From Thermosediminibacterales bacterium (GTDB lineage: Bacteria > Bacillota > Thermosediminibacteria > Koleobacterales > JARRCM01): a stretch of DNA of 64,000 nt. The notes under the pieces were generated by a model, which saw only the letters and a program-made list of their open reading frames with translations, was not told where the DNA came from and ran no database searches. Positions 1 to 64,000 of this stretch are shown here, piece by piece (the first letter of the stretch is position 1; each line of letters opens with the position of its first letter). The position numbers were made by a program, and so were the translations under genes. The stretch is from NCBI GenBank assembly GCA_029982205.1, contig JARRCM010000004.1, positions 1 through 64,000 of the forward strand. The letters run 5' to 3'.

Positions 1-61
1 ACTTGTAGTTTCTATTCAAATATATCACCTTCTTATGATGTTAATTATCTCTCAAGCCAGG

Positions 62-88
62 CAAAAACCTTCAGCTGCGCAGCTAGGT
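62..88 (-). terminator. Rho-independent terminator after the SLH-protein gene
   Basis: Read on the minus strand, a GC-rich hairpin centred on AGCTGCGCAGCT with flanking CCT/AGG pairing is followed by five T residues. It begins 13 bases after the stop codon of the SLH gene, so it probably ends the transcript that includes the IPT-repeat and SLH genes. Confidence 0.6.
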
Positions 89-100
89 GCATTGTTCAAA

Positions 101-2605
101 CTACTCTTTCACATATGCAACCAATCCTATATTGTTATCTCTCACCAAATACAAAACATCTCCAGCCTTAATCTCATCAAAATCTATTATCATCCCGTCT
201 TTTAGTACAAGCGCATTTTCCATTAAAACCTCAAGTGTTGAAAGTGAAGGATTCCATTTTTGCTTGAATTCGTTCCAGTCATTCATGTTAACCAGGGTCA
301 GCTTTTTATTCGGTTTGTCTACTGTTTCTACTTTACCGATACTTACGATTTCATCATCTATAGGATCAGGCCAGATGCTCAGGCCGACCGCGCTTCCGTT
401 TTTGGCTATGATATAAAGTTCATCGTTGTAATATTCATGATAAAACCTGTCTTCAGCAAATTCTTTTTTGGATATGTATTTTTCGTTAAGTTTTGCTGTA
501 TCTAATACTCTCATGTTTTCGGAAAAACCGAAACTTTTATAGTCATTGCTGCCTTCCCTCTCTGTCCATGTGTTGCTGCTTAAGAAACTGTAGCGGTTTA
601 TAACAAAGCCATCTCCTTTAACCTCATCAAGGCTTCCTTTATAAACTTCATAACCGGGAGGGAATATGTCATCTACTATTGCAGCAGTTGTAACATAGTT
701 TCCTTCAATATCATTTGTTATATAAAATATGTGTTCATCTTCAGCTAAATCGGTGTAATCCACAAGGCTGCCATTTTTAACAACTATCGATGCCTCATTT
801 ATGTTTATCCTTTGACTGCCGACTTTCAGCTCTCCTTTAAACCATTCAGCATCTTCGATTTCACCGTTATCAGCCATTTCGTTTCCTGTTTTAACAACTG
901 CCTTTATTCCCCGTTCCACGCCATACCCCTCAGAAACTGCAATATACAAATAGTCGTTTTTATGGTTTCTGGCAAGTTCTGTAAGCCCGATAATCCGGCC
1001 TTTGTAGTAGATTTCTGAATTCGGGAAGATTTTTATGTCTTTTTGATACCCTTCATCAATCCACGAACCATAAAAATAGCTTTGTATGTCTCCTAATACT
1101 ATTAAATCTGAGGCTAAAGCGACCCTATCTATCCTGCCTTTATAAATCGATTTTACCTTTTCACCTGTTCCTTCTATAAGTATTCTGGTTATCTCATCGG
1201 TTGACGGGTCATCAAAGTAAAGGCTTACCAGGCTTCCCACCGTTAGTTCATTTAAATCTGCACTGCTGCCGTTTTTCGTAATTTCAGTGAAGTAGCCATA
1301 GCTGAACACAAACACTTCTCCTGCTGTATCCTCTAATGTAATGGTTCTTTCTTCTGTGTCTATACTCTGGATTTTACCCCGTTTAAGACGCCCTTCAGGA
1401 GGGATATAGCCCGGTTCAGCGTTTGAGTAACCAGTAAGTTTTGAAATTATTCCATTAGTTGTTTCAAAATCGATTTCCTGCCCGGTTTGAAAATCTTCTA
1501 AACAAGCTGAAATGCCGTCGATGGATGCCGCAGCTTGCGGCATTACATCATACCTGGTCAGTTTTCCTTCATAGTCTTCTATTACCAGCTGGTTACGATT
1601 GAGGTCAAGTTCTTTAATTATACCCCACCCTGATTTTTTTTCATAGGGCCGCACCTCTAAATATATGACCTGGTTATCTTTATCAATCAAAAAATTTATT
1701 TCATCACCCGGAGACAAAAGTGATTCATCGCCCAACCTGTTGTTTTTATATACAATCAAGCCTCTGTGGGAAGATTCCCAGCTGCCTGTAATGATATCAA
1801 AGAGTTCTCCCGTCAATCCTCTAACTTTGTAAATAACCCTGTAGTTTTCCGGGGTTGCCCCTGCTTCACTTTCTATAGAGGTTATTTCACCATTCACCTC
1901 TTTAAGCCCCCTATTATTAAAAAAACGGTGGTTAATCCTGTCAAGAACTGCTGTATATTCAGCACGGGTAATGGGCCTATTAGGGGAAAACGTGTCAGGC
2001 GCAGTTCCCACCATAATCTTCTGCTGAATGGCGTTTTCAAGATAAGGAATGTAAGCAGGGTTAAACTCTTTCCAGTCTTTTAAACCGTAAATCTTCTGAA
2101 TCTGTTTTCCATAAACAGGAGGCAGTTTCAGCGCGCGGGTTACCCAGTAGCCGACTTCTTGCCGCTGTGCCGTGTCTTTCCATGAAACGGTATCCATTTC
2201 ATGCTGGGTTATGATGTTTTCCAATACCGCCTGGTAAAGATAGCCTTTAGCCCAGGGGGAATACGGGAGAGAGGGGCTCTGCGTTTGATCTGCCAATGCA
2301 ATTTTTTGTGCTTCGTCTTCTTTTCCTATTATTCGTACTATCATTGCGATAGCTTCTTCTTTTGTTACGAAATTGTCCGGCCTAAAGGAATCAGGGCTGT
2401 ATCCTTTTACTATGTTCTGTGCAGCCATCCTTAGTATGGAAATATTTGCCCAATGCCCCTTAATGTCTTTAAATTCAATGTTATTTAGCAAGGCCCGGCT
2501 AAAAGCAGTCCCGTAATAATCCGGGCCATCTAGTTCTGCAAAGACACCTTCAGCGATTATAAATACCATTAAAAACATCACAAACAGCATTATGTAAACA
2601 CGCAT
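101..2605 (-). CDS. S-layer homology (SLH) domain surface protein
   Basis: Secreted surface protein of 834 residues. An N-terminal hydrophobic signal (about residues 2-23, ending near AEGVFA) is followed by three SLH modules at about 44-93, 100-160 and 178-224, with FxDIxGHWA-like starts and RPxxFVTKEEAI / SPNRPITRAEY ends. SLH modules normally bind pyruvylated secondary cell-wall polymer. The remaining ~600 residues are a series of short beta-rich repeats recognisable by G-x-I-x-x-I/V starts (such as GKIQSIDTEERTITLED), like S-layer-associated repeat regions; their function is unknown. I chose the ATG at 2605 because AGGAGG sits just upstream; a GTG 15 codons earlier has no such site and would spoil the signal peptide. 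It follows the IPT-repeat gene by 59 bases and is probably cotranscribed with it, so it may anchor or organise that protein. Confidence 0.88.
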   Translation of the reverse strand: MRVYIMLFVMFLMVFIIAEGVFAELDGPDYYGTAFSRALLNNIEFKDIKGHWANISILRMAAQNIVKGYSPDSFRPDNFVTKEEAIAMIVRIIGKEDEAQKIALADQTQSPSLPYSPWAKGYLYQAVLENIITQHEMDTVSWKDTAQRQEVGYWVTRALKLPPVYGKQIQKIYGLKDWKEFNPAYIPYLENAIQQKIMVGTAPDTFSPNRPITRAEYTAVLDRINHRFFNNRGLKEVNGEITSIESEAGATPENYRVIYKVRGLTGELFDIITGSWESSHRGLIVYKNNRLGDESLLSPGDEINFLIDKDNQVIYLEVRPYEKKSGWGIIKELDLNRNQLVIEDYEGKLTRYDVMPQAAASIDGISACLEDFQTGQEIDFETTNGIISKLTGYSNAEPGYIPPEGRLKRGKIQSIDTEERTITLEDTAGEVFVFSYGYFTEITKNGSSADLNELTVGSLVSLYFDDPSTDEITRILIEGTGEKVKSIYKGRIDRVALASDLIVLGDIQSYFYGSWIDEGYQKDIKIFPNSEIYYKGRIIGLTELARNHKNDYLYIAVSEGYGVERGIKAVVKTGNEMADNGEIEDAEWFKGELKVGSQRININEASIVVKNGSLVDYTDLAEDEHIFYITNDIEGNYVTTAAIVDDIFPPGYEVYKGSLDEVKGDGFVINRYSFLSSNTWTEREGSNDYKSFGFSENMRVLDTAKLNEKYISKKEFAEDRFYHEYYNDELYIIAKNGSAVGLSIWPDPIDDEIVSIGKVETVDKPNKKLTLVNMNDWNEFKQKWNPSLSTLEVLMENALVLKDGMIIDFDEIKAGDVLYLVRDNNIGLVAYVKE

Positions 2606-2664
2606 AAACCTACCTCCTGTTGTTGCAATACATGGCTTGCGGTGTTTCACACCCTAGACATCGT

Positions 2665-5600
2665 CTAATGTGCCGCAAGCATATAACTTCCGGGTTTTAT
2701 TATCTGCCCGGTAAAGCTGCCGTAATACCACCCGCTGTATTCGGTAACTTTATCCCATTTCCTGTTTTCCGGGTCATATCTATATAAACCAAGATGTTTT
2801 TTGTTTAACCCCGTGTATTTTTGATAGTCAAAATTAATAGTGAATTGATTATAGTAGTTGAGGTCATTAATATCAGTAACCTCTTTTCCCACATGTCTTT
2901 CAAGCTTAAGGGTGTATATGTCAGACAAAGGTTTATAACCTCTTGGCAGTGCTGCAATCATTTTTTCTTTTTCTCTCTTTTCAGTTTTTTGGATAATCAC
3001 GCGTATTCCCGCTTCTTTCTTTTCTTTAAGGTTAAGGTTGCTGATTTTCTTTCTCATCATATATGCAGATAAGGAAAGCTCATATTCTTTTGAAGATATT
3101 CTAAGTTCTGTGTTAAGGTCTTCTATCACATCATTCGTCATGTTTATTACGGTTCTGTTTATACGGTTATATTTTTCATCTATTTCAAGCCGTCCGTTTT
3201 CAAGGGCTTCTTCGCTGTTTATGTTGATGAACAATCCGTTTCCTTCTGTTATAATTTCTTCTTCCTTTACATCTTCTTCAAAGTCTCTTTCATCTGTTCG
3301 AGCATAATCTCCGTGCGTAAAATCAGATTTTCCAAGTTCATTTACCGCCCTTATACGGAAATAGTATTTCGTATCAGGCTGCAAATCTGTTACATAAAAC
3401 GTTGTCCTATCAGTTTTCCCCATATAATGGTAATCATCATCACCTGAACGGCGGGCATAAACCTCGTAGTAGTTTGCATGTGTTGCAGCTTCCCAATGAA
3501 GTTTTATTGTTCTGTCATCATATTCCCGTGTGTAGAACCCTTCGGGCGTGTCTGGGGCTGTCCTTGGGGGGTTATAATAGAAACCGTTTTTCAACACCCC
3601 TTCCCCTCCGTCTTTGTTTATTACTATTACATCTTTATACCCTGCTTCATTTGCAGGTGTAACTGCTTTAATCACTGTATCACTTATTACTGTTACTTCC
3701 GCAGCTGCCTTATCGCCCAGGATTACTACCGCTCCATCAGCAAAAGCTGTACCTGTTATGGTAATCTGGGTTCCGCCTTCGGTTGACCCTGTATTCGGTT
3801 CGATACCGGTTATTGATGGATATATCTTGTAAGTAAAACCTTCTTCTAAAAGGTCAAGACCGGTATCAGGATTTATAACTATAACATCTTTTGGGCCCTC
3901 AGTTCCCGGTGGTGTCACAGCACGAATCTGTGTCGAGTCAACGGATAAAACATCTGCTCTGCTGTCGCCTATATAAACCATGGCGTTTTCCTGAAAATGT
4001 TCACCATATATAACTACTTCTGTTCCGCCGTATGTAGGGCCTGAATTGGGGTCAATTGCAGTTATTTTAGGTTCTATTCCCGGCACCATGTACTCGAATC
4101 CACCCACAAGGGTTGCCGTAGAACCATCTGAGTTTTGAACCGTTACATCTTTAACGCCCGGGGTGTTTGGAGGAGTTCTGCCCCTGATGGTGTTTTCATC
4201 AACCGCAACTACTCCTGTGGCTTCAATCCCACCGATAAAGACTTTTGCCCCGCCTGCAAAACCTGACCCTTTTATTTCAAACGGAGTTCCTCCTTGTGTT
4301 CTTCCCACGTTTGGGTTTATGTTTGATATGTTTATTGAGCTTTCTTCTACTATAATGTACTCAAACCCGTTTTCTTTTGTATACAGGCCCGTATCCGGGT
4401 TTTCTACCACTACATCTGCTTGCCCCGGGCTGCCGGGTGGTGTTACGGCAGTTATTTTGACACCTATCGTTGAAGTAACGCCATCGACTTCCTCCCCCTG
4501 GGAATCTTCTATTCTTTCCACTACAGCTTCTCTACCGCCTATCAATACCTTTGCCCCTTTTCGGAAATCTTCTCCTGTTATCGTTATTCGAGTACCTCCC
4601 ATTGTTGTGCCTTTGTTGGGGCCGATGCTTGATATCTTAGGCCAGCTTGTTGGAACTATATAAGTAAACCGACCGTCCCACCGCGCAAGACCTGTGTCCG
4701 GGTTTACCACAGATACCTCTGCTTCTCCCGCATCGTTTGGCGGGGTGGTTGCCTGAATCGTGTTAGAATCAATTACAGTAACCTTTGGGGAAGGTTCTCC
4801 TCCCACATAAACCTTGGCCTCTTCTCTGAAATCACTACCAGTAATATTTATTATTGTACCGCCGTAAACCGTTCCCTGAATCGGAGTTACATCTGTTATC
4901 TCAGGAAGAGTTGTAGGCGCCATGTATTCAAATCCCTCAGGTATGGAAGCAGAACCGCCATCAGGGTTTACTACAGTAACCATGGCTTTCCCGTGCTTAC
5001 CGGGGGGCGTTTTTGCCCTTATCTTTATAGGGCTTACTACTTCTACATCGACTGCGGGATTGCCCCCGATTATCACTTCAGCCCCTTCTCTAAAGTCTGT
5101 TCCCGTAAGTATAACATCGGTGTCGCCAAATATGGTTCCTTTATCGGGTTCTATTTTAGAAAGTGTTGGAGCACTTGTAGGTATCTTATATTCAAACCCG
5201 TCCTTCAAGATGAATTGGCCTGTATCATCAGAGTTTATAACCATTACATCTGCTTTGCCCATCTCCCCGGGCGGGGTTTTAGCGGTAATAGTGAAACGGT
5301 CTTTGACACCAACATCTGAAGCGTAATTTTCACCTATAATTAACACAGCGTCATCTTTAAAGTCGTCTCCGTGTACTGTTATAAATGTCGACCCGTCTAT
5401 GTTTCCTATATTAGGTGTTACTGAAAAGATGATTGGGGCAGTGTTTGGCACACGATAATAAAAACCGTATTCAAGTATCTTTATTCCGCCATCAGGGTTT
5501 TCTATTTTTAAATCTACGGTTCCGGCTGAATGAGGTGGAGTTTTTATCTTTATTAGAGATTCATTGATAACATGTGTGTATGGGGTTTCTATCCCGTCTA

Positions 5601-8600
5601 TATAAACCTTTGTAGCATAATCAAAGTTTTCTCCTTCTATGGTTACAAGGGTTTCTCCAGCGGTGGTGCCGCGAGCAGGGTAAATTTTATTTATTATGGG
5701 ATTGCTTATATACAAAAAACCGTCTTCGAGTACAGCTGTGCCTCCGTCTGTATTCGTAACTACTATATCCCGCCAGCCGGGAAGCCCTGCTGGAGTAACC
5801 GCTTTTATCCTGTTAGGGTTTTCTACCGTAACCTCCGGGGCTTCTATGCCTCCAATGGTTACTACCGCACCGCTGCGAAAATCTTCTCCCTCAATGTATA
5901 TTACATCCCCTCCGGCAGCTGTCCCCTCTTGTGGCGATACTACCATGCCGTCACCATCCATATCCTTAATATCAGGATTGCTCTGCGGAACATAATATAT
6001 AAAACTGTTTGGCAGGGTTGCGCTTCCATATTCGTTTGAAACAACAACATCTTTTGTACCAGGTGTATTGGCAGGTGTATAAGCATGTATTGTTGTGGCA
6101 TCAATATCTATTACGGCTGCAGCCTCACCGCCTATGGTTACTTTAGTCCCTTCAATGAAGTTTGCGCCTGTTAATGTGACATATGTTTGACCGAGCACAT
6201 TACCGCTGTTAGGGGTTATACTTGTAACCACAAGGATGTTGCCTTTATAAACAAACCCATCGTAAAGAATTGCTTCTCCGCCGTCAGGGTTTTTTACTTT
6301 TACATCTACTGCTCCCACCTTAATACTGCTTGGTGTTATAGCAAGGATATGTTCAGAATCCATGACCTGTGTATAAGCGGCAGGCTTATCTCCAAAATAA
6401 ACTACCGCATCGCTAATAAAATCCTGGCCTGTTATTAGAACTTCAGTTCCTCCTGCTGAAGGGCCTGTTCCCGGGTCTATTCCCGTTATATCCGGTTGGC
6501 TCTGGGGTATTTTGTATTCAAATCCCCCTTCCAGTTTTTCAGAAGCTTCAATTTCGAGTTCATCGCCTGTGGCGGTATCAACCTTAACTATTTTAACTAT
6601 TACGTCCTGAAAACCTTCGGTTCCCCCGGGGGTTTTAGCGGAAATTCTCTCAAGGTCGTCATATACCACAACATCTGTGGCTTCATTTCCACCGATGGTT
6701 ACTTTTGTTCTTCGCTGTATCCCTCCTCCCAGGTCTTCAGGTTTTACGAAGTTGGCACCCCTTATGATTACATCTGTACCTCCCTGGGTAAGGCCGGAAT
6801 TAGGCGTGATGCTTGTTACTGCTAAAGCCTTTTCCGGTATTTTATATGTAAAAGGCGTTGGGGAAACGGCGGCTTTCCCATCAGAGTTTATAACCATGAC
6901 TTCGTGTTCACCTGCTGTATTAGATGGGGTGAGCGCAGTTATTACGGTATATGTTTCGCCACCCTCGTCAACTGTTGCAACACGAACATCTGTAGCAAAA
7001 CTGTCTCCGATTTTAACCTGGGCGCCGCTGCGAAAATCTTTCCCTTTTAAGGTTATTTCTGTTCCGCCTTCTGTAGTGCCTGATGTTGGAGAAAGTTCCT
7101 GGATTATAGGGTTGCTTGGCGGAAGTTTGTATGAAAAACCATCCTTAAACGTATAGCTGCCTTTATCATCATCCATGTTTATTAAAACAACATCTTTAAT
7201 GCCATCTGAGTTTATCGGTGTTTTAAACGTCAACTCTGTAGAGGACTTAACAGTCACATCTGCTGCTTCTGCTCCGCCAACAAAAACCTTCACCCCTTCT
7301 GCTCCGGTGTTGAACCCGCTTCCTGTAAGGGTTACAAGCGTTCCTCCTTCTGTAGTTCCTTCATTTGGTGTTATGCTTGTGATTGTGGGAGTTACTATAT
7401 ATTTAAATGTTCCGGCTGCCGTTTCACCGTCGGGGTTTTTAATTATGAGAGTTCGGCTTCCCACTTCACCGGGCGGTGTTTTAGCGGTTATTGTTGTTAT
7501 GCCTGTGACGTAGTCTTTCTGAACCTCTATATCGGTAGCAGGCCGATCTCCTATCAGTACTTGAGCGCTATACGAAAACTCTTTTCCTGTAATCCTTATT
7601 TCCGTGCCCCCAACTGTCGTTCCGGTATTAACCTTTCCACCGATTAGGCTCTCTACTGAAACATTTACCGGACCATCTGTTATGCTGGGACTGCTTGGAA
7701 CGTACTCAAAGCTTTTATATACCGCCTCACCTTTGTCCGGATTAGTAACTGTAACATCCCATACTCCTACATCTCCTTCAGGTACCCTGGCGCTTATTGT
7801 GGTTTGGTCTGAAGACACGAAAACATCTGTTGTGTATTTAGTACCTATTTTTACTGTTGCCCCGGGTCTGAAATCACTGCCGGTAATGGTAATAATCGGT
7901 TGTAAAGTGGTAGATGCCTGAGTGGGTGATATGCCTGTAATGACAGGTTGACTTCGTGTATATGTGAACCCGTCATGTAAAGTATAACTGCCTCCGTCAG
8001 GGTTGACTACTTTAACGTCTTTTGCGCCTATAGAATCATTAGGTGGTGTTTTTACATATATTTTTGTATCATCAAAACGGTTTATATCAGAAGCCAGTTT
8101 GTTATCTATGTACACCTTTACTCCGTTTTCAAAACCCGAACCGTTAATTGTTATAAGGTCTCCTCCCAAAACTGAGCCCTCTGATGGTGTAACTCCGGGT
8201 GGTGAATCACTTAGAGCGTTTATTGTGGGATGGCTTATTGTGTACTCGAAAAGCCCGCCTTCGGTTTCCGTTGTAGTAAAAGTCCCTCCATCCGGATTGC
8301 TGACGGTTATTGAAACAGGGCCTTCCGTGCTGGTTGCAGGGGTTAGGCATGTGATTAAACCATCATTTTTTACCTGTACATCTTTAGCATTTAAATTCCC
8401 TAATTTAACCGATGCTCCGCTTAAAAATCCCGAACCGCTTATACTCAACTGTGTCCCGCCTAAAACACTGCCGCTGGTGGGGGTAAAAGAAGTTATTTTG
8501 GGATTAGATATATATTCGAACCCGTTTTCCTTTATAGCGTTAACACCATCAACCGTAACTATAACATGCCGTTTCCCGAGGGTATCATAAATGGGGGTTT

Positions 8601-9399
8601 TGGCTGTTATAGTCGTCTGGTCCACTACCATAACGTCTGTAGCAGGCTTGTCACCTATGGTTATTGTGGTGGCGCCTTCTACAAAATTATCACCTGTTAT
8701 TGTAATCGATGTCTGCTCCCCAATAGGGCCTTTAGAAGGTTCGATTTTGTTAATAACCGGAATGCTTTTTTCATAGTAAAATGCTCCGTCTATTGAAACC
8801 GTTCCACCATCAGGGTTTGTTACCGTGACTTTTTTGTCTCCTGAGGTGTTTGCAGGCACAACAGCTTTAATGATCGTAGAGTCAAGAAACGTTACTCTCT
8901 GTGAGTCAATTCCACCTATAACAACAATAGCTCCTTCAATGAAATCACTACCGACTATCGTTATTTCTGTGCCTGATGTGCCTTTATCCGGGGTTACGGT
9001 ATCGATAGTTGGCACACTCTGGGTATATGTGAAACCATCATCCAACACTTTTGATCCTATTTCGTTTGTGATAGTAACATCAACAGCCTGAGTGCTGCCT
9101 CCTTCAAAATTTTTACGGGCAGGTACCACTACTGTTAGTGTAGTGCCGTCATTTGCCACAATTTCTGCTTCTGCACTGCCGAATAGAACTTTAGTGTTTC
9201 CCGGAGTGAAGTTTTGGCCTTTTATTGTGACTTCATAACCTCCAGCTGAAGAACCTGTACTTGGGGATACTGGATTATCAGGGTCAAATACCGGTTCACC
9301 CGCTGCCCTGCTTACAGGTATGCCAAAAAACTGTGTAAACAGCATCATTATGGTTAACAGCCAGATATGTTTTTTCAAAAAATAAACATTATACTTCAA
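2665..9399 (-). CDS. Giant secreted IPT/TIG-repeat protein with fibronectin type III domain
   Basis: About 2,240 residues. A signal peptide (ends near VSRAA) leads into 21 tandem IPT/TIG immunoglobulin-like repeats of ~80-100 residues. Each starts with a pattern such as P-x-I-x-x-I-x-P-N-x-G-x-T-x-G-G-T and contains G-x-D/N-F and a V-x-N-P-D-G-G-type end. A fibronectin type III domain lies at about 1945-2035, then a ~190-residue C-terminal domain without repeats. No SLH, sortase or other anchor is visible. IPT domains are known from adhesins, polysaccharide enzymes and receptors; here an extracellular structural or adhesive role is inferred. The start is uncertain: TTG at 9399 has AAGGGGG nine bases upstream and gives a standard signal peptide; an in-frame GTG at 9438 has only a weak site. 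It lies between the chemoreceptor gene and the SLH gene, all on one strand. Confidence 0.85.
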   Translation of the reverse strand: MKYNVYFLKKHIWLLTIMMLFTQFFGIPVSRAAGEPVFDPDNPVSPSTGSSAGGYEVTIKGQNFTPGNTKVLFGSAEAEIVANDGTTLTVVVPARKNFEGGSTQAVDVTITNEIGSKVLDDGFTYTQSVPTIDTVTPDKGTSGTEITIVGSDFIEGAIVVIGGIDSQRVTFLDSTIIKAVVPANTSGDKKVTVTNPDGGTVSIDGAFYYEKSIPVINKIEPSKGPIGEQTSITITGDNFVEGATTITIGDKPATDVMVVDQTTITAKTPIYDTLGKRHVIVTVDGVNAIKENGFEYISNPKITSFTPTSGSVLGGTQLSISGSGFLSGASVKLGNLNAKDVQVKNDGLITCLTPATSTEGPVSITVSNPDGGTFTTTETEGGLFEYTISHPTINALSDSPPGVTPSEGSVLGGDLITINGSGFENGVKVYIDNKLASDINRFDDTKIYVKTPPNDSIGAKDVKVVNPDGGSYTLHDGFTYTRSQPVITGISPTQASTTLQPIITITGSDFRPGATVKIGTKYTTDVFVSSDQTTISARVPEGDVGVWDVTVTNPDKGEAVYKSFEYVPSSPSITDGPVNVSVESLIGGKVNTGTTVGGTEIRITGKEFSYSAQVLIGDRPATDIEVQKDYVTGITTITAKTPPGEVGSRTLIIKNPDGETAAGTFKYIVTPTITSITPNEGTTEGGTLVTLTGSGFNTGAEGVKVFVGGAEAADVTVKSSTELTFKTPINSDGIKDVVLINMDDDKGSYTFKDGFSYKLPPSNPIIQELSPTSGTTEGGTEITLKGKDFRSGAQVKIGDSFATDVRVATVDEGGETYTVITALTPSNTAGEHEVMVINSDGKAAVSPTPFTYKIPEKALAVTSITPNSGLTQGGTDVIIRGANFVKPEDLGGGIQRRTKVTIGGNEATDVVVYDDLERISAKTPGGTEGFQDVIVKIVKVDTATGDELEIEASEKLEGGFEYKIPQSQPDITGIDPGTGPSAGGTEVLITGQDFISDAVVYFGDKPAAYTQVMDSEHILAITPSSIKVGAVDVKVKNPDGGEAILYDGFVYKGNILVVTSITPNSGNVLGQTYVTLTGANFIEGTKVTIGGEAAAVIDIDATTIHAYTPANTPGTKDVVVSNEYGSATLPNSFIYYVPQSNPDIKDMDGDGMVVSPQEGTAAGGDVIYIEGEDFRSGAVVTIGGIEAPEVTVENPNRIKAVTPAGLPGWRDIVVTNTDGGTAVLEDGFLYISNPIINKIYPARGTTAGETLVTIEGENFDYATKVYIDGIETPYTHVINESLIKIKTPPHSAGTVDLKIENPDGGIKILEYGFYYRVPNTAPIIFSVTPNIGNIDGSTFITVHGDDFKDDAVLIIGENYASDVGVKDRFTITAKTPPGEMGKADVMVINSDDTGQFILKDGFEYKIPTSAPTLSKIEPDKGTIFGDTDVILTGTDFREGAEVIIGGNPAVDVEVVSPIKIRAKTPPGKHGKAMVTVVNPDGGSASIPEGFEYMAPTTLPEITDVTPIQGTVYGGTIINITGSDFREEAKVYVGGEPSPKVTVIDSNTIQATTPPNDAGEAEVSVVNPDTGLARWDGRFTYIVPTSWPKISSIGPNKGTTMGGTRITITGEDFRKGAKVLIGGREAVVERIEDSQGEEVDGVTSTIGVKITAVTPPGSPGQADVVVENPDTGLYTKENGFEYIIVEESSINISNINPNVGRTQGGTPFEIKGSGFAGGAKVFIGGIEATGVVAVDENTIRGRTPPNTPGVKDVTVQNSDGSTATLVGGFEYMVPGIEPKITAIDPNSGPTYGGTEVVIYGEHFQENAMVYIGDSRADVLSVDSTQIRAVTPPGTEGPKDVIVINPDTGLDLLEEGFTYKIYPSITGIEPNTGSTEGGTQITITGTAFADGAVVILGDKAAAEVTVISDTVIKAVTPANEAGYKDVIVINKDGGEGVLKNGFYYNPPRTAPDTPEGFYTREYDDRTIKLHWEAATHANYYEVYARRSGDDDYHYMGKTDRTTFYVTDLQPDTKYYFRIRAVNELGKSDFTHGDYARTDERDFEEDVKEEEIITEGNGLFININSEEALENGRLEIDEKYNRINRTVINMTNDVIEDLNTELRISSKEYELSLSAYMMRKKISNLNLKEKKEAGIRVIIQKTEKREKEKMIAALPRGYKPLSDIYTLKLERHVGKEVTDINDLNYYNQFTINFDYQKYTGLNKKHLGLYRYDPENRKWDKVTEYSGWYYGSFTGQIIKPGSYMLAAH

Positions 9400-9464
9400 A
9401 AACCATGACCCCCTTATGTAACCTGAAATAAAATTCACCTGTCTCTCGACAGGTTTAAGGCTGG

Positions 9465-11105
9465 TTACATTTCAACCGTCGCTCCAACAACTCCTACAAT
9501 TGTACCTTCCTCATTTTTTATTGGGCCAGAAACTGTAATGTTTATACGATTTGTGGCTATTGCAATATACGGTTTTGACTCAAATATGTTTCCTTTTATC
9601 GCTTCCTGAAACCACGGTCTGAAGGCAAGGTTGCCAAGCTGAATATCCTTGCTTACACTCACCGGGTCACCGTTAGAATCTACAATAAAAATAGCGCCTA
9701 TGTTTTTATGTTTTTTTGTATAATTTTTAATGATGTTTTTTTGTTTTTTTGCATCCATCGAAATAATATCAGTATGACCTGCGAGTTCTCGAATTATATC
9801 TTTGACTTCGGAAATTGCTTTTTTAAATTCAGATTCGACTTTATAGTTTGATATGAATTCTCCCGAAATATTTTTAAGTTCTTCGGACATCTGTGAAAGT
9901 TTTCTGGACTTTTCTACAAGCTGTTCTATGGACGCTTTCTGCTGCTGGCTGCTTGCTGAAACCTGTTGGGCACCAGCTGCTGTCTGTTCTGAAACCGCCG
10001 CCATTCTCTCAGAAGTCTCCATAACCAAATTAACCTTTTCTGCCTGGCCTCTACACAACCGATTTATATGGTTTACTGATTTTTGTATGTCTTCTGTCCT
10101 TTTAACTATATCATCAAAAAACGCTTTTGAATTTTCTCCCTCCTGTACGTTTTTTTCAATCATTTCTGAACCCTGATTTATCTTTATTACTGTTTCTTCA
10201 GATTCTGTCTGTATTTTTTTTGCTAGTTCCTCTATCTGGTTTGCCGCTCTGGCAGACTGTTCTGCAAGCTTACGTATTTCTGCCGCCACTACCGCAAAGC
10301 CGCGGCCCTGTTCCCCCGCTCTAGCAGCCTCTATTGCCGCGTTTAAGGCCAGTAAGTTGGTTTGATCTGCTATATCTGTCACAACCTTTACAAAATCACT
10401 AATCTGTACTGTTTCATTTTTTAGATTCCTCATACTGTCTACTGCTTGGTTGCTGATATCAAATGTAACCTTGATGCTGTCAATCAAGGTATCAAGCACT
10501 TTACGGGCTTCAAACACCTTTTCTACAATTTTTTCTGTTTCTTTTGAGCTTTTATCGGCTTCAGCAACAATTTGTTCAGATAACCTTGCAAGTTCATTTA
10601 TGTGTTCTGATGCCTGCTGGACTGCCCCTGCCTGTTCTGCTGCACCCTGAGCAATTTCTTCAATTGAAGCTGCTATCTGCTGAGTCGCTGTGTTTACAGT
10701 ATCAGTGTTTTTATAAAGGCCATCGGCAAAATAGCTTAGTTCTTCTGAAGCCTGCTGCATTCTGCCTATTATCCTAAAAAAGCTTTCAAATATTAGCTGA
10801 AAACCATTAATTAAAAAAGCAAACAATCCTTTTTCTTGGTTTCTGAAAACATTTGAAAGTTCCCCTTTAGCCACTTCTTTCAAAACACGAGACAGTTTCT
10901 TTATGGGCCTGTTTATGAAATAACACACAAACAGACTAATAACTACCATTATACATGCTGATAAAATTAATGGTTTATAAATCGGTTCTAAATTATGCCC
11001 TGTAAAAAGTAGCATTAAATACACTACAAATATTGAAAACAGTGAAAACAAAACAAAAAAAATGTTTAATTTTAACTCATGAAAACCGGAATCACTGTTT
11101 TTCAT
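9465..11105 (-). CDS. Methyl-accepting chemotaxis protein with C-terminal Cache-like domain
   Basis: Chemoreceptor of 546 residues. Two N-terminal membrane segments (about 13-34 and 45-64) are joined by only ~10 residues, so there is no periplasmic ligand domain. A HAMP-like stretch follows, then a long signalling coiled coil with the conserved hairpin tip around [19 protein letters not shown], which contacts CheA/CheW. After the signalling domain, residues ~440-546 form a PDC/Cache-like fold: FRPWFQEA at ~495, then SKPYI, ITVSGPI and GVVGATV. This order puts the putative sensor in the cytoplasm, which is unusual. RBS AGGGGG lies upstream of the ATG. The IPT-repeat gene follows closely, so one transcript is likely. 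A role in chemotaxis or another MCP-coupled output is family knowledge; the ligand is unknown. Confidence 0.9.
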
Positions 11106-11175
11106 AGATAAGCCCCCTGTTTATGGTTAATTTTTCTATATAAGGAAACAATTCGACATTTTTTCCAGTTTTCCT

Positions 11176-11214
11176 TTTTTTAAGCCTAATAATATCCTTC
11201 TTAGGCTTAAAAAA
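11176..11214. repeat. 14-bp inverted repeat between AraC-family and MCP genes
   Basis: Arms at 11176-11189 and 11201-11214 are perfect 14-base inverted repeats (TTTTTTAAGCCTAA and its complement) with an 11-base loop. The T-run comes before and the A-run after the stem on both strands, so it lacks the U-tail of a standard terminator. It may still form a strong mRNA hairpin protecting the 3' end of the regulator transcript. Confidence 0.6.
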
Positions 11215-11216
11215 GT

Positions 11217-12818
11217 TTATATATCACACTGGATGTTTTTTTTATGTTTTTCTTCAGCCGATTTGCAGCGGTACTGGCCGGGAGTCATGCCTACAACCCT
11301 TTTAAAAACCATGCCAAAATAGCTTGGGTCATTATATCCAACTTCTTCAGAAATCTTTTTTATCGGTTTTTTCGTATATTTTAAAAGCCGTTTGGCTTCC
11401 GTAAGCCGTACATTTGTAAGATAATCAATAAAATTATACCCGGTTTGTTCTTTAAACAGGTAGCTAAAATAATTTGGGCTAAGATAAACTGATTGTGCGA
11501 CCATTTCCAGACTAAGCTTTTGTTTATAATTTCGCTTTATACACTCAATAGCTTCGATTACCGCATTGCGCTCTTCAAAGAAAAGTTTATCGTTACACAA
11601 TTCTGCAATATCTAATATATAGCTGTAAAATCTCTTTGCAAGGTTTTCTATGTCACTGCTGTTCCAAATTTCTTTCCTGTATTTTTTCCTTAAAGAGTCT
11701 ATTTCTGATAATGAAACGACATCACCGGGTATAACTCTCAAAATCACTGCAAGCAATTCAACAACAGCATCTTTGATTTGACTTAAAGAATATCCATTAG
11801 CAAAAAGTTCGTTTAAAAACTGTTTTGCAAATTCAACTGCTCCTTCCCTGTCTCCTGCTTTTATTTTCTGAATGATGCCTTTTTCCTTGTCTAAAGGATA
11901 TTCCAAAACTGAATCTTTATACTCAATCTGAATTTTATCACTAAATTCTTTTTTAACAATTTCGCTTATTGATATACTCATTTCGTTAAGTGCTTCAACA
12001 ACAGCATATATTCTGCTCTTGGGAACAGGTCTTAATTTGCGAAACTCATCAAGTGCCTTTTTTGTTTTTGTAACGGATTGTATCTTTTCAAAAACATTTT
12101 TCTCAGGAGAGTTAATCATAAAGGGGCCACTTTTTATATATCCAGCCAAAAAACCGTTTATAAAGACAGGCACTGCTACAGCTTTTAGGTTACAACAGCA
12201 TTCAAAAACAAAAAACTTTTCTTTTGTTAAATTATCTAATGAAAACGTGTTTGAATGACAATTTTTATTGCCTTTTTGTTCCATTATTCGGCAAAAACCA
12301 GGTTGATTGCTTATTGAAGTAATCGGTTTATGGTTACTGTCATAAACCCCTAAGCAAATTCCAAGATCAGATGCATATCTTTCCTGTGTTTCAAAAAGCA
12401 CATCTTTATTCACAAGTTTCTCAAGGCAAAGTGAATTCCTCTCCAAACTCGGGGTTAAAGATTTTGAAAGGTTTCTGGCTTTTGATGGTGAATAGAAAAG
12501 AAGTATTTCTAAAGGCTCATCTTCTGTATTAACTACTTCATGTATTGAATATGGAGGGCAATGGAACACCATGCCTTTTGAAATCAGATGTTCATCACCG
12601 TTTAATCTATGATAACCCTTGCCAGAAACAACGTACATAATCTGTTCTTCTCCTGCATGAAGGTGTTTTACTTGTTTTTTCCTGGGGTAAAAAGTCACTA
12701 AAGCCGCACTCATTCGCTCAACTTGAAGGTCCTTCGGTTCATGCAACCATTTAATATAACCCCATTCAAATTTTTGTATTTTGTTTTCTGATGATGGAAG
12801 GTCAAAGTTTTTTCCCAT
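11217..12818 (-). CDS. Cupin-PocR-AraC family transcriptional regulator
   Basis: Regulator of 533 residues with three modules. An N-terminal cupin (about 15-115) carries an HLHAGEEQ / GKGYHRLNG pattern and HEVVN. A PocR-type sensory domain (about 125-240) shows YASDLGICLGVYD, a CRIMEQKGNKNC cysteine pair and CCCNLKAVAVPVF. A C-terminal AraC double helix-turn-helix (about 425-525) has LSLEMVAQSVYLSPNYFSYL and ISEEVGYNDPSYFGMVFKR. PocR domains are thought to bind small hydrocarbon derivatives or cobalamin-related ligands. I chose ATG at 12818, preceded by GAAGGTGG; a longer in-frame reading to 12899 has no ribosome site. Neighbours are a chemoreceptor downstream and a thiolase upstream on the same strand; either could be a target, but this is not shown. 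Confidence 0.88.
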   Translation of the reverse strand: MGKNFDLPSSENKIQKFEWGYIKWLHEPKDLQVERMSAALVTFYPRKKQVKHLHAGEEQIMYVVSGKGYHRLNGDEHLISKGMVFHCPPYSIHEVVNTEDEPLEILLFYSPSKARNLSKSLTPSLERNSLCLEKLVNKDVLFETQERYASDLGICLGVYDSNHKPITSISNQPGFCRIMEQKGNKNCHSNTFSLDNLTKEKFFVFECCCNLKAVAVPVFINGFLAGYIKSGPFMINSPEKNVFEKIQSVTKTKKALDEFRKLRPVPKSRIYAVVEALNEMSISISEIVKKEFSDKIQIEYKDSVLEYPLDKEKGIIQKIKAGDREGAVEFAKQFLNELFANGYSLSQIKDAVVELLAVILRVIPGDVVSLSEIDSLRKKYRKEIWNSSDIENLAKRFYSYILDIAELCNDKLFFEERNAVIEAIECIKRNYKQKLSLEMVAQSVYLSPNYFSYLFKEQTGYNFIDYLTNVRLTEAKRLLKYTKKPIKKISEEVGYNDPSYFGMVFKRVVGMTPGQYRCKSAEEKHKKNIQCDI

Positions 12819-12972
12819 TTTACCACCTTCTTTTATATAACAGGTTATTAAACTATATTCGATAGTTTCATAGGATTCCCTTTTGCTAATATCAGGCACA
12901 AGATGTTATTTAATATTTTATTATAAACTTCACTTTAATTCAATAAACTTTAAAAAGTCAAAACTGAACACA

Positions 12973-13003
12973 TAAAAAACCCCGGATTTTAATATCCGAG
13001 GTT
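12973..13003 (-). terminator. Rho-independent terminator after thiolase
   Basis: On the minus strand CCTCGGAT pairs with ATCCGGGG (one mismatch) around a short loop and is followed by six T residues, about 30 bases after the thiolase stop codon. Confidence 0.8.
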
Positions 13004-13031
13004 AGATAATTGTTATTTATGTTAGGTGTTT

Positions 13032-14210
13032 TTATCGTTTAACGATCAAAGAAGTACCCATCCCGCCACCTATGCAAAGTGTAGCAAGACCGTATTTGGC
13101 GTTTCGTTTTTTCATTTCATACAAGAGAGTAACCAAAATTCTGGCTCCGCTGGCACCTATAGGATGGCCTAAAGCAATTGCTCCACCGTTTACGTTTACT
13201 TTTTCCATATCAAAATTCAGTTCTCTTGCTACGGCAATGGATTGTGCAGCAAAGGCTTCATTTGCTTCTATAAGGTCCATGTCTTCAATGGTCAAACCTG
13301 CTCTTTCTAAAGCCTTTTTCGTAGCAGGAATCGGGCCTAATCCCATAACGCTCGGGTCAACTCCACCCGAACCCCAGCTTACTATTGTTGCGAGAGGTTC
13401 TATTCCAAGCTCTTCTGCCTTTTCTTTTGTCATTACCACTACTGCAGCAGCTCCATCGTTTATCCCTGATGCGTTTCCTGCTGTAACGGTTCCATCCTTC
13501 TTGAAGGCAGGTTTTAGTTTTGATACTTTCTCAATCGTTGTTCCAAACCTTGGATGTTCGTCTGTGTCAAATATCTTTGGATCGCCTTTGCGCTGAGGAA
13601 TTTCAACAGGAACAATTTCGTCTTTGAACTTACCAGCTTTTATGGCAGCTTCAGCCTTGTTCTGGCTCATTACACCGAATTCATCCTGTTCCTGCCTGCT
13701 GATGTTGTATTTTTCTGCAACGTTTTCTGCTGTTATACCCATATGGTAACCGTTGAAAATATCTGTCAAACCTCCAAAAATCATTTCATCAACCAGCTCA
13801 CCATGGCCCATTCTATAGCCCCATCGAGCGTTCTTTAAAAGAAATGGTGCTTGGCTCATGTTTTCGGTACCGCCTGCTACAACTATTTCATTAAATCCTG
13901 ATACTATAGACTGGTACGCCAGACTGATGGATCTCAAACCGGAACCACATACCTTGTTTATGGTCATTGAAGGAACCTCAATCGGTATTCCTGCTTTAAT
14001 TGCACACTGTCTCGCCACATTTTGTCCTAATCCTGCTTGAAGCACGCAGCCCATAAACACTTCATCCACTTTTTCCGGTTCAACCTTGGCCCTTTTTAAT
14101 GCCTCTTTAATAACAAGGCTTCCAAGGTCAACCGCTGAAACCGTTGCCAAACTTCCGCCAAAAGTCCCTATTGGAGTTCTCACGGCACTAGCAATTACAA
14201 CTTCTTTCAT
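13032..14210 (-). CDS. thlA: Acetyl-CoA C-acetyltransferase (thiolase)
   Basis: Condenses two acetyl-CoA to acetoacetyl-CoA, or cleaves it in the reverse direction. The 392-residue length is standard for the biosynthetic thiolase family. The nucleophilic cysteine is Cys88 in VCGSGLRS; the C-terminal catalytic histidine and cysteine are His349 ([10 protein letters not shown]) and Cys379 (CIGGGMGT). The N-terminus [19 protein letters not shown] is typical. RBS GGAGGGG precedes the ATG. No 3-hydroxybutyryl-CoA dehydrogenase or CoA transferase lies nearby, so the pathway (butyrate, beta-oxidation or ketone metabolism) cannot be read here. A terminator follows, so it is likely a single-gene unit; the AraC-family gene downstream could regulate it. 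Confidence 0.95.
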
Positions 14211-14624
14211 TTTTTCCCCTCCGTTTAAAAATCTCTGTTTTTATTTTTTAATAATTTTGCTTATTTTTTTATGCAAAACCCATGCCAACGCAAAACTCCT
14301 CCTCAAGGCAAGCAAAATCTGCCTATCAAAGCAGCAGCTATAAATCTCGCGGTTTTACAGATGTTTAGCAACCCTTGAAAAAGCAGCATTTTTGATGCTA
14401 TACAACATCGATGTGAGCTGATTTTAGTGCTTGTCACGCTGAAGGGTGTTTGCCGGGATGTATTATTGCATCGGATTGTATGTCGTTTTGCATCGTTACG
14501 CTTATTATTCTCCCCAATAGGTTTTTTAATACTATGGTTATAGTTCCGGTTTCTAATACGCAACCGTAATATGTTATCTGCAGGGCTATCTTGTGTGCTG
14601 TTCAATTTTTTTGATTCTGTATGC
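14211..14624. other. 414-bp intergenic region, unusually GC-balanced, content unassigned
   Basis: Between the DUF134 gene and thiolase lies a stretch whose base composition (about 14281-14590) is less AT-rich than other spacers here. A 100-codon minus-strand reading frame (14303-14605) spans it, but it has no good ribosome site and low-complexity basic content that does not resemble a protein I know. It could be an untranslated leader for the thiolase, an unrecognised structured RNA, a dispersed repeat, or a relict gene. Confidence 0.3.
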
Positions 14625-15017
14625 CTATTTTTTATTACATTTGGGGCATGTTATATCACCTATCCTGCCTGTGCCGAACGGCAGCTCAAACGTATAGTCA
14701 CAGGATTTACACCTGAATTTTCGTTTGGCAAGGCGATACTTTCCTCCTTCAACCCGAATGGCTTTTCCCGTTACGAGGGCTTCTGCAATTTTTTCTCTTG
14801 CCGAACCTAATACCCTTTGAAACGTAGGGCGGGAGACCTGCATCTTTTCTGCACAGCCTTCCTGATCAAAGCCTTCAAGGTCTTTCAATCGAACGGCTTC
14901 CAGTTCATCTATCGTTAAAACCACTTCTTCAAGTTCTCTCATCGGTATGCCGGCAGGTTTGAAATAGTTTACGTCAGGAATAAATTCAACCCGCCGAAAT
15001 TTTGGCGGTCTCGGCAA
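14625..15017 (-). CDS. DUF134 / UPF0251 HTH and zinc-ribbon protein
   Basis: A 130-residue protein of the DUF134 family. It starts [21 protein letters not shown], the family hallmark, followed by a sigma-70 region 4-like helix-turn-helix ([37 protein letters not shown], about 33-70). A C-terminal zinc ribbon has CKSC and CPKC pairs. Family members are predicted DNA-binding proteins, often near iron-sulphur or nitrogenase-related genes; no target is known here. The start is TTG at 15017, with GGGGGGAG six bases upstream. It stands alone, divergent from the PHP phosphatase gene. Confidence 0.9.
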
Positions 15018-15263
15018 TTGTTCTCCCCCCTTATATTACCTTATATTATACTGAATGAAATTGTAACATTAATATTATATCATACGTTTCGAGTTTATAA
15101 AAAGATAACAAAAACCAAATAAATCTGTAAAAACAATGCAAAATTACGAAGTCTATCCAAAGGCGAAACATTATCGAAATATTACCAAAATATTATGGCT
15201 TCCTAAAATCTTTTTTATAATAAAGATATAGGTAAAAAATCTAAAAGAAAGAAGGGGGATAAC

Positions 15264-16148
15264 ATGGCAAAATCTGCAAGAACCGACTACCACATTCATC
15301 CAGACTATTCCACAGACGCCTCCCCGGTAAAAATATATGACTACTGCCTTAGAGCTTTAGAATTAGGGTTTACTGAAATTTGTTTTACAACTCATCTTGA
15401 ATTAGATCCTATCCAGCACTGTTCACCTCATGACCTGACCTGGCTGGACAGTTATTTTAATGAAATTGTTCAGGCCGAAAAAGATTTTAAAGCATCAGAC
15501 CTTAAAGTAAAAGCCGGTATTGAAGTAGGTTACAAAAAGGGGCTGGAAAAAGATATTGAAAAAATCGTTAAAGAGTATCCTTTTGATTTTGTACTTGGAG
15601 CTATCCACCGTCTTAACAACATTTCTATTTCTTCCATGAAGGAAAGCCCTCTGTATTTTCGTTCCCGAAACCTTGCCAAATTACGCGACGACTACTTTAC
15701 AACCCTAGAAGAAGCAGTCAAATCAGGGCTTTTTGATTCAATAGCACACATAGATATTTATCGAAGGTATGGAATTAAACATTACGGCCCTGATGTTTTA
15801 ACAGTTCATCGAGGTGTTATAGAACCGATTTTTAAAGAAATGGCGCGAAAGGGAATCGGGCTGGAAATTAATACTTCAAGCAGGCGCAGGGGATTAAAGG
15901 AGTTTCACCCTTCCAGGGAAATAATTTCATTGGCAGCTAAAGCAGGTATTAAAGTTTTTACCGTTGGTTCTGATGCACATTCACTTGATGAACTAGGGGA
16001 TAATATCGAAGAAGCCCTGACCCTTCTGGAAAACTTCAACCTTTATAATCACGTTTTCACCAGGAGGCGTGCTGTACCCTGTCTTCATAAGACAATCAAA
16101 AACAACAGAAACGGCCAGCCAACAGATAAAACGGCAGCTTCACATTAA
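15264..16148 (+). CDS. PHP-domain phosphatase, histidinol-phosphatase (HisK) family
   Basis: A 294-residue PHP-fold metal-dependent phosphoesterase. Metal-ligand motifs are visible: YHIHPDYS (His10, His12), TTHLE, GAIHRL, IAHID and GSDAH (Asp237, His239). The family includes HisK-type histidinol phosphatase, and the closest assignment by motif is that class. No histidine-biosynthesis gene is nearby. It converges on the IPCT/DIPPS gene with a 9-base tail-to-tail overlap. DIP synthesis needs a phosphatase to convert the phosphorylated intermediate to DIP, so a role there is possible but purely contextual. RBS AGAAGGGGG precedes the ATG. The C-terminal ~30 residues are hydrophilic and probably disordered. 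Confidence 0.85.
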   Translation: MAKSARTDYHIHPDYSTDASPVKIYDYCLRALELGFTEICFTTHLELDPIQHCSPHDLTWLDSYFNEIVQAEKDFKASDLKVKAGIEVGYKKGLEKDIEKIVKEYPFDFVLGAIHRLNNISISSMKESPLYFRSRNLAKLRDDYFTTLEEAVKSGLFDSIAHIDIYRRYGIKHYGPDVLTVHRGVIEPIFKEMARKGIGLEINTSSRRRGLKEFHPSREIISLAAKAGIKVFTVGSDAHSLDELGDNIEEALTLLENFNLYNHVFTRRRAVPCLHKTIKNNRNGQPTDKTAASH

Positions 16149-17474
16149 TTGGCGAATATTATAAAGCCGAACCAGGGCCTGAAGATGAGTTATGACTGCA
16201 AGAAAGAATAAAGCAGCCGGAACTAGGTTCAAAACACCTCCCAGCATAATAATAAACATTCTGCCGTCGCGATTGGCCGGGAGGTAACGAAATATCCCGT
16301 CATAGGACTCAGGTATAAAGGGCCTGCCGGTCAAGGCATGAAATTTTTCCTTGAGCAGCATAGACATTGGCAGCCCGGTTAGAGCGGCGGCACAGGCCAG
16401 CAGAACCACGGTATTCTCTGTCTTAGAATACCATGAATACGCCATACCGATAACAATTAAGAAATCTGCATATCGGTCCAAAACAGCATCCAAAAGCCCT
16501 CCATAACTGCTTTTTAAAAACTTAAGGCGGCCAATTTCTCCATCGACCCCGTCAAAAATTGAGCTTACCTGTGCTAACATCCCTCCATAAAGCGGATATC
16601 CTAAAGCAAAAAAAACAGCCGAAACCGCTGAAATTAAAAACGAAACAAAAGTTACTTGATTCGGAGTTATACCCGTTCTGGCAAACAGTTTTGTTATCAA
16701 TAGAGAGACCTTGCGGTTTAAAACACGGGAAACAAAACCGTCTTTAGGAGGTACCAGTGACCGGAGAACCATTTTTTCAGCGTGTCGGTAGCTCGGCAGG
16801 TCATCCACATCTATCCAGGCAGCGTTAATGAAATGCAGTTTCACCCTGTGCTTTGAGGCCAGCATGTTTACTGCGTCTGTAAGAGTATAGCGGCATTGAG
16901 AAATTTTGTCAGAAAGGGCTTCTAAAAGCGCCCCGGTGCATAAGAACAGGCCGCAGTCTACGGCGTTAAAATCTTGAAGCTCTTTTCCGAGTTCCAATGC
17001 ATAATCCTGCTCAAATTTAATTTTAGTGCATTCCATCAGGTCATACACGTTTTTTAAGCGCCGGTCAGCAGCCAGCAAAATTTCACCTTCATTTATTTTT
17101 TTGGCTTCAGCAATAAAAGCTTTAATGGCCTTGAGTTCAAAAACGTGATCAGACATTATTAAAACAAATTTTTCTCCCTGGCGGTATTCTCTTTGAAAGG
17201 TATATGCGGATACACCGTTCCCAAGTTCCCATTCCGGGTTGTGTAAATAGGTAATGTTTACTCCTAGTTTGTTTCCGTTCCCGAGATGGCTCTGTATTTC
17301 ACTAAAATAACAACCTGTTATAATTACAAAATCATTGATACCGCATTCCTTCAAAGCAAGAATGTTTCGTTCAATTAAAGAAAGCCCCAATAAACGCACA
17401 AGAGGCTTAGGCGCTTTAAAATGATGCCTTAGCCTCTTTCCTTCGCCGGCAGCAAGGATAACGGCCCGCATCAT
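16140..17474 (-). CDS. Bifunctional inositol-1-phosphate cytidylyltransferase / DIPP synthase (IPCT/DIPPS)
   Basis: A 444-residue fusion. Residues ~2-240 are a sugar-nucleotidyltransferase fold: VILAAGEGKRL with KAPKPLV, and the metal aspartate in IMSDHVFE. Residues ~265-440 are a CDP-alcohol phosphatidyltransferase membrane domain with the signature aspartates D308, D311, D329 and D333 (DGVDGEIGR ... GGLLDAVLD); the usual A of the A-R pair is G315. This architecture is that of the enzyme known from Archaeoglobus and Thermotoga, which makes CDP-inositol from CTP and inositol-1-phosphate, then joins it to a second inositol-1-phosphate. The ATG at 17474 overlaps the stop of the inositol-phosphate synthase gene (ATGA), with AGGAGGG upstream; an adjacent ATG at 17471 is equally possible. 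A phospholipid role is the alternative, but the fused cytidylyltransferase argues for DIP. Confidence 0.85.
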   Translation of the reverse strand: MMRAVILAAGEGKRLRHHFKAPKPLVRLLGLSLIERNILALKECGINDFVIITGCYFSEIQSHLGNGNKLGVNITYLHNPEWELGNGVSAYTFQREYRQGEKFVLIMSDHVFELKAIKAFIAEAKKINEGEILLAADRRLKNVYDLMECTKIKFEQDYALELGKELQDFNAVDCGLFLCTGALLEALSDKISQCRYTLTDAVNMLASKHRVKLHFINAAWIDVDDLPSYRHAEKMVLRSLVPPKDGFVSRVLNRKVSLLITKLFARTGITPNQVTFVSFLISAVSAVFFALGYPLYGGMLAQVSSIFDGVDGEIGRLKFLKSSYGGLLDAVLDRYADFLIVIGMAYSWYSKTENTVVLLACAAALTGLPMSMLLKEKFHALTGRPFIPESYDGIFRYLPANRDGRMFIIMLGGVLNLVPAALFFLAVITHLQALVRLYNIRQLM

Positions 17475-18562
17475 CGTTCCCTCCTGCCGGCAATAAATTC
17501 CTCTACCATTTTTTTGGCTTCGGTATCGGTGTATTGAACCGGCGGTGATTTCATAGTAAAAGCTGAAATTGAGGTTAAGATACCACCGATCTTGCGATCG
17601 AGAGCCAGCTTCATGCACCTTATAGCATCTATAATAACACCCCCGCTGTTGGGCGAGTCTTCTACGGAAAGTTTTACATCCAATGTTAGAGGCACATTTC
17701 CGAAGCCCCTTCCCTCCATACGTATATGGCAAATTTTGTTGTCATTTAGCCATGGAATGTAATCACTGGGTCCGATGTGGATGTTGTTATCATCCAGAGA
17801 AACCTTTAATTCTGCTTGTACAGACTGGGTTTTTGATTTTTTCTTAGACTTAAGCCTGCTGCGGTTAAGCATGTTTAAGAAATCCGTATTTCCTCCGAAA
17901 TTCAGCTGGTAAGTCCGATCAAGAATCACACCGCGGTTTTCAAACAGTTTTGTTAAAGTTCGATGGACAATGGTTGCCCCTACCTGGCTTTTAACATCAT
18001 CCCCTATGATAGGAATGTTTTTATCCTTAAATCTCCTAGCCCACTCCTCATCAGAAGCTATAAAAACCGGCATAGCGTTTATAAAACCTACGTTAGCCTC
18101 CAGACATGCTTCGGCGTAGAATCTAGCGGCTTTTTCTGAGCCTACAGGCATGTAGTTGATGAGTATTTCTGCACCGCTTTCTTTCAAAACTTTAACTACA
18201 TCACAAGGTTCCTGATCAGCAACAACAAATGTCTTGTCTTCGTCAAAATCAGCCATATGCTCAGATACGCCATCCAGAACAGGACCCATATGTACCTTAA
18301 CGTGATAGTCCGGCAGTTCTTTGTAAAAAATGGTAGTGCAGTTAGGTTTTGCAAAGATCGCTTCCTTAAGTTCCTTCCCTACCTTGCGCTTGTCCACGTC
18401 AAACGCAGCTACCACGTTGATGTCTCCAGGTTTGTATCCGCCAAGGTCATAATTCATAAGCCCAATTGTGTTTTCCGGCGAATTTTTGTACATTTCAATC
18501 CCCTGGAGCAAAGCACTAGCACAGTTACCTACACCTGCAATAGCTATATTTATTTTACCCAT
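17471..18562 (-). CDS. Myo-inositol-1-phosphate synthase
   Basis: Converts glucose-6-phosphate to L-myo-inositol-1-phosphate using NAD+. The 363-residue length fits the short prokaryotic/archaeal class. The Rossmann motif is IAGVGNCASALLQGIE near the N-terminus; family-typical segments include NYMPVGSEKAARFYAEA, GDDVKSQVGATIVHR and LNFGGNTDFLNM. The product is the substrate for the fused downstream enzyme, with which it overlaps by four bases, so the two form one operon. RBS GGGGGAGGAA precedes the ATG. Upstream, a leader of about 330 bases runs from a CIRCE-bearing promoter, suggesting heat-shock control. Confidence 0.93.
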   Translation of the reverse strand: MGKINIAIAGVGNCASALLQGIEMYKNSPENTIGLMNYDLGGYKPGDINVVAAFDVDKRKVGKELKEAIFAKPNCTTIFYKELPDYHVKVHMGPVLDGVSEHMADFDEDKTFVVADQEPCDVVKVLKESGAEILINYMPVGSEKAARFYAEACLEANVGFINAMPVFIASDEEWARRFKDKNIPIIGDDVKSQVGATIVHRTLTKLFENRGVILDRTYQLNFGGNTDFLNMLNRSRLKSKKKSKTQSVQAELKVSLDDNNIHIGPSDYIPWLNDNKICHIRMEGRGFGNVPLTLDVKLSVEDSPNSGGVIIDAIRCMKLALDRKIGGILTSISAFTMKSPPVQYTDTEAKKMVEEFIAGRRER

Positions 18563-18651
18563 TTCAATTCCTCCCCCTTTAAATTAAAATTATTATAATA
18601 GTCTTGTTCTTTTTTGTTGTTTGCAAGTTTTTCTATCTGCTTCCTCTTCAC
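18550..18651 (-). CDS. Possible 33-codon leader ORF overlapping the start of inositol-phosphate synthase
   Basis: From a GTG at 18651, with GGGGGGAAGG upstream, a 33-codon frame (starting MKRKQIEKLANNKKEQ) runs past the inositol-phosphate synthase ATG and stops 13 bases inside that gene. It is lysine- and asparagine-rich with no known motif. It could couple translation to the main gene or simply be chance; the excellent ribosome site of the main gene does not require it. Confidence 0.25.
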   Translation of the reverse strand: MKRKQIEKLANNKKEQDYYNNFNLKGEELKWVK

Positions 18652-18671
18652 ATATATCCTTCCCCCCTTAA

Positions 18672-18702
18672 AACTAAAAACTCCCGATGCATAACCGGGA
18701 GT
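18672..18702 (-). terminator. Intrinsic terminator in the leader of the inositol-phosphate operon
   Basis: On the minus strand ACTCCCG pairs with CGGGAGT around a nine-base loop and is followed by TTTTTAGTTTT. It lies between the CIRCE promoter and the inositol-phosphate synthase gene, where it could attenuate transcription. An upstream GGGAGTGT (complement of 18791-18798) can pair with the 5' arm ACACTCCC (complement of 18697-18704), forming a possible antiterminator. Confidence 0.7.
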
Positions 18703-18891
18703 GTGTTTGCTTCACCCTTTACATGAACAACTAGTATAACACCTACAGGATTTTTTTGATGTGTCTTATATTTTCTTGATCAGGAAAGATACACTCCCTT
18801 AAAATGCTTCTCTTTAATAAGAGGTTCTTTTAAGAGGTGTTTCTCAACCTGTCAGTCTGAGGTTTACTCAACCTAATTCACGATAAATTCG

Positions 18892-18918
18892 TTAGCACTC
18901 AACACGAATGAGTGCCAG
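18892..18918 (-). promoter_or_regulatory. CIRCE heat-shock operator (HrcA site)
   Basis: On the plus strand TTAGCACTC, nine bases, then GAGTGCCAG: 9/9 in the first arm and 6/9 in the second against the CIRCE consensus (TTAGCACTC-N9-GAGTGCTAA), with GCACTC/GAGTGC fully paired. The last three bases deviate, but TGCTAA follows at 18919-18924. It lies immediately downstream of the -10 box of a minus-strand promoter, the place HrcA operators occupy at groE and dnaK. The only gene downstream on that strand is inositol-phosphate synthase. Confidence 0.82.
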
Positions 18919-18926
18919 TGCTAATA

Positions 18927-18955
18927 ATTGTACAACCAAAACAAACCAATTTCAA
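18927..18955 (-). promoter_or_regulatory. Sigma-A promoter with CIRCE, driving the inositol-phosphate/DIP operon
   Basis: On the minus strand TTGAAA (18955-18950), a 17-base spacer, then TACAAT (18932-18927). Spacing is ideal for the housekeeping sigma factor. The predicted start falls in the CIRCE element next to it, so repression by HrcA at normal temperature and release on heat shock are expected. Confidence 0.75.
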
Positions 18956-19109
18956 GTCCCATTATAGCGTTTTTTGGCTTAAATAAGGCCTTAAAGCAAA
19001 ACAAGAAATGCGAAAATTTAAATAACATTTATTTTCAGCTAATTACACCCGATTTTTTGGAATTTTATTTAAGATAAGTAATAGGCAAAAATAAATCCTT
19101 CAGTCTCTA

Positions 19110-19574
19110 CTACTTATGATACGGTTCACCTTTAATAATTTTGAATGCTCTGTAAATCTGTTCCAACAATATAAGCCGGAAAAGTTGATGTGGGAAGGTC
19201 ATTTTAGAAAATGAGATGACTTTCTGGCAGGATTTTATTATGTCTTTTGAAAGGCCAACAGAGCCACCGATGATGAATGTTATATGGCTGGTTCCGAAAA
19301 CAGCCTGTTTGTTAATAAAAGCAGCAAAATCTTCTGAAGTCATGGAATCACCACATGAGTCAAGGGCTACTGTCAAACTTTGAGGATTTATGTGTTTGAA
19401 TATCCTTTCTGCTTCTTTTTGCTTAATTATTTCATCTTTTTCTTTGTTGTTCTCTTCTTTGACTTCAATTATGTTTAAACTGCAGTATTTACTCAGCCGT
19501 TTTACAAAGTCCGCAACGCCGTTTTTTAAATATGGTTTGTTAAGTTTTCCAACAGCTATTACCGTAATATTCAT
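19110..19574 (-). CDS. rlmH: 23S rRNA pseudouridine-1915 N3-methyltransferase RlmH
   Basis: A 154-residue SPOUT methyltransferase that methylates pseudouridine 1915 in helix 69 of 23S rRNA, on assembled 70S ribosomes. It begins MNITVIAVGKLNKPYLK, has the trefoil-knot SAM-binding segment FIIGGSVGLS, and ends with the family's conserved HQLFRLILLEQIYRAFKIIKGEPYHK tail split here over residues ~129-154. It sits four bases after the CxxH/CxxC gene, continuing the walJ-htrA cluster as in Bacillus and many Clostridia. Confidence 0.96.
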   Translation of the reverse strand: MNITVIAVGKLNKPYLKNGVADFVKRLSKYCSLNIIEVKEENNKEKDEIIKQKEAERIFKHINPQSLTVALDSCGDSMTSEDFAAFINKQAVFGTSHITFIIGGSVGLSKDIIKSCQKVISFSKMTFPHQLFRLILLEQIYRAFKIIKGEPYHK

Positions 19575-19578
19575 TTAT

Positions 19579-19746
19579 TCACACCACCAGGTAGCCAGGG
19601 GGCTTGTCACAAAAATTACATTTTGACGGCACATCCCAATCGGTAAACGATACTTGATCCAATTTATATATATCGGGGGGCATTTCGTATATTTCAACAA
19701 ACTCATCTATAGCACGTTCGAGATGTTCACGGCATACCACATACAC
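19579..19746 (-). CDS. CxxH/CxxC small zinc-binding-like protein (BA_5709 family)
   Basis: A 55-codon gene starting at GTG 19746, with GAGGGGAG upstream inside the end of htrA. It reads MYVVCREHLERAI near the start and SKCNFCDKPPGYLVV at the end, giving the CxxH and CxxC pairs that define this small Firmicute family. Such genes typically lie between htrA and rlmH, exactly as here, two bases after htrA and four before rlmH. Function is unknown; zinc binding is inferred from the cysteines and histidine. Confidence 0.85.
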   Translation of the reverse strand: MYVVCREHLERAIDEFVEIYEMPPDIYKLDQVSFTDWDVPSKCNFCDKPPGYLVV

Positions 19747-19748
19747 TG

Positions 19749-20870
19749 TTATCTCCCCTCTCCGGGAGGCATTTCTTCTAAGGTCAGTTTAATGTTCTTT
19801 TCTTTTTTATCTCTTAGTATTTTTACATTTATCGTTTCTCCGACTCCTAAATTATATATGATCATCCGCAACTTAGCCATAGTGTTTATAGGCTGCCCTT
19901 CTATTTCTAATATCACATCTCCTTCGCGTATGCCGGCTTTATCTGCAGGGCTTCCAGGTTCAACTTTTCCTACAAAAATGCCCCGTGTAATCCTTATATT
20001 TGCGTTATAAAATGATGCTATTTCACGGTCAATTCCCAAAATGCCCAACCAGGGTTTTACAAAACGACCGTGTTTTATTATGCTTTTTATAATGGGTTTT
20101 GCTAAATTTATGGGAATGGCAAACCCCATAGCTTCAGCTTCCGATGCTTTAACCGAATTTATACCGATAACCTGCCCTTCGGCATTAATCAGAGGGCCTC
20201 CGCTGTTACCCGGGTTTATTGAAGCATCTGTTTGTATCAGGTTTTGCATAATTGTCTGTCTTTCTCCTTCGGCTACTACAAGTGTCCGGTCAAGAGCGCT
20301 TATGATACCTGCAGTTACCGTTCTTTGAAACCTTAAACCCAAAGGATTTCCAATAGCCACTGCCAGCTCTCCTACTGATACTTTATCAGAATCGCCAAGC
20401 GGTGCAATTGTTAAATTTGGTGCATCTATTTTAACTACTGCAAGGTCAAGCGAAGGGTCAGACCAGAGCCTTTTACCAGGATATGTCCTGCCGTCAGACA
20501 ATAAAACTGTAATTTTATCAGCTCCACCAACTACATGGTCGTTTGTCAGAATATGCCCCTCTTTGTCTGCTATCACACCAGAACCAACAGATCTGCTTTC
20601 AATCGGCCTGAAGAATATGTCATAATCTACTTTTACAGTAGCAATACCTACTACTGCAGGAGTAAGTTTTTTCGCAATTGCAGGTATGACAGAATTGGCT
20701 GCACCTTGAGGAATATCCGCAGGGGACTGAGGGCTGCTTTCGGCCCGAGGCTCTATGGGAGAGTGTTCCTGTTCAGAAACAATATATGCCCCAATGATTC
20801 CACCGATTATTGCACTAATTAAAGCCGTTATTATTATGCTTTTCGTCACAGGTTGTCTGTAATAACTCAT
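19749..20870 (-). CDS. htrA: HtrA/DegP-family membrane-anchored serine protease
   Basis: Extracytoplasmic quality-control protease of 373 residues. One N-terminal membrane anchor (about 11-31) is followed by a low-complexity linker and a trypsin-like domain with catalytic His112 (TNDHVVGG), Asp142 (LDLAVV) and Ser223 (GNSGGPL). A single PDZ domain at about 275-370 contains GIFVGKVEPGSPADKAGIREGD and INTMAKLR. RBS GGAGAGG precedes the ATG. It follows walJ, the usual position of the htrA paralogue in wal loci, and is probably cotranscribed with walJ, the CxxH/CxxC gene and rlmH. Confidence 0.95.
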   Translation of the reverse strand: MSYYRQPVTKSIIITALISAIIGGIIGAYIVSEQEHSPIEPRAESSPQSPADIPQGAANSVIPAIAKKLTPAVVGIATVKVDYDIFFRPIESRSVGSGVIADKEGHILTNDHVVGGADKITVLLSDGRTYPGKRLWSDPSLDLAVVKIDAPNLTIAPLGDSDKVSVGELAVAIGNPLGLRFQRTVTAGIISALDRTLVVAEGERQTIMQNLIQTDASINPGNSGGPLINAEGQVIGINSVKASEAEAMGFAIPINLAKPIIKSIIKHGRFVKPWLGILGIDREIASFYNANIRITRGIFVGKVEPGSPADKAGIREGDVILEIEGQPINTMAKLRMIIYNLGVGETINVKILRDKKEKNIKLTLEEMPPGEGR

Positions 20871-20918
20871 TTTTAAGCCTCTCCTTTTTTGTGTTTTCTA
20901 AATATCGTTTTAATCGTT

Positions 20919-21713
20919 TTATATGTAATAAAGCGCTGTGGGCCTGTTTCTAAAGGTAAGCCCAATTTTTACATCCCTTTCAAGATGTATTCCCTCTGTA
21001 ACCAAAGCTGACTTTATTGTTTCATATGCCAGCTTAGGGCGGTTGTTTTCTGCGCTCAGATGGGCCAACAGTACCTGTTGGTTTCCAAGTCCAACTAAGT
21101 TTACAAGGGTTTTAGCTGCTTCTTCATTTGATAAATGCCCATTTTTTCCCATGATTCTGCGTTTTAAGTGCCAGGGATAAGAACCTGATTTTAACATTTC
21201 AACATCATGATTAGCTTCTAAAATGAGAAGGTCAGATTTTTTTATTTGGTTAAACACAAATTTGTTCATATGCCCTATATCTGTAGCGACAGTTATTTTT
21301 CTATTTTTCCAATAAACGCAAAAGCCTACTGGTTCTGCCGCATCATGTGGTATTGAAAACGGCTTAAAATAAAGACCTTTTAGTTCAAACCATTTATTTG
21401 TCTCAAAACACTTTATGTTTTTCAGTTTTATGTCTCCTATTTGTGGTTTCATGCAGTTCCATGTCGCTTCATTTGCAAAAACCGGCAGGTCATAACGTCG
21501 TGATATAACTCCTACTCCTCTGACATGGTCAGAATGTTCATGAGTAACAAGAACAGCATCAATTTCATCTGGTTTTACATTTAATTTCATAAGCGAATTT
21601 GCAATCTTACATCCGCTCATTCCTGCATCTATTAGAACCTTAGTGTTTCCCGCTTCTATGTAAATGCAATTACCGCTGCTGCCGCTCGCTAGTACACAAG
21701 CCTTTGCTTCCAA
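20919..21713 (-). CDS. walJ: WalJ/YycJ metallo-beta-lactamase fold hydrolase
   Basis: A 264-residue metallo-beta-lactamase-fold protein. It starts ACVLASGSSGNCIYIE and carries the metal motif THEHSDHVRGV, then DIGHMN and HLSAENN. In Bacillus and Streptococcus the homologue is the accessory gene of the WalRK locus, linked to coordination of cell division and DNA replication and reported to have nuclease activity; the exact role here is inferred. The start is TTG at 21713 with GAGAGGAG eight bases upstream. It is separated from walI by murA and two terminators, unlike the Bacillus order. Confidence 0.92.
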   Translation of the reverse strand: MEAKACVLASGSSGNCIYIEAGNTKVLIDAGMSGCKIANSLMKLNVKPDEIDAVLVTHEHSDHVRGVGVISRRYDLPVFANEATWNCMKPQIGDIKLKNIKCFETNKWFELKGLYFKPFSIPHDAAEPVGFCVYWKNRKITVATDIGHMNKFVFNQIKKSDLLILEANHDVEMLKSGSYPWHLKRRIMGKNGHLSNEEAAKTLVNLVGLGNQQVLLAHLSAENNRPKLAYETIKSALVTEGIHLERDVKIGLTFRNRPTALYYI

Positions 21714-21807
21714 TTGTAGTTTCTCCTCTCTACTGCAAGTTTATTCCTTTCAGTTTGTTATCGTAATTTTACTTCGACGATTTCGTGTGATTTTCCTCTT
21801 TTATGCA

Positions 21808-21840
21808 AAAATAAAATACTGCTGTCAAAAGACAGCAGCA
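21808..21840 (-). terminator. Rho-independent terminator after murA
   Basis: CTGCTGTC and GACAGCAG form a perfect 8-bp stem with a four-base loop; on the minus strand it runs into TATTTTATTTTT. It lies about 150 bases after murA. Confidence 0.82.
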
Positions 21841-21873
21841 AAACTAAAAATGGGGGGCCGAAAAATCTTTTGT

Positions 21874-21895
21874 TGTATCATGTATACATGATACA
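21874..21895. promoter_or_regulatory. 22-bp perfect palindrome between murA and walJ
   Basis: TGTATCATGTA and its exact complement make an uninterrupted 22-base palindrome between murA and its terminator. An unspaced palindrome of this length is typical of a homodimer operator (GntR- or TetR-like), but I cannot name the protein. It is distinct from the parS site at 60546-60561. Confidence 0.4.
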
Positions 21896-21985
21896 TGTTT
21901 TTGTAAAAAAAATCAATATAAAAAATTTATGTTTATCATAAAAAGAAATATTAAAATATTTTTATGGCCTAACTGTTGTGATTGA

Positions 21986-23281
21986 TTACTTACACACCAC
22001 TTTATCCAGGTAATATGTTTCCTTTTCAACCTCTACCCTGCTAATATTTGCTCCCAATTGTTTATATTTTTCTTCTATATACTGATATCCACGGTCTATA
22101 TGGTATATATCATAAATATCAGTACGCCCTTCAGCCATAAGCCCTGCAACAATCATAGCTGCACCGCCCCTTAAATCTGTGGCCTGAACGGAAGCGCCGG
22201 ATAATGATTCAACTCCTTCAATAACAGCCGAACGGCCTTCAACCTTTATTTTAGCACCCATACGTTTTAGCTCATCCACATGTTTGAACCTGTTTTCCCA
22301 GATTGTCTCGGTAATTATACTTGTCCCTTCAGCAGTTGAAAGAAACGCCGTCATTGGCTGTTGCAAATCAGTAGGAAATCCCGGATAAGGCAGGGTTTTT
22401 ACATTGACTGCTTTAGGCCGTCTCTTAAAACTTACCCTAATATAATCCCCGTTTTCCTCAATTTGCGCGCCTGCTTCTATAAGTTTTGCGGTTATTGGGT
22501 CGAGATGTTTGGTGATTACATTTTCAATAAGAACATCTCCCCCTGTAGCCGCTGCAGATATCATAAAAGTCCCTGCTTCTATCTGATCCGGAATTACCGT
22601 ATGAGTGCATCCGTGGAGTTTATCTACTCCGCGAATTTTAATTACATCTGTACCAGCACCTTTTACGTTTGCACCCATAGCATTAAGAAAATTTGCCACA
22701 TCAACAATGTGCGGCTCCTTGGCTGCATTTTCAATCACCGTGGTCCCTTGAGCTCGTACTGCTGCAAGCATTATGTTGATAGTAGCACCGACACTTACCA
22801 CATCTAAATATATCTGTGCTCCAACCAGTTTTTCAGCTTTGGCCTTTACCAAACCGTGTTCTATTTCAACATGTGCTCCCATTGCTTCAAAACCTTTAAT
22901 ATGCTGATCTATGGGCCTTGAACCAATATCACATCCCCCGGGCAGAGTAACCTGTGCTTCTCCGTATTTTGCAAGCAAAACACCCAGCAAGTAATAAGAC
23001 GCCCTGAATTTTTTTACCAAATCACAGGGTGGTTCACTTAGATTTTTTTTACCGTTAAACAGCGTAACTGTCCCGGTTTCGCTTATTTCCAGATTAACCC
23101 CCATCTTGTTGAGTATATGGCAGTAGTTGTAAACATCTTTTATCATTGGGAGATTTTCGATGATAACATCACCTTCTGCCAGTAGAGCAGCCGGGATTAC
23201 AGCCACTGCAGCATTTTTTGCACCGCTTACTCGAATTTTGCCTTTTAACGGGTTACCCCCTTTTATAACTAACTTTTTCAA
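21986..23281 (-). CDS. murA: UDP-N-acetylglucosamine 1-carboxyvinyltransferase
   Basis: First committed step of peptidoglycan synthesis: transfers enolpyruvate from PEP to UDP-GlcNAc. The 431-residue EPT fold has SGAKNA (Lys22), the fosfomycin-targeted Cys117 in [10 protein letters not shown], and the conserved [17 protein letters not shown] near the end. I chose TTG at 23281 because AGGAGG lies ten bases upstream; the ATG at 23311 has no ribosome site and adds ten poorly conserved residues. It is flanked by terminators on both sides, so it appears to be its own transcription unit inserted in the wal region. Firmicutes often carry two murA copies; whether another exists cannot be seen. Confidence 0.95.
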
Positions 23282-23361
23282 CTTATTAGATCCTCCTAGT
23301 TTTTTTGCCATATTTGGAATAACACATAATATATAATGATATATTTCTTATTCTCTATTTT

Positions 23362-23392
23362 AAAAAAATCTCCTGCACAGAGGAGATTTTTT
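23362..23392 (-). terminator. Terminator of the walRKHI operon
   Basis: AATCTCCT and AGGAGATT pair around a six-base loop, with A-runs and T-runs on both sides, so it can end transcription in either direction. It lies just after the walI stop codon. Confidence 0.8.
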
Positions 23393-23422
23393 CCATAAAT
23401 TACCTTGCACAATTTAATTTCG

Positions 23423-24286
23423 TTACTGTTCTAGCTCGCCTGTATAACCGTTTATGTAATAATATTCATCTTTGTCTACAACGATCCTCCATGCAGGAAC
23501 CGCCTGCCATTTTTCTGCGTTGTAATAACGGGAATAATAACCGAGTTCCAGTCCTGTTATGGTTATCGGCTTATTAACTCCTTCAAGCACTTCAATCATT
23601 TTAAGCAGAGCCTGAACAGGTGAAATTATCTGTTTGCTCTTTCCAGAATATCCTATTGGTTTCAACCAGCTGGAATAGTAACTTTTCACACCTGTAGGCG
23701 TTACCAATACATCAATATAACTGCTTGCCAGAAATTTTCCTTTATATTCCTGAACATACTCAACAAGATAACTATCGCTTTCATTGTAGTATATTGTTCG
23801 GTCATGTCTGGCATTTGGCGGGAAACCGCCATGTGCTTTGATAAAACTGTCAGCAATCTTTTTGGCATCCTGTTTTGTAACAAGGGGCTGTTTTTCAGCG
23901 GTTTCGCTTTTGTTGTTAAAATAAGAAATTATGCCGTTATGCATTACCATCAGCTGTTCCTGATCCCTGCGGTATATAACTGAATCCTCGGTTTTCTCAA
24001 CTTTTACATTCCCTAACTCTCCAAAAAAACTTGAAGCTGTTTTTGAAGGTTCAACTTTTTGGTAACTTACCATTAGAAAAGGCTGCGGCAAAACCTTTGC
24101 AGGAAGTTTAGTATCAATGAGAATACCGGCTTCCTGTAAAATACGGCATGATTCCTGTATTTGGCTGTCAGTAACCACCGTTGTATCCGCTTCTGGATTT
24201 ATATTTAACCAAAAATTGTATCCCAAAAAAGCATCAAGAAAAATAAAGGCAATTATTAAAATGGTTTTTGCCTTCTTCCAGTCCAT
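23423..24286 (-). CDS. walI: WalI (YycI) regulator of WalK
   Basis: A 287-residue single-pass membrane protein with one N-terminal helix (about 8-26, starting MDWKKAKTILIIAFIFLDA, the hallmark of YycI) and a large extracytoplasmic domain with PepSY-like repeats (such as KQDAKKIADSFIKAHGG). In Bacillus, YycI and YycH form a membrane complex with WalK and tune its kinase activity. It starts 16 bases after walH, with GGGAGGAA upstream. Confidence 0.88.
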   Translation of the reverse strand: MDWKKAKTILIIAFIFLDAFLGYNFWLNINPEADTTVVTDSQIQESCRILQEAGILIDTKLPAKVLPQPFLMVSYQKVEPSKTASSFFGELGNVKVEKTEDSVIYRRDQEQLMVMHNGIISYFNNKSETAEKQPLVTKQDAKKIADSFIKAHGGFPPNARHDRTIYYNESDSYLVEYVQEYKGKFLASSYIDVLVTPTGVKSYYSSWLKPIGYSGKSKQIISPVQALLKMIEVLEGVNKPITITGLELGYYSRYYNAEKWQAVPAWRIVVDKDEYYYINGYTGELEQ

Positions 24287-24302
24287 TTATAAATTCCTCC
24301 CA

Positions 24303-25652
24303 TCAGTTGCGGCCGGTGGTTACTTCACCGGTTACTGCATCTACATAAACTATAAAATTGCTTATTTTAACTATCCATACAGGTTTTAAAGTTTGGTCTT
24401 CTTTAGTTTTGTAATAAGCCATGAATATATCTTCTATTTTTTTGTCTTGCTCGTTCTCTAAACCTATCAAGTAGTTAAAATTAATTAAAACCTGTTCTAA
24501 GGCTTCCTGAGCTGAAATCATCTTTTCTTCTAAAACATTCGCTGTTGCAGGATAAACTACGCTCCTGAAATAGTTTTTAACTTTACCCTGGCTCACCGAA
24601 ACCTCAATGACGTTTTCATCAGTAACAATTGGCATCCCCCGTAACCTTGAAGAAAACACAAAGGTATAACCTCTTTTATCCTGTATACTAACTGTATTAA
24701 TTTTATCGAGGTATGTTTCCATAGGCCATCCGCCATGCTGAGTTATAAAACGAACAGCAGTTGACAATGAACGAAAAATTGAGTTTTCAGATGTGTCTTT
24801 TCCTGTTATTGTATGGTTGTACTCTACCGCTCCATCAGGGTAAATTCGTAAGCCGCTTATACCGTCTGTGTAAATCGTTGCACCGTCTTTTTCCTCTATT
24901 TTGCGTACAACACTCATATCAGAAAAGAACCGGCGAGCCAGCTTGTCAGGCTCAATAACCTCACTGTTTGTGACAGCCCCTTTTATAGCCATAGGATTAA
25001 CAGGAACATATATGTCTTGATTTATCGGTATACTGGTTTTGCTGTAACTAAACCGGGTATATTCCGGAGGGTTGCTTTTCTTCAAATCGTTTAACAAGCC
25101 TTCAAGGCGGCGGTTCAAACCTTCCATCGGTATTGAGTAGTGTTTTCCTTTATTATCTGTTATAATCGCAGAATCCTTTTCTGCTAGAAGGGTTACGCCT
25201 TTTATGACTGGTTTGGAGGCCCCTTTATATGTTTCTTGACTCAGCGCCTCCTGCCAAAAGTCTATCCCCAGTTGAAGATGAAAAACATAATCAATTCTTG
25301 GCTGGTCATATACATATGTATCGGAAGAGTCCTTGAACCGCTCGGGGTCTGATGTCTTAATATTTTCTATAAAAGTTCTCAAAGCCAGCTGCCCTTCTTT
25401 CCATAAATCCCCATAAAAATCCCGTGTTGGATAAACTACGGTTTTCTGATTTCCTTTAAAGTGGACGACAATCTTTGATGGAGAAACAATGTTTAATATA
25501 TCCACTTTAGTATTGATATCAGCGGTATGTGCCGGCATCCCCGCATTCTTCCAGGAAAAAGGCAGCCGAAACCAGATTTTTGAGGTAAAGAACATGCTCA
25601 AAAAAACAAGGCAAATAAGTATAACAGTTTTTAAATCCTCCCGATTAATCAT
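24303..25652 (-). CDS. walH: WalH (YycH) regulator of WalK
   Basis: A 449-residue protein with one N-terminal membrane helix (about 8-25, MINREDLKTVILICLVFLS) and an extracytoplasmic YycH domain. Its partner WalI follows and the kinase WalK precedes it. Sequence conservation in this family is low, so the assignment rests on the N-terminus, the length and the gene order. RBS AAGGAGAGA precedes the ATG. Confidence 0.88.
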   Translation of the reverse strand: MINREDLKTVILICLVFLSMFFTSKIWFRLPFSWKNAGMPAHTADINTKVDILNIVSPSKIVVHFKGNQKTVVYPTRDFYGDLWKEGQLALRTFIENIKTSDPERFKDSSDTYVYDQPRIDYVFHLQLGIDFWQEALSQETYKGASKPVIKGVTLLAEKDSAIITDNKGKHYSIPMEGLNRRLEGLLNDLKKSNPPEYTRFSYSKTSIPINQDIYVPVNPMAIKGAVTNSEVIEPDKLARRFFSDMSVVRKIEEKDGATIYTDGISGLRIYPDGAVEYNHTITGKDTSENSIFRSLSTAVRFITQHGGWPMETYLDKINTVSIQDKRGYTFVFSSRLRGMPIVTDENVIEVSVSQGKVKNYFRSVVYPATANVLEEKMISAQEALEQVLINFNYLIGLENEQDKKIEDIFMAYYKTKEDQTLKPVWIVKISNFIVYVDAVTGEVTTGRN

Positions 25653-25689
25653 CTATATTCTCTCCTTCTTATCAGGAGTAACAATATCA

Positions 25690-27510
25690 TCAGTTTAAGT
25701 CAGCCCTTTCACTCGAAGAAGAACAATCATCGGCACCCGGAAGGTTTATAACAACTTCGGTGCCGTGACCGTATTCGCTGTTTATGTTTATTGTCCCTCC
25801 ATGTGCTTCTATTATCTGTTTAGCAATAGAAAGGCCGAGACCTGTCCCGCCCAATTCTCGCGACCTTGCTTTATCAACACGATAAAATCTTTCAAATATA
25901 CGAGGAAGGTCTTCTTTAGGAATACCAATACCGTTATCCTGAACTTTTAAACAAACCGCTTTGTCTATGGTTTCTATCGATATCTTTATATCTCCACCTT
26001 CAGGCGTGTATTTTAATGCGTTGCCAACAATGTTTAATATCACCTGTTCTATTCTATCCCGGTCTCCAAGAACTTTAGGAAGTTTTTTAGAATAATTCAC
26101 TGAAACGTTCATTTTTTTCTGTTTTATTTCCATATTAAGTTTAACTAACACGTCTTCAACTATTTGTTCCAGCGATAAGAGTTTTTTGTCCCAGCGTGTC
26201 TGCTGATAATCCAGTCTGGAAAGTTGAAGAAGGTCACTGACAAGCCTGGCCATCCGATCAGCCTCGTTGTTGACTACTTCTAAAAACCTTTCAGCAAGAT
26301 TCTTTTCTTCAATTGCTCCTGCCAAAAGTGTTTCTACATAACTTTTAATAGTGGTAATAGGTGTCTTTATTTCATGTGAAACATTGGCAACAAATTCTTT
26401 CCGCATGTTTTCAAGGCGTTCTTGTTCTGTTACATCTCTTAATACTATAACAACTCCTGATACTTCACCCTTTTCGTTTTTAAAAGGAGCAAAATGTGCC
26501 CTCAAAACAGATGAATCGTGTTTTATTACAACTTCACGGTCTTTACGGTTTTCGGTTTTAGAATCCTCAATATAATACTGTAGTGGATTGTCTCTGAAAT
26601 AATCTGAAAACAGAGCAGAAAACTTTTTACCGACTACATCTCTATTTATGTCAAGCAGGCGCTCGGCAGCCGGGTTTATATGAATAATCTCATCATTTTT
26701 GTTTACGGCTATTATCCCATCAGCCATATATGCAAGTATAGCTTCAACCTTACTCTTTTCGTTAGATATTTCATCTAAGGTTTCTTTAAGTCTCAAGGTA
26801 AGATAATTGAACATCTCTGTCAATTGACCTATTTCATCATTTGATTTCACTTCTATAAGCTGGTCAAAATCTCCCCTCGCAAGGCTGGCGGCTTTGGAAG
26901 TAACCTCCTGAATAGGGCCCGTAATGGTTTTTGCAAGGGCAAATCCCAGTACTGCCGTAACAAACAAAGCTATTACTGTTGCCATGACAAGTATCGCTTT
27001 TATTTCCTGAAGTGTGTTATATATGTTTTCAAGGGATGAAACTAAATATATTACTCCAAGTACTTTTTCTCCAGATTTAACCGGAAATGCAAGGTATTTA
27101 AACCTTTTTTTTGTAGCAAAATCTGTTCTTATGTCCTCTCCTTTTTCTCCCATAAGTGCTTCAGTAACTTCAGGAGTTAATATCCTTTTCCCTGTTTGGG
27201 TGGTGTCAATATTTGACGAGCTTATAACAATCCCGTTCTTATCAAGAACAAAGATATCTTTGATTTCCATACCCATACGGTTGCCGAATTCACGAATAAG
27301 GTCATCAATTTGCTGGGTATCCACCGTGTTGGCAAGATATCGTTCCAAAAATCCGGATATCAATTGTGCCTGGTTGTCTAGATAAGCTGAGAGGTTGTCA
27401 AGATGATACTGTTCAAGGGATCTTAATAAATAAACACCTATAACTTCCATAGCTAAAAGCACCAAAAGCAGGTATATTATAACCATTTTCCATTGAATGC
27501 TCTTAAACAT
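25690..27510 (-). CDS. walK: Sensor histidine kinase WalK (VicK)
   Basis: Essential cell-wall homeostasis kinase, 606 residues. Order: membrane helix ~8-30, extracytoplasmic sensor domain (~31-170), helix ~172-194, HAMP ~195-248, PAS ~255-360 (MADGIIAVN), HisKA with phospho-accepting His379 in NVSHEIKTPITT, and HATPase_c at ~480-597 with DNGIGIPKEDLPRIFERFYRVD and GGTGLGLSIAKQI. It autophosphorylates and passes phosphate to WalR. It starts 32 bases after walR, with AGGAGG upstream. Confidence 0.96.
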   Translation of the reverse strand: MFKSIQWKMVIIYLLLVLLAMEVIGVYLLRSLEQYHLDNLSAYLDNQAQLISGFLERYLANTVDTQQIDDLIREFGNRMGMEIKDIFVLDKNGIVISSSNIDTTQTGKRILTPEVTEALMGEKGEDIRTDFATKKRFKYLAFPVKSGEKVLGVIYLVSSLENIYNTLQEIKAILVMATVIALFVTAVLGFALAKTITGPIQEVTSKAASLARGDFDQLIEVKSNDEIGQLTEMFNYLTLRLKETLDEISNEKSKVEAILAYMADGIIAVNKNDEIIHINPAAERLLDINRDVVGKKFSALFSDYFRDNPLQYYIEDSKTENRKDREVVIKHDSSVLRAHFAPFKNEKGEVSGVVIVLRDVTEQERLENMRKEFVANVSHEIKTPITTIKSYVETLLAGAIEEKNLAERFLEVVNNEADRMARLVSDLLQLSRLDYQQTRWDKKLLSLEQIVEDVLVKLNMEIKQKKMNVSVNYSKKLPKVLGDRDRIEQVILNIVGNALKYTPEGGDIKISIETIDKAVCLKVQDNGIGIPKEDLPRIFERFYRVDKARSRELGGTGLGLSIAKQIIEAHGGTININSEYGHGTEVVINLPGADDCSSSSERADLN

Positions 27511-27542
27511 TTATCTGCCTCCTATGGGCAACTCCTAAATTT

Positions 27543-28235
27543 CTATTTATTGAAGTAATACCCTACCCCTCGTTTGGTTTGAATAAATACGGGATTGCTA
27601 GGATCGTCTTCAATTTTTTCCCTTAAGCGGCGGACAGTCACATCAACAGTTCTTATGTCTCCATAATATTCATAACCCCAAACTTCCTCCAAAAGGGTTT
27701 CCCTGGAAAACACCTGACCTCCCTGGCATGCAAGGTATTTAAGCAGTTCGAACTCTCGGAATGTTAAATCTATAGTCTTGCCCTCTTTAGTTACTTCATA
27801 TTTCGACAAGTCTATTATAAGATTGCGGCTTTTAATAATTTTTGAATCCCCGTTATCCGCATTGTGAAAAAAGTTGACCCTTCTGAGGTTTGCCTTTATA
27901 CGCGCAATGAGTTCCCTGTTGCTAAAAGGTTTTGTTATGTAATCATCTGCTCCCATCTCCAGGCCCAAAACTTTGTCTACTTCTTCCTCTTTTGCTGTAA
28001 GCATAATTATGGGAACAGTCAACCTTTCTCTAATATTTTTACATACAGTAAATCCATCCATTTTCGGAAGCATTATATCTAAAAGCACCAAGTCAGGAGA
28101 TTCGTTGTATGCTTTTTTGACAGCATCCTCGCCATCAAAGGCCAGGAGCACTTCATATCCTTCTTTTTCTAAGTTGTATTTTAAAATCTCGGCGATAGGT
28201 TTTTCATCATCTACAACTAAAATCTTGTGTTTCAC
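27543..28235 (-). CDS. walR: Response regulator WalR (YycF/VicR)
   Basis: OmpR-family regulator of 230 residues. Receiver domain with Asp9/Asp10 (VVDDE) and phosphorylated Asp53 (LVLLDIMLP); C-terminal winged helix with [23 protein letters not shown] and [18 protein letters not shown]. It controls autolysin and wall genes in Firmicutes. GTG at 28235 is preferred because AAGGG lies eight bases upstream and the protein then begins [11 protein letters not shown], the usual family start; GTG 28244 and ATG 28241 are too close to the ribosome site. First gene of walRKHI. Confidence 0.96.
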
Positions 28236-28444
28236 AGGCATCACCCTTTTTTGATAATTTTTTTATTTATTTCTATAAACTAAATCTAATTTCCTTCAAT
28301 CCTTAAAGCCAAAACTACTGGTGTCTTATTGCAAAACAGGCATTAAATTCTTCTTAAGGAAAAATTCCTGTAAACTTTATTATACATTATAAGTCATAAG
28401 TCCCAGTGTTTCATCTCATAAATAATGGTATGAAAAGCAGCCAT

Positions 28445-28471
28445 AAAACAAAGAAGCGGCTTTAAAGCCGC
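28445..28471 (-). terminator. Terminator-like hairpin in the walR leader
   Basis: The 16-base palindrome GCGGCTTTAAAGCCGC (28456-28471) runs on the minus strand into TTCTTTGTTTT. It is about 220 bases before walR and after the candidate WalR-dependent promoter, so it may be an attenuator; it may also terminate transcripts from upstream. Confidence 0.5.
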
Positions 28472-28499
28472 ATAAAGAAAAAATATATTTAAAAGGGGG

Positions 28500-28528
28500 G
28501 GATCAAAAACGTTTAATAGTCTTGATCC
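28500..28528 (-). repeat. Inverted repeat at the predicted walR transcript 5' end
   Basis: GGATCAA at 28500-28506 and TTGATCC at 28522-28528 form a 7-bp stem with a 15-base loop, next to a run of seven Gs on the plus strand (28495-28501). It would form a hairpin at the extreme 5' end of a transcript from the -10 box at 28535-28540, where it could stabilise the message. Confidence 0.4.
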
Positions 28529-28534
28529 ATCTTT

Positions 28535-28577
28535 AGTATAGAAAATATTTATTAATAAACTGTTACGCAAATGTTAC
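28535..28577 (-). promoter_or_regulatory. WalR/PhoP-type box with -10 element upstream of walR
   Basis: TGTTAC (28561-28566), five bases, TGTTAC (28572-28577) on the plus strand exactly fits the WalR consensus TGTWAH-N5-TGTWAH. On the minus strand a TATACT -10 box (28540-28535) lies 20 bases beyond it with no recognisable -35, the arrangement of promoters activated by OmpR-family regulators. The gene downstream is walR, so autoregulation is plausible. PhoP boxes are similar, so the regulator is not certain. Confidence 0.5.
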
Positions 28578-28614
28578 AGTTATATTACAATGTTTGATTT
28601 TCCTTTTAAACTTT

Positions 28615-28950
28615 TCAATTACTCTCAAGTTTTACAACTCTGGCCATATCCCCTATCTTTTCCAGCTTAGTGTCAAGTTCATCCGAAAGACTGATAAACC
28701 TGTCCAAAATCTTTTCAGCTTGATATCCCTGAACAGGTCGAGGTTGGTGTTCGGTTATAAAAACTGGAATCAATGATACTTCTATAATTTTTTTCTCTTT
28801 TACTGTCAGCAGAAGAACTATGCTTTGACGGTTTTGTTCCTTATATTTGAATCATAATCAAGGATATGATTGTTCGCTATGGATAAGATGTCAAATCCGG
28901 CATAAACCAACCCTTCTACTGATTTAATTTTACTATAAACGCTATTGTTT
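28615..28950 (-). pseudogene. Remnant of a CapA-family (poly-gamma-glutamate synthesis-type) gene
   Basis: On the minus strand two fragments of a CapA-like metallophosphatase can be read. The first contains GLVYAGFDILSIANNHILDY, the metal-binding core of the family, and ends at an in-frame TAG (about 28824). The second, in another frame (LLLTVKEKKIIEVSLIPVFI, then QPRPVQGYQAEKILDRFISL), matches the C-terminal end and stops at 28615. The N-terminus and most of the middle are gone, so this is a decayed gene with internal deletion and frameshift. YqhV lies just upstream and the walR leader just downstream. Confidence 0.7.
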
Positions 28951-28955
28951 TTAAA

Positions 28956-29219
28956 CTATTTTAGTGTTCCTATTAATACAATTACCACTCCTACAAAAAT
29001 CGTAAGGATTTTATGTATTGATATTTCCTGTTCAGCCAGGCCATAAATACCCAGGATACCCACTCCGGCAAATATCAATGGTCCCACTAATCCTAAAAAA
29101 CTGTTTATCCTTAGTGCCCAGTTCAGGTCGTTCAGTTTTAAAAAAAGCAAAGCTGCTGTCAGCTCCAGAGCTGCTGATAAAAATCTGATAACAGACATTC
29201 CTAAGACATATTTGTCCAT
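28956..29219 (-). CDS. yqhV: YqhV-family (DUF2619) small membrane protein
   Basis: An 87-residue protein with three hydrophobic helices (about 8-27, 40-60, 68-86). It matches the DUF2619/YqhV family by its MDKYVLGMSVIRFLSAALELTAA start and central LRINSFLGLVGP. In Bacillus yqhV lies next to the spoIIIA operon; here it stands alone between a pseudogene and a divergent MFS gene. Function is unknown. RBS GGGGG precedes the ATG. Confidence 0.8.
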   Translation of the reverse strand: MDKYVLGMSVIRFLSAALELTAALLFLKLNDLNWALRINSFLGLVGPLIFAGVGILGIYGLAEQEISIHKILTIFVGVVIVLIGTLK

Positions 29220-29334
29220 TTTATAAACCCCCCGGTTTTAAAATTTCAATAAAAATACTATTTCTGTGGAATTAAATTTATGTTTTTTTTTATTAAAAAG
29301 GGGAATTATAATTTTTGAAAGGAAGTTGATACAT

Positions 29335-30546
29335 GTGAAGGGTAAAACTAAATTAGAATTGGCTTTACTTTGCCTTGTTCCATTTATTATGGTTTTGGGA
29401 AACTCAATGTTAATTCCCGTACTACCTGCCATTAAATCCGCTCTCAAAACAGATCAGTTTCACGTCGGTTTATTAATAACAGCTTTTTCTATACCTGCAG
29501 GAATTATCATACCATTTGCAGGGATTTTATCAGATCAGGTTGGCCGTGTTAAAGTTATGGCTCCTGCTCTTGCCGTATACGGCTTCGGTGGACTTGTTGC
29601 AGGAATTTCTTCACTGGTTTTTGAAAAGCCTTATATCATGATACTCATTGGAAGGGTTATTCAGGGAATAGGGGCCGGAGGGACATACCAGCTGGCTATG
29701 GCACTAACAGGTGATATTTTTAAAACCAAAGAAAGGACAAAGGCACTGGGACTTTTGGAGGCATCTAACGGATTAGGAAAAGTTATAAGTCCAATTGCAG
29801 GGGCGCTAGCTGGATTAATAAGCTGGTTCGCACCTTTCTTTGTTTATGGCATTCTGGCTATTCCCATCGGTTTGGTGCTTTGGTTTGTTTTAAAGGACCC
29901 AAAAGATTTACAAAAACAAAATCCTTCCGAATACCTTGATGCAATCAAAACTATATTCAGGCAAAAAGCTTTCCCACTGGCATCCTGTTTTCTTTCTGGT
30001 ATGGTAGCACTTTTCGTATTGTTTGGTCTTTTGTCATATTATTCAGATGTCCTTGAAGAAGTGTTTAAAATTAAAGGGTTTTTAAAGGGAATTGTTATAG
30101 CAGGTCCGGTTCTGGCAATGGCTATAGTTTCTTTTTCCCTCGGGCTTGTCCTTGAAAAAGTAAAAAACTCTTTTTTTAAACCCGTAATTATAACCGGTTT
30201 GGCATTAATCGCACTTGGCCAGTTGGCTTTTTGTTTTTCCCATAGCTTTTGGTGGATGTTAGTTGCGGTTATTGTTTTAGGGTTAGGGGTGGGGAGTGTA
30301 TTACCTCCGGTTAATACTCTTATTACCAGTTCAGCTTCTACCAAGCGGCGTGGAATTATTACCTGTCTTTACGGTTCGGTCAGATTTTTCGGGGTAGCCA
30401 TCGGCCCTCCAGCTTACGGTTTTATTGAGAACTTTGGAAGGGTTCCGGTCCTTATTACATCAACGGTTATTGTAGGTATGGTTGCAGTGACTGCATTTTT
30501 TTTCATAAGAGAAAAAGTTTTAATGAAAGAAGAAAAGGAAGGTTAA
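29335..30546 (+). CDS. MFS transporter, drug-efflux type
   Basis: A 403-residue major facilitator with 12 predicted helices. Motif A is GILSDQVGRVKVM between helices 2 and 3; helix 5 contains ASNGLGKVISPIAGALAG, resembling motif C of drug:H+ antiporters. Closest in character to Bcr/TetA-like exporters; the substrate is unknown. GTG at 29335 is chosen for its GAAAGGAAG ribosome site; a longer reading to 29266 adds residues without such a site. Its stop overlaps the stop of the convergent ABC ATPase gene by four bases. Confidence 0.88.
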   Translation: MKGKTKLELALLCLVPFIMVLGNSMLIPVLPAIKSALKTDQFHVGLLITAFSIPAGIIIPFAGILSDQVGRVKVMAPALAVYGFGGLVAGISSLVFEKPYIMILIGRVIQGIGAGGTYQLAMALTGDIFKTKERTKALGLLEASNGLGKVISPIAGALAGLISWFAPFFVYGILAIPIGLVLWFVLKDPKDLQKQNPSEYLDAIKTIFRQKAFPLASCFLSGMVALFVLFGLLSYYSDVLEEVFKIKGFLKGIVIAGPVLAMAIVSFSLGLVLEKVKNSFFKPVIITGLALIALGQLAFCFSHSFWWMLVAVIVLGLGVGSVLPPVNTLITSSASTKRRGIITCLYGSVRFFGVAIGPPAYGFIENFGRVPVLITSTVIVGMVAVTAFFFIREKVLMKEEKEG

Positions 30547-31355
30547 AACGCCAGGTTAACCTTCCTTTCTGAAATCAAGGGATTTGTAATTTCTTTTTTT
30601 TCAATTTTATCCTGTAATAACGAATAAACTTTTTCCCACTGTGCTACAAAGCTCGGGTTTTCGGGAATTCTTGGCCATATAAGATGGTTTTCTATAATTT
30701 CTTTTATTACCCCGGTGCTAAATACAGCTATTCGGGTAGAGAGAATCACAGCCTCTTCAATGTTGTGTGTAACAAAAATTATGGTTACTCCTGTCTCTTT
30801 CCATATTTTGATAAGGTGTTTTTGGAGATTATCCCTTGTAAGTGCATCAAGACTGCCGAAAGGCTCATCCATTAGTAAAACCTTTGGGCATACGCTTAAA
30901 GCCCTGGCAATCGCCACTCGCTGTTTCATACCTCCAGATAGCTGGTATGGATACAAATGTCCTGCACCTTCAAGGGAAACAAGTTTAAGGAAGTAATTTG
31001 CAATCTCTTTTCTTTCAGCTTTATTTTTTCCTCTCTTGGCTAGTTTTAAAGGATAGGTAATGTTATCGAGCACGGTCAGCCAGGGAAACAGCTGGTCTAA
31101 GCCCTGGAAAACCATCATACGGTCCCTGCCCGGATACTTCACACAGGTGCCGTTTATTCTAATTTCACCTTTAGAAGGTTTTTCGAGACCTGCAATACAT
31201 CGAAGAAATGTGGATTTTCCGCAGCCCGACGGGCCTATGACCGTAACAAATTCTTTTTCTTTAACCTGTAAATTTATATCATTTAGTGCAACAATATCTT
31301 TTTTTGGGGTCTTATAAATCTTTGAAAGGTTCTTTATTTCCAATAATATATCCAC
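30543..31355 (-). CDS. ABC transporter ATPase, nitrate/sulfonate/taurine (SsuB/TauB) family
   Basis: A 270-residue ATPase with Walker A GPSGCGKST, signature LSGGMKQRV and Walker B VLLMDEPF, then the switch histidine in IIFVTHNIEEAV. Motifs and length fit the SsuB/TauB/NrtD group, which energises import of sulfonates, taurine, nitrate or thiamine precursors. Third gene after the binding protein and permease; GTG start with AAGGGG upstream. The last ~40 residues after the ATPase core are variable. Confidence 0.9.
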   Translation of the reverse strand: MDILLEIKNLSKIYKTPKKDIVALNDINLQVKEKEFVTVIGPSGCGKSTFLRCIAGLEKPSKGEIRINGTCVKYPGRDRMMVFQGLDQLFPWLTVLDNITYPLKLAKRGKNKAERKEIANYFLKLVSLEGAGHLYPYQLSGGMKQRVAIARALSVCPKVLLMDEPFGSLDALTRDNLQKHLIKIWKETGVTIIFVTHNIEEAVILSTRIAVFSTGVIKEIIENHLIWPRIPENPSFVAQWEKVYSLLQDKIEKKEITNPLISERKVNLAF

Positions 31356-31371
31356 CTAACACACCCCTTCT

Positions 31372-32136
31372 TTAATCAATAGTTGTCTTCCATTTTCTTA
31401 TTGTCTGATTCTCTACTGTAGCAAGTATAGCGTTTTCCATTATTATTCCAATAATGATTATTATAAGCAGTCCGGCAAATACCCCAGGTGTCTGCATCAT
31501 AAACCTTCTTTTATACAACAGCCATCCGAGACCTCCTTCACCTCCGGAAGCCCCAAACACCATTTCGGCAGCAACTAAAGCCTGCCATGCCCTGGCCCAG
31601 CCAACCCTTAAACCTGTTATTATATTTGGAAGGGCAGCCGGAATCATGACAGAAAATATCAACCTGCTTCCGCTTAAGCCTAGTATCTTCCCTGCTTCAA
31701 GCTGTGTAACCGGCACAGACCTCAACCCATTATATATGTTTGCGATTAAAGGCCAGAGGGCGGAAAACGCTATTATTATCACAATAGGTTTGTTACCAAT
31801 CCCAAACCAAAGAAGCGCAATGGGAAAAAGTGCAATTCCAGGGAGGGGGTGCATGATTGCCATAAGTGTTGTTACTGCTTCTGAAACCATTTTTGAACTT
31901 ATAGATGCACCGGCCAGTATAACCGCCCCCACTACAGCCGAACCCAGACCTAAAAATATAAGGGTTAGGGAGTATCTAGCCCTTAGCAGAATTTCACTGC
32001 TGTCTTGGATAAAAGTATAAAATATTTTGCCCGTCGACGGAAAGAGATATTCCGGATACATACCTGACCTTGCCAAACATTCCCATATTAATATCAAACT
32101 CGCTACAAAAAGGCAGTAACGGAATAGTTTTTTCAT
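31372..32136 (-). CDS. ABC transporter permease, SsuC/TauC family
   Basis: A 254-residue inner-membrane permease with about six helices. The EAA loop reads EAGKILGLSGSRLIFSVMIPAALPNIITGLRVG, the coupling site for the ATPase. The segment QALVAAEMVFGASGGEGGLGWLL is typical of SsuC/TauC permeases. It lies between the binding protein and the ATPase with short spacers; RBS GGAGG precedes the ATG. Confidence 0.9.
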   Translation of the reverse strand: MKKLFRYCLFVASLILIWECLARSGMYPEYLFPSTGKIFYTFIQDSSEILLRARYSLTLIFLGLGSAVVGAVILAGASISSKMVSEAVTTLMAIMHPLPGIALFPIALLWFGIGNKPIVIIIAFSALWPLIANIYNGLRSVPVTQLEAGKILGLSGSRLIFSVMIPAALPNIITGLRVGWARAWQALVAAEMVFGASGGEGGLGWLLYKRRFMMQTPGVFAGLLIIIIIGIIMENAILATVENQTIRKWKTTID

Positions 32137-32165
32137 TGCCTTTTACCTCCTAAACTTCTTAAAGG

Positions 32166-33221
32166 CTATTTCCTTTGTTGCAGCTGTTCCATCATAGAGG
32201 GACTTCCTTCTCTCATTCCAATAAAAGCCGAAATGTTCTCCCAGGCTATTTCAGAAATGTCTTGGGGAAGTTTACTAATATATCCTGCTTTTTTCATAAA
32301 CTCTGCAAAGCCTATAAGGCCATATGGTGCCGTAGTATAATTTAACCCGGGCCATGTCATGTATTTATAAAGTTTTTCTTTTGGCATATTAAACTCTGGT
32401 GCTAGAATTTCAGCAGCCTCTTCTTTATGGTGATTTATCCATGTTATGGCTTCACTCACACCCATAACAAAAGAAGCATACCCCCTGGGATGTTTATCAT
32501 GATATTCCTTAGTGACAAGGCCGACATTGAAGCCGAACTCCTGACCGAAAGCCTCTGCACCTGTAAGAACTTCCTTATAGCCTTGTTGACTGAGCTCTTC
32601 AAAAAGATAAGGCGGTGTTGTGAAATGCGCAGTGATATCTTTCTTTGCCAGCATGGCCGAACACCCATCCGGGTGGGGAAGTGCTACTAACATGTCATCA
32701 AATGCGTTTGCATTGCCAAGTTCCCGTTCAGCAGCCATAGCCAGAAGTATATGCTGCATACTTCCCGGTGAAGGCAGAGCTATTTTATCTCCTGATTTAA
32801 AATCTTTAAGTGATTTAATTTCAGATTTGTATGTAACAAGCGAAACCGGTGACACTACATAGCCTACGGCTACTTTTGCAGGAACCCCTTTATCCCATCC
32901 AATCAAAAATGGCGGAATCCCCATAAAGGCTGCATCGAGTTCTCCGGATGCAAGGGCCTCCCGGGCTGCCCCACCGGAACCAAACCTCTTCCACTCAACT
33001 TCCAGGCCGTATTTCTCAAAAAAACCTTTTTCCTGTGCGATCATCAGCGGTGCATACACAAGGCCAAACTGTTGTGCTATGCGTATCTTTTCCCTGCCTG
33101 TCTCTTCTGCACGGACTTTTGACTCGCCGACCGGTGCTTTGGATTGTGTGCATCCTGCAAGGATTACAAATACAATTATTAAACCCAGGAGGATGGCAAG
33201 TATCTTTTGCTTGTTATACAT
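32166..33221 (-). CDS. ABC transporter substrate-binding lipoprotein (NMT1/SsuA-like)
   Basis: A 351-residue secreted lipoprotein. A hydrophobic signal ends in the lipobox ILAGC, with lipidated Cys24. The mature part is a two-lobed NMT1/SsuA-type domain (IRIAQQFGLVYAPLMIAQEKGFFEKYGLEVE; FGSGGAAREALASGELDAAFMG). Ligand is unknown: aliphatic sulfonate, taurine, nitrate or a pyrimidine precursor are the family options. ATG at 33221 is chosen, with AGGAGG about ten bases upstream; an ATG three codons earlier is only one base from the ribosome site. First gene of the importer operon. Confidence 0.9.
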   Translation of the reverse strand: MYNKQKILAILLGLIIVFVILAGCTQSKAPVGESKVRAEETGREKIRIAQQFGLVYAPLMIAQEKGFFEKYGLEVEWKRFGSGGAAREALASGELDAAFMGIPPFLIGWDKGVPAKVAVGYVVSPVSLVTYKSEIKSLKDFKSGDKIALPSPGSMQHILLAMAAERELGNANAFDDMLVALPHPDGCSAMLAKKDITAHFTTPPYLFEELSQQGYKEVLTGAEAFGQEFGFNVGLVTKEYHDKHPRGYASFVMGVSEAITWINHHKEEAAEILAPEFNMPKEKLYKYMTWPGLNYTTAPYGLIGFAEFMKKAGYISKLPQDISEIAWENISAFIGMREGSPSMMEQLQQRK

Positions 33222-33347
33222 TTTTTTCATACCTCCTATGATTAGTTAATATCTCTAATATAATATTTTTTACTGCTTGGTTTTGTGCATGGCTATACCG
33301 GTTCTTTTTCTGTCTTTTTTTACATAAAATCTATTGAGGTGTTGTTG

Positions 33348-33800
33348 ATGAAAGAGCCTTTAAGAATCCTTTTTATGATTTTTATCCTGGGGATTTTAGG
33401 TAAAAATCGGCTTGTTGCCTGTTCATCCGGTTTAATGCTTTCCCTTATTGCCGGTAATCTCATAAAGTTTTCATCAAACTACCAGAGGATTTTCCTCGAC
33501 ATAGGTATAATTTTTCTCATGGCAGCGACACTGCTGCCTTTTGCCTCTGGTGAGATTACAACTGAAAGAATATATAAAACCGTTTTTACTGTTGATGGCT
33601 TTATTGCGCTGTTAATCGGCATCTTTGCCACTATACTCGGCAGCAAAGGAGTATCGCTGCTTCAAGACAAACCTGAAGTAATGGTGGGACTTGTTTTCGG
33701 AAGTATATTGGGGGCATCTTTTTTCAAGGGAATACCTGTAGGCCCTCTAGTAGCGGCGGGTTTGGCCGCTCTGCTGCTTCAATTTGCCGGGAGGTTGTAA
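33348..33800 (+). CDS. UPF0756 (DUF441) membrane protein
   Basis: A 150-residue protein of about four to five membrane helices. Length, the KNRLVACSSGLML segment, DIGIIFLMAATLLPFASGEI and the GVSLLQDKPEVMVGLVFGSILGASFFKGIPVGPL end fit the UPF0756/YtwI family of unknown function. ATG at 33348 has GAGGTG six bases upstream. Single gene, convergent with the M23 peptidase gene. Confidence 0.85.
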   Translation: MKEPLRILFMIFILGILGKNRLVACSSGLMLSLIAGNLIKFSSNYQRIFLDIGIIFLMAATLLPFASGEITTERIYKTVFTVDGFIALLIGIFATILGSKGVSLLQDKPEVMVGLVFGSILGASFFKGIPVGPLVAAGLAALLLQFAGRL

Positions 33801-33833
33801 TAAAAAAGAACCCAGCCTTATCAGGACTGAGTC
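33801..33833 (-). terminator. Terminator after the LysM-G5-M23 peptidase gene
   Basis: On the minus strand CTCAG-CCT and AGG-CTGGG pair around GATA with one bulged base, followed by TTCTTTTTT. It sits between the converging stop codons of the peptidase and UPF0756 genes. Confidence 0.7.
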
Positions 33834-33835
33834 CT

Positions 33836-35197
33836 CTATTTTTCAAAATAATTTAATGGATTTAGAGGTTTTCCGTTTTTTCGTATCTCAAAGTGCAGAT
33901 GTGGTCCAGTGCTTCTTCCTGAACTTCCTACTAAAGCAATTTGTTCTCCTTTTTCAACAGCTTCGCCTACTTTAACAAGGATTTTATTTGCATGTGCATA
34001 ATACGTTTCAAATCCGTTGCCATGTGAAACTATAACAAGTCGGCCATATCCTCCCTGCCAGCCAGCAAACGTTACAGTTCCGCTGTCAGCCGCTTTAATG
34101 GGTGTATTATAGGGTGCGGCTATATCAACACCTGTATGAAACTCCCTGCCTCTAGGACCGAAAGGAGAAGATATCCTTCCTGTCGCAGGCCATATAAACC
34201 TGCCGGTGCCTCTTGAAGGTGCGGCTTTGGTTCCGCGGATTAGTATTCGTTCAACCGGTTCTTTTAAAACCTTTTCTTCGATAATTTCACGTTTTATTTC
34301 TTTACCGTTTTCCTTATAAATTTTCGCTGTAACTTCTTTTGTTCCGTATACTCCTCTTTGTTTGACTTTTTGTTCCCATGTCCACATATTCCGGTCATAT
34401 TCAATTTTCGTAGTATAAGGTATAGCACGATTATAGGTTTTTTCCTCAACTGTTAAAACGTTTAAATACGGCTTTGGAACTACGAGATTAAGCTTTTGGC
34501 CGATTTGCAAGATTTCGGATTGCACCTGTGGATTAGCTTTTTTCAAGTCTTTTACAGTCATTCGGTTATTGTGTGCGATCAACCATAATGATTCACCCTT
34601 CTTAACCTCATGGACTTTTATTTCATCAGTTCCTCTAAGCAGAATATTGACCGCTTTTTCTTCCTGAACTATGTCTTCCGGGTCAGCAAATACCGGTTCA
34701 AATTCAATATCTTCCTGAATTTCTACGCTTTCTGTCTTAACATTTTCATTTTTTTCAGAAAAGGTTTCTTTAACTTCTTCAATCACTTTTTGTGCTGAAG
34801 CTTTATCTTTTACCGTCACTATGCTTTTTCCATCAACTATTATGTTAACTGCTTCAACTTTATAATTAAAATACGGTTTGAGTTTTTCTACAAGCTGCTG
34901 CTCTGTGGAAATTTCTACATCAAACCCCTTCATCTTTTCATAAGTCAGGTTCAGTTGAGGTTTTACTTCTCTGCCGTATTTGTTTTCAGCTTCAGCTGTC
35001 AGCTTGTTTATGACGTTTTCGATATCCTGTTTTTGCTTTACTATACCCACTAATTTGTTCTCTACCTTAATAGCATAAGCGGCTGTTGAATTGTAAAAAA
35101 ACGTTACGGAAACTGCTGTGATAAGTATTATAACAAAACCAATTATCCAAATTGATGTTTTCTTTTTGTTTTTGCTTGAATACTCTTCTGGACTCAT
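33836..35197 (-). CDS. Membrane-anchored M23 peptidase with LysM and G5 domains
   Basis: A 453-residue wall-associated protein. A membrane helix at ~15-37 is followed by a ~170-residue extracytoplasmic region, a LysM module (~198-247: HEVKKGESLWLIAHNNRMTV), a G5 domain (~250-330) and a C-terminal M23 lysostaphin-type peptidase (~340-450). The zinc-site motifs are HTGVDIA, YYAHAN and HLHFEI, so all ligands seem present and activity against peptidoglycan is likely. The architecture resembles clostridial SpoIIQ-like or DipM-like wall peptidases; the substrate bond is not known. RBS is AAGGAG. A second M23 gene is at 58771. Confidence 0.92.
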   Translation of the reverse strand: MSPEEYSSKNKKKTSIWIIGFVIILITAVSVTFFYNSTAAYAIKVENKLVGIVKQKQDIENVINKLTAEAENKYGREVKPQLNLTYEKMKGFDVEISTEQQLVEKLKPYFNYKVEAVNIIVDGKSIVTVKDKASAQKVIEEVKETFSEKNENVKTESVEIQEDIEFEPVFADPEDIVQEEKAVNILLRGTDEIKVHEVKKGESLWLIAHNNRMTVKDLKKANPQVQSEILQIGQKLNLVVPKPYLNVLTVEEKTYNRAIPYTTKIEYDRNMWTWEQKVKQRGVYGTKEVTAKIYKENGKEIKREIIEEKVLKEPVERILIRGTKAAPSRGTGRFIWPATGRISSPFGPRGREFHTGVDIAAPYNTPIKAADSGTVTFAGWQGGYGRLVIVSHGNGFETYYAHANKILVKVGEAVEKGEQIALVGSSGRSTGPHLHFEIRKNGKPLNPLNYFEK

Positions 35198-35260
35198 CCC
35201 CTAACTCCTTTCACTTTTCTCCGCTATATTATTCCAATACACTATATTCTATTAGTTTGG

Positions 35261-36157
35261 CTAAATTTCCTTCTCAGACCTAATATTACCATAAATTGGG
35301 ATGTTGTTCAACAGGACAATTGCCAAACCGATCAACATAATAATACACCCTATTATAGAATTGATGCTTGGAATCTGACCTAAAACAAAATAGCCAAGTA
35401 TTATTCCTCCGGTTACCTCTTGTGTTGATATCAGGTTAGCATAGGTTGGATGAGTATATCTTAAGCTTGCATTATATAATGTATGTCCTAATGTTGTTGG
35501 AAGCAATGCCAGAAGCAGAATAGGCAGTATAGATGACCTGACCGCAGATAATTCAATGGTGTTCAATGCAAATGGAAAAAGAAAAGCTGAAGCAGAAAGA
35601 TATAACCAGAAAGCGTATTTTAATAGAGGATAGTTTTCCCTCTCCATTCTTCCAGCCACAGAATAGAGGCCAAAGCACACAGCAGATATAAGGGCCATAA
35701 AATCCCCGATAAACGATTTTACGTTTATCTCCGGCTCAAATCCGGTCAAAATCGCAATTCCCATCACGACAACCACTATACCTACAAACTTGTACACTTT
35801 TATAGGTTCTTTAAGAAAAAACCATGCAAACAATGTTACAAAGATAGGGGCTGTATAAACTATACTTAGAGAATGTGCTATGCTTGTATAAAAAAGGGAC
35901 CAAATATAAAACAAAAAGTGCATGGCCGCTATAAAACCATAAAGCAGAAATTTTTTTATATTTTTTTTATTAATGGACAAATTTATTCTTTTTAGTTTGG
36001 CAAGAATAAAAACAAAGACTGCACCTAAAAACATCCTCATAAATGTTATGCCTCCGGGCGAAATCCCTTTTATTAAAAGCGTGAGAATGGGACTAGTTGC
36101 AAAAAACACTGTGGCTGTACTTGCATACAAGATGCCTTTACCGTGTTGAAACTTCAA
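35261..36157 (-). CDS. EamA/DMT-family transporter
   Basis: A 298-residue protein with ten predicted membrane helices in two EamA repeats (first ~8-140, second ~150-288). Repeat signatures include PILTLLIKGISPGGITFMRM and RYTHPTYANLISTQEVTGGIILGYFVLGQ. Family members export amino acids or other metabolites; the substrate is not known. Start TTG at 36157 overlaps the M1 peptidase stop (TTGA), with AGGAGG upstream, so the two genes are translationally coupled. Confidence 0.88.
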   Translation of the reverse strand: MKFQHGKGILYASTATVFFATSPILTLLIKGISPGGITFMRMFLGAVFVFILAKLKRINLSINKKNIKKFLLYGFIAAMHFLFYIWSLFYTSIAHSLSIVYTAPIFVTLFAWFFLKEPIKVYKFVGIVVVVMGIAILTGFEPEINVKSFIGDFMALISAVCFGLYSVAGRMERENYPLLKYAFWLYLSASAFLFPFALNTIELSAVRSSILPILLLALLPTTLGHTLYNASLRYTHPTYANLISTQEVTGGIILGYFVLGQIPSINSIIGCIIMLIGLAIVLLNNIPIYGNIRSEKEI

Positions 36158-37680
36158 CTTTTATGTCCTCCTTGCTTCTTTATGTTTTCAATATCAAGCC
36201 ATCTTTTGAAAAACTCATCCCAATTCCTGTTGGTGTTTTTTTCTACAAATTCAATAAATTGAGCTGATGAAACGTTTTTATAAATATATTCTCTGAAATA
36301 ATTCTTCAAAAGCTTATTAAAAGCTTTGTCTCCCAACTGTTTTCGCATATCAGCAAACATCCAGGCAGCTCTTGCATATACCAATGCGTCATAATCAAGC
36401 CATTTTTTAAACTTGTAAATAGGTTTGTTGATTTTGGTGTCAGAGGGATTGTTCAGTTCATATAATTTATACCTGTTTTGTATAATGTCTCTAAACAAAC
36501 TCTGTTCTACATCTTTGCCGTATTTGTTTTCATAATACATCAATGTGGAATATTCGGTCAAACCTTCGTCTATCCACGGCTCATCCACTTCATCATTTCC
36601 CACCATTGAGTACCACCATTGATGTGCTGTTTCATGAACCACTACATATTCAAGGAATTCATTTCCATAAAGAGTTTTATCAACAAACACAATGTTAGGG
36701 TATTCCATGCCTCCTATAAAAAAGTCTGCCGCAGCAACGGAAAACTCTTTATATGGATATTTTCCAAACGTTTTTGAAAAGAATTTTATCGAATCTGCAG
36801 CATAATCCAGGGCGCCCTGGTCCCCTGTTTCCTTTAAGAAATATGACTTTATTAATACTCCATCAACTTTTTTCTCAGCCAGTTCAAAGTTAGGGCTTAT
36901 AATCATAGCAAAGTCTCTTACAAGACCTGTTTTCCAGCTTATCAAATTGAAACCATTTTGTCTTTTGTTTTTTATAACATGGCCTGTTGCTGCGACTTTC
37001 ATAAAAGAAGGAAGTTTTAGACTTACATCATATAATGCAACATCACTGTAAAAAGGATCGCCTATGGAATAGTATGGATCAAGGTTCCATCCTTCATCAT
37101 CATATACTGCAAGAACTGGATACCAGTTTCCTAAATTGAAAGTGTTTTCGCCATATCCAAATCTTCCACATGCAGGAGGCAGTTTTACGATAAATTCCAT
37201 ATCAATTACTGTATCTTCACCGGGAAAAAGTTTTTTGGGCAGGGTTACTCTCATTATTGTTCCATCAACCTTTGTTTTCAGAAATTCCCCTTCACTCTTA
37301 ACATTGGACACATTTATATATCCCGGGGAAAAACCGTTCGGATAAGCTTTTATCATTTCCTCTTCAAAAAAAGGCAAGGTGTTTTCATCTTTAAAAGCAT
37401 TAGGATACAGATGAAAAAAAACTTCATTAATAGCTGTGTCTTCATTGTTAATATAATGGACTTTTTGAAACCCTTTAACAGTTTTGGCAGTTGGTTCAAA
37501 TTCTGCATCAATTGTGTATCTTGAAACTTTATCTAAAAGCTGTTTTTGCTTTTCTACCTGCCAGTTTTCCGGGCCGTGCTGCGGTAGCAGTTTCCAAATG
37601 CCGACACCAATAGACGTTATAAGAATAGCCGTAAGAAGTAAATATGTAAACAGCTGTTTTCGGCTTATTATTTTTATCAT
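36154..37680 (-). CDS. Membrane-anchored M1-family metallopeptidase
   Basis: Aminopeptidase-like gluzincin of 508 residues. One N-terminal membrane helix (about 8-27) puts the catalytic domain outside. The zinc site is HETAHQ at 349-354 (HEXXH), with the third ligand in DEGLTEYST; GGMEYPN at ~323 replaces the classical GAMEN exopeptidase motif. It probably trims extracellular peptides, with the coupled EamA transporter downstream. ATG at 37680 has GAGGG nine bases upstream; an ATG at 37698 is less well placed. Confidence 0.9.
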   Translation of the reverse strand: MIKIISRKQLFTYLLLTAILITSIGVGIWKLLPQHGPENWQVEKQKQLLDKVSRYTIDAEFEPTAKTVKGFQKVHYINNEDTAINEVFFHLYPNAFKDENTLPFFEEEMIKAYPNGFSPGYINVSNVKSEGEFLKTKVDGTIMRVTLPKKLFPGEDTVIDMEFIVKLPPACGRFGYGENTFNLGNWYPVLAVYDDEGWNLDPYYSIGDPFYSDVALYDVSLKLPSFMKVAATGHVIKNKRQNGFNLISWKTGLVRDFAMIISPNFELAEKKVDGVLIKSYFLKETGDQGALDYAADSIKFFSKTFGKYPYKEFSVAAADFFIGGMEYPNIVFVDKTLYGNEFLEYVVVHETAHQWWYSMVGNDEVDEPWIDEGLTEYSTLMYYENKYGKDVEQSLFRDIIQNRYKLYELNNPSDTKINKPIYKFKKWLDYDALVYARAAWMFADMRKQLGDKAFNKLLKNYFREYIYKNVSSAQFIEFVEKNTNRNWDEFFKRWLDIENIKKQGGHKS

Positions 37681-37754
37681 TTCTTGCCGCCCTCTCATTT
37701 TCTTTATTATTTATATTTAATATTTACATTATATTAAGCAGGTAAGTATTCATT

Positions 37755-37794
37755 CTAAAAAAAACAAAAGTGGTTTCTTCTACGAAACCACTGT
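37755..37794 (-). terminator. Terminator after tRNA-Gly
   Basis: On the minus strand AGTGGTTTC and GAAACCACT form a 9-bp stem followed by TTTTGTTTTTTTT, ten bases after the tRNA. Confidence 0.88.
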
Positions 37795-37803
37795 AATTTC
37801 TTT

Positions 37804-37878
37804 TGGAGCGGTAGACGGGATTCGAACCCGCGATCTTCGGCTTGGGAAGCCGACATTCTACCCCTGAACTACTACCGC
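37804..37878 (-). tRNA. tRNA-Gly(CCC)
   Basis: 75 bases with an encoded CCA. Acceptor GCGGTAG pairs with CTACCGC; the anticodon stem TCGGC/GCCGA encloses loop TTCCCAA, giving anticodon CCC (codon GGG); TTCGAAT fits the T-loop. Confidence 0.95.
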
Positions 37879-37941
37879 ACATGCTTTTTTATTTTATTTT
37901 CTGTTATTCATTATACATGTTTTTGTTTTATTTTTCAAGTC

Positions 37942-37990
37942 AAAAAACCGCTCACTTTCGTATTTATACGAATTTAAGCGGTTTTAGTTT
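37942..37990 (-). terminator. Terminator after tRNA-Glu
   Basis: A long nested hairpin (AAAACCGCT ... AGCGGTTTT, with inner TTCGTAT/ATACGAA) runs into TTTTTTG on the minus strand and TTTTAGTTTT on the plus strand. It ends the tRNA-Lys-tRNA-Glu transcript. Confidence 0.8.
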
Positions 37991-38010
37991 TATTTATATT
38001 GATTTTATGA

Positions 38011-38085
38011 TGGTGACCCCTAGGGGATTCGAACCCCTGTTACCGGCGTGAAAGGCCGGTGTCTTAACCGCTTGACCAAGGGGCC
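38011..38085 (-). tRNA. tRNA-Glu(UUC)
   Basis: 75 bases with an encoded CCA. Acceptor GGCCCCT/AGGGGTC; anticodon stem CCGGC/GCCGG with loop CTTTCAC, anticodon TTC; T-loop TTCGAAT. Confidence 0.95.
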
Positions 38086-38094
38086 ACACAATAA

Positions 38095-38170
38095 TGGTGA
38101 GCCATGGAGGAATCGAACCTCCGACACCCTGATTAAAAGTCAGGTGCTCTACCGACTGAGCTAATGGCCC
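38095..38170 (-). tRNA. tRNA-Lys(UUU)
   Basis: 76 bases with an encoded CCA. Acceptor GGGCCAT/ATGGCTC; anticodon stem CCTGA/TCAGG with loop CTTTTAA, anticodon TTT; T-loop TTCGATT. It precedes tRNA-Glu by nine bases, so both are probably cut from one transcript. Confidence 0.95.
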
Positions 38171-38191
38171 ACTTACGTCTCACAGGTATCT

Positions 38192-38220
38192 ATGATACTA
38201 TATTTAAATCAATATGTCAA
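38192..38220 (-). promoter_or_regulatory. Promoter of the tRNA-Lys/tRNA-Glu unit
   Basis: On the minus strand TTGACA (38220-38215), 17 bases, TATCAT (38197-38192), about 20 bases before the tRNA-Lys 5' end. Near-consensus, as expected for stable-RNA genes. Confidence 0.75.
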
Positions 38221-38270
38221 CACCAAAATTTTTAATTTCAAATTTTTGAAAATTGTAATTGTACTGTCAA

Positions 38271-39578
<1,308 letters not shown>

Positions 39579-39586
39579 TTATAGTT

Positions 39587-40966
39587 TTATGCTCTTTTGA
39601 GAATTTCCCTTGCCACAAGAACACCTGATGCCGAAGCTTGGGCCAGGCCTCGGGTTACTCCCGCACCATCTCCGACGGCAAACAGGTTTTTTACCTGTGT
39701 TTCAAGCTCCTGGCTTAATTGTGGCCTGGATGAATAAAATTTCACTTCAACTCCATAAAGCAAAGTGTGTCTTGAATAAACACCAGGTGCGATTTTATCC
39801 ATGGCCTGCAGCATCTCTAAAATATCCTTTAAATGCCTGTAAGGGAAAACTAAACTAAGGTCTCCCGGGGTGGCTTCTTTTAAAGTAGGTTCCACCAACC
39901 CCCTCTGTATACGTTCCTCGGTAGAACGGCGACCGGCAAGGAGATCACCCAGCCGTTGAACAAGGCATCCTCCACCCAACATGTTTGCAAGGGTTGCTAT
40001 ATACTTGCCGTAAGAAATAGGTTGTTTAAACGGTTTTGTGAAGGTTTTGCTGACAAGAAGCGCGAAATTCGTGTTGTCCGTTTTTTTGTCTGCATAGCTG
40101 TGACCGTTAACGGTAATGAGACCGTTATTGTTCTCCATAACAACTTCACCATATGGATTCATACAAAATGTCCTAACTCTATCATCAAAAAGTTTTGTAT
40201 AAAACACCAGCTTTGATTCATAGATTATATCTGTGAACTCTTCCATAACCACAGCCGGAACCTCAACCCTTACACCGATGTCAACAGGATTGCTTGTCAT
40301 ATCAAGCCCTAAACGAGAAGCTTCTTCAGTAAACCATTCCGCTCCGTCCCGTCCCGGTCCGCAAATTATATAATCTGCATGGTATTCAATACCGTCTTCT
40401 GTTACAACACCAACGGCCTTTCCTTCTTTAACAAGAATCTTATCCACTGCCGTTGATGTCCTAATTTCTGTTCTTTTTGCCAGATAGTTTCTCATACCTT
40501 TAAGTATATGAAAACATTTATCAGTTCCCAGGTGTTTTACACGGGCAGGAATAAGTCTTAAATCTGCTGTTGCTGCTTTTTGCTGTAAGCTCCGTATTTT
40601 CTTGATATCTGTTCCGTGAACAATTTCTGTAGCGCCAAACCTCAGATAAATCCTGTCCATATACTCTATCAAATTATATACTTTATTCTTGGGTAAATAT
40701 TCGTTTAACCATCCGCCAAATTCGGTGGTCAAAGTTAGTTTGCCATCGCTGAAAGCCCCTGCGCCGCCCCATCCGCTAACTATAGAACATGGTTTGCAGT
40801 GGTAACATGAAGCTTTTTCTTCTTTTGAAGGGCATTTTCTTTCTTCAATGTCCCTGCCCTTTTCCAGAATTAAAACCTTCAAATTCCGGTTTTTTTCCAC
40901 CAATTCAAATGCTGCAAAAATACCAGCTGGGCCGGCACCTATTATAATCACATCATATTTATTCAT
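39587..40966 (-). CDS. FAD-dependent dehydrogenase/oxidoreductase
   Basis: A 459-residue flavoprotein. The N-terminal Rossmann motif is IIIGAGPAGIFAAFEL; a cysteine cluster (KCPSKEEKASCYHCKPC) follows at about 43-63, then GWGGAGAFSDGKL, typical of a conserved bacterial family of FAD-dependent dehydrogenases of unknown substrate. The C-terminal NAD(P)/FAD contact is FAVGDGAGVTRGLAQASASG. The cysteines might bind a metal or cluster; that is inference. RBS GAGGGA precedes the ATG. Confidence 0.88.
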   Translation of the reverse strand: MNKYDVIIIGAGPAGIFAAFELVEKNRNLKVLILEKGRDIEERKCPSKEEKASCYHCKPCSIVSGWGGAGAFSDGKLTLTTEFGGWLNEYLPKNKVYNLIEYMDRIYLRFGATEIVHGTDIKKIRSLQQKAATADLRLIPARVKHLGTDKCFHILKGMRNYLAKRTEIRTSTAVDKILVKEGKAVGVVTEDGIEYHADYIICGPGRDGAEWFTEEASRLGLDMTSNPVDIGVRVEVPAVVMEEFTDIIYESKLVFYTKLFDDRVRTFCMNPYGEVVMENNNGLITVNGHSYADKKTDNTNFALLVSKTFTKPFKQPISYGKYIATLANMLGGGCLVQRLGDLLAGRRSTEERIQRGLVEPTLKEATPGDLSLVFPYRHLKDILEMLQAMDKIAPGVYSRHTLLYGVEVKFYSSRPQLSQELETQVKNLFAVGDGAGVTRGLAQASASGVLVAREILKRA

Positions 40967-41050
40967 TCTTCGTCCCTCTCATACGGAAGATTTAACCTCA
41001 TTCTAAATTGCACATTAATAATAACAAATGGAATGTATATTGTCAATCAG

Positions 41051-41092
41051 AATCCGAATAAAAATTGTTTTTTTGCCCTAAATATTCGGATT
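41051..41092. repeat. 10-bp inverted repeat between the FAD-oxidoreductase and HDAC-family genes
   Basis: AATCCGAATA (41051-41060) and TATTCGGATT (41083-41092) are perfect inverted repeats with a 22-base loop, four bases after the HDAC-family stop codon. It has no strong U-tail on the minus strand, so it is either a weak terminator, a stabilising 3' hairpin or a split operator. Confidence 0.45.
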
Positions 41093-41096
41093 TTAT

Positions 41097-42413
41097 TCAC
41101 CCTCTGTTATTGTAAAAGACATCGTTTTTTTTGTCCTGTAAAAACACCATCTGATTACCGTTTTTCAGTTTTTTTTCATACTCCTCAAGGCCTTCTTCAT
41201 AACACCGAGGACAGGCGTTCCTCGGAATAATCACTGCTGTAACATGATAACCCCTGTCTGAACGTGATTCAACAACAGAAAGCCCTGAACATTCGTCACA
41301 TACCTTTGTTATTTCCCTCTGCTCTTCAGATATGCCGTCTGTATCATAATATACGTACCTGTCCTGTTTTACGTATTTTTTATCTTTAATAAGCTCTTTT
41401 CGTATAATATCCCTCTTGTTCCATTTGTTATACAGGTGCTCACACAGCCTTTTTATATATTCATCTGTTTCTTTAGGCTGTTTAAACCTTTCAGGCGTAA
41501 AGTCCGGCTCCTTAACCATGCTGTAGTCAAGACCCGCCATCGCTAGAATTATTCCAGTATTAACATAAGGCAGGGCGTCTTCTATGGAATAACCTCCCTC
41601 AAGCACAGCGATATCTGGATTTAATCTGTGGTTAAGTTCAGCATACCCCTGTGCGGAGAAATTCATGTTTGTTATCGGGTCACTGTAGTGATTGTCTTGG
41701 CCTGCTGAATTGATTATCAAATCAGGCTGAAACTCTTTTAAAACAGGGTTTACAAGGTTGTCAATCACATAAAGAAAGCCTTTGTCAGATGTGCGTGGAG
41801 GGAGAGGAACGTTTAAAGTGTATCCAACGGCGTTCGGTCCCCCCAGCTCAGAAGGAAAGCCTGTGCCTGGATAAAGTGTCCTTCCGTCTTGATGAATTGA
41901 AATAAACAGGGTTTCACTGTCATGCCAGTAAATATCTTGAGTACCATCACCGTGATGGCAGTCTGTGTCTACAATTGCAACTTTTCTTATTCCGTATTTT
42001 TTTCTTAGTTTTTCAATCATTACAGCTTCAATGTTTATATTGCAAAACCCGCGGGCGCCATGAACTATTCTGCGTGCATGATGACCGGGCGGCCTAACCA
42101 GCGCAAAAGCTTTGTCGACTTCTCCCTTCATAAATGCATCTCCACAGGCTATAGCGCCTCCTGCTGATATCAGGTGAGAGTCCGTTATTCGGCTTTTCAC
42201 ATCAGGAACACATATATGAACACGTTCTACATCTTCTATTGAAGCAATATCAGGTTTATATTCAGTTATCCCATCTATGTCCAAAAGGCCTTCCTCTAAT
42301 ACCTGGTCCTGGGTATATAACAGCCTCTCTTCCCTTTCAGGGTGTGTGGGGCTAATGGCCCAGTCATAAGCAGGAAAAAACACCAAGCCCATTCGGTTTT
42401 TAGCCTTCAACAT
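41097..42413 (-). CDS. Histone-deacetylase-family (AcuC/APAH-like) amidohydrolase with zinc-ribbon tail
   Basis: A 438-residue zinc hydrolase. The arginase/deacetylase domain (~1-305) has RPPGHHA, DTDCHHGDGTQD, SIHQDGRTLYPGTG and VLEGGYS, the active-site histidines and metal ligands of the class I/II HDAC fold. Bacterial relatives deacetylate acetylpolyamines or acetyl-CoA synthetase. A ~130-residue C-terminal extension has CDEC and CPRC pairs, a probable zinc ribbon that I do not recognise from the standard family. It follows the hydantoinase-family gene by 38 bases. RBS GGGAGG precedes the ATG. Confidence 0.9.
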   Translation of the reverse strand: MLKAKNRMGLVFFPAYDWAISPTHPEREERLLYTQDQVLEEGLLDIDGITEYKPDIASIEDVERVHICVPDVKSRITDSHLISAGGAIACGDAFMKGEVDKAFALVRPPGHHARRIVHGARGFCNINIEAVMIEKLRKKYGIRKVAIVDTDCHHGDGTQDIYWHDSETLFISIHQDGRTLYPGTGFPSELGGPNAVGYTLNVPLPPRTSDKGFLYVIDNLVNPVLKEFQPDLIINSAGQDNHYSDPITNMNFSAQGYAELNHRLNPDIAVLEGGYSIEDALPYVNTGIILAMAGLDYSMVKEPDFTPERFKQPKETDEYIKRLCEHLYNKWNKRDIIRKELIKDKKYVKQDRYVYYDTDGISEEQREITKVCDECSGLSVVESRSDRGYHVTAVIIPRNACPRCYEEGLEEYEKKLKNGNQMVFLQDKKNDVFYNNRG

Positions 42414-42451
42414 GACGTTACCTCCCTAAATTTTATACAGTATCGAAAACT

Positions 42452-44104
42452 TTACTCAGGTTTTATCACAGGTCTTATTTGTGCTTTCAACCTGATTATT
42501 TTACCTGTTGTATAAAAACCTCTTACAACATTAAAACTCTGCTCCTCAACTATTTCCGGTTCTAGGTCTCTTTCATCTGCTCCAAGTTTTAGAGCTTTCT
42601 GTTTTAAAGCATCCATCAATATCTGATGTGCTTGTGTGACATCAAACCTCTTAGGTATTTTTTGTTTTATTCCCTCTTCACCTATTGTTAAAATGCCCAA
42701 AGCGGTGTCTGCTAAAAGGGTTAAATCTGTAGTTGTTCTACTTCTTGCTGCTCCATATGCGTTTGCCACTTCAAAATGCTCGGGCACGATGCAGGGAAAT
42801 CCCAACTGGTCTTCTAAAAGCTCAGACATTGCTTTTGCCGGCCCGCCTATAATAACAGCTTTTTGGGGCTGTATTTTCTTTCCATAAAGCAATTCATTTA
42901 TTGTATAAACAGGTTTGTTGTTTATTTCTCTTATTAATTTTCTTACGTAGTCTGTGATGGTGGTTGAGGCTTTTTTACAAATGGCTTTAACTGCTTCTTC
43001 AAAGGAAACACCCATCTGTTCGGCAATCAGTTTTATGCCTTCTTCTGCCTTTGATTTTAACCCTGTGTCTATTTTGCCCGCTGATATTAGGGCATCTGTA
43101 AGTGTAAGCCACTGCCCTCCAAAAGCCATAGCTTTGCCTCTTCGCTCAGGTCCTATTTTGATTTCGCCGTTTTCATACCTGACATAACTGTCTCCTCCAA
43201 TACCGATTGAACGGCTGAAGAGCCCCCTAACAAGTGTCTTCATGCCGTTTATTTCTATCCCCTGGGGTTCAAAAAGGGGCACGCCGTCAGACAGAACCGC
43301 AATATCCGTCGTTGTACCGCCTATGTCAAGGATTATTCCATCTGAATCCACATGGTTTAATGCAAGAGCACCTATGATACTGGCTGAAGGGCCGGATAAT
43401 ATAGTTTCTACAGGGAATTTTGATGATGACTCGAGGCTAAGTGTGCCCCCATCAGCTTTTAAAACATAAGCCGGAGCTTTTATGCCTTTCTTCAAAAAAT
43501 ATGCCTCTACGCTGTTTTTAAATCTTGCAAAATGAGAATAAACAGCCGAATTCAAATACGTTGAATAAACTCTCCTTGAAAAATTCAACATTCCTGAAAG
43601 GGTATGGCCCATTGTTACAACATTTTCTTTGTCTTTTAAAATCTTATACATTGTTTTTTCATGATCTGGATTGCGTACTGAAAATTTGCCTACCACTCCT
43701 AAATTTTTCAATCCCTTTTTTTTAAACGTTTCTTTTGCCTGTCTGATTTCCTCTGAATTTAAAGGAAAAGCTTCCCTCCCCCGATGGTCTATGTAACCTG
43801 AAACAAAACATATATCGGCCAAGGGCTTAAAAAATTGAGGGTTCATCCCCGGCCCACATTCCAAAACCATTCCTACTTCCTCAGTTTTGCCTTCAACTAT
43901 TGCATTTGTTGAAATTGTTGTGCTGAGAACTATTTTTTTAATATTTTTTATGTCTTCACCTTCCATGATTTCATCCAGCGGTTTTTTGATTGATTCAAAA
44001 ATATTTTCATGATCGGTAACTGATTTTATCGTCTTTTTAATTCGGCCTTCAGACAATAAAACTGCATCTACGTTAGTTCCTCCCATATCAAGCCCTATTA
44101 TCAT
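42452..44104 (-). CDS. Hydantoinase/oxoprolinase-family (HyuA-like) protein
   Basis: A 550-residue protein with an ASKHA-type nucleotide fold: MIIGLDMGGTNVDAVLL at the start and DIGGTTTDIAVLSDG at ~270. It belongs to the HyuA-like ATP-dependent hydantoinase/5-oxoprolinase family. The usual second subunit (HyuB) is absent, and the substrate cannot be inferred. The next gene downstream is the HDAC-family deacetylase; together they may act on an acylated or cyclic amide. RBS AGGAGG lies nine bases before the ATG. Confidence 0.86.
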   Translation of the reverse strand: MIIGLDMGGTNVDAVLLSEGRIKKTIKSVTDHENIFESIKKPLDEIMEGEDIKNIKKIVLSTTISTNAIVEGKTEEVGMVLECGPGMNPQFFKPLADICFVSGYIDHRGREAFPLNSEEIRQAKETFKKKGLKNLGVVGKFSVRNPDHEKTMYKILKDKENVVTMGHTLSGMLNFSRRVYSTYLNSAVYSHFARFKNSVEAYFLKKGIKAPAYVLKADGGTLSLESSSKFPVETILSGPSASIIGALALNHVDSDGIILDIGGTTTDIAVLSDGVPLFEPQGIEINGMKTLVRGLFSRSIGIGGDSYVRYENGEIKIGPERRGKAMAFGGQWLTLTDALISAGKIDTGLKSKAEEGIKLIAEQMGVSFEEAVKAICKKASTTITDYVRKLIREINNKPVYTINELLYGKKIQPQKAVIIGGPAKAMSELLEDQLGFPCIVPEHFEVANAYGAARSRTTTDLTLLADTALGILTIGEEGIKQKIPKRFDVTQAHQILMDALKQKALKLGADERDLEPEIVEEQSFNVVRGFYTTGKIIRLKAQIRPVIKPE

Positions 44105-44273
44105 AATAAAAAGCCTCCTATATTTTTATAATAAACATGAGTAAAACATCAAAGTTTTTATATTAATATTTCCACTGTGTGCCACAAAAATCCTTCATAA
44201 AAGGTTTTTGTATAAATCCTGAGTTACATTGGGATAATAAAAAAAGCCCATTACTTGAAGGGAGGAATTGAAT

Positions 44274-44447
44274 TTGAAAAAAACTGAGGAACTCAAGAAA
44301 TTTAGTGTTGATAATTTAGATTTTGGATTCGAATTCGGAGAGGATATTACACCAAATCTGAGAGGCCTGAATAATCTGGATTATAAAAAAAGGAATGACA
44401 CTAGAAACAGTGAAAGGTTAAATCTTTCGATTTATCCTGGGGAATAA
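44274..44447 (+). CDS. Small hypothetical protein, 57 residues
   Basis: A TTG-initiated frame with a strong GGAGG site eight bases upstream, running to TAA at 44447. The product begins MKKTEELKKFSVDNLDFG, is acidic in the middle (EFGEDIT) and polar at the end, with no membrane segment. I do not recognise it. It stands alone on the plus strand in a region otherwise coded on the minus strand, between the hydantoinase-family gene and dnaB. A perfect hairpin follows at 44481. The good ribosome site and following hairpin support a real gene. Confidence 0.55.
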   Translation: MKKTEELKKFSVDNLDFGFEFGEDITPNLRGLNNLDYKKRNDTRNSERLNLSIYPGE

Positions 44448-44480
44448 GGCAAGTTAACCTTTACAGAAAAGCTGAGGTTT

Positions 44481-44505
44481 GGCTGGCCAAGGATAAGGGC
44501 CAGCC
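44481..44505. terminator. Hairpin between the small gene and dnaB
   Basis: GGCTGGCC and GGCCAGCC form a perfect 8-bp GC-rich stem with a nine-base loop, between converging stop codons. There is no long U-run on either strand, so it may work as a bidirectional 3' hairpin rather than a classical terminator. Confidence 0.6.
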
Positions 44506-44506
44506 T

Positions 44507-45859
44507 TCATCCCACCTGGTCCTGAAGTTGTGAATGATATTTATCTAAACTTGCAAACTTAGTAAACTGTTTAAGCCATACCAGTTCTACTACTCCGGTG
44601 GGGCCGTTTCTCTGTTTTGCTATGATAACCTCTGCTATGTTTCTTTTGTCGGTATTTGGATTATAATACTCATCCCTGTATAAAAATATAACCACATCTG
44701 AATCCTGTTCCTGACTGCCCGATTCTCTAAGGTCACTTAAAATTGGTTTATGGTCCTGTCTCTGTTCAGGCGCACGGCTCAACTGTGACAGAGCTATTAC
44801 AGGCACATTGAGTTCTCTTGCAAGCGCTTTTAGAGAACGGGAAATTTCTGAAATTTCCTGCTGTCTGTTTTCTGTGTTTCCCCTTCCCTGCATTAGCTGA
44901 AGATAATCAATAACTATAAGCCCTAAGCCTTTTTCTGCTTTGAGCCGTCTCGCTTTTGCTCTCATTTCCATAACCGAAATACCAGGTGTATCATCAATAA
45001 ATATGTCGGCTTCGGAAAGTGGGCCCATAGCCCTGGCCAGGCGGGGCCAATCATCGTCTTCCAGCTGGCCGCTGCGCAGTTTATGGCTGTCTATATTTGC
45101 TTCAGCACATAACATTCGCTGGACAAGCTGTTCCTTTGACATTTCAAGGCTAAAAATAGCCACAGGAACTTTTGCTCTTATAGCGGCATATTGGCTAATG
45201 TTTAACGCAAAACTGGTTTTCCCCATTGATGGCCTTGCAGCTATAAGAATCAGGTCAGATGGCTGAAAACCTGAGGTTAATCTATCTAAATCGGGAAAAC
45301 CGCTGGGAACCCCTGTCATTGATCCCTTGTTATTATAAAGCTGTTCTATCCTGTCAAATGTCTGCATTATTACGTCTTTGATGGGATAAAAATCGCTTAC
45401 ACTACGTTTTTGGGCTATTTCAAAAACTAATCGTTCTGCTTCATCAAGTATTTCTTCAATGTCACTGCTGCCCTCATAGCCCATACTGGCCATTTTGGTT
45501 GCAGCATATATGAGTTTCCTTAAAAGGGATTTTTCTTTAACAATTTTTGCATAATGTTCAACGTTGGCTGCAGTGGGAACACTGTTGGCTAAACTTGCTA
45601 TATATGTCATACCACCTACAGATTCAAGCTGGTTTTTTTTTCTTAATTCCTCGACAACAGTTATTAAATCAACCGGCTCCCCCCGGTTGGAAAGTTCCTC
45701 AATGGTTTCAAATATTTTTTGATGGGCTTCTTTATAAAAGTCATCTCCTGTCAGTATTTCGGCAGCTGAAACAATCGCCTCTTTTTCAATAAGCATTGAA
45801 CCCAAGACGGATTGTTCTGCCTCAATGTTTTGGGGTGGAACCCTCTGACTGATATCCAT
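44507..45859 (-). CDS. dnaB: Replicative DNA helicase DnaB
   Basis: Hexameric replication-fork helicase of 450 residues (called DnaC in Bacillus). The N-terminal primase-interacting domain (~8-110) begins QRVPPQNIEAEQSVLGSML; the RecA-like domain has Walker A ARPSMGKTS (Lys214) and VIDYLQLM as the Walker B region. RBS GGGGGGA precedes the ATG. No intein is present. It follows lonC by 21 bases, in the conserved gdpP-rplI-lonC-dnaB order. Confidence 0.97.
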   Translation of the reverse strand: MDISQRVPPQNIEAEQSVLGSMLIEKEAIVSAAEILTGDDFYKEAHQKIFETIEELSNRGEPVDLITVVEELRKKNQLESVGGMTYIASLANSVPTAANVEHYAKIVKEKSLLRKLIYAATKMASMGYEGSSDIEEILDEAERLVFEIAQKRSVSDFYPIKDVIMQTFDRIEQLYNNKGSMTGVPSGFPDLDRLTSGFQPSDLILIAARPSMGKTSFALNISQYAAIRAKVPVAIFSLEMSKEQLVQRMLCAEANIDSHKLRSGQLEDDDWPRLARAMGPLSEADIFIDDTPGISVMEMRAKARRLKAEKGLGLIVIDYLQLMQGRGNTENRQQEISEISRSLKALARELNVPVIALSQLSRAPEQRQDHKPILSDLRESGSQEQDSDVVIFLYRDEYYNPNTDKRNIAEVIIAKQRNGPTGVVELVWLKQFTKFASLDKYHSQLQDQVG

Positions 45860-45880
45860 ACTTTTCCCCCCTCAAATAAT

Positions 45881-47839
45881 TCAACTGGTTTCAGAAAGCA
45901 AAGATTGTAGAACAAGGTCTGCTGCCTCAAAAACATCGGAAATTGGTATTATCTCAATGTCTCTAAGATCGGAAGGTAAATCTTTAAGGTTGTCTCTTGG
46001 TATTATTACCCTTTTTATACCGGCCTGTTTCGCACTGAAAATCTTTTCAAAAATCCCTCCAACCGGTTTGATTTTACCCTGTATGGAGATTTCGCCTGTT
46101 ACCGCAAGGTTTTGTTGAATAGGTATTCCTTTTAATGCGCTTAATATCGAAAGCAATATAGCAACTCCTGCTGATGGTCCATCAATGTTGCCTCCGCCTA
46201 CTGTGTTTACATGGATATCATAATCATTAAAGCGAGTTCCTATCAACCTTCTGGCTACTGTTGCCGCATTAAACAGCGAATCCCTTGCCATGCTTCCTGC
46301 TGTATCGTTAAACCGAATAGAACCGCTGCCTTTTTTAACAGCAGGGAAGGCTACAGATTCAAACTCTATAAGAGAACCTATAAATCCGATAACTCCCAAG
46401 CCAAATATCCTGCCTACTTCCCACGAGTTGCTTGCTTTTAGGCTGTAACATTGGTTTAAACGGCTGACCTGGATAACATCTTTCAGGTCTTTTTGTGTTA
46501 TTCGTAGTGGTTTGTTGACATCCTCACCGTTATTTAAACCGTTATTTAACATGTTGTACCTGACTAATCCATAAGCATCTACCAGAATGTTTACAGCTTT
46601 TCTACCTTCAATAGTATACTGACTTATAAATTCGGCTGCTCCTTGTTCTAAAATAACGTTCAACTTTTTGGCTGCCTGTTCAACTATTTGTTTTATCTCT
46701 TCAGGGTATAAGGGTTTAAAAAAAATTTCCGCACACCTTGAGCGGAGTGCAGGGTTGATACCTGAAGGGGGACGGGTTGTAGCGGCTATTAATATAAAAT
46801 CTGCCGGCGCTCCATCTCTAAACAGTTTTTTAATATACTTAGGTATGTTTGCAGCTCCCGGGTCATAATATGAAGAGTCAAAATATACACGTTTGTCTTC
46901 TAATACCTTGAGAAGTTTGTTCTGAAGCATTATATCCATTTCACCTATTTCATCTATAAAGAGCACGCCCCCGTGTGCTTCTGTAACCAGTCCGGTCTTA
47001 GGTTCAGGTATTGATCCGTCAGCAAGGTCCCTTCGGGCGCCTTGATAAATGGGGTCATGTACAGAACCCAAAAGTGGATTTGTCACTTCCCTCGGGTCCC
47101 ATCTCAGGGTAGCACCGTCAACTTCCACAAATTTGGCATCAACACCAAAAGGGGTATAGGGAATCTTTTTTGATTCTTCAAGAACTAATCTGGCCGCAGT
47201 GGTTTTCCCTACACCCGGCGGGCCGTAAATTATAACATGTTGGGGATAGGGTGATGCTATTTTTGATATAAGAGCCCGTATGGCTTCATCCTGACCAATT
47301 ATCTCCGAAAGGCTTGAAGGCCTTAATACTTCTAAAACTGATCGAGACAAGCTTTTTGTTTCAAGTTTTTCCAATTGGGCATATTTTCTGAGTGTTTCGG
47401 GGCTTTCACATCCGCTTTCTTCCTTGATAACCTGTTTTCTGATTTCCTTAATATAATCTTCATGTTTTTTCTGTAGTTTATCAGCAATCCGGCGTTCTAT
47501 TCGAATTTCCACAGAACGTTTAGCTAATATATCAGCTATTTCTTCTTCTATATCATCAACATATCTGGGAATTTCTTTTAAATCGGGAAGCTCGTCCTTT
47601 TTTTCTCCGAATACAAGGCTATGAAGTGCAGCCACTTTAACACATATATCTTGTGAATGAATGTCATTTATTACATCTAGCTCTTTCGCTCTCTCAGCAA
47701 GTTTCTCTTCGCCGTAAATATTAGAAAGCACATCAATAAGGGCATCAGTCTGCCTCTGGTAGTGTTCTTTGTTGTCCAGTTTTTCTTTAAGGGAATTGAC
47801 TTTAGCTATTTTTTTGTATCTTTCTATTATTGATTTCAT
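45881..47839 (-). CDS. lonC: Lon-family ATP-dependent protease LonC
   Basis: A 652-residue protease. A coiled N-terminal region (~1-160) lacks the LonA N-domain; the AAA+ domain has Walker A YGPPGVGKTT and Walker B VLFIDEIGEM. The C-terminal Lon protease domain carries Ser556 (IDGPSAG) and Lys599 (FEKIFSAKQAG), the catalytic dyad. The family is the spore-former-associated LonC type. It lies between rplI and dnaB, as in many Clostridia, and presumably degrades specific proteins in stress or sporulation; targets are unknown. Confidence 0.93.
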   Translation of the reverse strand: MKSIIERYKKIAKVNSLKEKLDNKEHYQRQTDALIDVLSNIYGEEKLAERAKELDVINDIHSQDICVKVAALHSLVFGEKKDELPDLKEIPRYVDDIEEEIADILAKRSVEIRIERRIADKLQKKHEDYIKEIRKQVIKEESGCESPETLRKYAQLEKLETKSLSRSVLEVLRPSSLSEIIGQDEAIRALISKIASPYPQHVIIYGPPGVGKTTAARLVLEESKKIPYTPFGVDAKFVEVDGATLRWDPREVTNPLLGSVHDPIYQGARRDLADGSIPEPKTGLVTEAHGGVLFIDEIGEMDIMLQNKLLKVLEDKRVYFDSSYYDPGAANIPKYIKKLFRDGAPADFILIAATTRPPSGINPALRSRCAEIFFKPLYPEEIKQIVEQAAKKLNVILEQGAAEFISQYTIEGRKAVNILVDAYGLVRYNMLNNGLNNGEDVNKPLRITQKDLKDVIQVSRLNQCYSLKASNSWEVGRIFGLGVIGFIGSLIEFESVAFPAVKKGSGSIRFNDTAGSMARDSLFNAATVARRLIGTRFNDYDIHVNTVGGGNIDGPSAGVAILLSILSALKGIPIQQNLAVTGEISIQGKIKPVGGIFEKIFSAKQAGIKRVIIPRDNLKDLPSDLRDIEIIPISDVFEAADLVLQSLLSETS

Positions 47840-47864
47840 AACATATGCCCCCTTCAGGTCAGCT

Positions 47865-48311
47865 CTACTCTTTTACAACTTCAATATTAACAACGGCTGA
47901 GACCTCGGTATGTATTTTAACCCCAACCTTATAACTGCCTAAGTCGCGAATAGGTTTGTCAAGCTCGATTTTTCTTTTGTCTATATTTAATTTATACTGT
48001 TTTTTGATTGCTTCAGCAATGTCTTTACTTGTAACAGAACCGAAAAGTCTATCCTTGTCTCCTGCTTTAGCTTTCATAATGACTTTTTTGCCATTAATTT
48101 TATCAGCCTTGGCCTTGGCTTCTCTTAATTCTGCTTCGTACTTGTTTTTTAGAGCTTTTTTTCGGTCTTTGAGTATAGCTATATTACTTTCGGTCGCCTG
48201 AACAGCCAAGCCTCTGGGAATCAGGTAGTTTCGCCCATAGCCTTCTGCCACTTCAACAACATCGCCTTTTTTGCCTAGTTTTTTAACATCTTCATTCAAT
48301 ATAACCTTCAT
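47865..48311 (-). CDS. rplI: 50S ribosomal protein L9
   Basis: A 148-residue protein binding 23S rRNA domain V. It starts MKVILNEDVKKLGKKGDVV, followed by GYGRNYLIPRGLAV, the L9 signature, and a long connecting helix. Its ATG overlaps the gdpP stop by one base, so translation is coupled. RBS GGAGGAAGGTG lies upstream. Confidence 0.97.
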   Translation of the reverse strand: MKVILNEDVKKLGKKGDVVEVAEGYGRNYLIPRGLAVQATESNIAILKDRKKALKNKYEAELREAKAKADKINGKKVIMKAKAGDKDRLFGSVTSKDIAEAIKKQYKLNIDKRKIELDKPIRDLGSYKVGVKIHTEVSAVVNIEVVKE

Positions 48312-50311
48312 TAATCCTCACCTTCCTCCATATACTCTTTAATTGCCTGTTTGAGGTCTTCCATGGCTTCCTGTGACGATACACCCTTTAATTGAGCACC
48401 GGCTACGGTTAAATGACCGCCTCCCCCTAATCTCTCTAATACCACCTGAACGTTTATATCACCTAATGAACGTCCGCTTATAACAACACCATCATCTGCC
48501 TCACACATAACAAAAGAAGCTGTTATGCCCTTTACATTTAAAAGGGCATTTGCTCCCTGAGCAGCCAAAAGCACAGGATTTTTTGCTTTTTGGTTAAATA
48601 ATGATACAGCAATTTTATCATATAATATCTCTGCCTTTTTGACAACCTCTATACAGTTAACAATGGATTCCATATCTTCTTGAAATAACCGGTGGATAAA
48701 TGTTGTATCTGCTCCGGCTCTTCGCAAAAAAGAAGCTGCTTCAAATGTTCTAACACCTGTATGAAACGCAAAGTTTTTGGTATCCATTACAATACCTGCA
48801 AGCATTACATTTGCTTCTAATTCGCTGATTTTTAAATCATCTTTGAGATACTGAAGGATCTCAGTAATTAATTCACAGGTCGAAGAGGCATACGGTTCTA
48901 AGTAAATAAGCATGGGATTTTTTATAAACTCTTGCCCTCGACGGTGATGATCTATTACCACAATTTTTTCAGTTTTTTCAAGAAGTTCAGGGGTTGAAAC
49001 AAAACTGGGACGGTGAGTATCTACTACCACTAAAAGTGTTTCCGGGTTTATTATTCTTAACGCCTGTTCTTTTGTTATTAGAGTTTTCTTGTAGTACTCA
49101 TCCTGCTGAAGGTTTTCCAGTACCATTTCAATAGATGGGTTTTTGTTTTCAAAAACATGGTAAGCTTCTTTTTCAAGGGTTCGCGCTGCCTTTATAACAC
49201 CCACCGCTGCTCCCAAAGAATCCATGTCAGGGACCTTGTGACCAATAACAACAACTTTTGATGAACCTTCTATAAGTTCCCTTAACGCATGAGCAATTAT
49301 CCTTGCTTTTACTCGGGTTCGTTTTTCAATCGCTTTGCTTTTCCCCCCATAAAACAAGACCTTATCTCCATCTTTTACAACAGCTTGATCTCCGCCGCGT
49401 CCTAAAGCCAGATCCAGGGCACGGTGGGCAAAATGCGAAGTTTCTTGTGGATGTTTACCATTTATGCCCACACCTATACTTAAGGTCACAGGCATTGTGT
49501 TTCCCGCTTTAATCTCCCTAAATTGGTCTAAAACCGCAAACCTCTCTTCTTCTATTTTTTTAAACTGTTTATGTTCCAAAATCATCAAAAACTTATCCTG
49601 TGAAAATTTTTTTAAACCTGCCTCATGTTTCTGCGCCCACAAACCTATGGCCTTTTCTATTTCCGCTATAACTTGAGGCCTTTTTGATTCTTCTGTAGCT
49701 TGAATCACCTCATCATAGTTATCCACCTGAATTATTGATATCACAATTTTTTTATCTGTTAATTCATCCTTGATCTGCCGAAAGTCGGTTATGTCCTGCC
49801 AGTAAAGGGCTGCAAAGTAATTTAAGCGCTGATTGAACTGCGGCCCTTTAAACACCTTTGCATAAACCCTGTAAATCCTGTTATTAATCTGAATTTCTTG
49901 AATTCCCTCATCATGTCGTTTTAATGTTTTATCAAGGTCAAGTTCAGGTAGTTTTTTTCTTATGTCCTCACCTAATAGGCTTTCCTGCTTCAAAATGTTA
50001 CCGAAATACGGGTTAAACCAGCGGATATGCCCGTTTATGTCCAACACAACTATCCCAATGGGAAGGTTAACTACAGCGCTTTTTGACGCGGAATCAGCTG
50101 TAGTCATCAAGCTTTCAATATAGTGCTTCCATTCTTTTCGCAGTCTGTGAGAAGTCAATAAATTATAATAAAAAAGGCCTGATAAAACAGCAAAACCAAG
50201 TATTGCCATGCGCCAGTTGAAATATATAAGTAAAACAACCAAAAAAAATATTATGGCCATGTACATTCTTGTATCACGCTTAAAAAAATTCTTTATTGTT
50301 TTATTATCCAT
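48311..50311 (-). CDS. gdpP: Cyclic-di-AMP phosphodiesterase GdpP (YybT)
   Basis: Degrades c-di-AMP to pApA, controlling osmotic and cell-wall stress. The 666-residue protein has two N-terminal membrane helices (~14-50), a PAS-like domain (~75-165), a degenerate GGDEF domain (~170-310) and a DHH/DHHA1 phosphodiesterase (~335-660). Catalytic motifs include GHKVPDMDSLGAAVG, VVDTHRPS and IDHHRRG; the DHHA1 end contains LGGGGHLTVAGA. RBS AGGAGAGG precedes the ATG. It sits between yybS and rplI, the usual Firmicute order. Confidence 0.95.
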   Translation of the reverse strand: MDNKTIKNFFKRDTRMYMAIIFFLVVLLIYFNWRMAILGFAVLSGLFYYNLLTSHRLRKEWKHYIESLMTTADSASKSAVVNLPIGIVVLDINGHIRWFNPYFGNILKQESLLGEDIRKKLPELDLDKTLKRHDEGIQEIQINNRIYRVYAKVFKGPQFNQRLNYFAALYWQDITDFRQIKDELTDKKIVISIIQVDNYDEVIQATEESKRPQVIAEIEKAIGLWAQKHEAGLKKFSQDKFLMILEHKQFKKIEEERFAVLDQFREIKAGNTMPVTLSIGVGINGKHPQETSHFAHRALDLALGRGGDQAVVKDGDKVLFYGGKSKAIEKRTRVKARIIAHALRELIEGSSKVVVIGHKVPDMDSLGAAVGVIKAARTLEKEAYHVFENKNPSIEMVLENLQQDEYYKKTLITKEQALRIINPETLLVVVDTHRPSFVSTPELLEKTEKIVVIDHHRRGQEFIKNPMLIYLEPYASSTCELITEILQYLKDDLKISELEANVMLAGIVMDTKNFAFHTGVRTFEAASFLRRAGADTTFIHRLFQEDMESIVNCIEVVKKAEILYDKIAVSLFNQKAKNPVLLAAQGANALLNVKGITASFVMCEADDGVVISGRSLGDINVQVVLERLGGGGHLTVAGAQLKGVSSQEAMEDLKQAIKEYMEEGED

Positions 50312-50328
50312 ATAAACCTCTCCTGGCT

Positions 50329-51285
50329 TTATCTTGTAGTTTTCAATTTCCTAAAATCAAAAAGGATATCAAGCATTCCTCCCCAGAGCAACAGCTGTGA
50401 AAACAGGGGATTGAAAAAAAACAAAAATATTATTATAACCCTAAACACTTTTGAAACCCTAAATTTATTAAGAAAGTAGCTGAGCAGTGCAAGGCCCTGA
50501 ATAATAAACACAAATGAAAACACCATTTGAAGGTTAACTCCTAAAAACCGTAAAATGTCTATTTTGTATATGTTGTAAAACATCATTAGTATTATTCCTG
50601 TAAGGAAAAGGGCTACAGTGTAAGTTGGCATTTGCCAGTATTTTAAAGGCGGGAAATTTTCAATTTTCTGTCCTAATCTATTTAATACCAAGCGTGCAAT
50701 AGTATAGTTCAAAAAAGTATCTAGCACAGAAGCCATGACAAAAAGCCCAGGTATAACGATGCCTATCATATCTGCCATTTGATTAAAAGACTTTTTAAAC
50801 GTTTCCAATCTGTCTGCATCTATTCCCATAGAGGAGTATAATTTTACCGCATGGTCAATAGCTTCTTTCATTAAATCTACCTGCTGAGTAATGGGATTTA
50901 TGTTCAATATTGCCAGTGTAATTCCTACAAGAATAACCTTAGATATCAATGAAGCAATACTCCCAACAAACAGGGTTTTACCGGGCGAAAAGTCCTTACG
51001 CAAAGCATAACCCAAAGTAACTCCTATAAGCCCAAATCCTAATATCACAGTAAAAGCCTGCACGGGTTCTGCAAGCATTGCAACCACAAGTCCGGATACT
51101 ACAGTAGCCAAGATACTTATTTTAAGGCCATGACGGATGCCAAGCAGTATTATGGGTACTGGCCAAAAGAAACTAATAAACACCCCAAGAACTGGAATAT
51201 AGAGGCTTGCAATGCTGAGAATTATCGTTACAGCAGAAAGCAGCGCACCTTCTACTAGCGACCTTGTTTTTATAGATTCATCCAT
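50329..51285 (-). CDS. yybS: YybS-family (DUF2232) membrane protein
   Basis: A 318-residue integral membrane protein with about eight helices. It is placed in DUF2232/YybS by its length, topology, TRSLVEGALLSAVTIIL start, and position directly upstream of gdpP and rplI, as in Bacillus. The family resembles the membrane part of ECF-type transporters, but no substrate is known. RBS AAAGGAGAGG precedes the ATG. Confidence 0.88.
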   Translation of the reverse strand: MDESIKTRSLVEGALLSAVTIILSIASLYIPVLGVFISFFWPVPIILLGIRHGLKISILATVVSGLVVAMLAEPVQAFTVILGFGLIGVTLGYALRKDFSPGKTLFVGSIASLISKVILVGITLAILNINPITQQVDLMKEAIDHAVKLYSSMGIDADRLETFKKSFNQMADMIGIVIPGLFVMASVLDTFLNYTIARLVLNRLGQKIENFPPLKYWQMPTYTVALFLTGIILMMFYNIYKIDILRFLGVNLQMVFSFVFIIQGLALLSYFLNKFRVSKVFRVIIIFLFFFNPLFSQLLLWGGMLDILFDFRKLKTTR

Positions 51286-51302
51286 GTTTATCCTCTCCTT
51301 TT

Positions 51303-51629
51303 TTATATCTCTCTGTTTCCCCGTAAAAACTGATATAAATCTGACAAATCACCATACCATTTCTCTGCTTCATGACCCCGTTTAATATTCATCATTATTT
51401 TGCTCTCCATGTTTAAATCTATGCGAGAGTAAGACAAACCCAAGCGTTTTGCCAGCAGGTAACATACTATTATTATATTTGAAAGTGCATCAAGTATCAT
51501 TTCCTCACTGCCGTTTATCAATGACTTGAACAAATGAGCTGTAGCACTTAGAAGTTCAGATTTTAGCCATTCAATCATTTTGATGTTTTTTGTAATATCC
51601 ATTCCCCTATTATTATTTAAATGCGTCAT
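51303..51629 (-). CDS. MazG-like family protein
   Basis: A 108-residue all-alpha protein resembling the MazG-like family found upstream of yybS-gdpP in Clostridia. MazG proteins are nucleotide pyrophosphohydrolases, but the acidic metal-binding clusters of active MazG are weak here, so activity is doubtful. The longer frame from ATG 51629 is chosen because of its AGGGGG ribosome site; an ATG nine codons later is possible. It precedes yybS by 17 bases. Confidence 0.7.
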   Translation of the reverse strand: MTHLNNNRGMDITKNIKMIEWLKSELLSATAHLFKSLINGSEEMILDALSNIIIVCYLLAKRLGLSYSRIDLNMESKIMMNIKRGHEAEKWYGDLSDLYQFLRGNREI

Positions 51630-51749
51630 AAGGCTTCCCCCTTTTTAATCTGCCTCTTTAAACAGTTCTTCCTTTGTTTGAGCAAACTCTTTTCAGTTTA
51701 ATATTATATTCTTCAATCAAGATTAATTATCCTCCAGCAAAAATATTGT

Positions 51750-51776
51750 AAAAAAAAAGAAGGGCCAATCCCTTCT
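51750..51776 (-). terminator. Terminator after rpsR
   Basis: On the minus strand GAAGGG and CCCTTC pair around a five-base loop and run into nine Ts, directly after the rpsR stop codon. It ends the rpsF-ssb-rpsR operon. Confidence 0.9.
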
Positions 51777-51777
51777 C

Positions 51778-52008
51778 TTATTCGGCAGTAAAAGGCAAAA
51801 GCGCAATGTTCCTTGCCCTTTTTATTGCTACTGTTAACTGTCTTTGATGTCTTGCACAGTTACCGGTTATTCGACGAGGCAAAATTTTGCCCCTCTCAGT
51901 AATATATTTTCTTAACCTGTTAACATCTTTATAATCAATCTTATCTATTCCATCCATACAAAAATTACATACCTTTTTTTTGTTTTTCCTTCCTCTTTGT
52001 CTTGCCAC
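51778..52008 (-). CDS. rpsR: 30S ribosomal protein S18
   Basis: A 76-residue small-subunit protein. [41 protein letters not shown] spans the conserved S18 core (split over residues ~34-73). A CNFC pair at the N-terminus marks a C+ zinc-binding-type version. GTG start with GGAGG seven bases upstream. Third gene of rpsF-ssb-rpsR. Confidence 0.97.
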
Positions 52009-52022
52009 TGTCTTCCCTCCTT

Positions 52023-52433
52023 CTAGAACGGCAAACCATCTTCGCCACCGTCAACTTCGGAATAATCATCTTGATAATCGTAATCAGCTTCATCAGCGGC
52101 TGCACTGTTTTCCTTTGGTTTGTCCAAGAACTTCACCTCATCAGCCACCACTTCAGTTATCCAGCGTCTTAACCCTTCCTGTGTATCATACGATCTCACC
52201 TGCAGGCGGCCTGATACTCCAACCAAGCGGCCTTTATTTAAGTTGTTAGCACAAAGTTCAGCAAGTTTGCGCCATGTTACAATCTTGATAAAATCCGCTT
52301 CCCTTTCGCCCTGCTGATTTGTAAATGGACGTTCAACTGCAAGTGTAAAAGTTGTTACTGCAACTCCACCGCCAGCTGTATAACGAAGCTCCGGATCCCT
52401 TGTTAGCCGCCCTATCAACACAACTTTATTCAT
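52023..52433 (-). CDS. ssb: Single-stranded DNA-binding protein
   Basis: A 136-residue SSB with one OB fold ([19 protein letters not shown] start; [19 protein letters not shown]) and an acidic tail ending EDGLPF, the protein-docking tip (usually DDDIPF). ATG at 52433 overlaps the rpsF stop (ATGA), so the two are translationally coupled. Confidence 0.97.
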
Positions 52434-52732
52434 GATTTCACCTCGATCTCTTCATCTCTAACTATAAGATACTTTAACACGCCATCCGTGATTTTGAATA
52501 CCCTTTCGAGGTCTTGAGCCGTTCGTGGTTCACCATTAAATTTAATTAAAATGTAATAACCCTCTGTAAACTTTTTCACTTTATATGCGAGTTTTCTTCG
52601 ACCCCACTCATCAAGTTCGGTTATACTACCCCCGTTTTCTTCAATAACGTTTTTAAACTTCTCAACTAACTGGGAAATTGTCTCATCCTCTAAATCAGGG
52701 TTTAAAATGAAAAGGGTTTCATAACTTCTCAT
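52430..52732 (-). CDS. rpsF: 30S ribosomal protein S6
   Basis: A 100-residue S6 protein; [17 protein letters not shown] is the conserved start and [22 protein letters not shown] the later conserved part (residues ~62-83). ATG at 52732 is chosen because GGAGGTG lies upstream; a longer frame to 52828 is outside the family. First gene of rpsF-ssb-rpsR. Confidence 0.97.
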
Positions 52733-52837
52733 GTTCTTCACCTCCCTTCGGTCTATGGCCCTATACAAAAGTATTATAGAGCAGGGATTTCGGTTATTTA
52801 TTATATCACCTTGACTTATACTTTTCAAGAAAATTTA

Positions 52838-53032
52838 TCAATCCTCTTCTGCTGTAGTTTTTATAATTTTTTTCACACTTTTTTCAAACTTTGGCCTGGG
52901 TATCATGACCTTACGACCACATCCCAGGCACTTAATGCCGAAGTCCATTCCAACTCTGTAGATTTCCCATTCATCTCCGCCACAAGGATGTGTCTTTTTT
53001 AACTTAACTACATCACCGATGTTAAATTTCAC
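52838..53032 (-). CDS. DUF951 protein
   Basis: A 64-residue protein with MKFNIGDVVKLKKTHPCGGDEWEIYR and CLGCGRKVMIPR, the DUF951 signature (split over residues 1-47). Cysteines could bind zinc. GTG start with AGGAGG upstream. Family members lie upstream of rpsF in many Firmicutes, as here; function is unknown. Confidence 0.9.
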   Translation of the reverse strand: MKFNIGDVVKLKKTHPCGGDEWEIYRVGMDFGIKCLGCGRKVMIPRPKFEKSVKKIIKTTAEED

Positions 53033-53076
53033 AACTCAACACCTCCTATGGTCTTGCGACAATAAATAATTTTTCT

Positions 53077-53943
53077 CTATGTCTTTTTATGAATAATAAC
53101 TGTATGGGGATATGGAATTTCTATTCCTTCTTTATCGAGCTCTTTTTTTATACGTTTTCTCAATTCCCTTTCTACTGACCACTGCTGCATAGGAAGAGTT
53201 TTTGCTATAATTCTTATAACTACTTCAGAACTGCCAAGTTCATTAACACCAAGAACTGTAGGGCCTTCAACAATGTCTTCCCTGGTTTTTGCAAACTCTT
53301 CACACACCCTTTTTAAAACTTCAATAGACCTATCAATATCCTCTTCATAGGCTATGGAAACATCCACCAGTGCCCTCATGTTCCCCCTGGTATGATTTGT
53401 TACTTTGGTTATTTCACCGTTCGGAACAATATGAAGTTCTCCGCTAAAATCGCGAAGTTTTGTGACTCTAAGGCCCATTTCCTCAACAATTCCGGAAATT
53501 CCAGCTGTATTAATATAGTCTCCTACGGCAAATTGGTCTTCAAAAATTATAAAGAACCCGGTTATAACATCCCTTACAAGGTTCTGTGCGCCAAATCCGA
53601 TAGCCAGGCCGCCTATACCTGCAGTAGCAATAATTGATTCAGTTGGTATATGTAAAATCTTGAGTATAGTAACAACAGCCACAAAATCAACCACATATCT
53701 CAAAAGGCTTTTTAAAAGGGGACTTAAAGTCATCGCTTTTTTTTCGTCAATGTAAAACCTTTTGTCTTTTTTGTCAGGGTTTAAGATTCTATCAATTATA
53801 ACATAGCCGAACTTCAATGTTAATTTTGATGCAATAACTACTGCTGCTATTTTAATTGCTCCATCAAGCAGCTTTATGCTCAAATTTGCCCAGTAAGAGC
53901 CGTCAATAGATTCGAGCCATTTCAACAGCCTTTCAGAAAACAC
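53077..53943 (-). CDS. MscS-family mechanosensitive channel
   Basis: A 288-residue small-conductance channel. Three membrane helices; the pore-lining third is rich in Gly/Ala (ATAGIGGLAIGFGAQNL, about 107-123), followed by the beta domain (DQFAVGDYINTAGISGIVEEM) and a C-terminal alpha-beta domain. It releases solutes on hypo-osmotic shock. GTG start with GGGGGAGG upstream. It follows YedF on the same strand by 40 bases. Confidence 0.92.
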   Translation of the reverse strand: MFSERLLKWLESIDGSYWANLSIKLLDGAIKIAAVVIASKLTLKFGYVIIDRILNPDKKDKRFYIDEKKAMTLSPLLKSLLRYVVDFVAVVTILKILHIPTESIIATAGIGGLAIGFGAQNLVRDVITGFFIIFEDQFAVGDYINTAGISGIVEEMGLRVTKLRDFSGELHIVPNGEITKVTNHTRGNMRALVDVSIAYEEDIDRSIEVLKRVCEEFAKTREDIVEGPTVLGVNELGSSEVVIRIIAKTLPMQQWSVERELRKRIKKELDKEGIEIPYPHTVIIHKKT

Positions 53944-53983
53944 GGAGCTACCTCCCCCGTTTCTTTAATATTGATTCAGAATT

Positions 53984-54571
53984 TTATAGAGTTATTACCT
54001 TTTTAGCATTAGTGAGTTTTTCAACTATCGTGTACATATTAGTTATACTTCCTATTAAGAGTTTATCCTTAAGATTAAAATAATCCAGACATGTGCCGCA
54101 GGAGAGTATTTCTACTCCGCGTCTTTGAAGCTCTTTTAAACTGTCTATAACATCAGAACCTTCAGTTGTTAATTTTACACCTCCATTTATAAACAACAGC
54201 GTCTTTGGTAATTTTTCTGCCTCTGTAAGAGAATATAAAAAACTCTTTTGCAGTATCCTGCCTAAACGTTCACTCCCATCACCAAGTTCATCACTGGAAA
54301 TCAGAATGATTAATGTGTCATCAGTTTCCATTAAAGGTTCTTCTAAGGAAATGTCGTGTCCTTTTTCGATGTTTATATAATACTCCCCGTTTTGTTCATG
54401 AATATCAACTCTACAATCCAGACTTTTAGCAAGTTTTGTGACATTGTCTCTGGCAACCTCGTTATCAACGATTGTTGTTATTCTACCACTTTTTATTTCT
54501 TCAAGAGCTTTTTTGGTGATTATTACAGGTTGGGGGCATGAAAGACCGCGAGCATCTATCTGTTTATTCAT
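53984..54571 (-). CDS. yedF: YedF: TusA-like sulfurtransferase fused to DsrE-like domain
   Basis: A 195-residue fusion. The N-terminal TusA-like domain (~3-70) has the active cysteine in ARGLSCPQPVI. The C-terminal DsrE/DsrF-like domain (~85-190) has GDGSERLGRILQK and the CGTCLDYF cysteine pair. This is the selenium-metabolism-associated YedF family, and its presence suggests the organism may use selenium; no sel genes lie in the window. RBS AAAGGAGG precedes the ATG. Confidence 0.9.
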   Translation of the reverse strand: MNKQIDARGLSCPQPVIITKKALEEIKSGRITTIVDNEVARDNVTKLAKSLDCRVDIHEQNGEYYINIEKGHDISLEEPLMETDDTLIILISSDELGDGSERLGRILQKSFLYSLTEAEKLPKTLLFINGGVKLTTEGSDVIDSLKELQRRGVEILSCGTCLDYFNLKDKLLIGSITNMYTIVEKLTNAKKVITL

Positions 54572-54615
54572 AAAGCTTGGCCTCCTTTTTTATGCTGATA
54601 CATCATTTTATATTC

Positions 54616-55326
54616 TCAGGTTATAAACCTTGAGAGAAGTGCGGGAATAAAATTGTAGATGTAAAAAAACTTAAACATTCTAGAAGTTTCAACAGCTTTG
54701 TTTATATTCTCTGCAGGAACAACAGTAATAACAGGTGTTAAAACAGTTGCAAATATCATAATTATTATTACTCCTTTTATGGCACCAAAGCCAAGGCCAG
54801 CTAACCGATTATAAAAACCCATTCCTTCCCTCTGTACCAAACGATCCAGAAAAAGGCTTATAATAGAAAACATCAACTTTACCGCCATAAATACTATCAT
54901 AAAAGATATGATGTTTACAACCATATTTGAAACAAATGTTGTTACATAATTTCCTACAGTTGCCATGCCTCCAAAAAAGTTTATATTGGCAGCATCTGCG
55001 TTTTTAACAAGCAGGTTTTTTAAAGGATCAGGCAAGCTTAAATTAGATATGGTTTGTTGGAGCTGGCTTTGAGCCATATCATTTAAATGAGTTCCTGCAG
55101 TTTCTAAAGGAATTGTAAGTTTAGACTCCAGAAACTTTTTTATTTTACCGATAAGGTCATAATTTGAATTTAAATACAGTGATACACGGTTATGGTAAAA
55201 AAGAGCCGTAAAAACTGAGGCAATCATCCCGGATAACCCAAAAAAAGCAGTAATAAATCCACTTTGAAGACCTTTAACTATATTAATTAACAGTATTACT
55301 ATGATAACAATATCTAACCAATTCAT
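54616..55326 (-). CDS. CvpA-family membrane protein
   Basis: A 236-residue protein with four membrane helices and a LDIVIIVILLINIVKGLQSGFIT start typical of the CvpA/colicin V production family (residues 4-26). Its ATG overlaps the propeller-protein stop (ATGA), so the pair is coupled. Relatives have been linked to envelope and bile/stress phenotypes; the exact role is unknown. RBS AAGGGGGAG. Confidence 0.88.
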   Translation of the reverse strand: MNWLDIVIIVILLINIVKGLQSGFITAFFGLSGMIASVFTALFYHNRVSLYLNSNYDLIGKIKKFLESKLTIPLETAGTHLNDMAQSQLQQTISNLSLPDPLKNLLVKNADAANINFFGGMATVGNYVTTFVSNMVVNIISFMIVFMAVKLMFSIISLFLDRLVQREGMGFYNRLAGLGFGAIKGVIIIMIFATVLTPVITVVPAENINKAVETSRMFKFFYIYNFIPALLSRFIT

Positions 55327-56450
55327 TTCGGCTCCCCCTTATAATTCAATAACAACAATTTTTTTGATGTTTTTAAAACTGCGGGTAAGCCTTCTCCGGA
55401 AACATATATCTTATCAATTTTTTCATCTAAAGGAATTTCCCAGAGCAGAGCTCCCTGTTCAGATATACCAAAAATTTCATTTTCCGTATATGTAATTATC
55501 ATAGGTTTTTCTTTACCAAACTCTATGCCTTTTACTTCATTTTCAAGTTCAAATCCCCATTTTTTATTGCCATTCAGGTCATAAAGTTCTATAACATTTC
55601 GCTTTTTTGTTTTTAAAATACTGCTTCTTGCTGCTTTATTAAAACTTACCCCAATTAAACCTGTTTTTGAAAAAGCAGCTCTCCTGATAATCGATTCGAG
55701 CACTATCTCTTTTGTTATTTTTCCGTCTTGTGAGATACTGATAATTCGATTGGATTCCAAAGCTGCTATTCCTTTTTCATGTACTCCGATAAAAGGCACT
55801 ATAGCTTCTGCCAATCCAAGTGCCCACAGCAATTCGCCTTTTTCATTAAATTTTAAAATCTTGCTTTCTATACTGTTATTTAATTCTAAAAGGCTTAACA
55901 CGAACGTTTTATCTGGTAACATACCTGCCGTAATTAGTTTTAAATTATCCAAAGGAAACTCCCATAATGTTTCCCCTTTAGGATCAATGGCGATCACTCT
56001 GCTTCCTTGGTCAGATTGTTCTTCTAACAAAGCAAAACCATCAACTGGCCCGAAAAATTTGCTGAGTTTATGTTTTACAGTATATGACCAAATTTTGTCT
56101 CCTTTAAAGCTGAAGGCCGTAATACAATCATTTTCCATTACTGCAAAACCGTTAGAACCAGTCCATACCTTGTTCTGTGGAGGATAAATTTCTGATTTCC
56201 ATGTTTTACCTGTTTCTAGATTTTCGCCTGATATGCCTTCAAGAGTTCTATATATTACCCATTTGTCACCATAAGAAAGAAAAGTATCCACATCAAGAGG
56301 TGATGTTTTAACATGCTGTTTTACTTGCTGATTTTTTAATGAATTTAAAGGTATAGAACCTGTTGTTAATACCTGAAACACTATAACAAGAATCAGTAAA
56401 ACACCACTTACAACCATAACTATAGGAGCATTAAAATTATAACCTTTCAT
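55323..56450 (-). CDS. Membrane-anchored PQQ-like beta-propeller protein
   Basis: A 375-residue protein with one N-terminal helix (~10-28) and a series of short blades ending in LLWEIPLD, LLWALGLA, TLWEFPLD and KWGFELE, the tryptophan-docking pattern of PQQ/WD-like propellers. Probably extracytoplasmic, perhaps assembling wall components as BamB-like proteins do; that is inference. Coupled to CvpA. Confidence 0.85.
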   Translation of the reverse strand: MKGYNFNAPIVMVVSGVLLILVIVFQVLTTGSIPLNSLKNQQVKQHVKTSPLDVDTFLSYGDKWVIYRTLEGISGENLETGKTWKSEIYPPQNKVWTGSNGFAVMENDCITAFSFKGDKIWSYTVKHKLSKFFGPVDGFALLEEQSDQGSRVIAIDPKGETLWEFPLDNLKLITAGMLPDKTFVLSLLELNNSIESKILKFNEKGELLWALGLAEAIVPFIGVHEKGIAALESNRIISISQDGKITKEIVLESIIRRAAFSKTGLIGVSFNKAARSSILKTKKRNVIELYDLNGNKKWGFELENEVKGIEFGKEKPMIITYTENEIFGISEQGALLWEIPLDEKIDKIYVSGEGLPAVLKTSKKLLLLNYKGEPK

Positions 56451-56728
56451 TGATTAACCCCCTTGTTAAGGGCCAATAATTTCTTTTTTTCTTATATTAT
56501 ATTTAATTCTCTTAACTTTTGCAAAAACTTCTTACTGTTTCCACATAAGTTGAAGCTGTTTTTATAACTTTTAACAATTTTTTTAAATAATTAATGGAAT
56601 ACATTTATTAAATACTTCATATAAATTAACGAATAAATTAATGAAAACTTATATTAAACCTTTTGGAGTATAGATATTAATTTTTTAGGCAAAACTTACT
56701 TTGAAAACATCTACTTGGAGGTAAGTCG

Positions 56729-57325
56729 ATGAACGGATTTTTCCCAACATCGGTAAAGGAAATTATAAGGGTCAAAAAAGAATTTAAAATTGATACAAGT
56801 GAATGTGATGCAGAAAATAAGTTTTTCTATGCTTTTAATAATTTTCTTGAAAAGCTATGGGATCATAATTCAAGGCCAATTGTGATTGTGTGTATAGGAA
56901 CCGACCGCTCTACAGGTGATGCTTTTGGGCCTATCGTAGGTTCTGAATTGACGGCCTGCAATATACCAAATTTGAATATTTACGGCAATCTTGATTCTCC
57001 TGTACATGCAGCTAATCTTACAAAAACCTTAAACATTATTAAAAACAAATATCAAAACCCTTTTATTTTAGCGGTTGATGCATGTTTGGGCAGAATGGAT
57101 CATATTGGATATGTAAATATCGGTGAAGGGTCTCTTCGCCCTGGTGCTGGTGTTAAAAAGAACCTTCCACCTGTTGGCGAAATGTATATTACAGGTGTTG
57201 TAAATGTAGGCGGATTTATGGAACACCTTGTACTTCAGAATACTCGGCTGGGTTTAGTAATGAATATGGCTAAAATAGTTTCTAAAGGAGCTGCACGCAG
57301 TTTGAGAATTTTAATGAAAAATTAA
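56729..57325 (+). CDS. yyaC: Spore protease YyaC family protein
   Basis: A 198-residue protein of the YyaC/GPR-like hydrolase fold. VCIGTDRSTGDAFGPIVGSEL and AVDACLGRMDHIGYVNIGEG mark the family. YyaC is restricted to endospore formers and is expressed in sporulation in Bacillus; its substrate is not known. ATG with GGAGG upstream. Single gene, divergent from the propeller/CvpA pair; in Bacillus it is also near the parAB/oriC region. Confidence 0.92.
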   Translation: MNGFFPTSVKEIIRVKKEFKIDTSECDAENKFFYAFNNFLEKLWDHNSRPIVIVCIGTDRSTGDAFGPIVGSELTACNIPNLNIYGNLDSPVHAANLTKTLNIIKNKYQNPFILAVDACLGRMDHIGYVNIGEGSLRPGAGVKKNLPPVGEMYITGVVNVGGFMEHLVLQNTRLGLVMNMAKIVSKGAARSLRILMKN

Positions 57326-57350
57326 AAAACCCGGATTTAATGCCGGGTTG
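57322..57350 (-). terminator. Terminator of the UPF0180 gene (overlaps yyaC stop)
   Basis: AACCCGG and CCGGGTT pair around an eight-base loop; on the minus strand it is followed by TTTTTAATTTTT. It lies between converging stops and probably serves the minus-strand gene. Confidence 0.82.
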
Positions 57351-57356
57351 CGGAAT

Positions 57357-57599
57357 TTAAAGCCCCTTGTTTTTTAGTTCTCTTATTACTTCCTCATGAT
57401 CCAAGCCATCAGCACTTACAACCGGAGACTTAGTATACGTGTTTTGAATTCCCATAATGTTGTCATCAATGCTATTGACAATAACGGCATCAACATTTTT
57501 CAAGTTTGTTTTATCCATATCTACGATTTTATAGCCTTCTCTTTCCAACCGTTTTTTTAAAGAAGTCAAAGAATCATCAATGGCTATTGTTTTTGTCAT
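57357..57599 (-). CDS. ykuS: UPF0180 (YkuS) protein
   Basis: An 80-residue protein matching YkuS/UPF0180 by length and by its pattern: IAIDDSLTSLKKRLEREGYK, then VDAVIVNSIDDNIMGIQ and the end VVSADGLDHEEVIRELKNKG. Function is unknown; it occurs in spore-formers. RBS GGAGG precedes the ATG. Confidence 0.85.
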   Translation of the reverse strand: MTKTIAIDDSLTSLKKRLEREGYKIVDMDKTNLKNVDAVIVNSIDDNIMGIQNTYTKSPVVSADGLDHEEVIRELKNKGL

Positions 57600-57639
57600 A
57601 TGGTCGCCTCCATAACAGATGTTTGTTTATATATATTTA

Positions 57640-58290
57640 TTATCTCCTCTTTAGACTCGATTTATGCTGTTTTTGAAAAAGGCATATTACCTCCTCGTCG
57701 GTTGTTTGAGAAAAATCTTCATAAAACTGACCCACTGCGTAAAATGTTTCTGGTTTCAAAACACAAATGACTTCATCCACAAAGTTTTGAAGCTCATAAA
57801 CGGTTTCAGGAGGAGATACCGGAACAGCTAATATTAGTTTTAAAGGTTTTTGTTTGTTAAGAGATTTTAAGGCAGCTTTGGCAGTAAATCCTGTAGCAAT
57901 ACCGTCATCTACCAAAATTACAGTTTTCCCTTCTAGCTCTGGATAAGACATATTACCTCTATATACTTCTAATCTTCTTTGAATCTCTTTCATCTGTTTT
58001 TCTTTCTCTTTTTCAATATATTCTTTGCTGATTGCCAAACTGTTTATCAGCTTTTCATTTAATAATATAGTTCCATCTTGAACAACAGCTCCAATAGCCA
58101 GTTCACTGTTATATGGTGCTCCAATTTTTCTTGGAATAACAAGGTCCCAGATACATCCAAGTTTTTCAGCTATTGTGCTTGCTATTACAGCACCTCCTCT
58201 TGGTATTCCAATAACAACAGTATTTGCTCCAGAGTAATTAATAAGTTTATCTGCCAGTTCCTTTGCTGCATCATATCTATCTTTGAACAA
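57640..58290 (-). CDS. Phosphoribosyltransferase
   Basis: A 216-residue type I phosphoribosyltransferase. The PRPP loop is VILVDDGIATGFTAKAALKSL (two acidic residues then IATG, residues ~127-147), and an early FKDRYDAAKELADKL start is typical of a small family of unassigned PRTases. Substrate unknown. Start TTG at 58290 with GGGGTGAG upstream. Confidence 0.87.
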   Translation of the reverse strand: MFKDRYDAAKELADKLINYSGANTVVIGIPRGGAVIASTIAEKLGCIWDLVIPRKIGAPYNSELAIGAVVQDGTILLNEKLINSLAISKEYIEKEKEKQMKEIQRRLEVYRGNMSYPELEGKTVILVDDGIATGFTAKAALKSLNKQKPLKLILAVPVSPPETVYELQNFVDEVICVLKPETFYAVGQFYEDFSQTTDEEVICLFQKQHKSSLKRR

Positions 58291-58342
58291 TTTTGTCTCA
58301 CCCCAATGCTTAAAGAGCCTTTTTGCTCATCTCATATTTTTA

Positions 58343-58735
58343 TTATCCTCTTTTTTCTTCGCTTTCATTAGATTTTTTATTCATTTCACACTTCCCTTCA
58401 AAAACAGCGCCATCATTTATAACAAGATGCATCACATTAATATCACCATATACCTTTCCGGTAGAAATTATTTCCAGCTTACCTTCGGCTGAGATGTTTC
58501 CTGTGATTTCTCCAGCAGCGGTTACATGTCTTGCATTGATATCAGCCATCACTTTGCCTGTTTCTCCAATCACGAGATCTCCATTAATATTAATCTCACC
58601 TTCAACCTTTCCATCGATTCTTAATACCCCGGTTCCATTCAATGTGCCTTTAATTTCTGTGCCTTTTCCGATTACTGTATCTACTTTGTCAGTATTTACA
58701 GCAGGAGGTGCAGTTCCATTTTTTTTGCCAAACAT
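58343..58735 (-). CDS. Bactofilin
   Basis: A 130-residue polymer-forming cytoskeletal protein. The central right-handed beta-helix is seen as repeated G-x-I-x-G/A-x-I steps (GTEIKGTLNGTGVLRIDG, GEININGDLVIGETGKVMAD, GEITGNISAEGKLEI). Short polar ends flank it. Bactofilins organise wall-modifying enzymes, and the gene directly downstream of an M23 peptidase is a classical arrangement. RBS GAAAGGAGAG precedes the ATG. Confidence 0.93.
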   Translation of the reverse strand: MFGKKNGTAPPAVNTDKVDTVIGKGTEIKGTLNGTGVLRIDGKVEGEININGDLVIGETGKVMADINARHVTAAGEITGNISAEGKLEIISTGKVYGDINVMHLVINDGAVFEGKCEMNKKSNESEEKRG

Positions 58736-58770
58736 CTAAACTCTCCTTTCCAAGATGTTAAAAAATTTAA

Positions 58771-59697
58771 TTAAGGCAGGTATTCCATTGGATTGACATA
58801 TTTTCCATTAACATGTACCTCATAATGTAAATGCGGCCCAGTACTTCTTCCACTATTACCCACCCTAGCAATTAGGTCTCCTTTTTTGACTATGTCCCCT
58901 TTTTTGGCTAAGTTTTTAGAGTTATGACCATAGAGTGTTGTAAATCCATATTTATTACTTATTATTATCGTTCTTCCATATCCGCTTTTCCAACCGGCAA
59001 AAACGACAACACCGTCTGCAGTAGCATAAATAGGCGCTCCATAATATGTAGCAAGGTCTATTCCATGATGAAACTCTCGCCTCCAGCCAAACGGAGAACG
59101 CCGGTAACCGTATTTTGATGTAATCCTTGGGTTTTTCACCGGCCATATTGATGGAGTTGCCTGCAGGCGGGCTTCCCTTTCTGTCACAGCAGATTTAAGT
59201 TCAGTAAGGCTTGACTCCCTGTTTTCCATTTCTAAAGACATTATCTGTAGACTTTCAGCTATCTTCTCTTGCGCTGTGATATAACGATTTGAGCGATTGC
59301 TTCCCCCTCTTGAGGCCATAACAGCTTCACTTCGGCGTTCTTCCATCTTTTTATTTATTTTAGCAATTGCCGGGTCATTTTTCATGATACTGCGAATATC
59401 TGTATCCAGTTTCTCAAGCATTTTCATTTTTTCTTGAAGTTTTTCTGTCTCACCAGCAAAATAATCTAATTGCTCCCGGAGAATTTTATAATCATTGTAT
59501 TTTTTTTGAAGTTGAGCAACTTTAGCTTTCATGGTGTGATAAGAACCTGTAAACACTAGAGCAGTTATTACAATCCCTACCGTTATAAAACCTATAACCT
59601 GGACACACCATAACGGAATATTAAATGTTAAGGTTGATCTTTCAGAATGAGGAATAATCATAATGGTATAAATTTTTTTTCGGTTTTTTGGATCCAC
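58771..59697 (-). CDS. Membrane-anchored M23 peptidase with coiled coil
   Basis: A 308-residue wall hydrolase: cytoplasmic start, membrane helix at ~29-48, coiled coil ~50-105, then an M23 domain at ~190-305 with HHGIDLA, TLYGHNSKN and HLHYEVHVNG as the zinc-site motifs. It resembles the bactofilin-linked M23 peptidases of other bacteria. GTG start at 59697 with AGGTGG about 11 bases upstream. It precedes the bactofilin gene by 35 bases, so the two form one unit. Confidence 0.92.
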   Translation of the reverse strand: MDPKNRKKIYTIMIIPHSERSTLTFNIPLWCVQVIGFITVGIVITALVFTGSYHTMKAKVAQLQKKYNDYKILREQLDYFAGETEKLQEKMKMLEKLDTDIRSIMKNDPAIAKINKKMEERRSEAVMASRGGSNRSNRYITAQEKIAESLQIMSLEMENRESSLTELKSAVTEREARLQATPSIWPVKNPRITSKYGYRRSPFGWRREFHHGIDLATYYGAPIYATADGVVVFAGWKSGYGRTIIISNKYGFTTLYGHNSKNLAKKGDIVKKGDLIARVGNSGRSTGPHLHYEVHVNGKYVNPMEYLP

Positions 59698-59818
59698 TTA
59701 TGGCAACACCACCTTTTAGGCAAACAAAATTATTTAAGTAGTAATATATTCTTCTTAAAACTTTATAATTCCTGCTTCTGTTTTGCGTTTTTGTTTTTTT
59801 TTATTTTTATATGTTTTT

Positions 59819-60496
59819 TTAAAAGGCAATTAATGCTGTGATGATTGCTATAAACACTGCTGGCAAAAGATTTGCCACCCTGATATTTTTGATTTCTAGT
59901 ATGTTTAAACCTATACCCAGGATTAGTATCCCTCCTGTTGCAGTCATTTCCCTTATTACATCATCATTCAAAAAAGTTTTAACAATTGATGCCCCAAGGG
60001 TAATTGTACCCTGATAAACAAATACAGGTATTGCCGAAAACATTACTCCTATACCCATACTTGAAGAAAACATTATTGAGGTTATTCCATCTAAAACAGA
60101 TTTCACATAAAGAGTTGTATGATTGCCCGATAGACCGCTTTCTAACGATCCTAAAATCGCCATCGCCCCAACACAGTATACTAAACTTGCGGACACAAAT
60201 GCTTTTGCAAAATCTCCAGATTTTTCCCCTATCTTTTGTTCGAAAAGCTCGGCTGTCTGATTCAGTTTCTTTTCAATATTCAAAGCCTCTCCTGTTATTC
60301 CTCCTAAAACCAGGCTTATTAGAACCACTAAAACATTTTTAGTTTTCAACGCCATACTTGTTCCTATCATTAGAACAACTATCCCCATTACTTGCATCAA
60401 TGTTGTTTTTGCTCTATCAGGTATCCCTTTTTTCAGAATTATACCAACGAATGATCCGGCAATAATCGACAAAACATTTACTATGGTTCCTAACAT
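59819..60496 (-). CDS. DUF554 membrane protein (YdfK-like)
   Basis: A 225-residue protein with about six helices. It starts MLGTIVNVLSIIAGSFVGI and contains GSLESGLSGNHTTLYVKSVLDGITS, which define DUF554 (residues ~115-139). Function is unknown; it is a common neighbour of parB in Firmicutes. RBS AAGGAGGA precedes the ATG. Confidence 0.88.
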   Translation of the reverse strand: MLGTIVNVLSIIAGSFVGIILKKGIPDRAKTTLMQVMGIVVLMIGTSMALKTKNVLVVLISLVLGGITGEALNIEKKLNQTAELFEQKIGEKSGDFAKAFVSASLVYCVGAMAILGSLESGLSGNHTTLYVKSVLDGITSIMFSSSMGIGVMFSAIPVFVYQGTITLGASIVKTFLNDDVIREMTATGGILILGIGLNILEIKNIRVANLLPAVFIAIITALIAF

Positions 60497-60545
60497 GTAT
60501 ATCCTCCTTTATGTTATTGAAAGCCAATTTAAGCTTTATAACTTT

Positions 60546-60561
60546 TGTTTCACGTGAAACA
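60546..60561. promoter_or_regulatory. parS: parS centromere site
   Basis: TGTTTCACGTGAAACA, a 16-base perfect palindrome identical to the consensus ParB-binding parS. It lies two bases beyond the parB stop codon. Expected to nucleate ParB loading near oriC. Confidence 0.95.
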
Positions 60562-60563
60562 TT

Positions 60564-61430
60564 TTAAAATTCATCAACTTTATCTAGTCCCATAATAATA
60601 TCAATTATTCTGTTTAAGTCCTCGATTCCGTAGTATTCTATTTCTATTTTCCCACGGTTTTTTTTGTTGCTTATTTTCACTTGGGTGCCTAAAAAACGTT
60701 TGAGTTTTTCTTCGATTTGAAGACAGTCGGGGTCCGTCTTTTTTTTGATTCTTCGTTTTAAAGATTTAACATCACCTGATTTTGGTTTCTTTACAAGTTT
60801 TTCAACATCTCTAACAGTTAAACCGTTTTCAACAATTTGTTTTGCGAGATTTATTTGTTCCTCGGGGTTTTCTATACTCAACAATGCCCTCGCATGACCG
60901 CTTGTTAATTGGCCTTTAGAAAGCATTAGCTGCAGTTCTTTCGGAAGGTTCAAAAGTCTTATAGAGTTAGCTATTACAGATCGGCTTTTTCCTATCTTTT
61001 TAGAAAGGGTTTCCTGGGTCATATTAAACTCATTCATTAAAGTTTTGAAAGCCATCGCTTCTTCTATCGGATTTAAGTCTTCTCTCTGAAGGTTTTCTAT
61101 AAGAGCTATTTGCATCATTTCAATATCAGAAAACTCTTTTACAATAGCTGGCACAGTCTCAAGTTTGTTTTTTTGAGCAGCTCTCCAGCGCCGTTCGCCA
61201 GCAACTATCTCATAAAAACCATCTTTCGGCCTTACTACTATTGGCTGTATAATTCCATGTTCTTTTATAGATGCGGCAAGCTCATCTAATTTATCTTCAT
61301 CAAAATCCTTTCTGGGCTGGAATTCATTTGGCCTAATTTTACTTATTTTAATTTGAGTCGGCTGTTGTGACTCAAATTCATCTATCGGCAAAAGTGCTCC
61401 CAAACCTTTCCCGAGCCGCTTTTTACTCAT
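60564..61430 (-). CDS. parB: Chromosome-partitioning protein ParB (Spo0J)
   Basis: A 288-residue ParB. It starts MSKKRLGKGLGALLP, has the CTP-binding/ParB-nuclease-fold motif VAGERRWRAAQ and IALIENLQREDLNPIEEA, then the HTH that reads parS (MTQETLSKKIGKSRSVIANSIRLL) and a C-terminal dimerisation domain ending DIIMGLDKVDEF. It overlaps parA by eight bases. With ParA and parS it segregates origins and loads SMC. Confidence 0.97.
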   Translation of the reverse strand: MSKKRLGKGLGALLPIDEFESQQPTQIKISKIRPNEFQPRKDFDEDKLDELAASIKEHGIIQPIVVRPKDGFYEIVAGERRWRAAQKNKLETVPAIVKEFSDIEMMQIALIENLQREDLNPIEEAMAFKTLMNEFNMTQETLSKKIGKSRSVIANSIRLLNLPKELQLMLSKGQLTSGHARALLSIENPEEQINLAKQIVENGLTVRDVEKLVKKPKSGDVKSLKRRIKKKTDPDCLQIEEKLKRFLGTQVKISNKKNRGKIEIEYYGIEDLNRIIDIIMGLDKVDEF

Positions 61431-62184
61431 CTCCCATCACTTCCTTTGCCAGTTCAGTATATACCTCAGCCCCTCTAGATTTAGGGTCATATGTTATGAT
61501 AGGCTCACCATGGCTTGGTGCTTCGCTTAACCTTACATTCCTTGGTATTATTGTTCTATAAACTTTATTCCTGAAATATTTTTTTACTTCTTCGACAACT
61601 TGAATTGATAGGTTTGTTCTGGCGTCAAACATAGTTAAAACAACTCCTTCAACCTGAAGGTCAGGGTTAAGATGTTTTTTTACAATATTAATAGTATTCA
61701 TAAGCTGGCTCAAACCTTCCAGAGCATAGTATTCACATTGTATAGGAACCAATACAGTATCAGCTGAAGTTAAAGCATTTACAGTTAACAAACCTAATGA
61801 AGGAGGACAATCTATAATAATATAATCATAATTGTCTCTAACATCTTTTAATGCATGTTTCAATTTAAGCTCACGAGAAATTGCCGCAACAAGCTCAATT
61901 TCAGCTCCGGCAAGTTGGATGCTAGATGGAATAATCCAGAGATTATCGTGTTTTGTTTTGATAATCACATTTGATATTTCTTCTTCATTAATCAAAATAT
62001 CATATATAGAATTTTTAATGTTCTTTTTATCTATTCCTAAGCCGCTTGTTGTATTTCCTTGAGGGTCTATATCTATAATCAACACTTTCTGGCCCAGGCT
62101 TGCTAAACATGCAGCTAAATTCACAGCAGTAGTAGTCTTTCCAACTCCTCCTTTTTGGTTGGCAACAGAGATAACCTTAGACAT
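61423..62184 (-). CDS. parA: Chromosome-partitioning ATPase ParA (Soj)
   Basis: A 253-residue P-loop ATPase with the deviant Walker A KGGVGKTT (residues 11-18) and IIDCPPSLGLLTVNAL. ATG at 62184 with GAGGTG six bases upstream is preferred over GTG 62193. First gene of parA-parB; divergent from the MerR-like gene. Also called Soj in sporulating Firmicutes, where it affects DnaA activity and sporulation. Confidence 0.97.
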   Translation of the reverse strand: MSKVISVANQKGGVGKTTTAVNLAACLASLGQKVLIIDIDPQGNTTSGLGIDKKNIKNSIYDILINEEEISNVIIKTKHDNLWIIPSSIQLAGAEIELVAAISRELKLKHALKDVRDNYDYIIIDCPPSLGLLTVNALTSADTVLVPIQCEYYALEGLSQLMNTINIVKKHLNPDLQVEGVVLTMFDARTNLSIQVVEEVKKYFRNKVYRTIIPRNVRLSEAPSHGEPIITYDPKSRGAEVYTELAKEVMGDE

Positions 62185-62376
62185 TGTAATCACCTCATGT
62201 TTTATTTTTTATCACACTTTGATTAATTTCGCCATGTATTTTGAAGTTCCTGTTTTTGATGTTGTTTTTAGATATTTTTTTGTCTATATTTTTTTGTCTA
62301 ATGGAAGGAAATTTTGGATTTTTTTAGAATTAATAATTAGGTATAATTTGGCATATTGTTTTTAAGAGGTGTTTTT

Positions 62377-62964
62377 ATGAACCAAAAATATTACACAACA
62401 GGTGAAATCAGCGAAAAACTTGATGTTACAAAAGATACCTTGTATTATTGGGAAAAAGAATTTCCTGATTATCTAAATATAAAAAGAGCCGACAACAAGA
62501 GAAAAGAACGTTTATGGACAGATAAAAATATTGAACAACTGAAAGTGATAATAAAATTAAAAAATCAGGGCCTAACCATTAAGGAAATAAAAGACCGATT
62601 AAATCCAAATCCAAAAGACCCTTTTGAAAAAGTTGCTGTTTCAAAAGAAGAAGTAAAAATGCTAAACAAAGAGATACAAGAACTAAAAGAAGTTGTAAAA
62701 AGGTTAATAGAAGAAGAAGCTACTACAAGAAACAGATTAGAGTTTTTTGAAAAAGACAGGGATAAGCTGCTGGTAAGGGCACTAAAAAAAGCATTAAAGG
62801 AAGAAGAATTAAAATTAACCAGTTCTAAGGACCTTGGTCAAAAAGAAAAAATAGGAATTATTAAAAAAACTGTAAACAGTTTTAAAAAACTGTTCAAAAA
62901 AGAAAAGCTTGAAATAAAAGTTAAACCAGTTAATATGAAAGCAAAAAAACAAAACAAAAATTAA
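62377..62964 (+). CDS. MerR-like HTH, coiled-coil protein with basic tail (RacA-like)
   Basis: A 195-residue protein in three parts: an N-terminal MerR winged helix (YYTTGEISEKLDVTKDTLYYWEKEF, residues ~6-30, to about 70), a charged coiled coil (~85-125), and a strongly basic C-terminal tail of Lys-rich repeats ending KAKKQNKN. This is the layout of RacA, the kinetochore-like anchoring protein of Bacillus, and it lies between parA and noc. Sequence identity to RacA cannot be judged here; an ordinary MerR regulator is the alternative. ATG at 62377 is chosen (AGAGGTG five to six bases upstream). It diverges from parA. Confidence 0.7.
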   Translation: MNQKYYTTGEISEKLDVTKDTLYYWEKEFPDYLNIKRADNKRKERLWTDKNIEQLKVIIKLKNQGLTIKEIKDRLNPNPKDPFEKVAVSKEEVKMLNKEIQELKEVVKRLIEEEATTRNRLEFFEKDRDKLLVRALKKALKEEELKLTSSKDLGQKEKIGIIKKTVNSFKKLFKKEKLEIKVKPVNMKAKKQNKN

Positions 62965-63020
62965 CTTGCATTAAATCTAAAAAAACACATAAAACCTGCA
63001 AACAGGTTCATACAAAATAA

Positions 63021-63050
63021 GTGGCATATCCAGATTTCGACACATGCCAC
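63021..63050 (-). terminator. Possible terminator after noc
   Basis: GTGGCAT and ATGCCAC pair around a 16-base loop; on the minus strand it continues TTATTTTGT. It lies 24 bases after the noc stop, between converging genes. Confidence 0.5.
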
Positions 63051-63073
63051 ATTTACCATTTGTAATAAATCGT

Positions 63074-63874
63074 CTATTTTTTAGGTATATAGACAACTAC
63101 TTCTACATGATCACCTTTATCAGTAGCTTTATAGTTTGCGTCCAAACCTGTCTGTTGAATATTTTCAACAAGTTTCTTTAAAGAATTTAAGAACAGCCTT
63201 ATGTCTTTATATGCCCTCTTGATTTTTTTTAATCTTTCCTTTTTGTTTTTTTGAAGTTCTCTTTCAAGTATTCGTTCAATAAGTATCTCCGTTTGTCTTA
63301 CATTAAGCCCTTTTTCATAAACCTGTTTTAGCACTTCCAACTGTATCTCTTTTTCTGGTATTTTCAACAGGCTTCTTGCATGACGTTCACTGAGGTTTTT
63401 TTGAGAAATAATTTTCTTAACTTCTTCAGGAAGTTTAAGCAATCTTAATTTGTTTGCAATAGTTGACTGGCTTTTACCTACCTTATTTGCCAGCTCTTCT
63501 TGTGTGATATTATAATCGTTTATAAGTTTATGATATCCTTCAGCTTCTTCAAGAAAATTAAGGTCCTCTCTTTGAAGATTTTCTATCATAGCCATTACTG
63601 CAGTCTCTTCATCCTGGCTGTCCTTGATAATAGCAGGGATATTACTTAAACCAGCAAATTTTGCAGCTCGCCACCTGCGTTCTCCAGCTATAATTTCAAA
63701 AGTGTTTTTTGCCTTTCTTCTAACAATAATCGGCTGTAAAACTCCATAAGTACTTATAGATTGAGCCAGTTCCTGCAACCCTTCTTCAGAAAAATTTTTT
63801 CTAGGCTGATTCGGATTTGGATGGATGTTTTCCAAATTAATATTAATGATCTCGGTTTTATTCCTCCGAAACAC
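63074..63874 (-). CDS. noc: Nucleoid occlusion protein Noc
   Basis: A 266-residue ParB paralogue that blocks division over the nucleoid. It has an amphipathic-like N-terminal start, the ParB CTP-binding motif IAGERRWRAAK, an HTH (ITQEELANKVGKSQSTIANKLRLL) and a C-terminal dimer domain. Two ParB-like genes in this order with rsmG on the right is the Noc arrangement. GTG start with AAGGTGG seven bases upstream. Noc sites (consensus ATTTCCCGGGAAAT) were not seen in the window. Confidence 0.9.
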   Translation of the reverse strand: MFRRNKTEIININLENIHPNPNQPRKNFSEEGLQELAQSISTYGVLQPIIVRRKAKNTFEIIAGERRWRAAKFAGLSNIPAIIKDSQDEETAVMAMIENLQREDLNFLEEAEGYHKLINDYNITQEELANKVGKSQSTIANKLRLLKLPEEVKKIISQKNLSERHARSLLKIPEKEIQLEVLKQVYEKGLNVRQTEILIERILERELQKNKKERLKKIKRAYKDIRLFLNSLKKLVENIQQTGLDANYKATDKGDHVEVVVYIPKK

Positions 63875-63952
63875 ATTTTCACCACCTTAAATTATCTGCT
63901 GGTATATATTACTATTTCTATACAAAAAAGACATATCCTTCTTTTTATAATT

Positions 63953-64000
63953 TTACAGAGGTTTTTTTGAAGGCAAGCCGGGTCTGCGGGGATATTTTTC
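63953..64000 (-). CDS. rsmG: 16S rRNA (guanine-527-N7) methyltransferase RsmG, C-terminal end only
   Basis: The window ends inside a minus-strand gene whose last 15 codons read EKYPRRPGLPSKKPL, the characteristic RsmG/GidB tail, followed by TAA. Only these residues are visible. Position to the right of noc is conserved in Firmicutes and places this edge near oriC. Confidence 0.85.
   Translation of the reverse strand, partial: EKYPRRPGLPSKKPL

Follow-up and report, generated by a model that had tools for sequence, protein, structure and literature searches.

A conserved CIRCE-type operator and an apparent attenuator leader upstream of a predicted di-myo-inositol-phosphate operon in Bacillota

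We analyzed a DNA stretch of 64,000 nucleotides (the window) in which an operon predicted to synthesize di-myo-inositol-phosphate (DIP) is preceded by a CIRCE-type operator. This element is very likely a working HrcA operator, which would make DIP synthesis part of the class I (HrcA/CIRCE) regulon, with a gate in the leader RNA in addition. The initial annotation had proposed such chaperone-type control of the operon; the proposal was supported by conservation of the site in relatives and by the presence of one HrcA in each genome checked. As judged from sequence comparison, the operon would represent a new and conserved class of HrcA targets, with a hitherto unrecognised attenuator as a second layer.

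Promoter, operator and genes of the operon

A sigma-A promoter on the minus strand, followed directly by a CIRCE-type operator with an exact core and a nine-base spacer, had been described in the initial annotation, and both were confirmed (Table 1). The operator starts 8 nt after the -10 hexamer, its GCACTC/GAGTGC core is exact, and its halves are separated by 9 nt. Compared with full CIRCE (TTAGCACTC-N9-GAGTGCTAA), the left arm has two mismatches and the right arm none. The same left arm, CTGGCACTC, has been predicted for the groESL CIRCE of Desulfovibrio vulgaris (PMC545781). An additional TTAGCA was found at 18924-18919, 6 nt 5' of the left arm. The window operator is probably an HrcA site, predicted to cover the 5' end of the transcript. 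CIRCE is typical of groE and dnaK operons (PMC3842655) and occurs occasionally elsewhere, for example at rpoH in Geobacter sulfurreducens (PMC545781).

Table 1. Positions of the regulatory elements and genes in the window
Feature	Position	Strand	Evidence or remark
Sigma-A-type promoter, TTGAAA (18955-18950), 17-nt spacer, TACAAT (18932-18927)	18927..18955	(-)	promoter scan
CIRCE-type operator, CTGGCACTC-ATTCGTGTT-GAGTGCTAA	18918-18892	(-)	2/18 mismatches; kept in relatives
Attenuator-type leader RNA (apparent)	18854-18676	(-)	also in L045, L046, L049, L051-L056, L088
Hairpin P1, region 1 (18836-18828) pairing with region 2 (18804-18796)	18777..18854	(-)	fold and covariation
Region 2, antiterminator strand, GGGAGTGT	18791..18798	(-)	8 nt complementary to the terminator's ACACTCCC
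Intrinsic terminator, region 3 CACTCCC (18703-18697), region 4 GGGAG (18685-18681), T-run	18676..18703	(-)	stem 18702-18680
INO1, myo-inositol-1-phosphate synthase, 363 aa	17471..18562	(-)	PF01658, E 5.7e-36
Fused IPCT/DIPPS, 443 aa, start 17471	16140..17471	(-)	PF00483 and PF01066
PHP-domain (HisJ-like) phosphatase, convergent with the operon	15264..16148	(+)	domain matches, conserved neighbourhood

The downstream genes had been named as INO1 and a fused IPCT/DIPPS, and domain and structure matches agreed with these names. The fusion joins an inositol-1-phosphate cytidylyltransferase to a CDP-inositol:inositol-1-phosphate transferase; both catalytic domains are present, and its best PDB match was 4mnd (IPCT/DIPPS, E 8.5e-53). 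INO1 scored 450 bits against TIGR03450 and IPCT/DIPPS 279 bits against NF041135. Both scores fall under the NCBIfam equivalog cut-offs, for which mycothiol INO1 and Thermococcales IPCT/DIPPS served as reference, and DIP is thus taken here as the presumed product of the operon.

The PHP phosphatase gene adjoins the operon in most Bacillota loci with a long enough contig (e.g., L038 5751-6539; L069 3978-4769), and the CIRCE operons of G002 and L069 begin with it. DIP synthesis requires a phosphatase step after DIPPS, and to our knowledge no gene has been assigned to this last step. The PHP protein is a candidate for the phospho-DIP phosphatase. In the window, its gene is convergent and outside CIRCE control, and the source genome holds eight PHP-domain matches, so this role is put forward only as a proposal.

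A whole-genome pattern search of the source genome (1.9 Mb) revealed three CIRCE-like sites at ≤3 mismatches, against none for the backward control pattern over the same genome. The two sites other than that of the operon lie before groES-groEL (L003) and before hrcA (L002), which is present in one copy and is itself behind CIRCE. A gene for a thermosome-like (group III type) chaperonin was observed directly 3' of hrcA (L002 2-412; L214 2-442), and because of this position the archaeal-type chaperonin is probably under CIRCE too.

Conservation and variants of the operator

A search of the genome collection with an IPCT/DIPPS alignment gave 79 loci, and among 399 genomes searched in the phylum, 25 matched. 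We compared 23 upstream regions, namely the window and 22 relatives picked as carriers; the carrier genomes are related, and the regions do not stand for 23 independent events. The best site had 0-3 mismatches in 17 regions; four regions had a best site with 4 mismatches and two with 5. A scan of related genomes for CIRCE before the orthologous operon had been named beforehand as a test by which the proposal could be refuted, and it showed the element to be conserved in 22 relatives (16 of them at ≤3 mismatches) and perfect in G002. Among Markov-shuffled upstream regions, no site at ≤3 mismatches was obtained in 920, the best being two with 4. Taken singly, none of the six carriers at 4-5 mismatches is significant.

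The inverted repeat would fold as an RNA hairpin, and some relatives (e.g., L051 and L052) pair inner positions around a 6-nt loop, so the likeness to CIRCE might be due to chance and the half-sites might merely form a 5'-terminal hairpin of the leader. However, the 15-nt outer spacing is kept and the inner RNA pairs are not. Together with the shuffling result, the perfect CIRCE before the operon in G002 refutes this explanation in practice, and we assign it a negligible probability.

Whole-genome searches of 20 relatives gave 2-6 sites per genome, and the backward control gave no sites in 17 of the 20. HrcA was single-copy in each of the 20 genomes searched for it. The operon's own site was listed in 12 of the 20; the remaining eight comprised carriers with more than 3 mismatches (L046, L047, L052, and L065), loci lacking the site (L050, L058, and L059), and L042, which has a broken INO1. 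L042, whose INO1 is truncated or rearranged, was left out, and a 4-mismatch site in G033 (L039 4686), approximately 500 bp before INO1, was left out of the counts.

G002, a single contig of 3.1 Mb from the same order as the source, has four perfect CIRCE sites, which precede hsp20, groES-groEL, hrcA with a thermosome-like chaperonin, and PHP-INO1-IPCT/DIPPS. The PHP-first operon of L069 is arranged as in G002 and carries a 1-mismatch site after the -10 hexamer. In the IPCT/DIPPS tree, the INO1-first clade that includes the window (20 rows, 100/100) was apart from G002 and L069 (100/99), and the site is thus carried by two well-separated operon clades of differing gene order. Relatives keep the order of promoter and then operator; in most of them the operator lies just behind the -10 hexamer, the exception being L068, where it is upstream of the -35 hexamer. 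The operon was present with no such site in L050, L058, L059, L060, L061, L063, L090, G027, G114, G139, and G206. In the sub-clade of L050, L058, L059, and G139, which is nested in the INO1-first clade, the site was probably lost. In G001, which belongs to the same order, a decayed IPCT/DIPPS pseudogene was observed beside a PHP gene (L040 3400-4150), and no CIRCE was found on the contig carrying it; DIP synthesis has apparently been lost in this genome.

In most INO1-first relatives, GAGTGCTAA is retained as the right half, as is the outer frame TTAGCA-N15-TGCTAA. In the commonest form of the site (14 of the 23 carriers), AGCAGC takes the place of CIRCE's AGCACT in the left half, and because the inner CTC is missing from it, the affinity of HrcA for this form is uncertain. 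In sequence terms, the AGCAGC variant may be a weaker HrcA site, which would be let go earlier or more fully than groE. The operator of L046 has wrong spacing (24-mer). In L068, a TTAGCAGCC-type CIRCE variant was observed at 4647-4673 in inverted orientation, immediately 5' of the -35 hexamer of the INO1 promoter.

Another repressor, reading TTAGCAGC-N10-GAGTGCTAA, might control the CIRCE-like site of the INO1-first clade instead of HrcA. The recurrence of the CT-to-GC change in so many left halves, the reversed variant upstream of the promoter in L068, and the perfect CIRCE match of most other sites in these genomes would fit such a protein. Nevertheless, the right half and the outer geometry are those of CIRCE, sister sites are near-perfect (one mismatch in L043 and none in G002), each genome has one HrcA, and no other gene had the AGCAGC variant among the sites that the whole-genome searches of relatives gave. 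We therefore consider a different repressor unlikely and retain HrcA as the predicted regulator.

Leader RNA between the operator and INO1

The initial annotation did not mention the 5' leader of approximately 350 nt that separates the promoter from INO1 in the window and contains an intrinsic terminator, which ends the leader approximately 115 nt before INO1. The window leader was predicted to fold better than shuffled sequences (z = -3.66). Relatives share a scheme of three alternative pairings, in which region 2 pairs either with region 1 (AAUCGGGAG to CUUCUGAUU) or with region 3 (GGGAGUG to CACUCCC), and region 3 can instead pair with region 4 (GGGAGUG), which is followed by a U-run. Compensatory changes were found from GGGAG/CTCCC to GGAAG/CTTCC in L047, L053, L050, and L058, and from G-C to U-A in L051 and L055. 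Antiterminator pairs were formed in 97.6% of alignment cells versus 45-69% for slid partners, and P1-plus-terminator pairs in 91.7% versus 42-53%, percentages that favour the structure because the leader alignment (A2) was hand-trimmed around the arms. The antiterminator match is missing in L043. These results suggest that the leader is apparently a transcription attenuator, in which an intrinsic terminator competes with a covarying antiterminator and P1 is the predicted anti-antiterminator.

The terminator between CIRCE and INO1 could also mean that the promoter and operator serve a short separate RNA ending at 18702-18680, with INO1 transcribed from another promoter and DIP synthesis outside HrcA control. 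However, the promoter scan revealed no second minus-strand promoter before INO1, the terminator overlaps the covarying antiterminator, which is a mark of attenuation, and in G002, L069, and L044 CIRCE leads to the first gene without an attenuator leader. A separate RNA is therefore very improbable, and attenuation of the operon transcript is the reading that we follow below.

The PHP-first operons of G002 and L069, which have a perfect or near-perfect site, lack the leader, indicating that a weak operator and the attenuator tend to co-occur; the combination of CIRCE and attenuator is confined to one clade. With a covariance model of the leader, matches were convincing at the DIP operon alone and weak elsewhere, with one off-operon match at E 1e-3 (G072 C34, L145). 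Searches against Rfam (riboswitch, T-box, and RNA thermometer families) gave only sub-threshold hits and none reaching the gathering cut-off, and neither a leader peptide nor a conserved aptamer was recognised in the leader. The lack of conservation in the P1 loop argues against a ligand pocket there. Pairing of the CIRCE right half with a terminator arm (AAGTGC/GCACTT in L047) was considered and rejected, because L053, L065, and L088 change one partner alone. A long palindrome, CGTTTTGAAA...TTTCAAAACG, was observed shortly before the INO1 ribosome-binding site (L045 4846-4877; L053; L177).

We also considered the leader as a heat sensor acting on termination, in which heat would melt the A/U- and G-U-rich P1 and free region 2 for the antiterminator. 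In folding predictions, P1 of most leaders loosened in the range of about 60 to 80 °C, with L052 and L056 as misfits. Most RNA hairpins melt at about 60-80 °C, and in our melting calculations on the leaders thermosensing was not separable from ordinary melting. A sensor of this kind is doubtful; if it were real, the DIP operon would be under two stacked temperature controls, HrcA and an RNA thermoswitch.

Proposed regulation and its relation to known systems

In Bacillus and lactic acid bacteria, HrcA is known to depend on GroE. In unstressed cells, HrcA bound immediately 3' of the -10 hexamer would block the sigma-A promoter. On heating, GroEL would be engaged by misfolded protein, HrcA would no longer be kept active, and the promoter would fire together with those of groESL and hrcA. 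In the window genome and the majority of INO1-first relatives, the leader would then act on the transcript as a second gate, where P1 plus the terminator (1:2 and 3:4) would form the off-state and the antiterminator (2:3) the on-state, with some further signal choosing between them. With this terminator between promoter and genes, release of HrcA alone may not suffice for expression.

The arrangement shares with the class I control of groE and dnaK in Bacillus subtilis and other bacteria the operator sequence, the 9-nt spacer, the site just after the -10 hexamer, and an hrcA gene that is itself behind CIRCE. It differs in that the target is compatible-solute synthesis rather than a chaperone, and in that the operator is usually sub-consensus (INO1-first clade) and followed by a structured leader with a terminator. 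The leader resembles trp-type 1:2 / 2:3 / 3:4 attenuators and riboswitch expression platforms in that its anti-antiterminator, antiterminator, and terminator exclude one another and show compensatory changes, but differs from three-hairpin attenuators in having no recognised leader peptide or conserved aptamer and no Rfam family at cut-off. In the open-access literature, no paper joining CIRCE/HrcA with inositol solutes was found.

In Pyrococcus furiosus, the inositol-1-phosphate synthase PF1616 showed a log2 rise of 4.0 on heat shock as part of a Phr-led response (PMC10746257). This archaeal response is the closest parallel that we know: Phr likewise heads a heat-shock repressor regulon in an organism whose DIP precursor gene is heat-induced; it differs in being archaeal, with a repressor and operator unrelated to HrcA and CIRCE. 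Targets of Phr were reportedly described by Keese et al. in 2010. If PF1616 is a direct target, the archaeal Phr and HrcA systems have converged.

In this group of anaerobic Bacillota, chaperones and DIP are probably made on the same heat signal. Such control would offer a direct mechanism for the build-up of DIP on heat stress in bacteria, parallel to hyperthermophilic archaea, which heat-induce the same pathway under an unrelated repressor. The analysis also yields a leader RNA of no known family and, in the PHP phosphatase, a candidate for the step that completes DIP synthesis. The best-conserved bacterial heat-shock regulon would thereby be widened from protein chaperones to a chemical chaperone.
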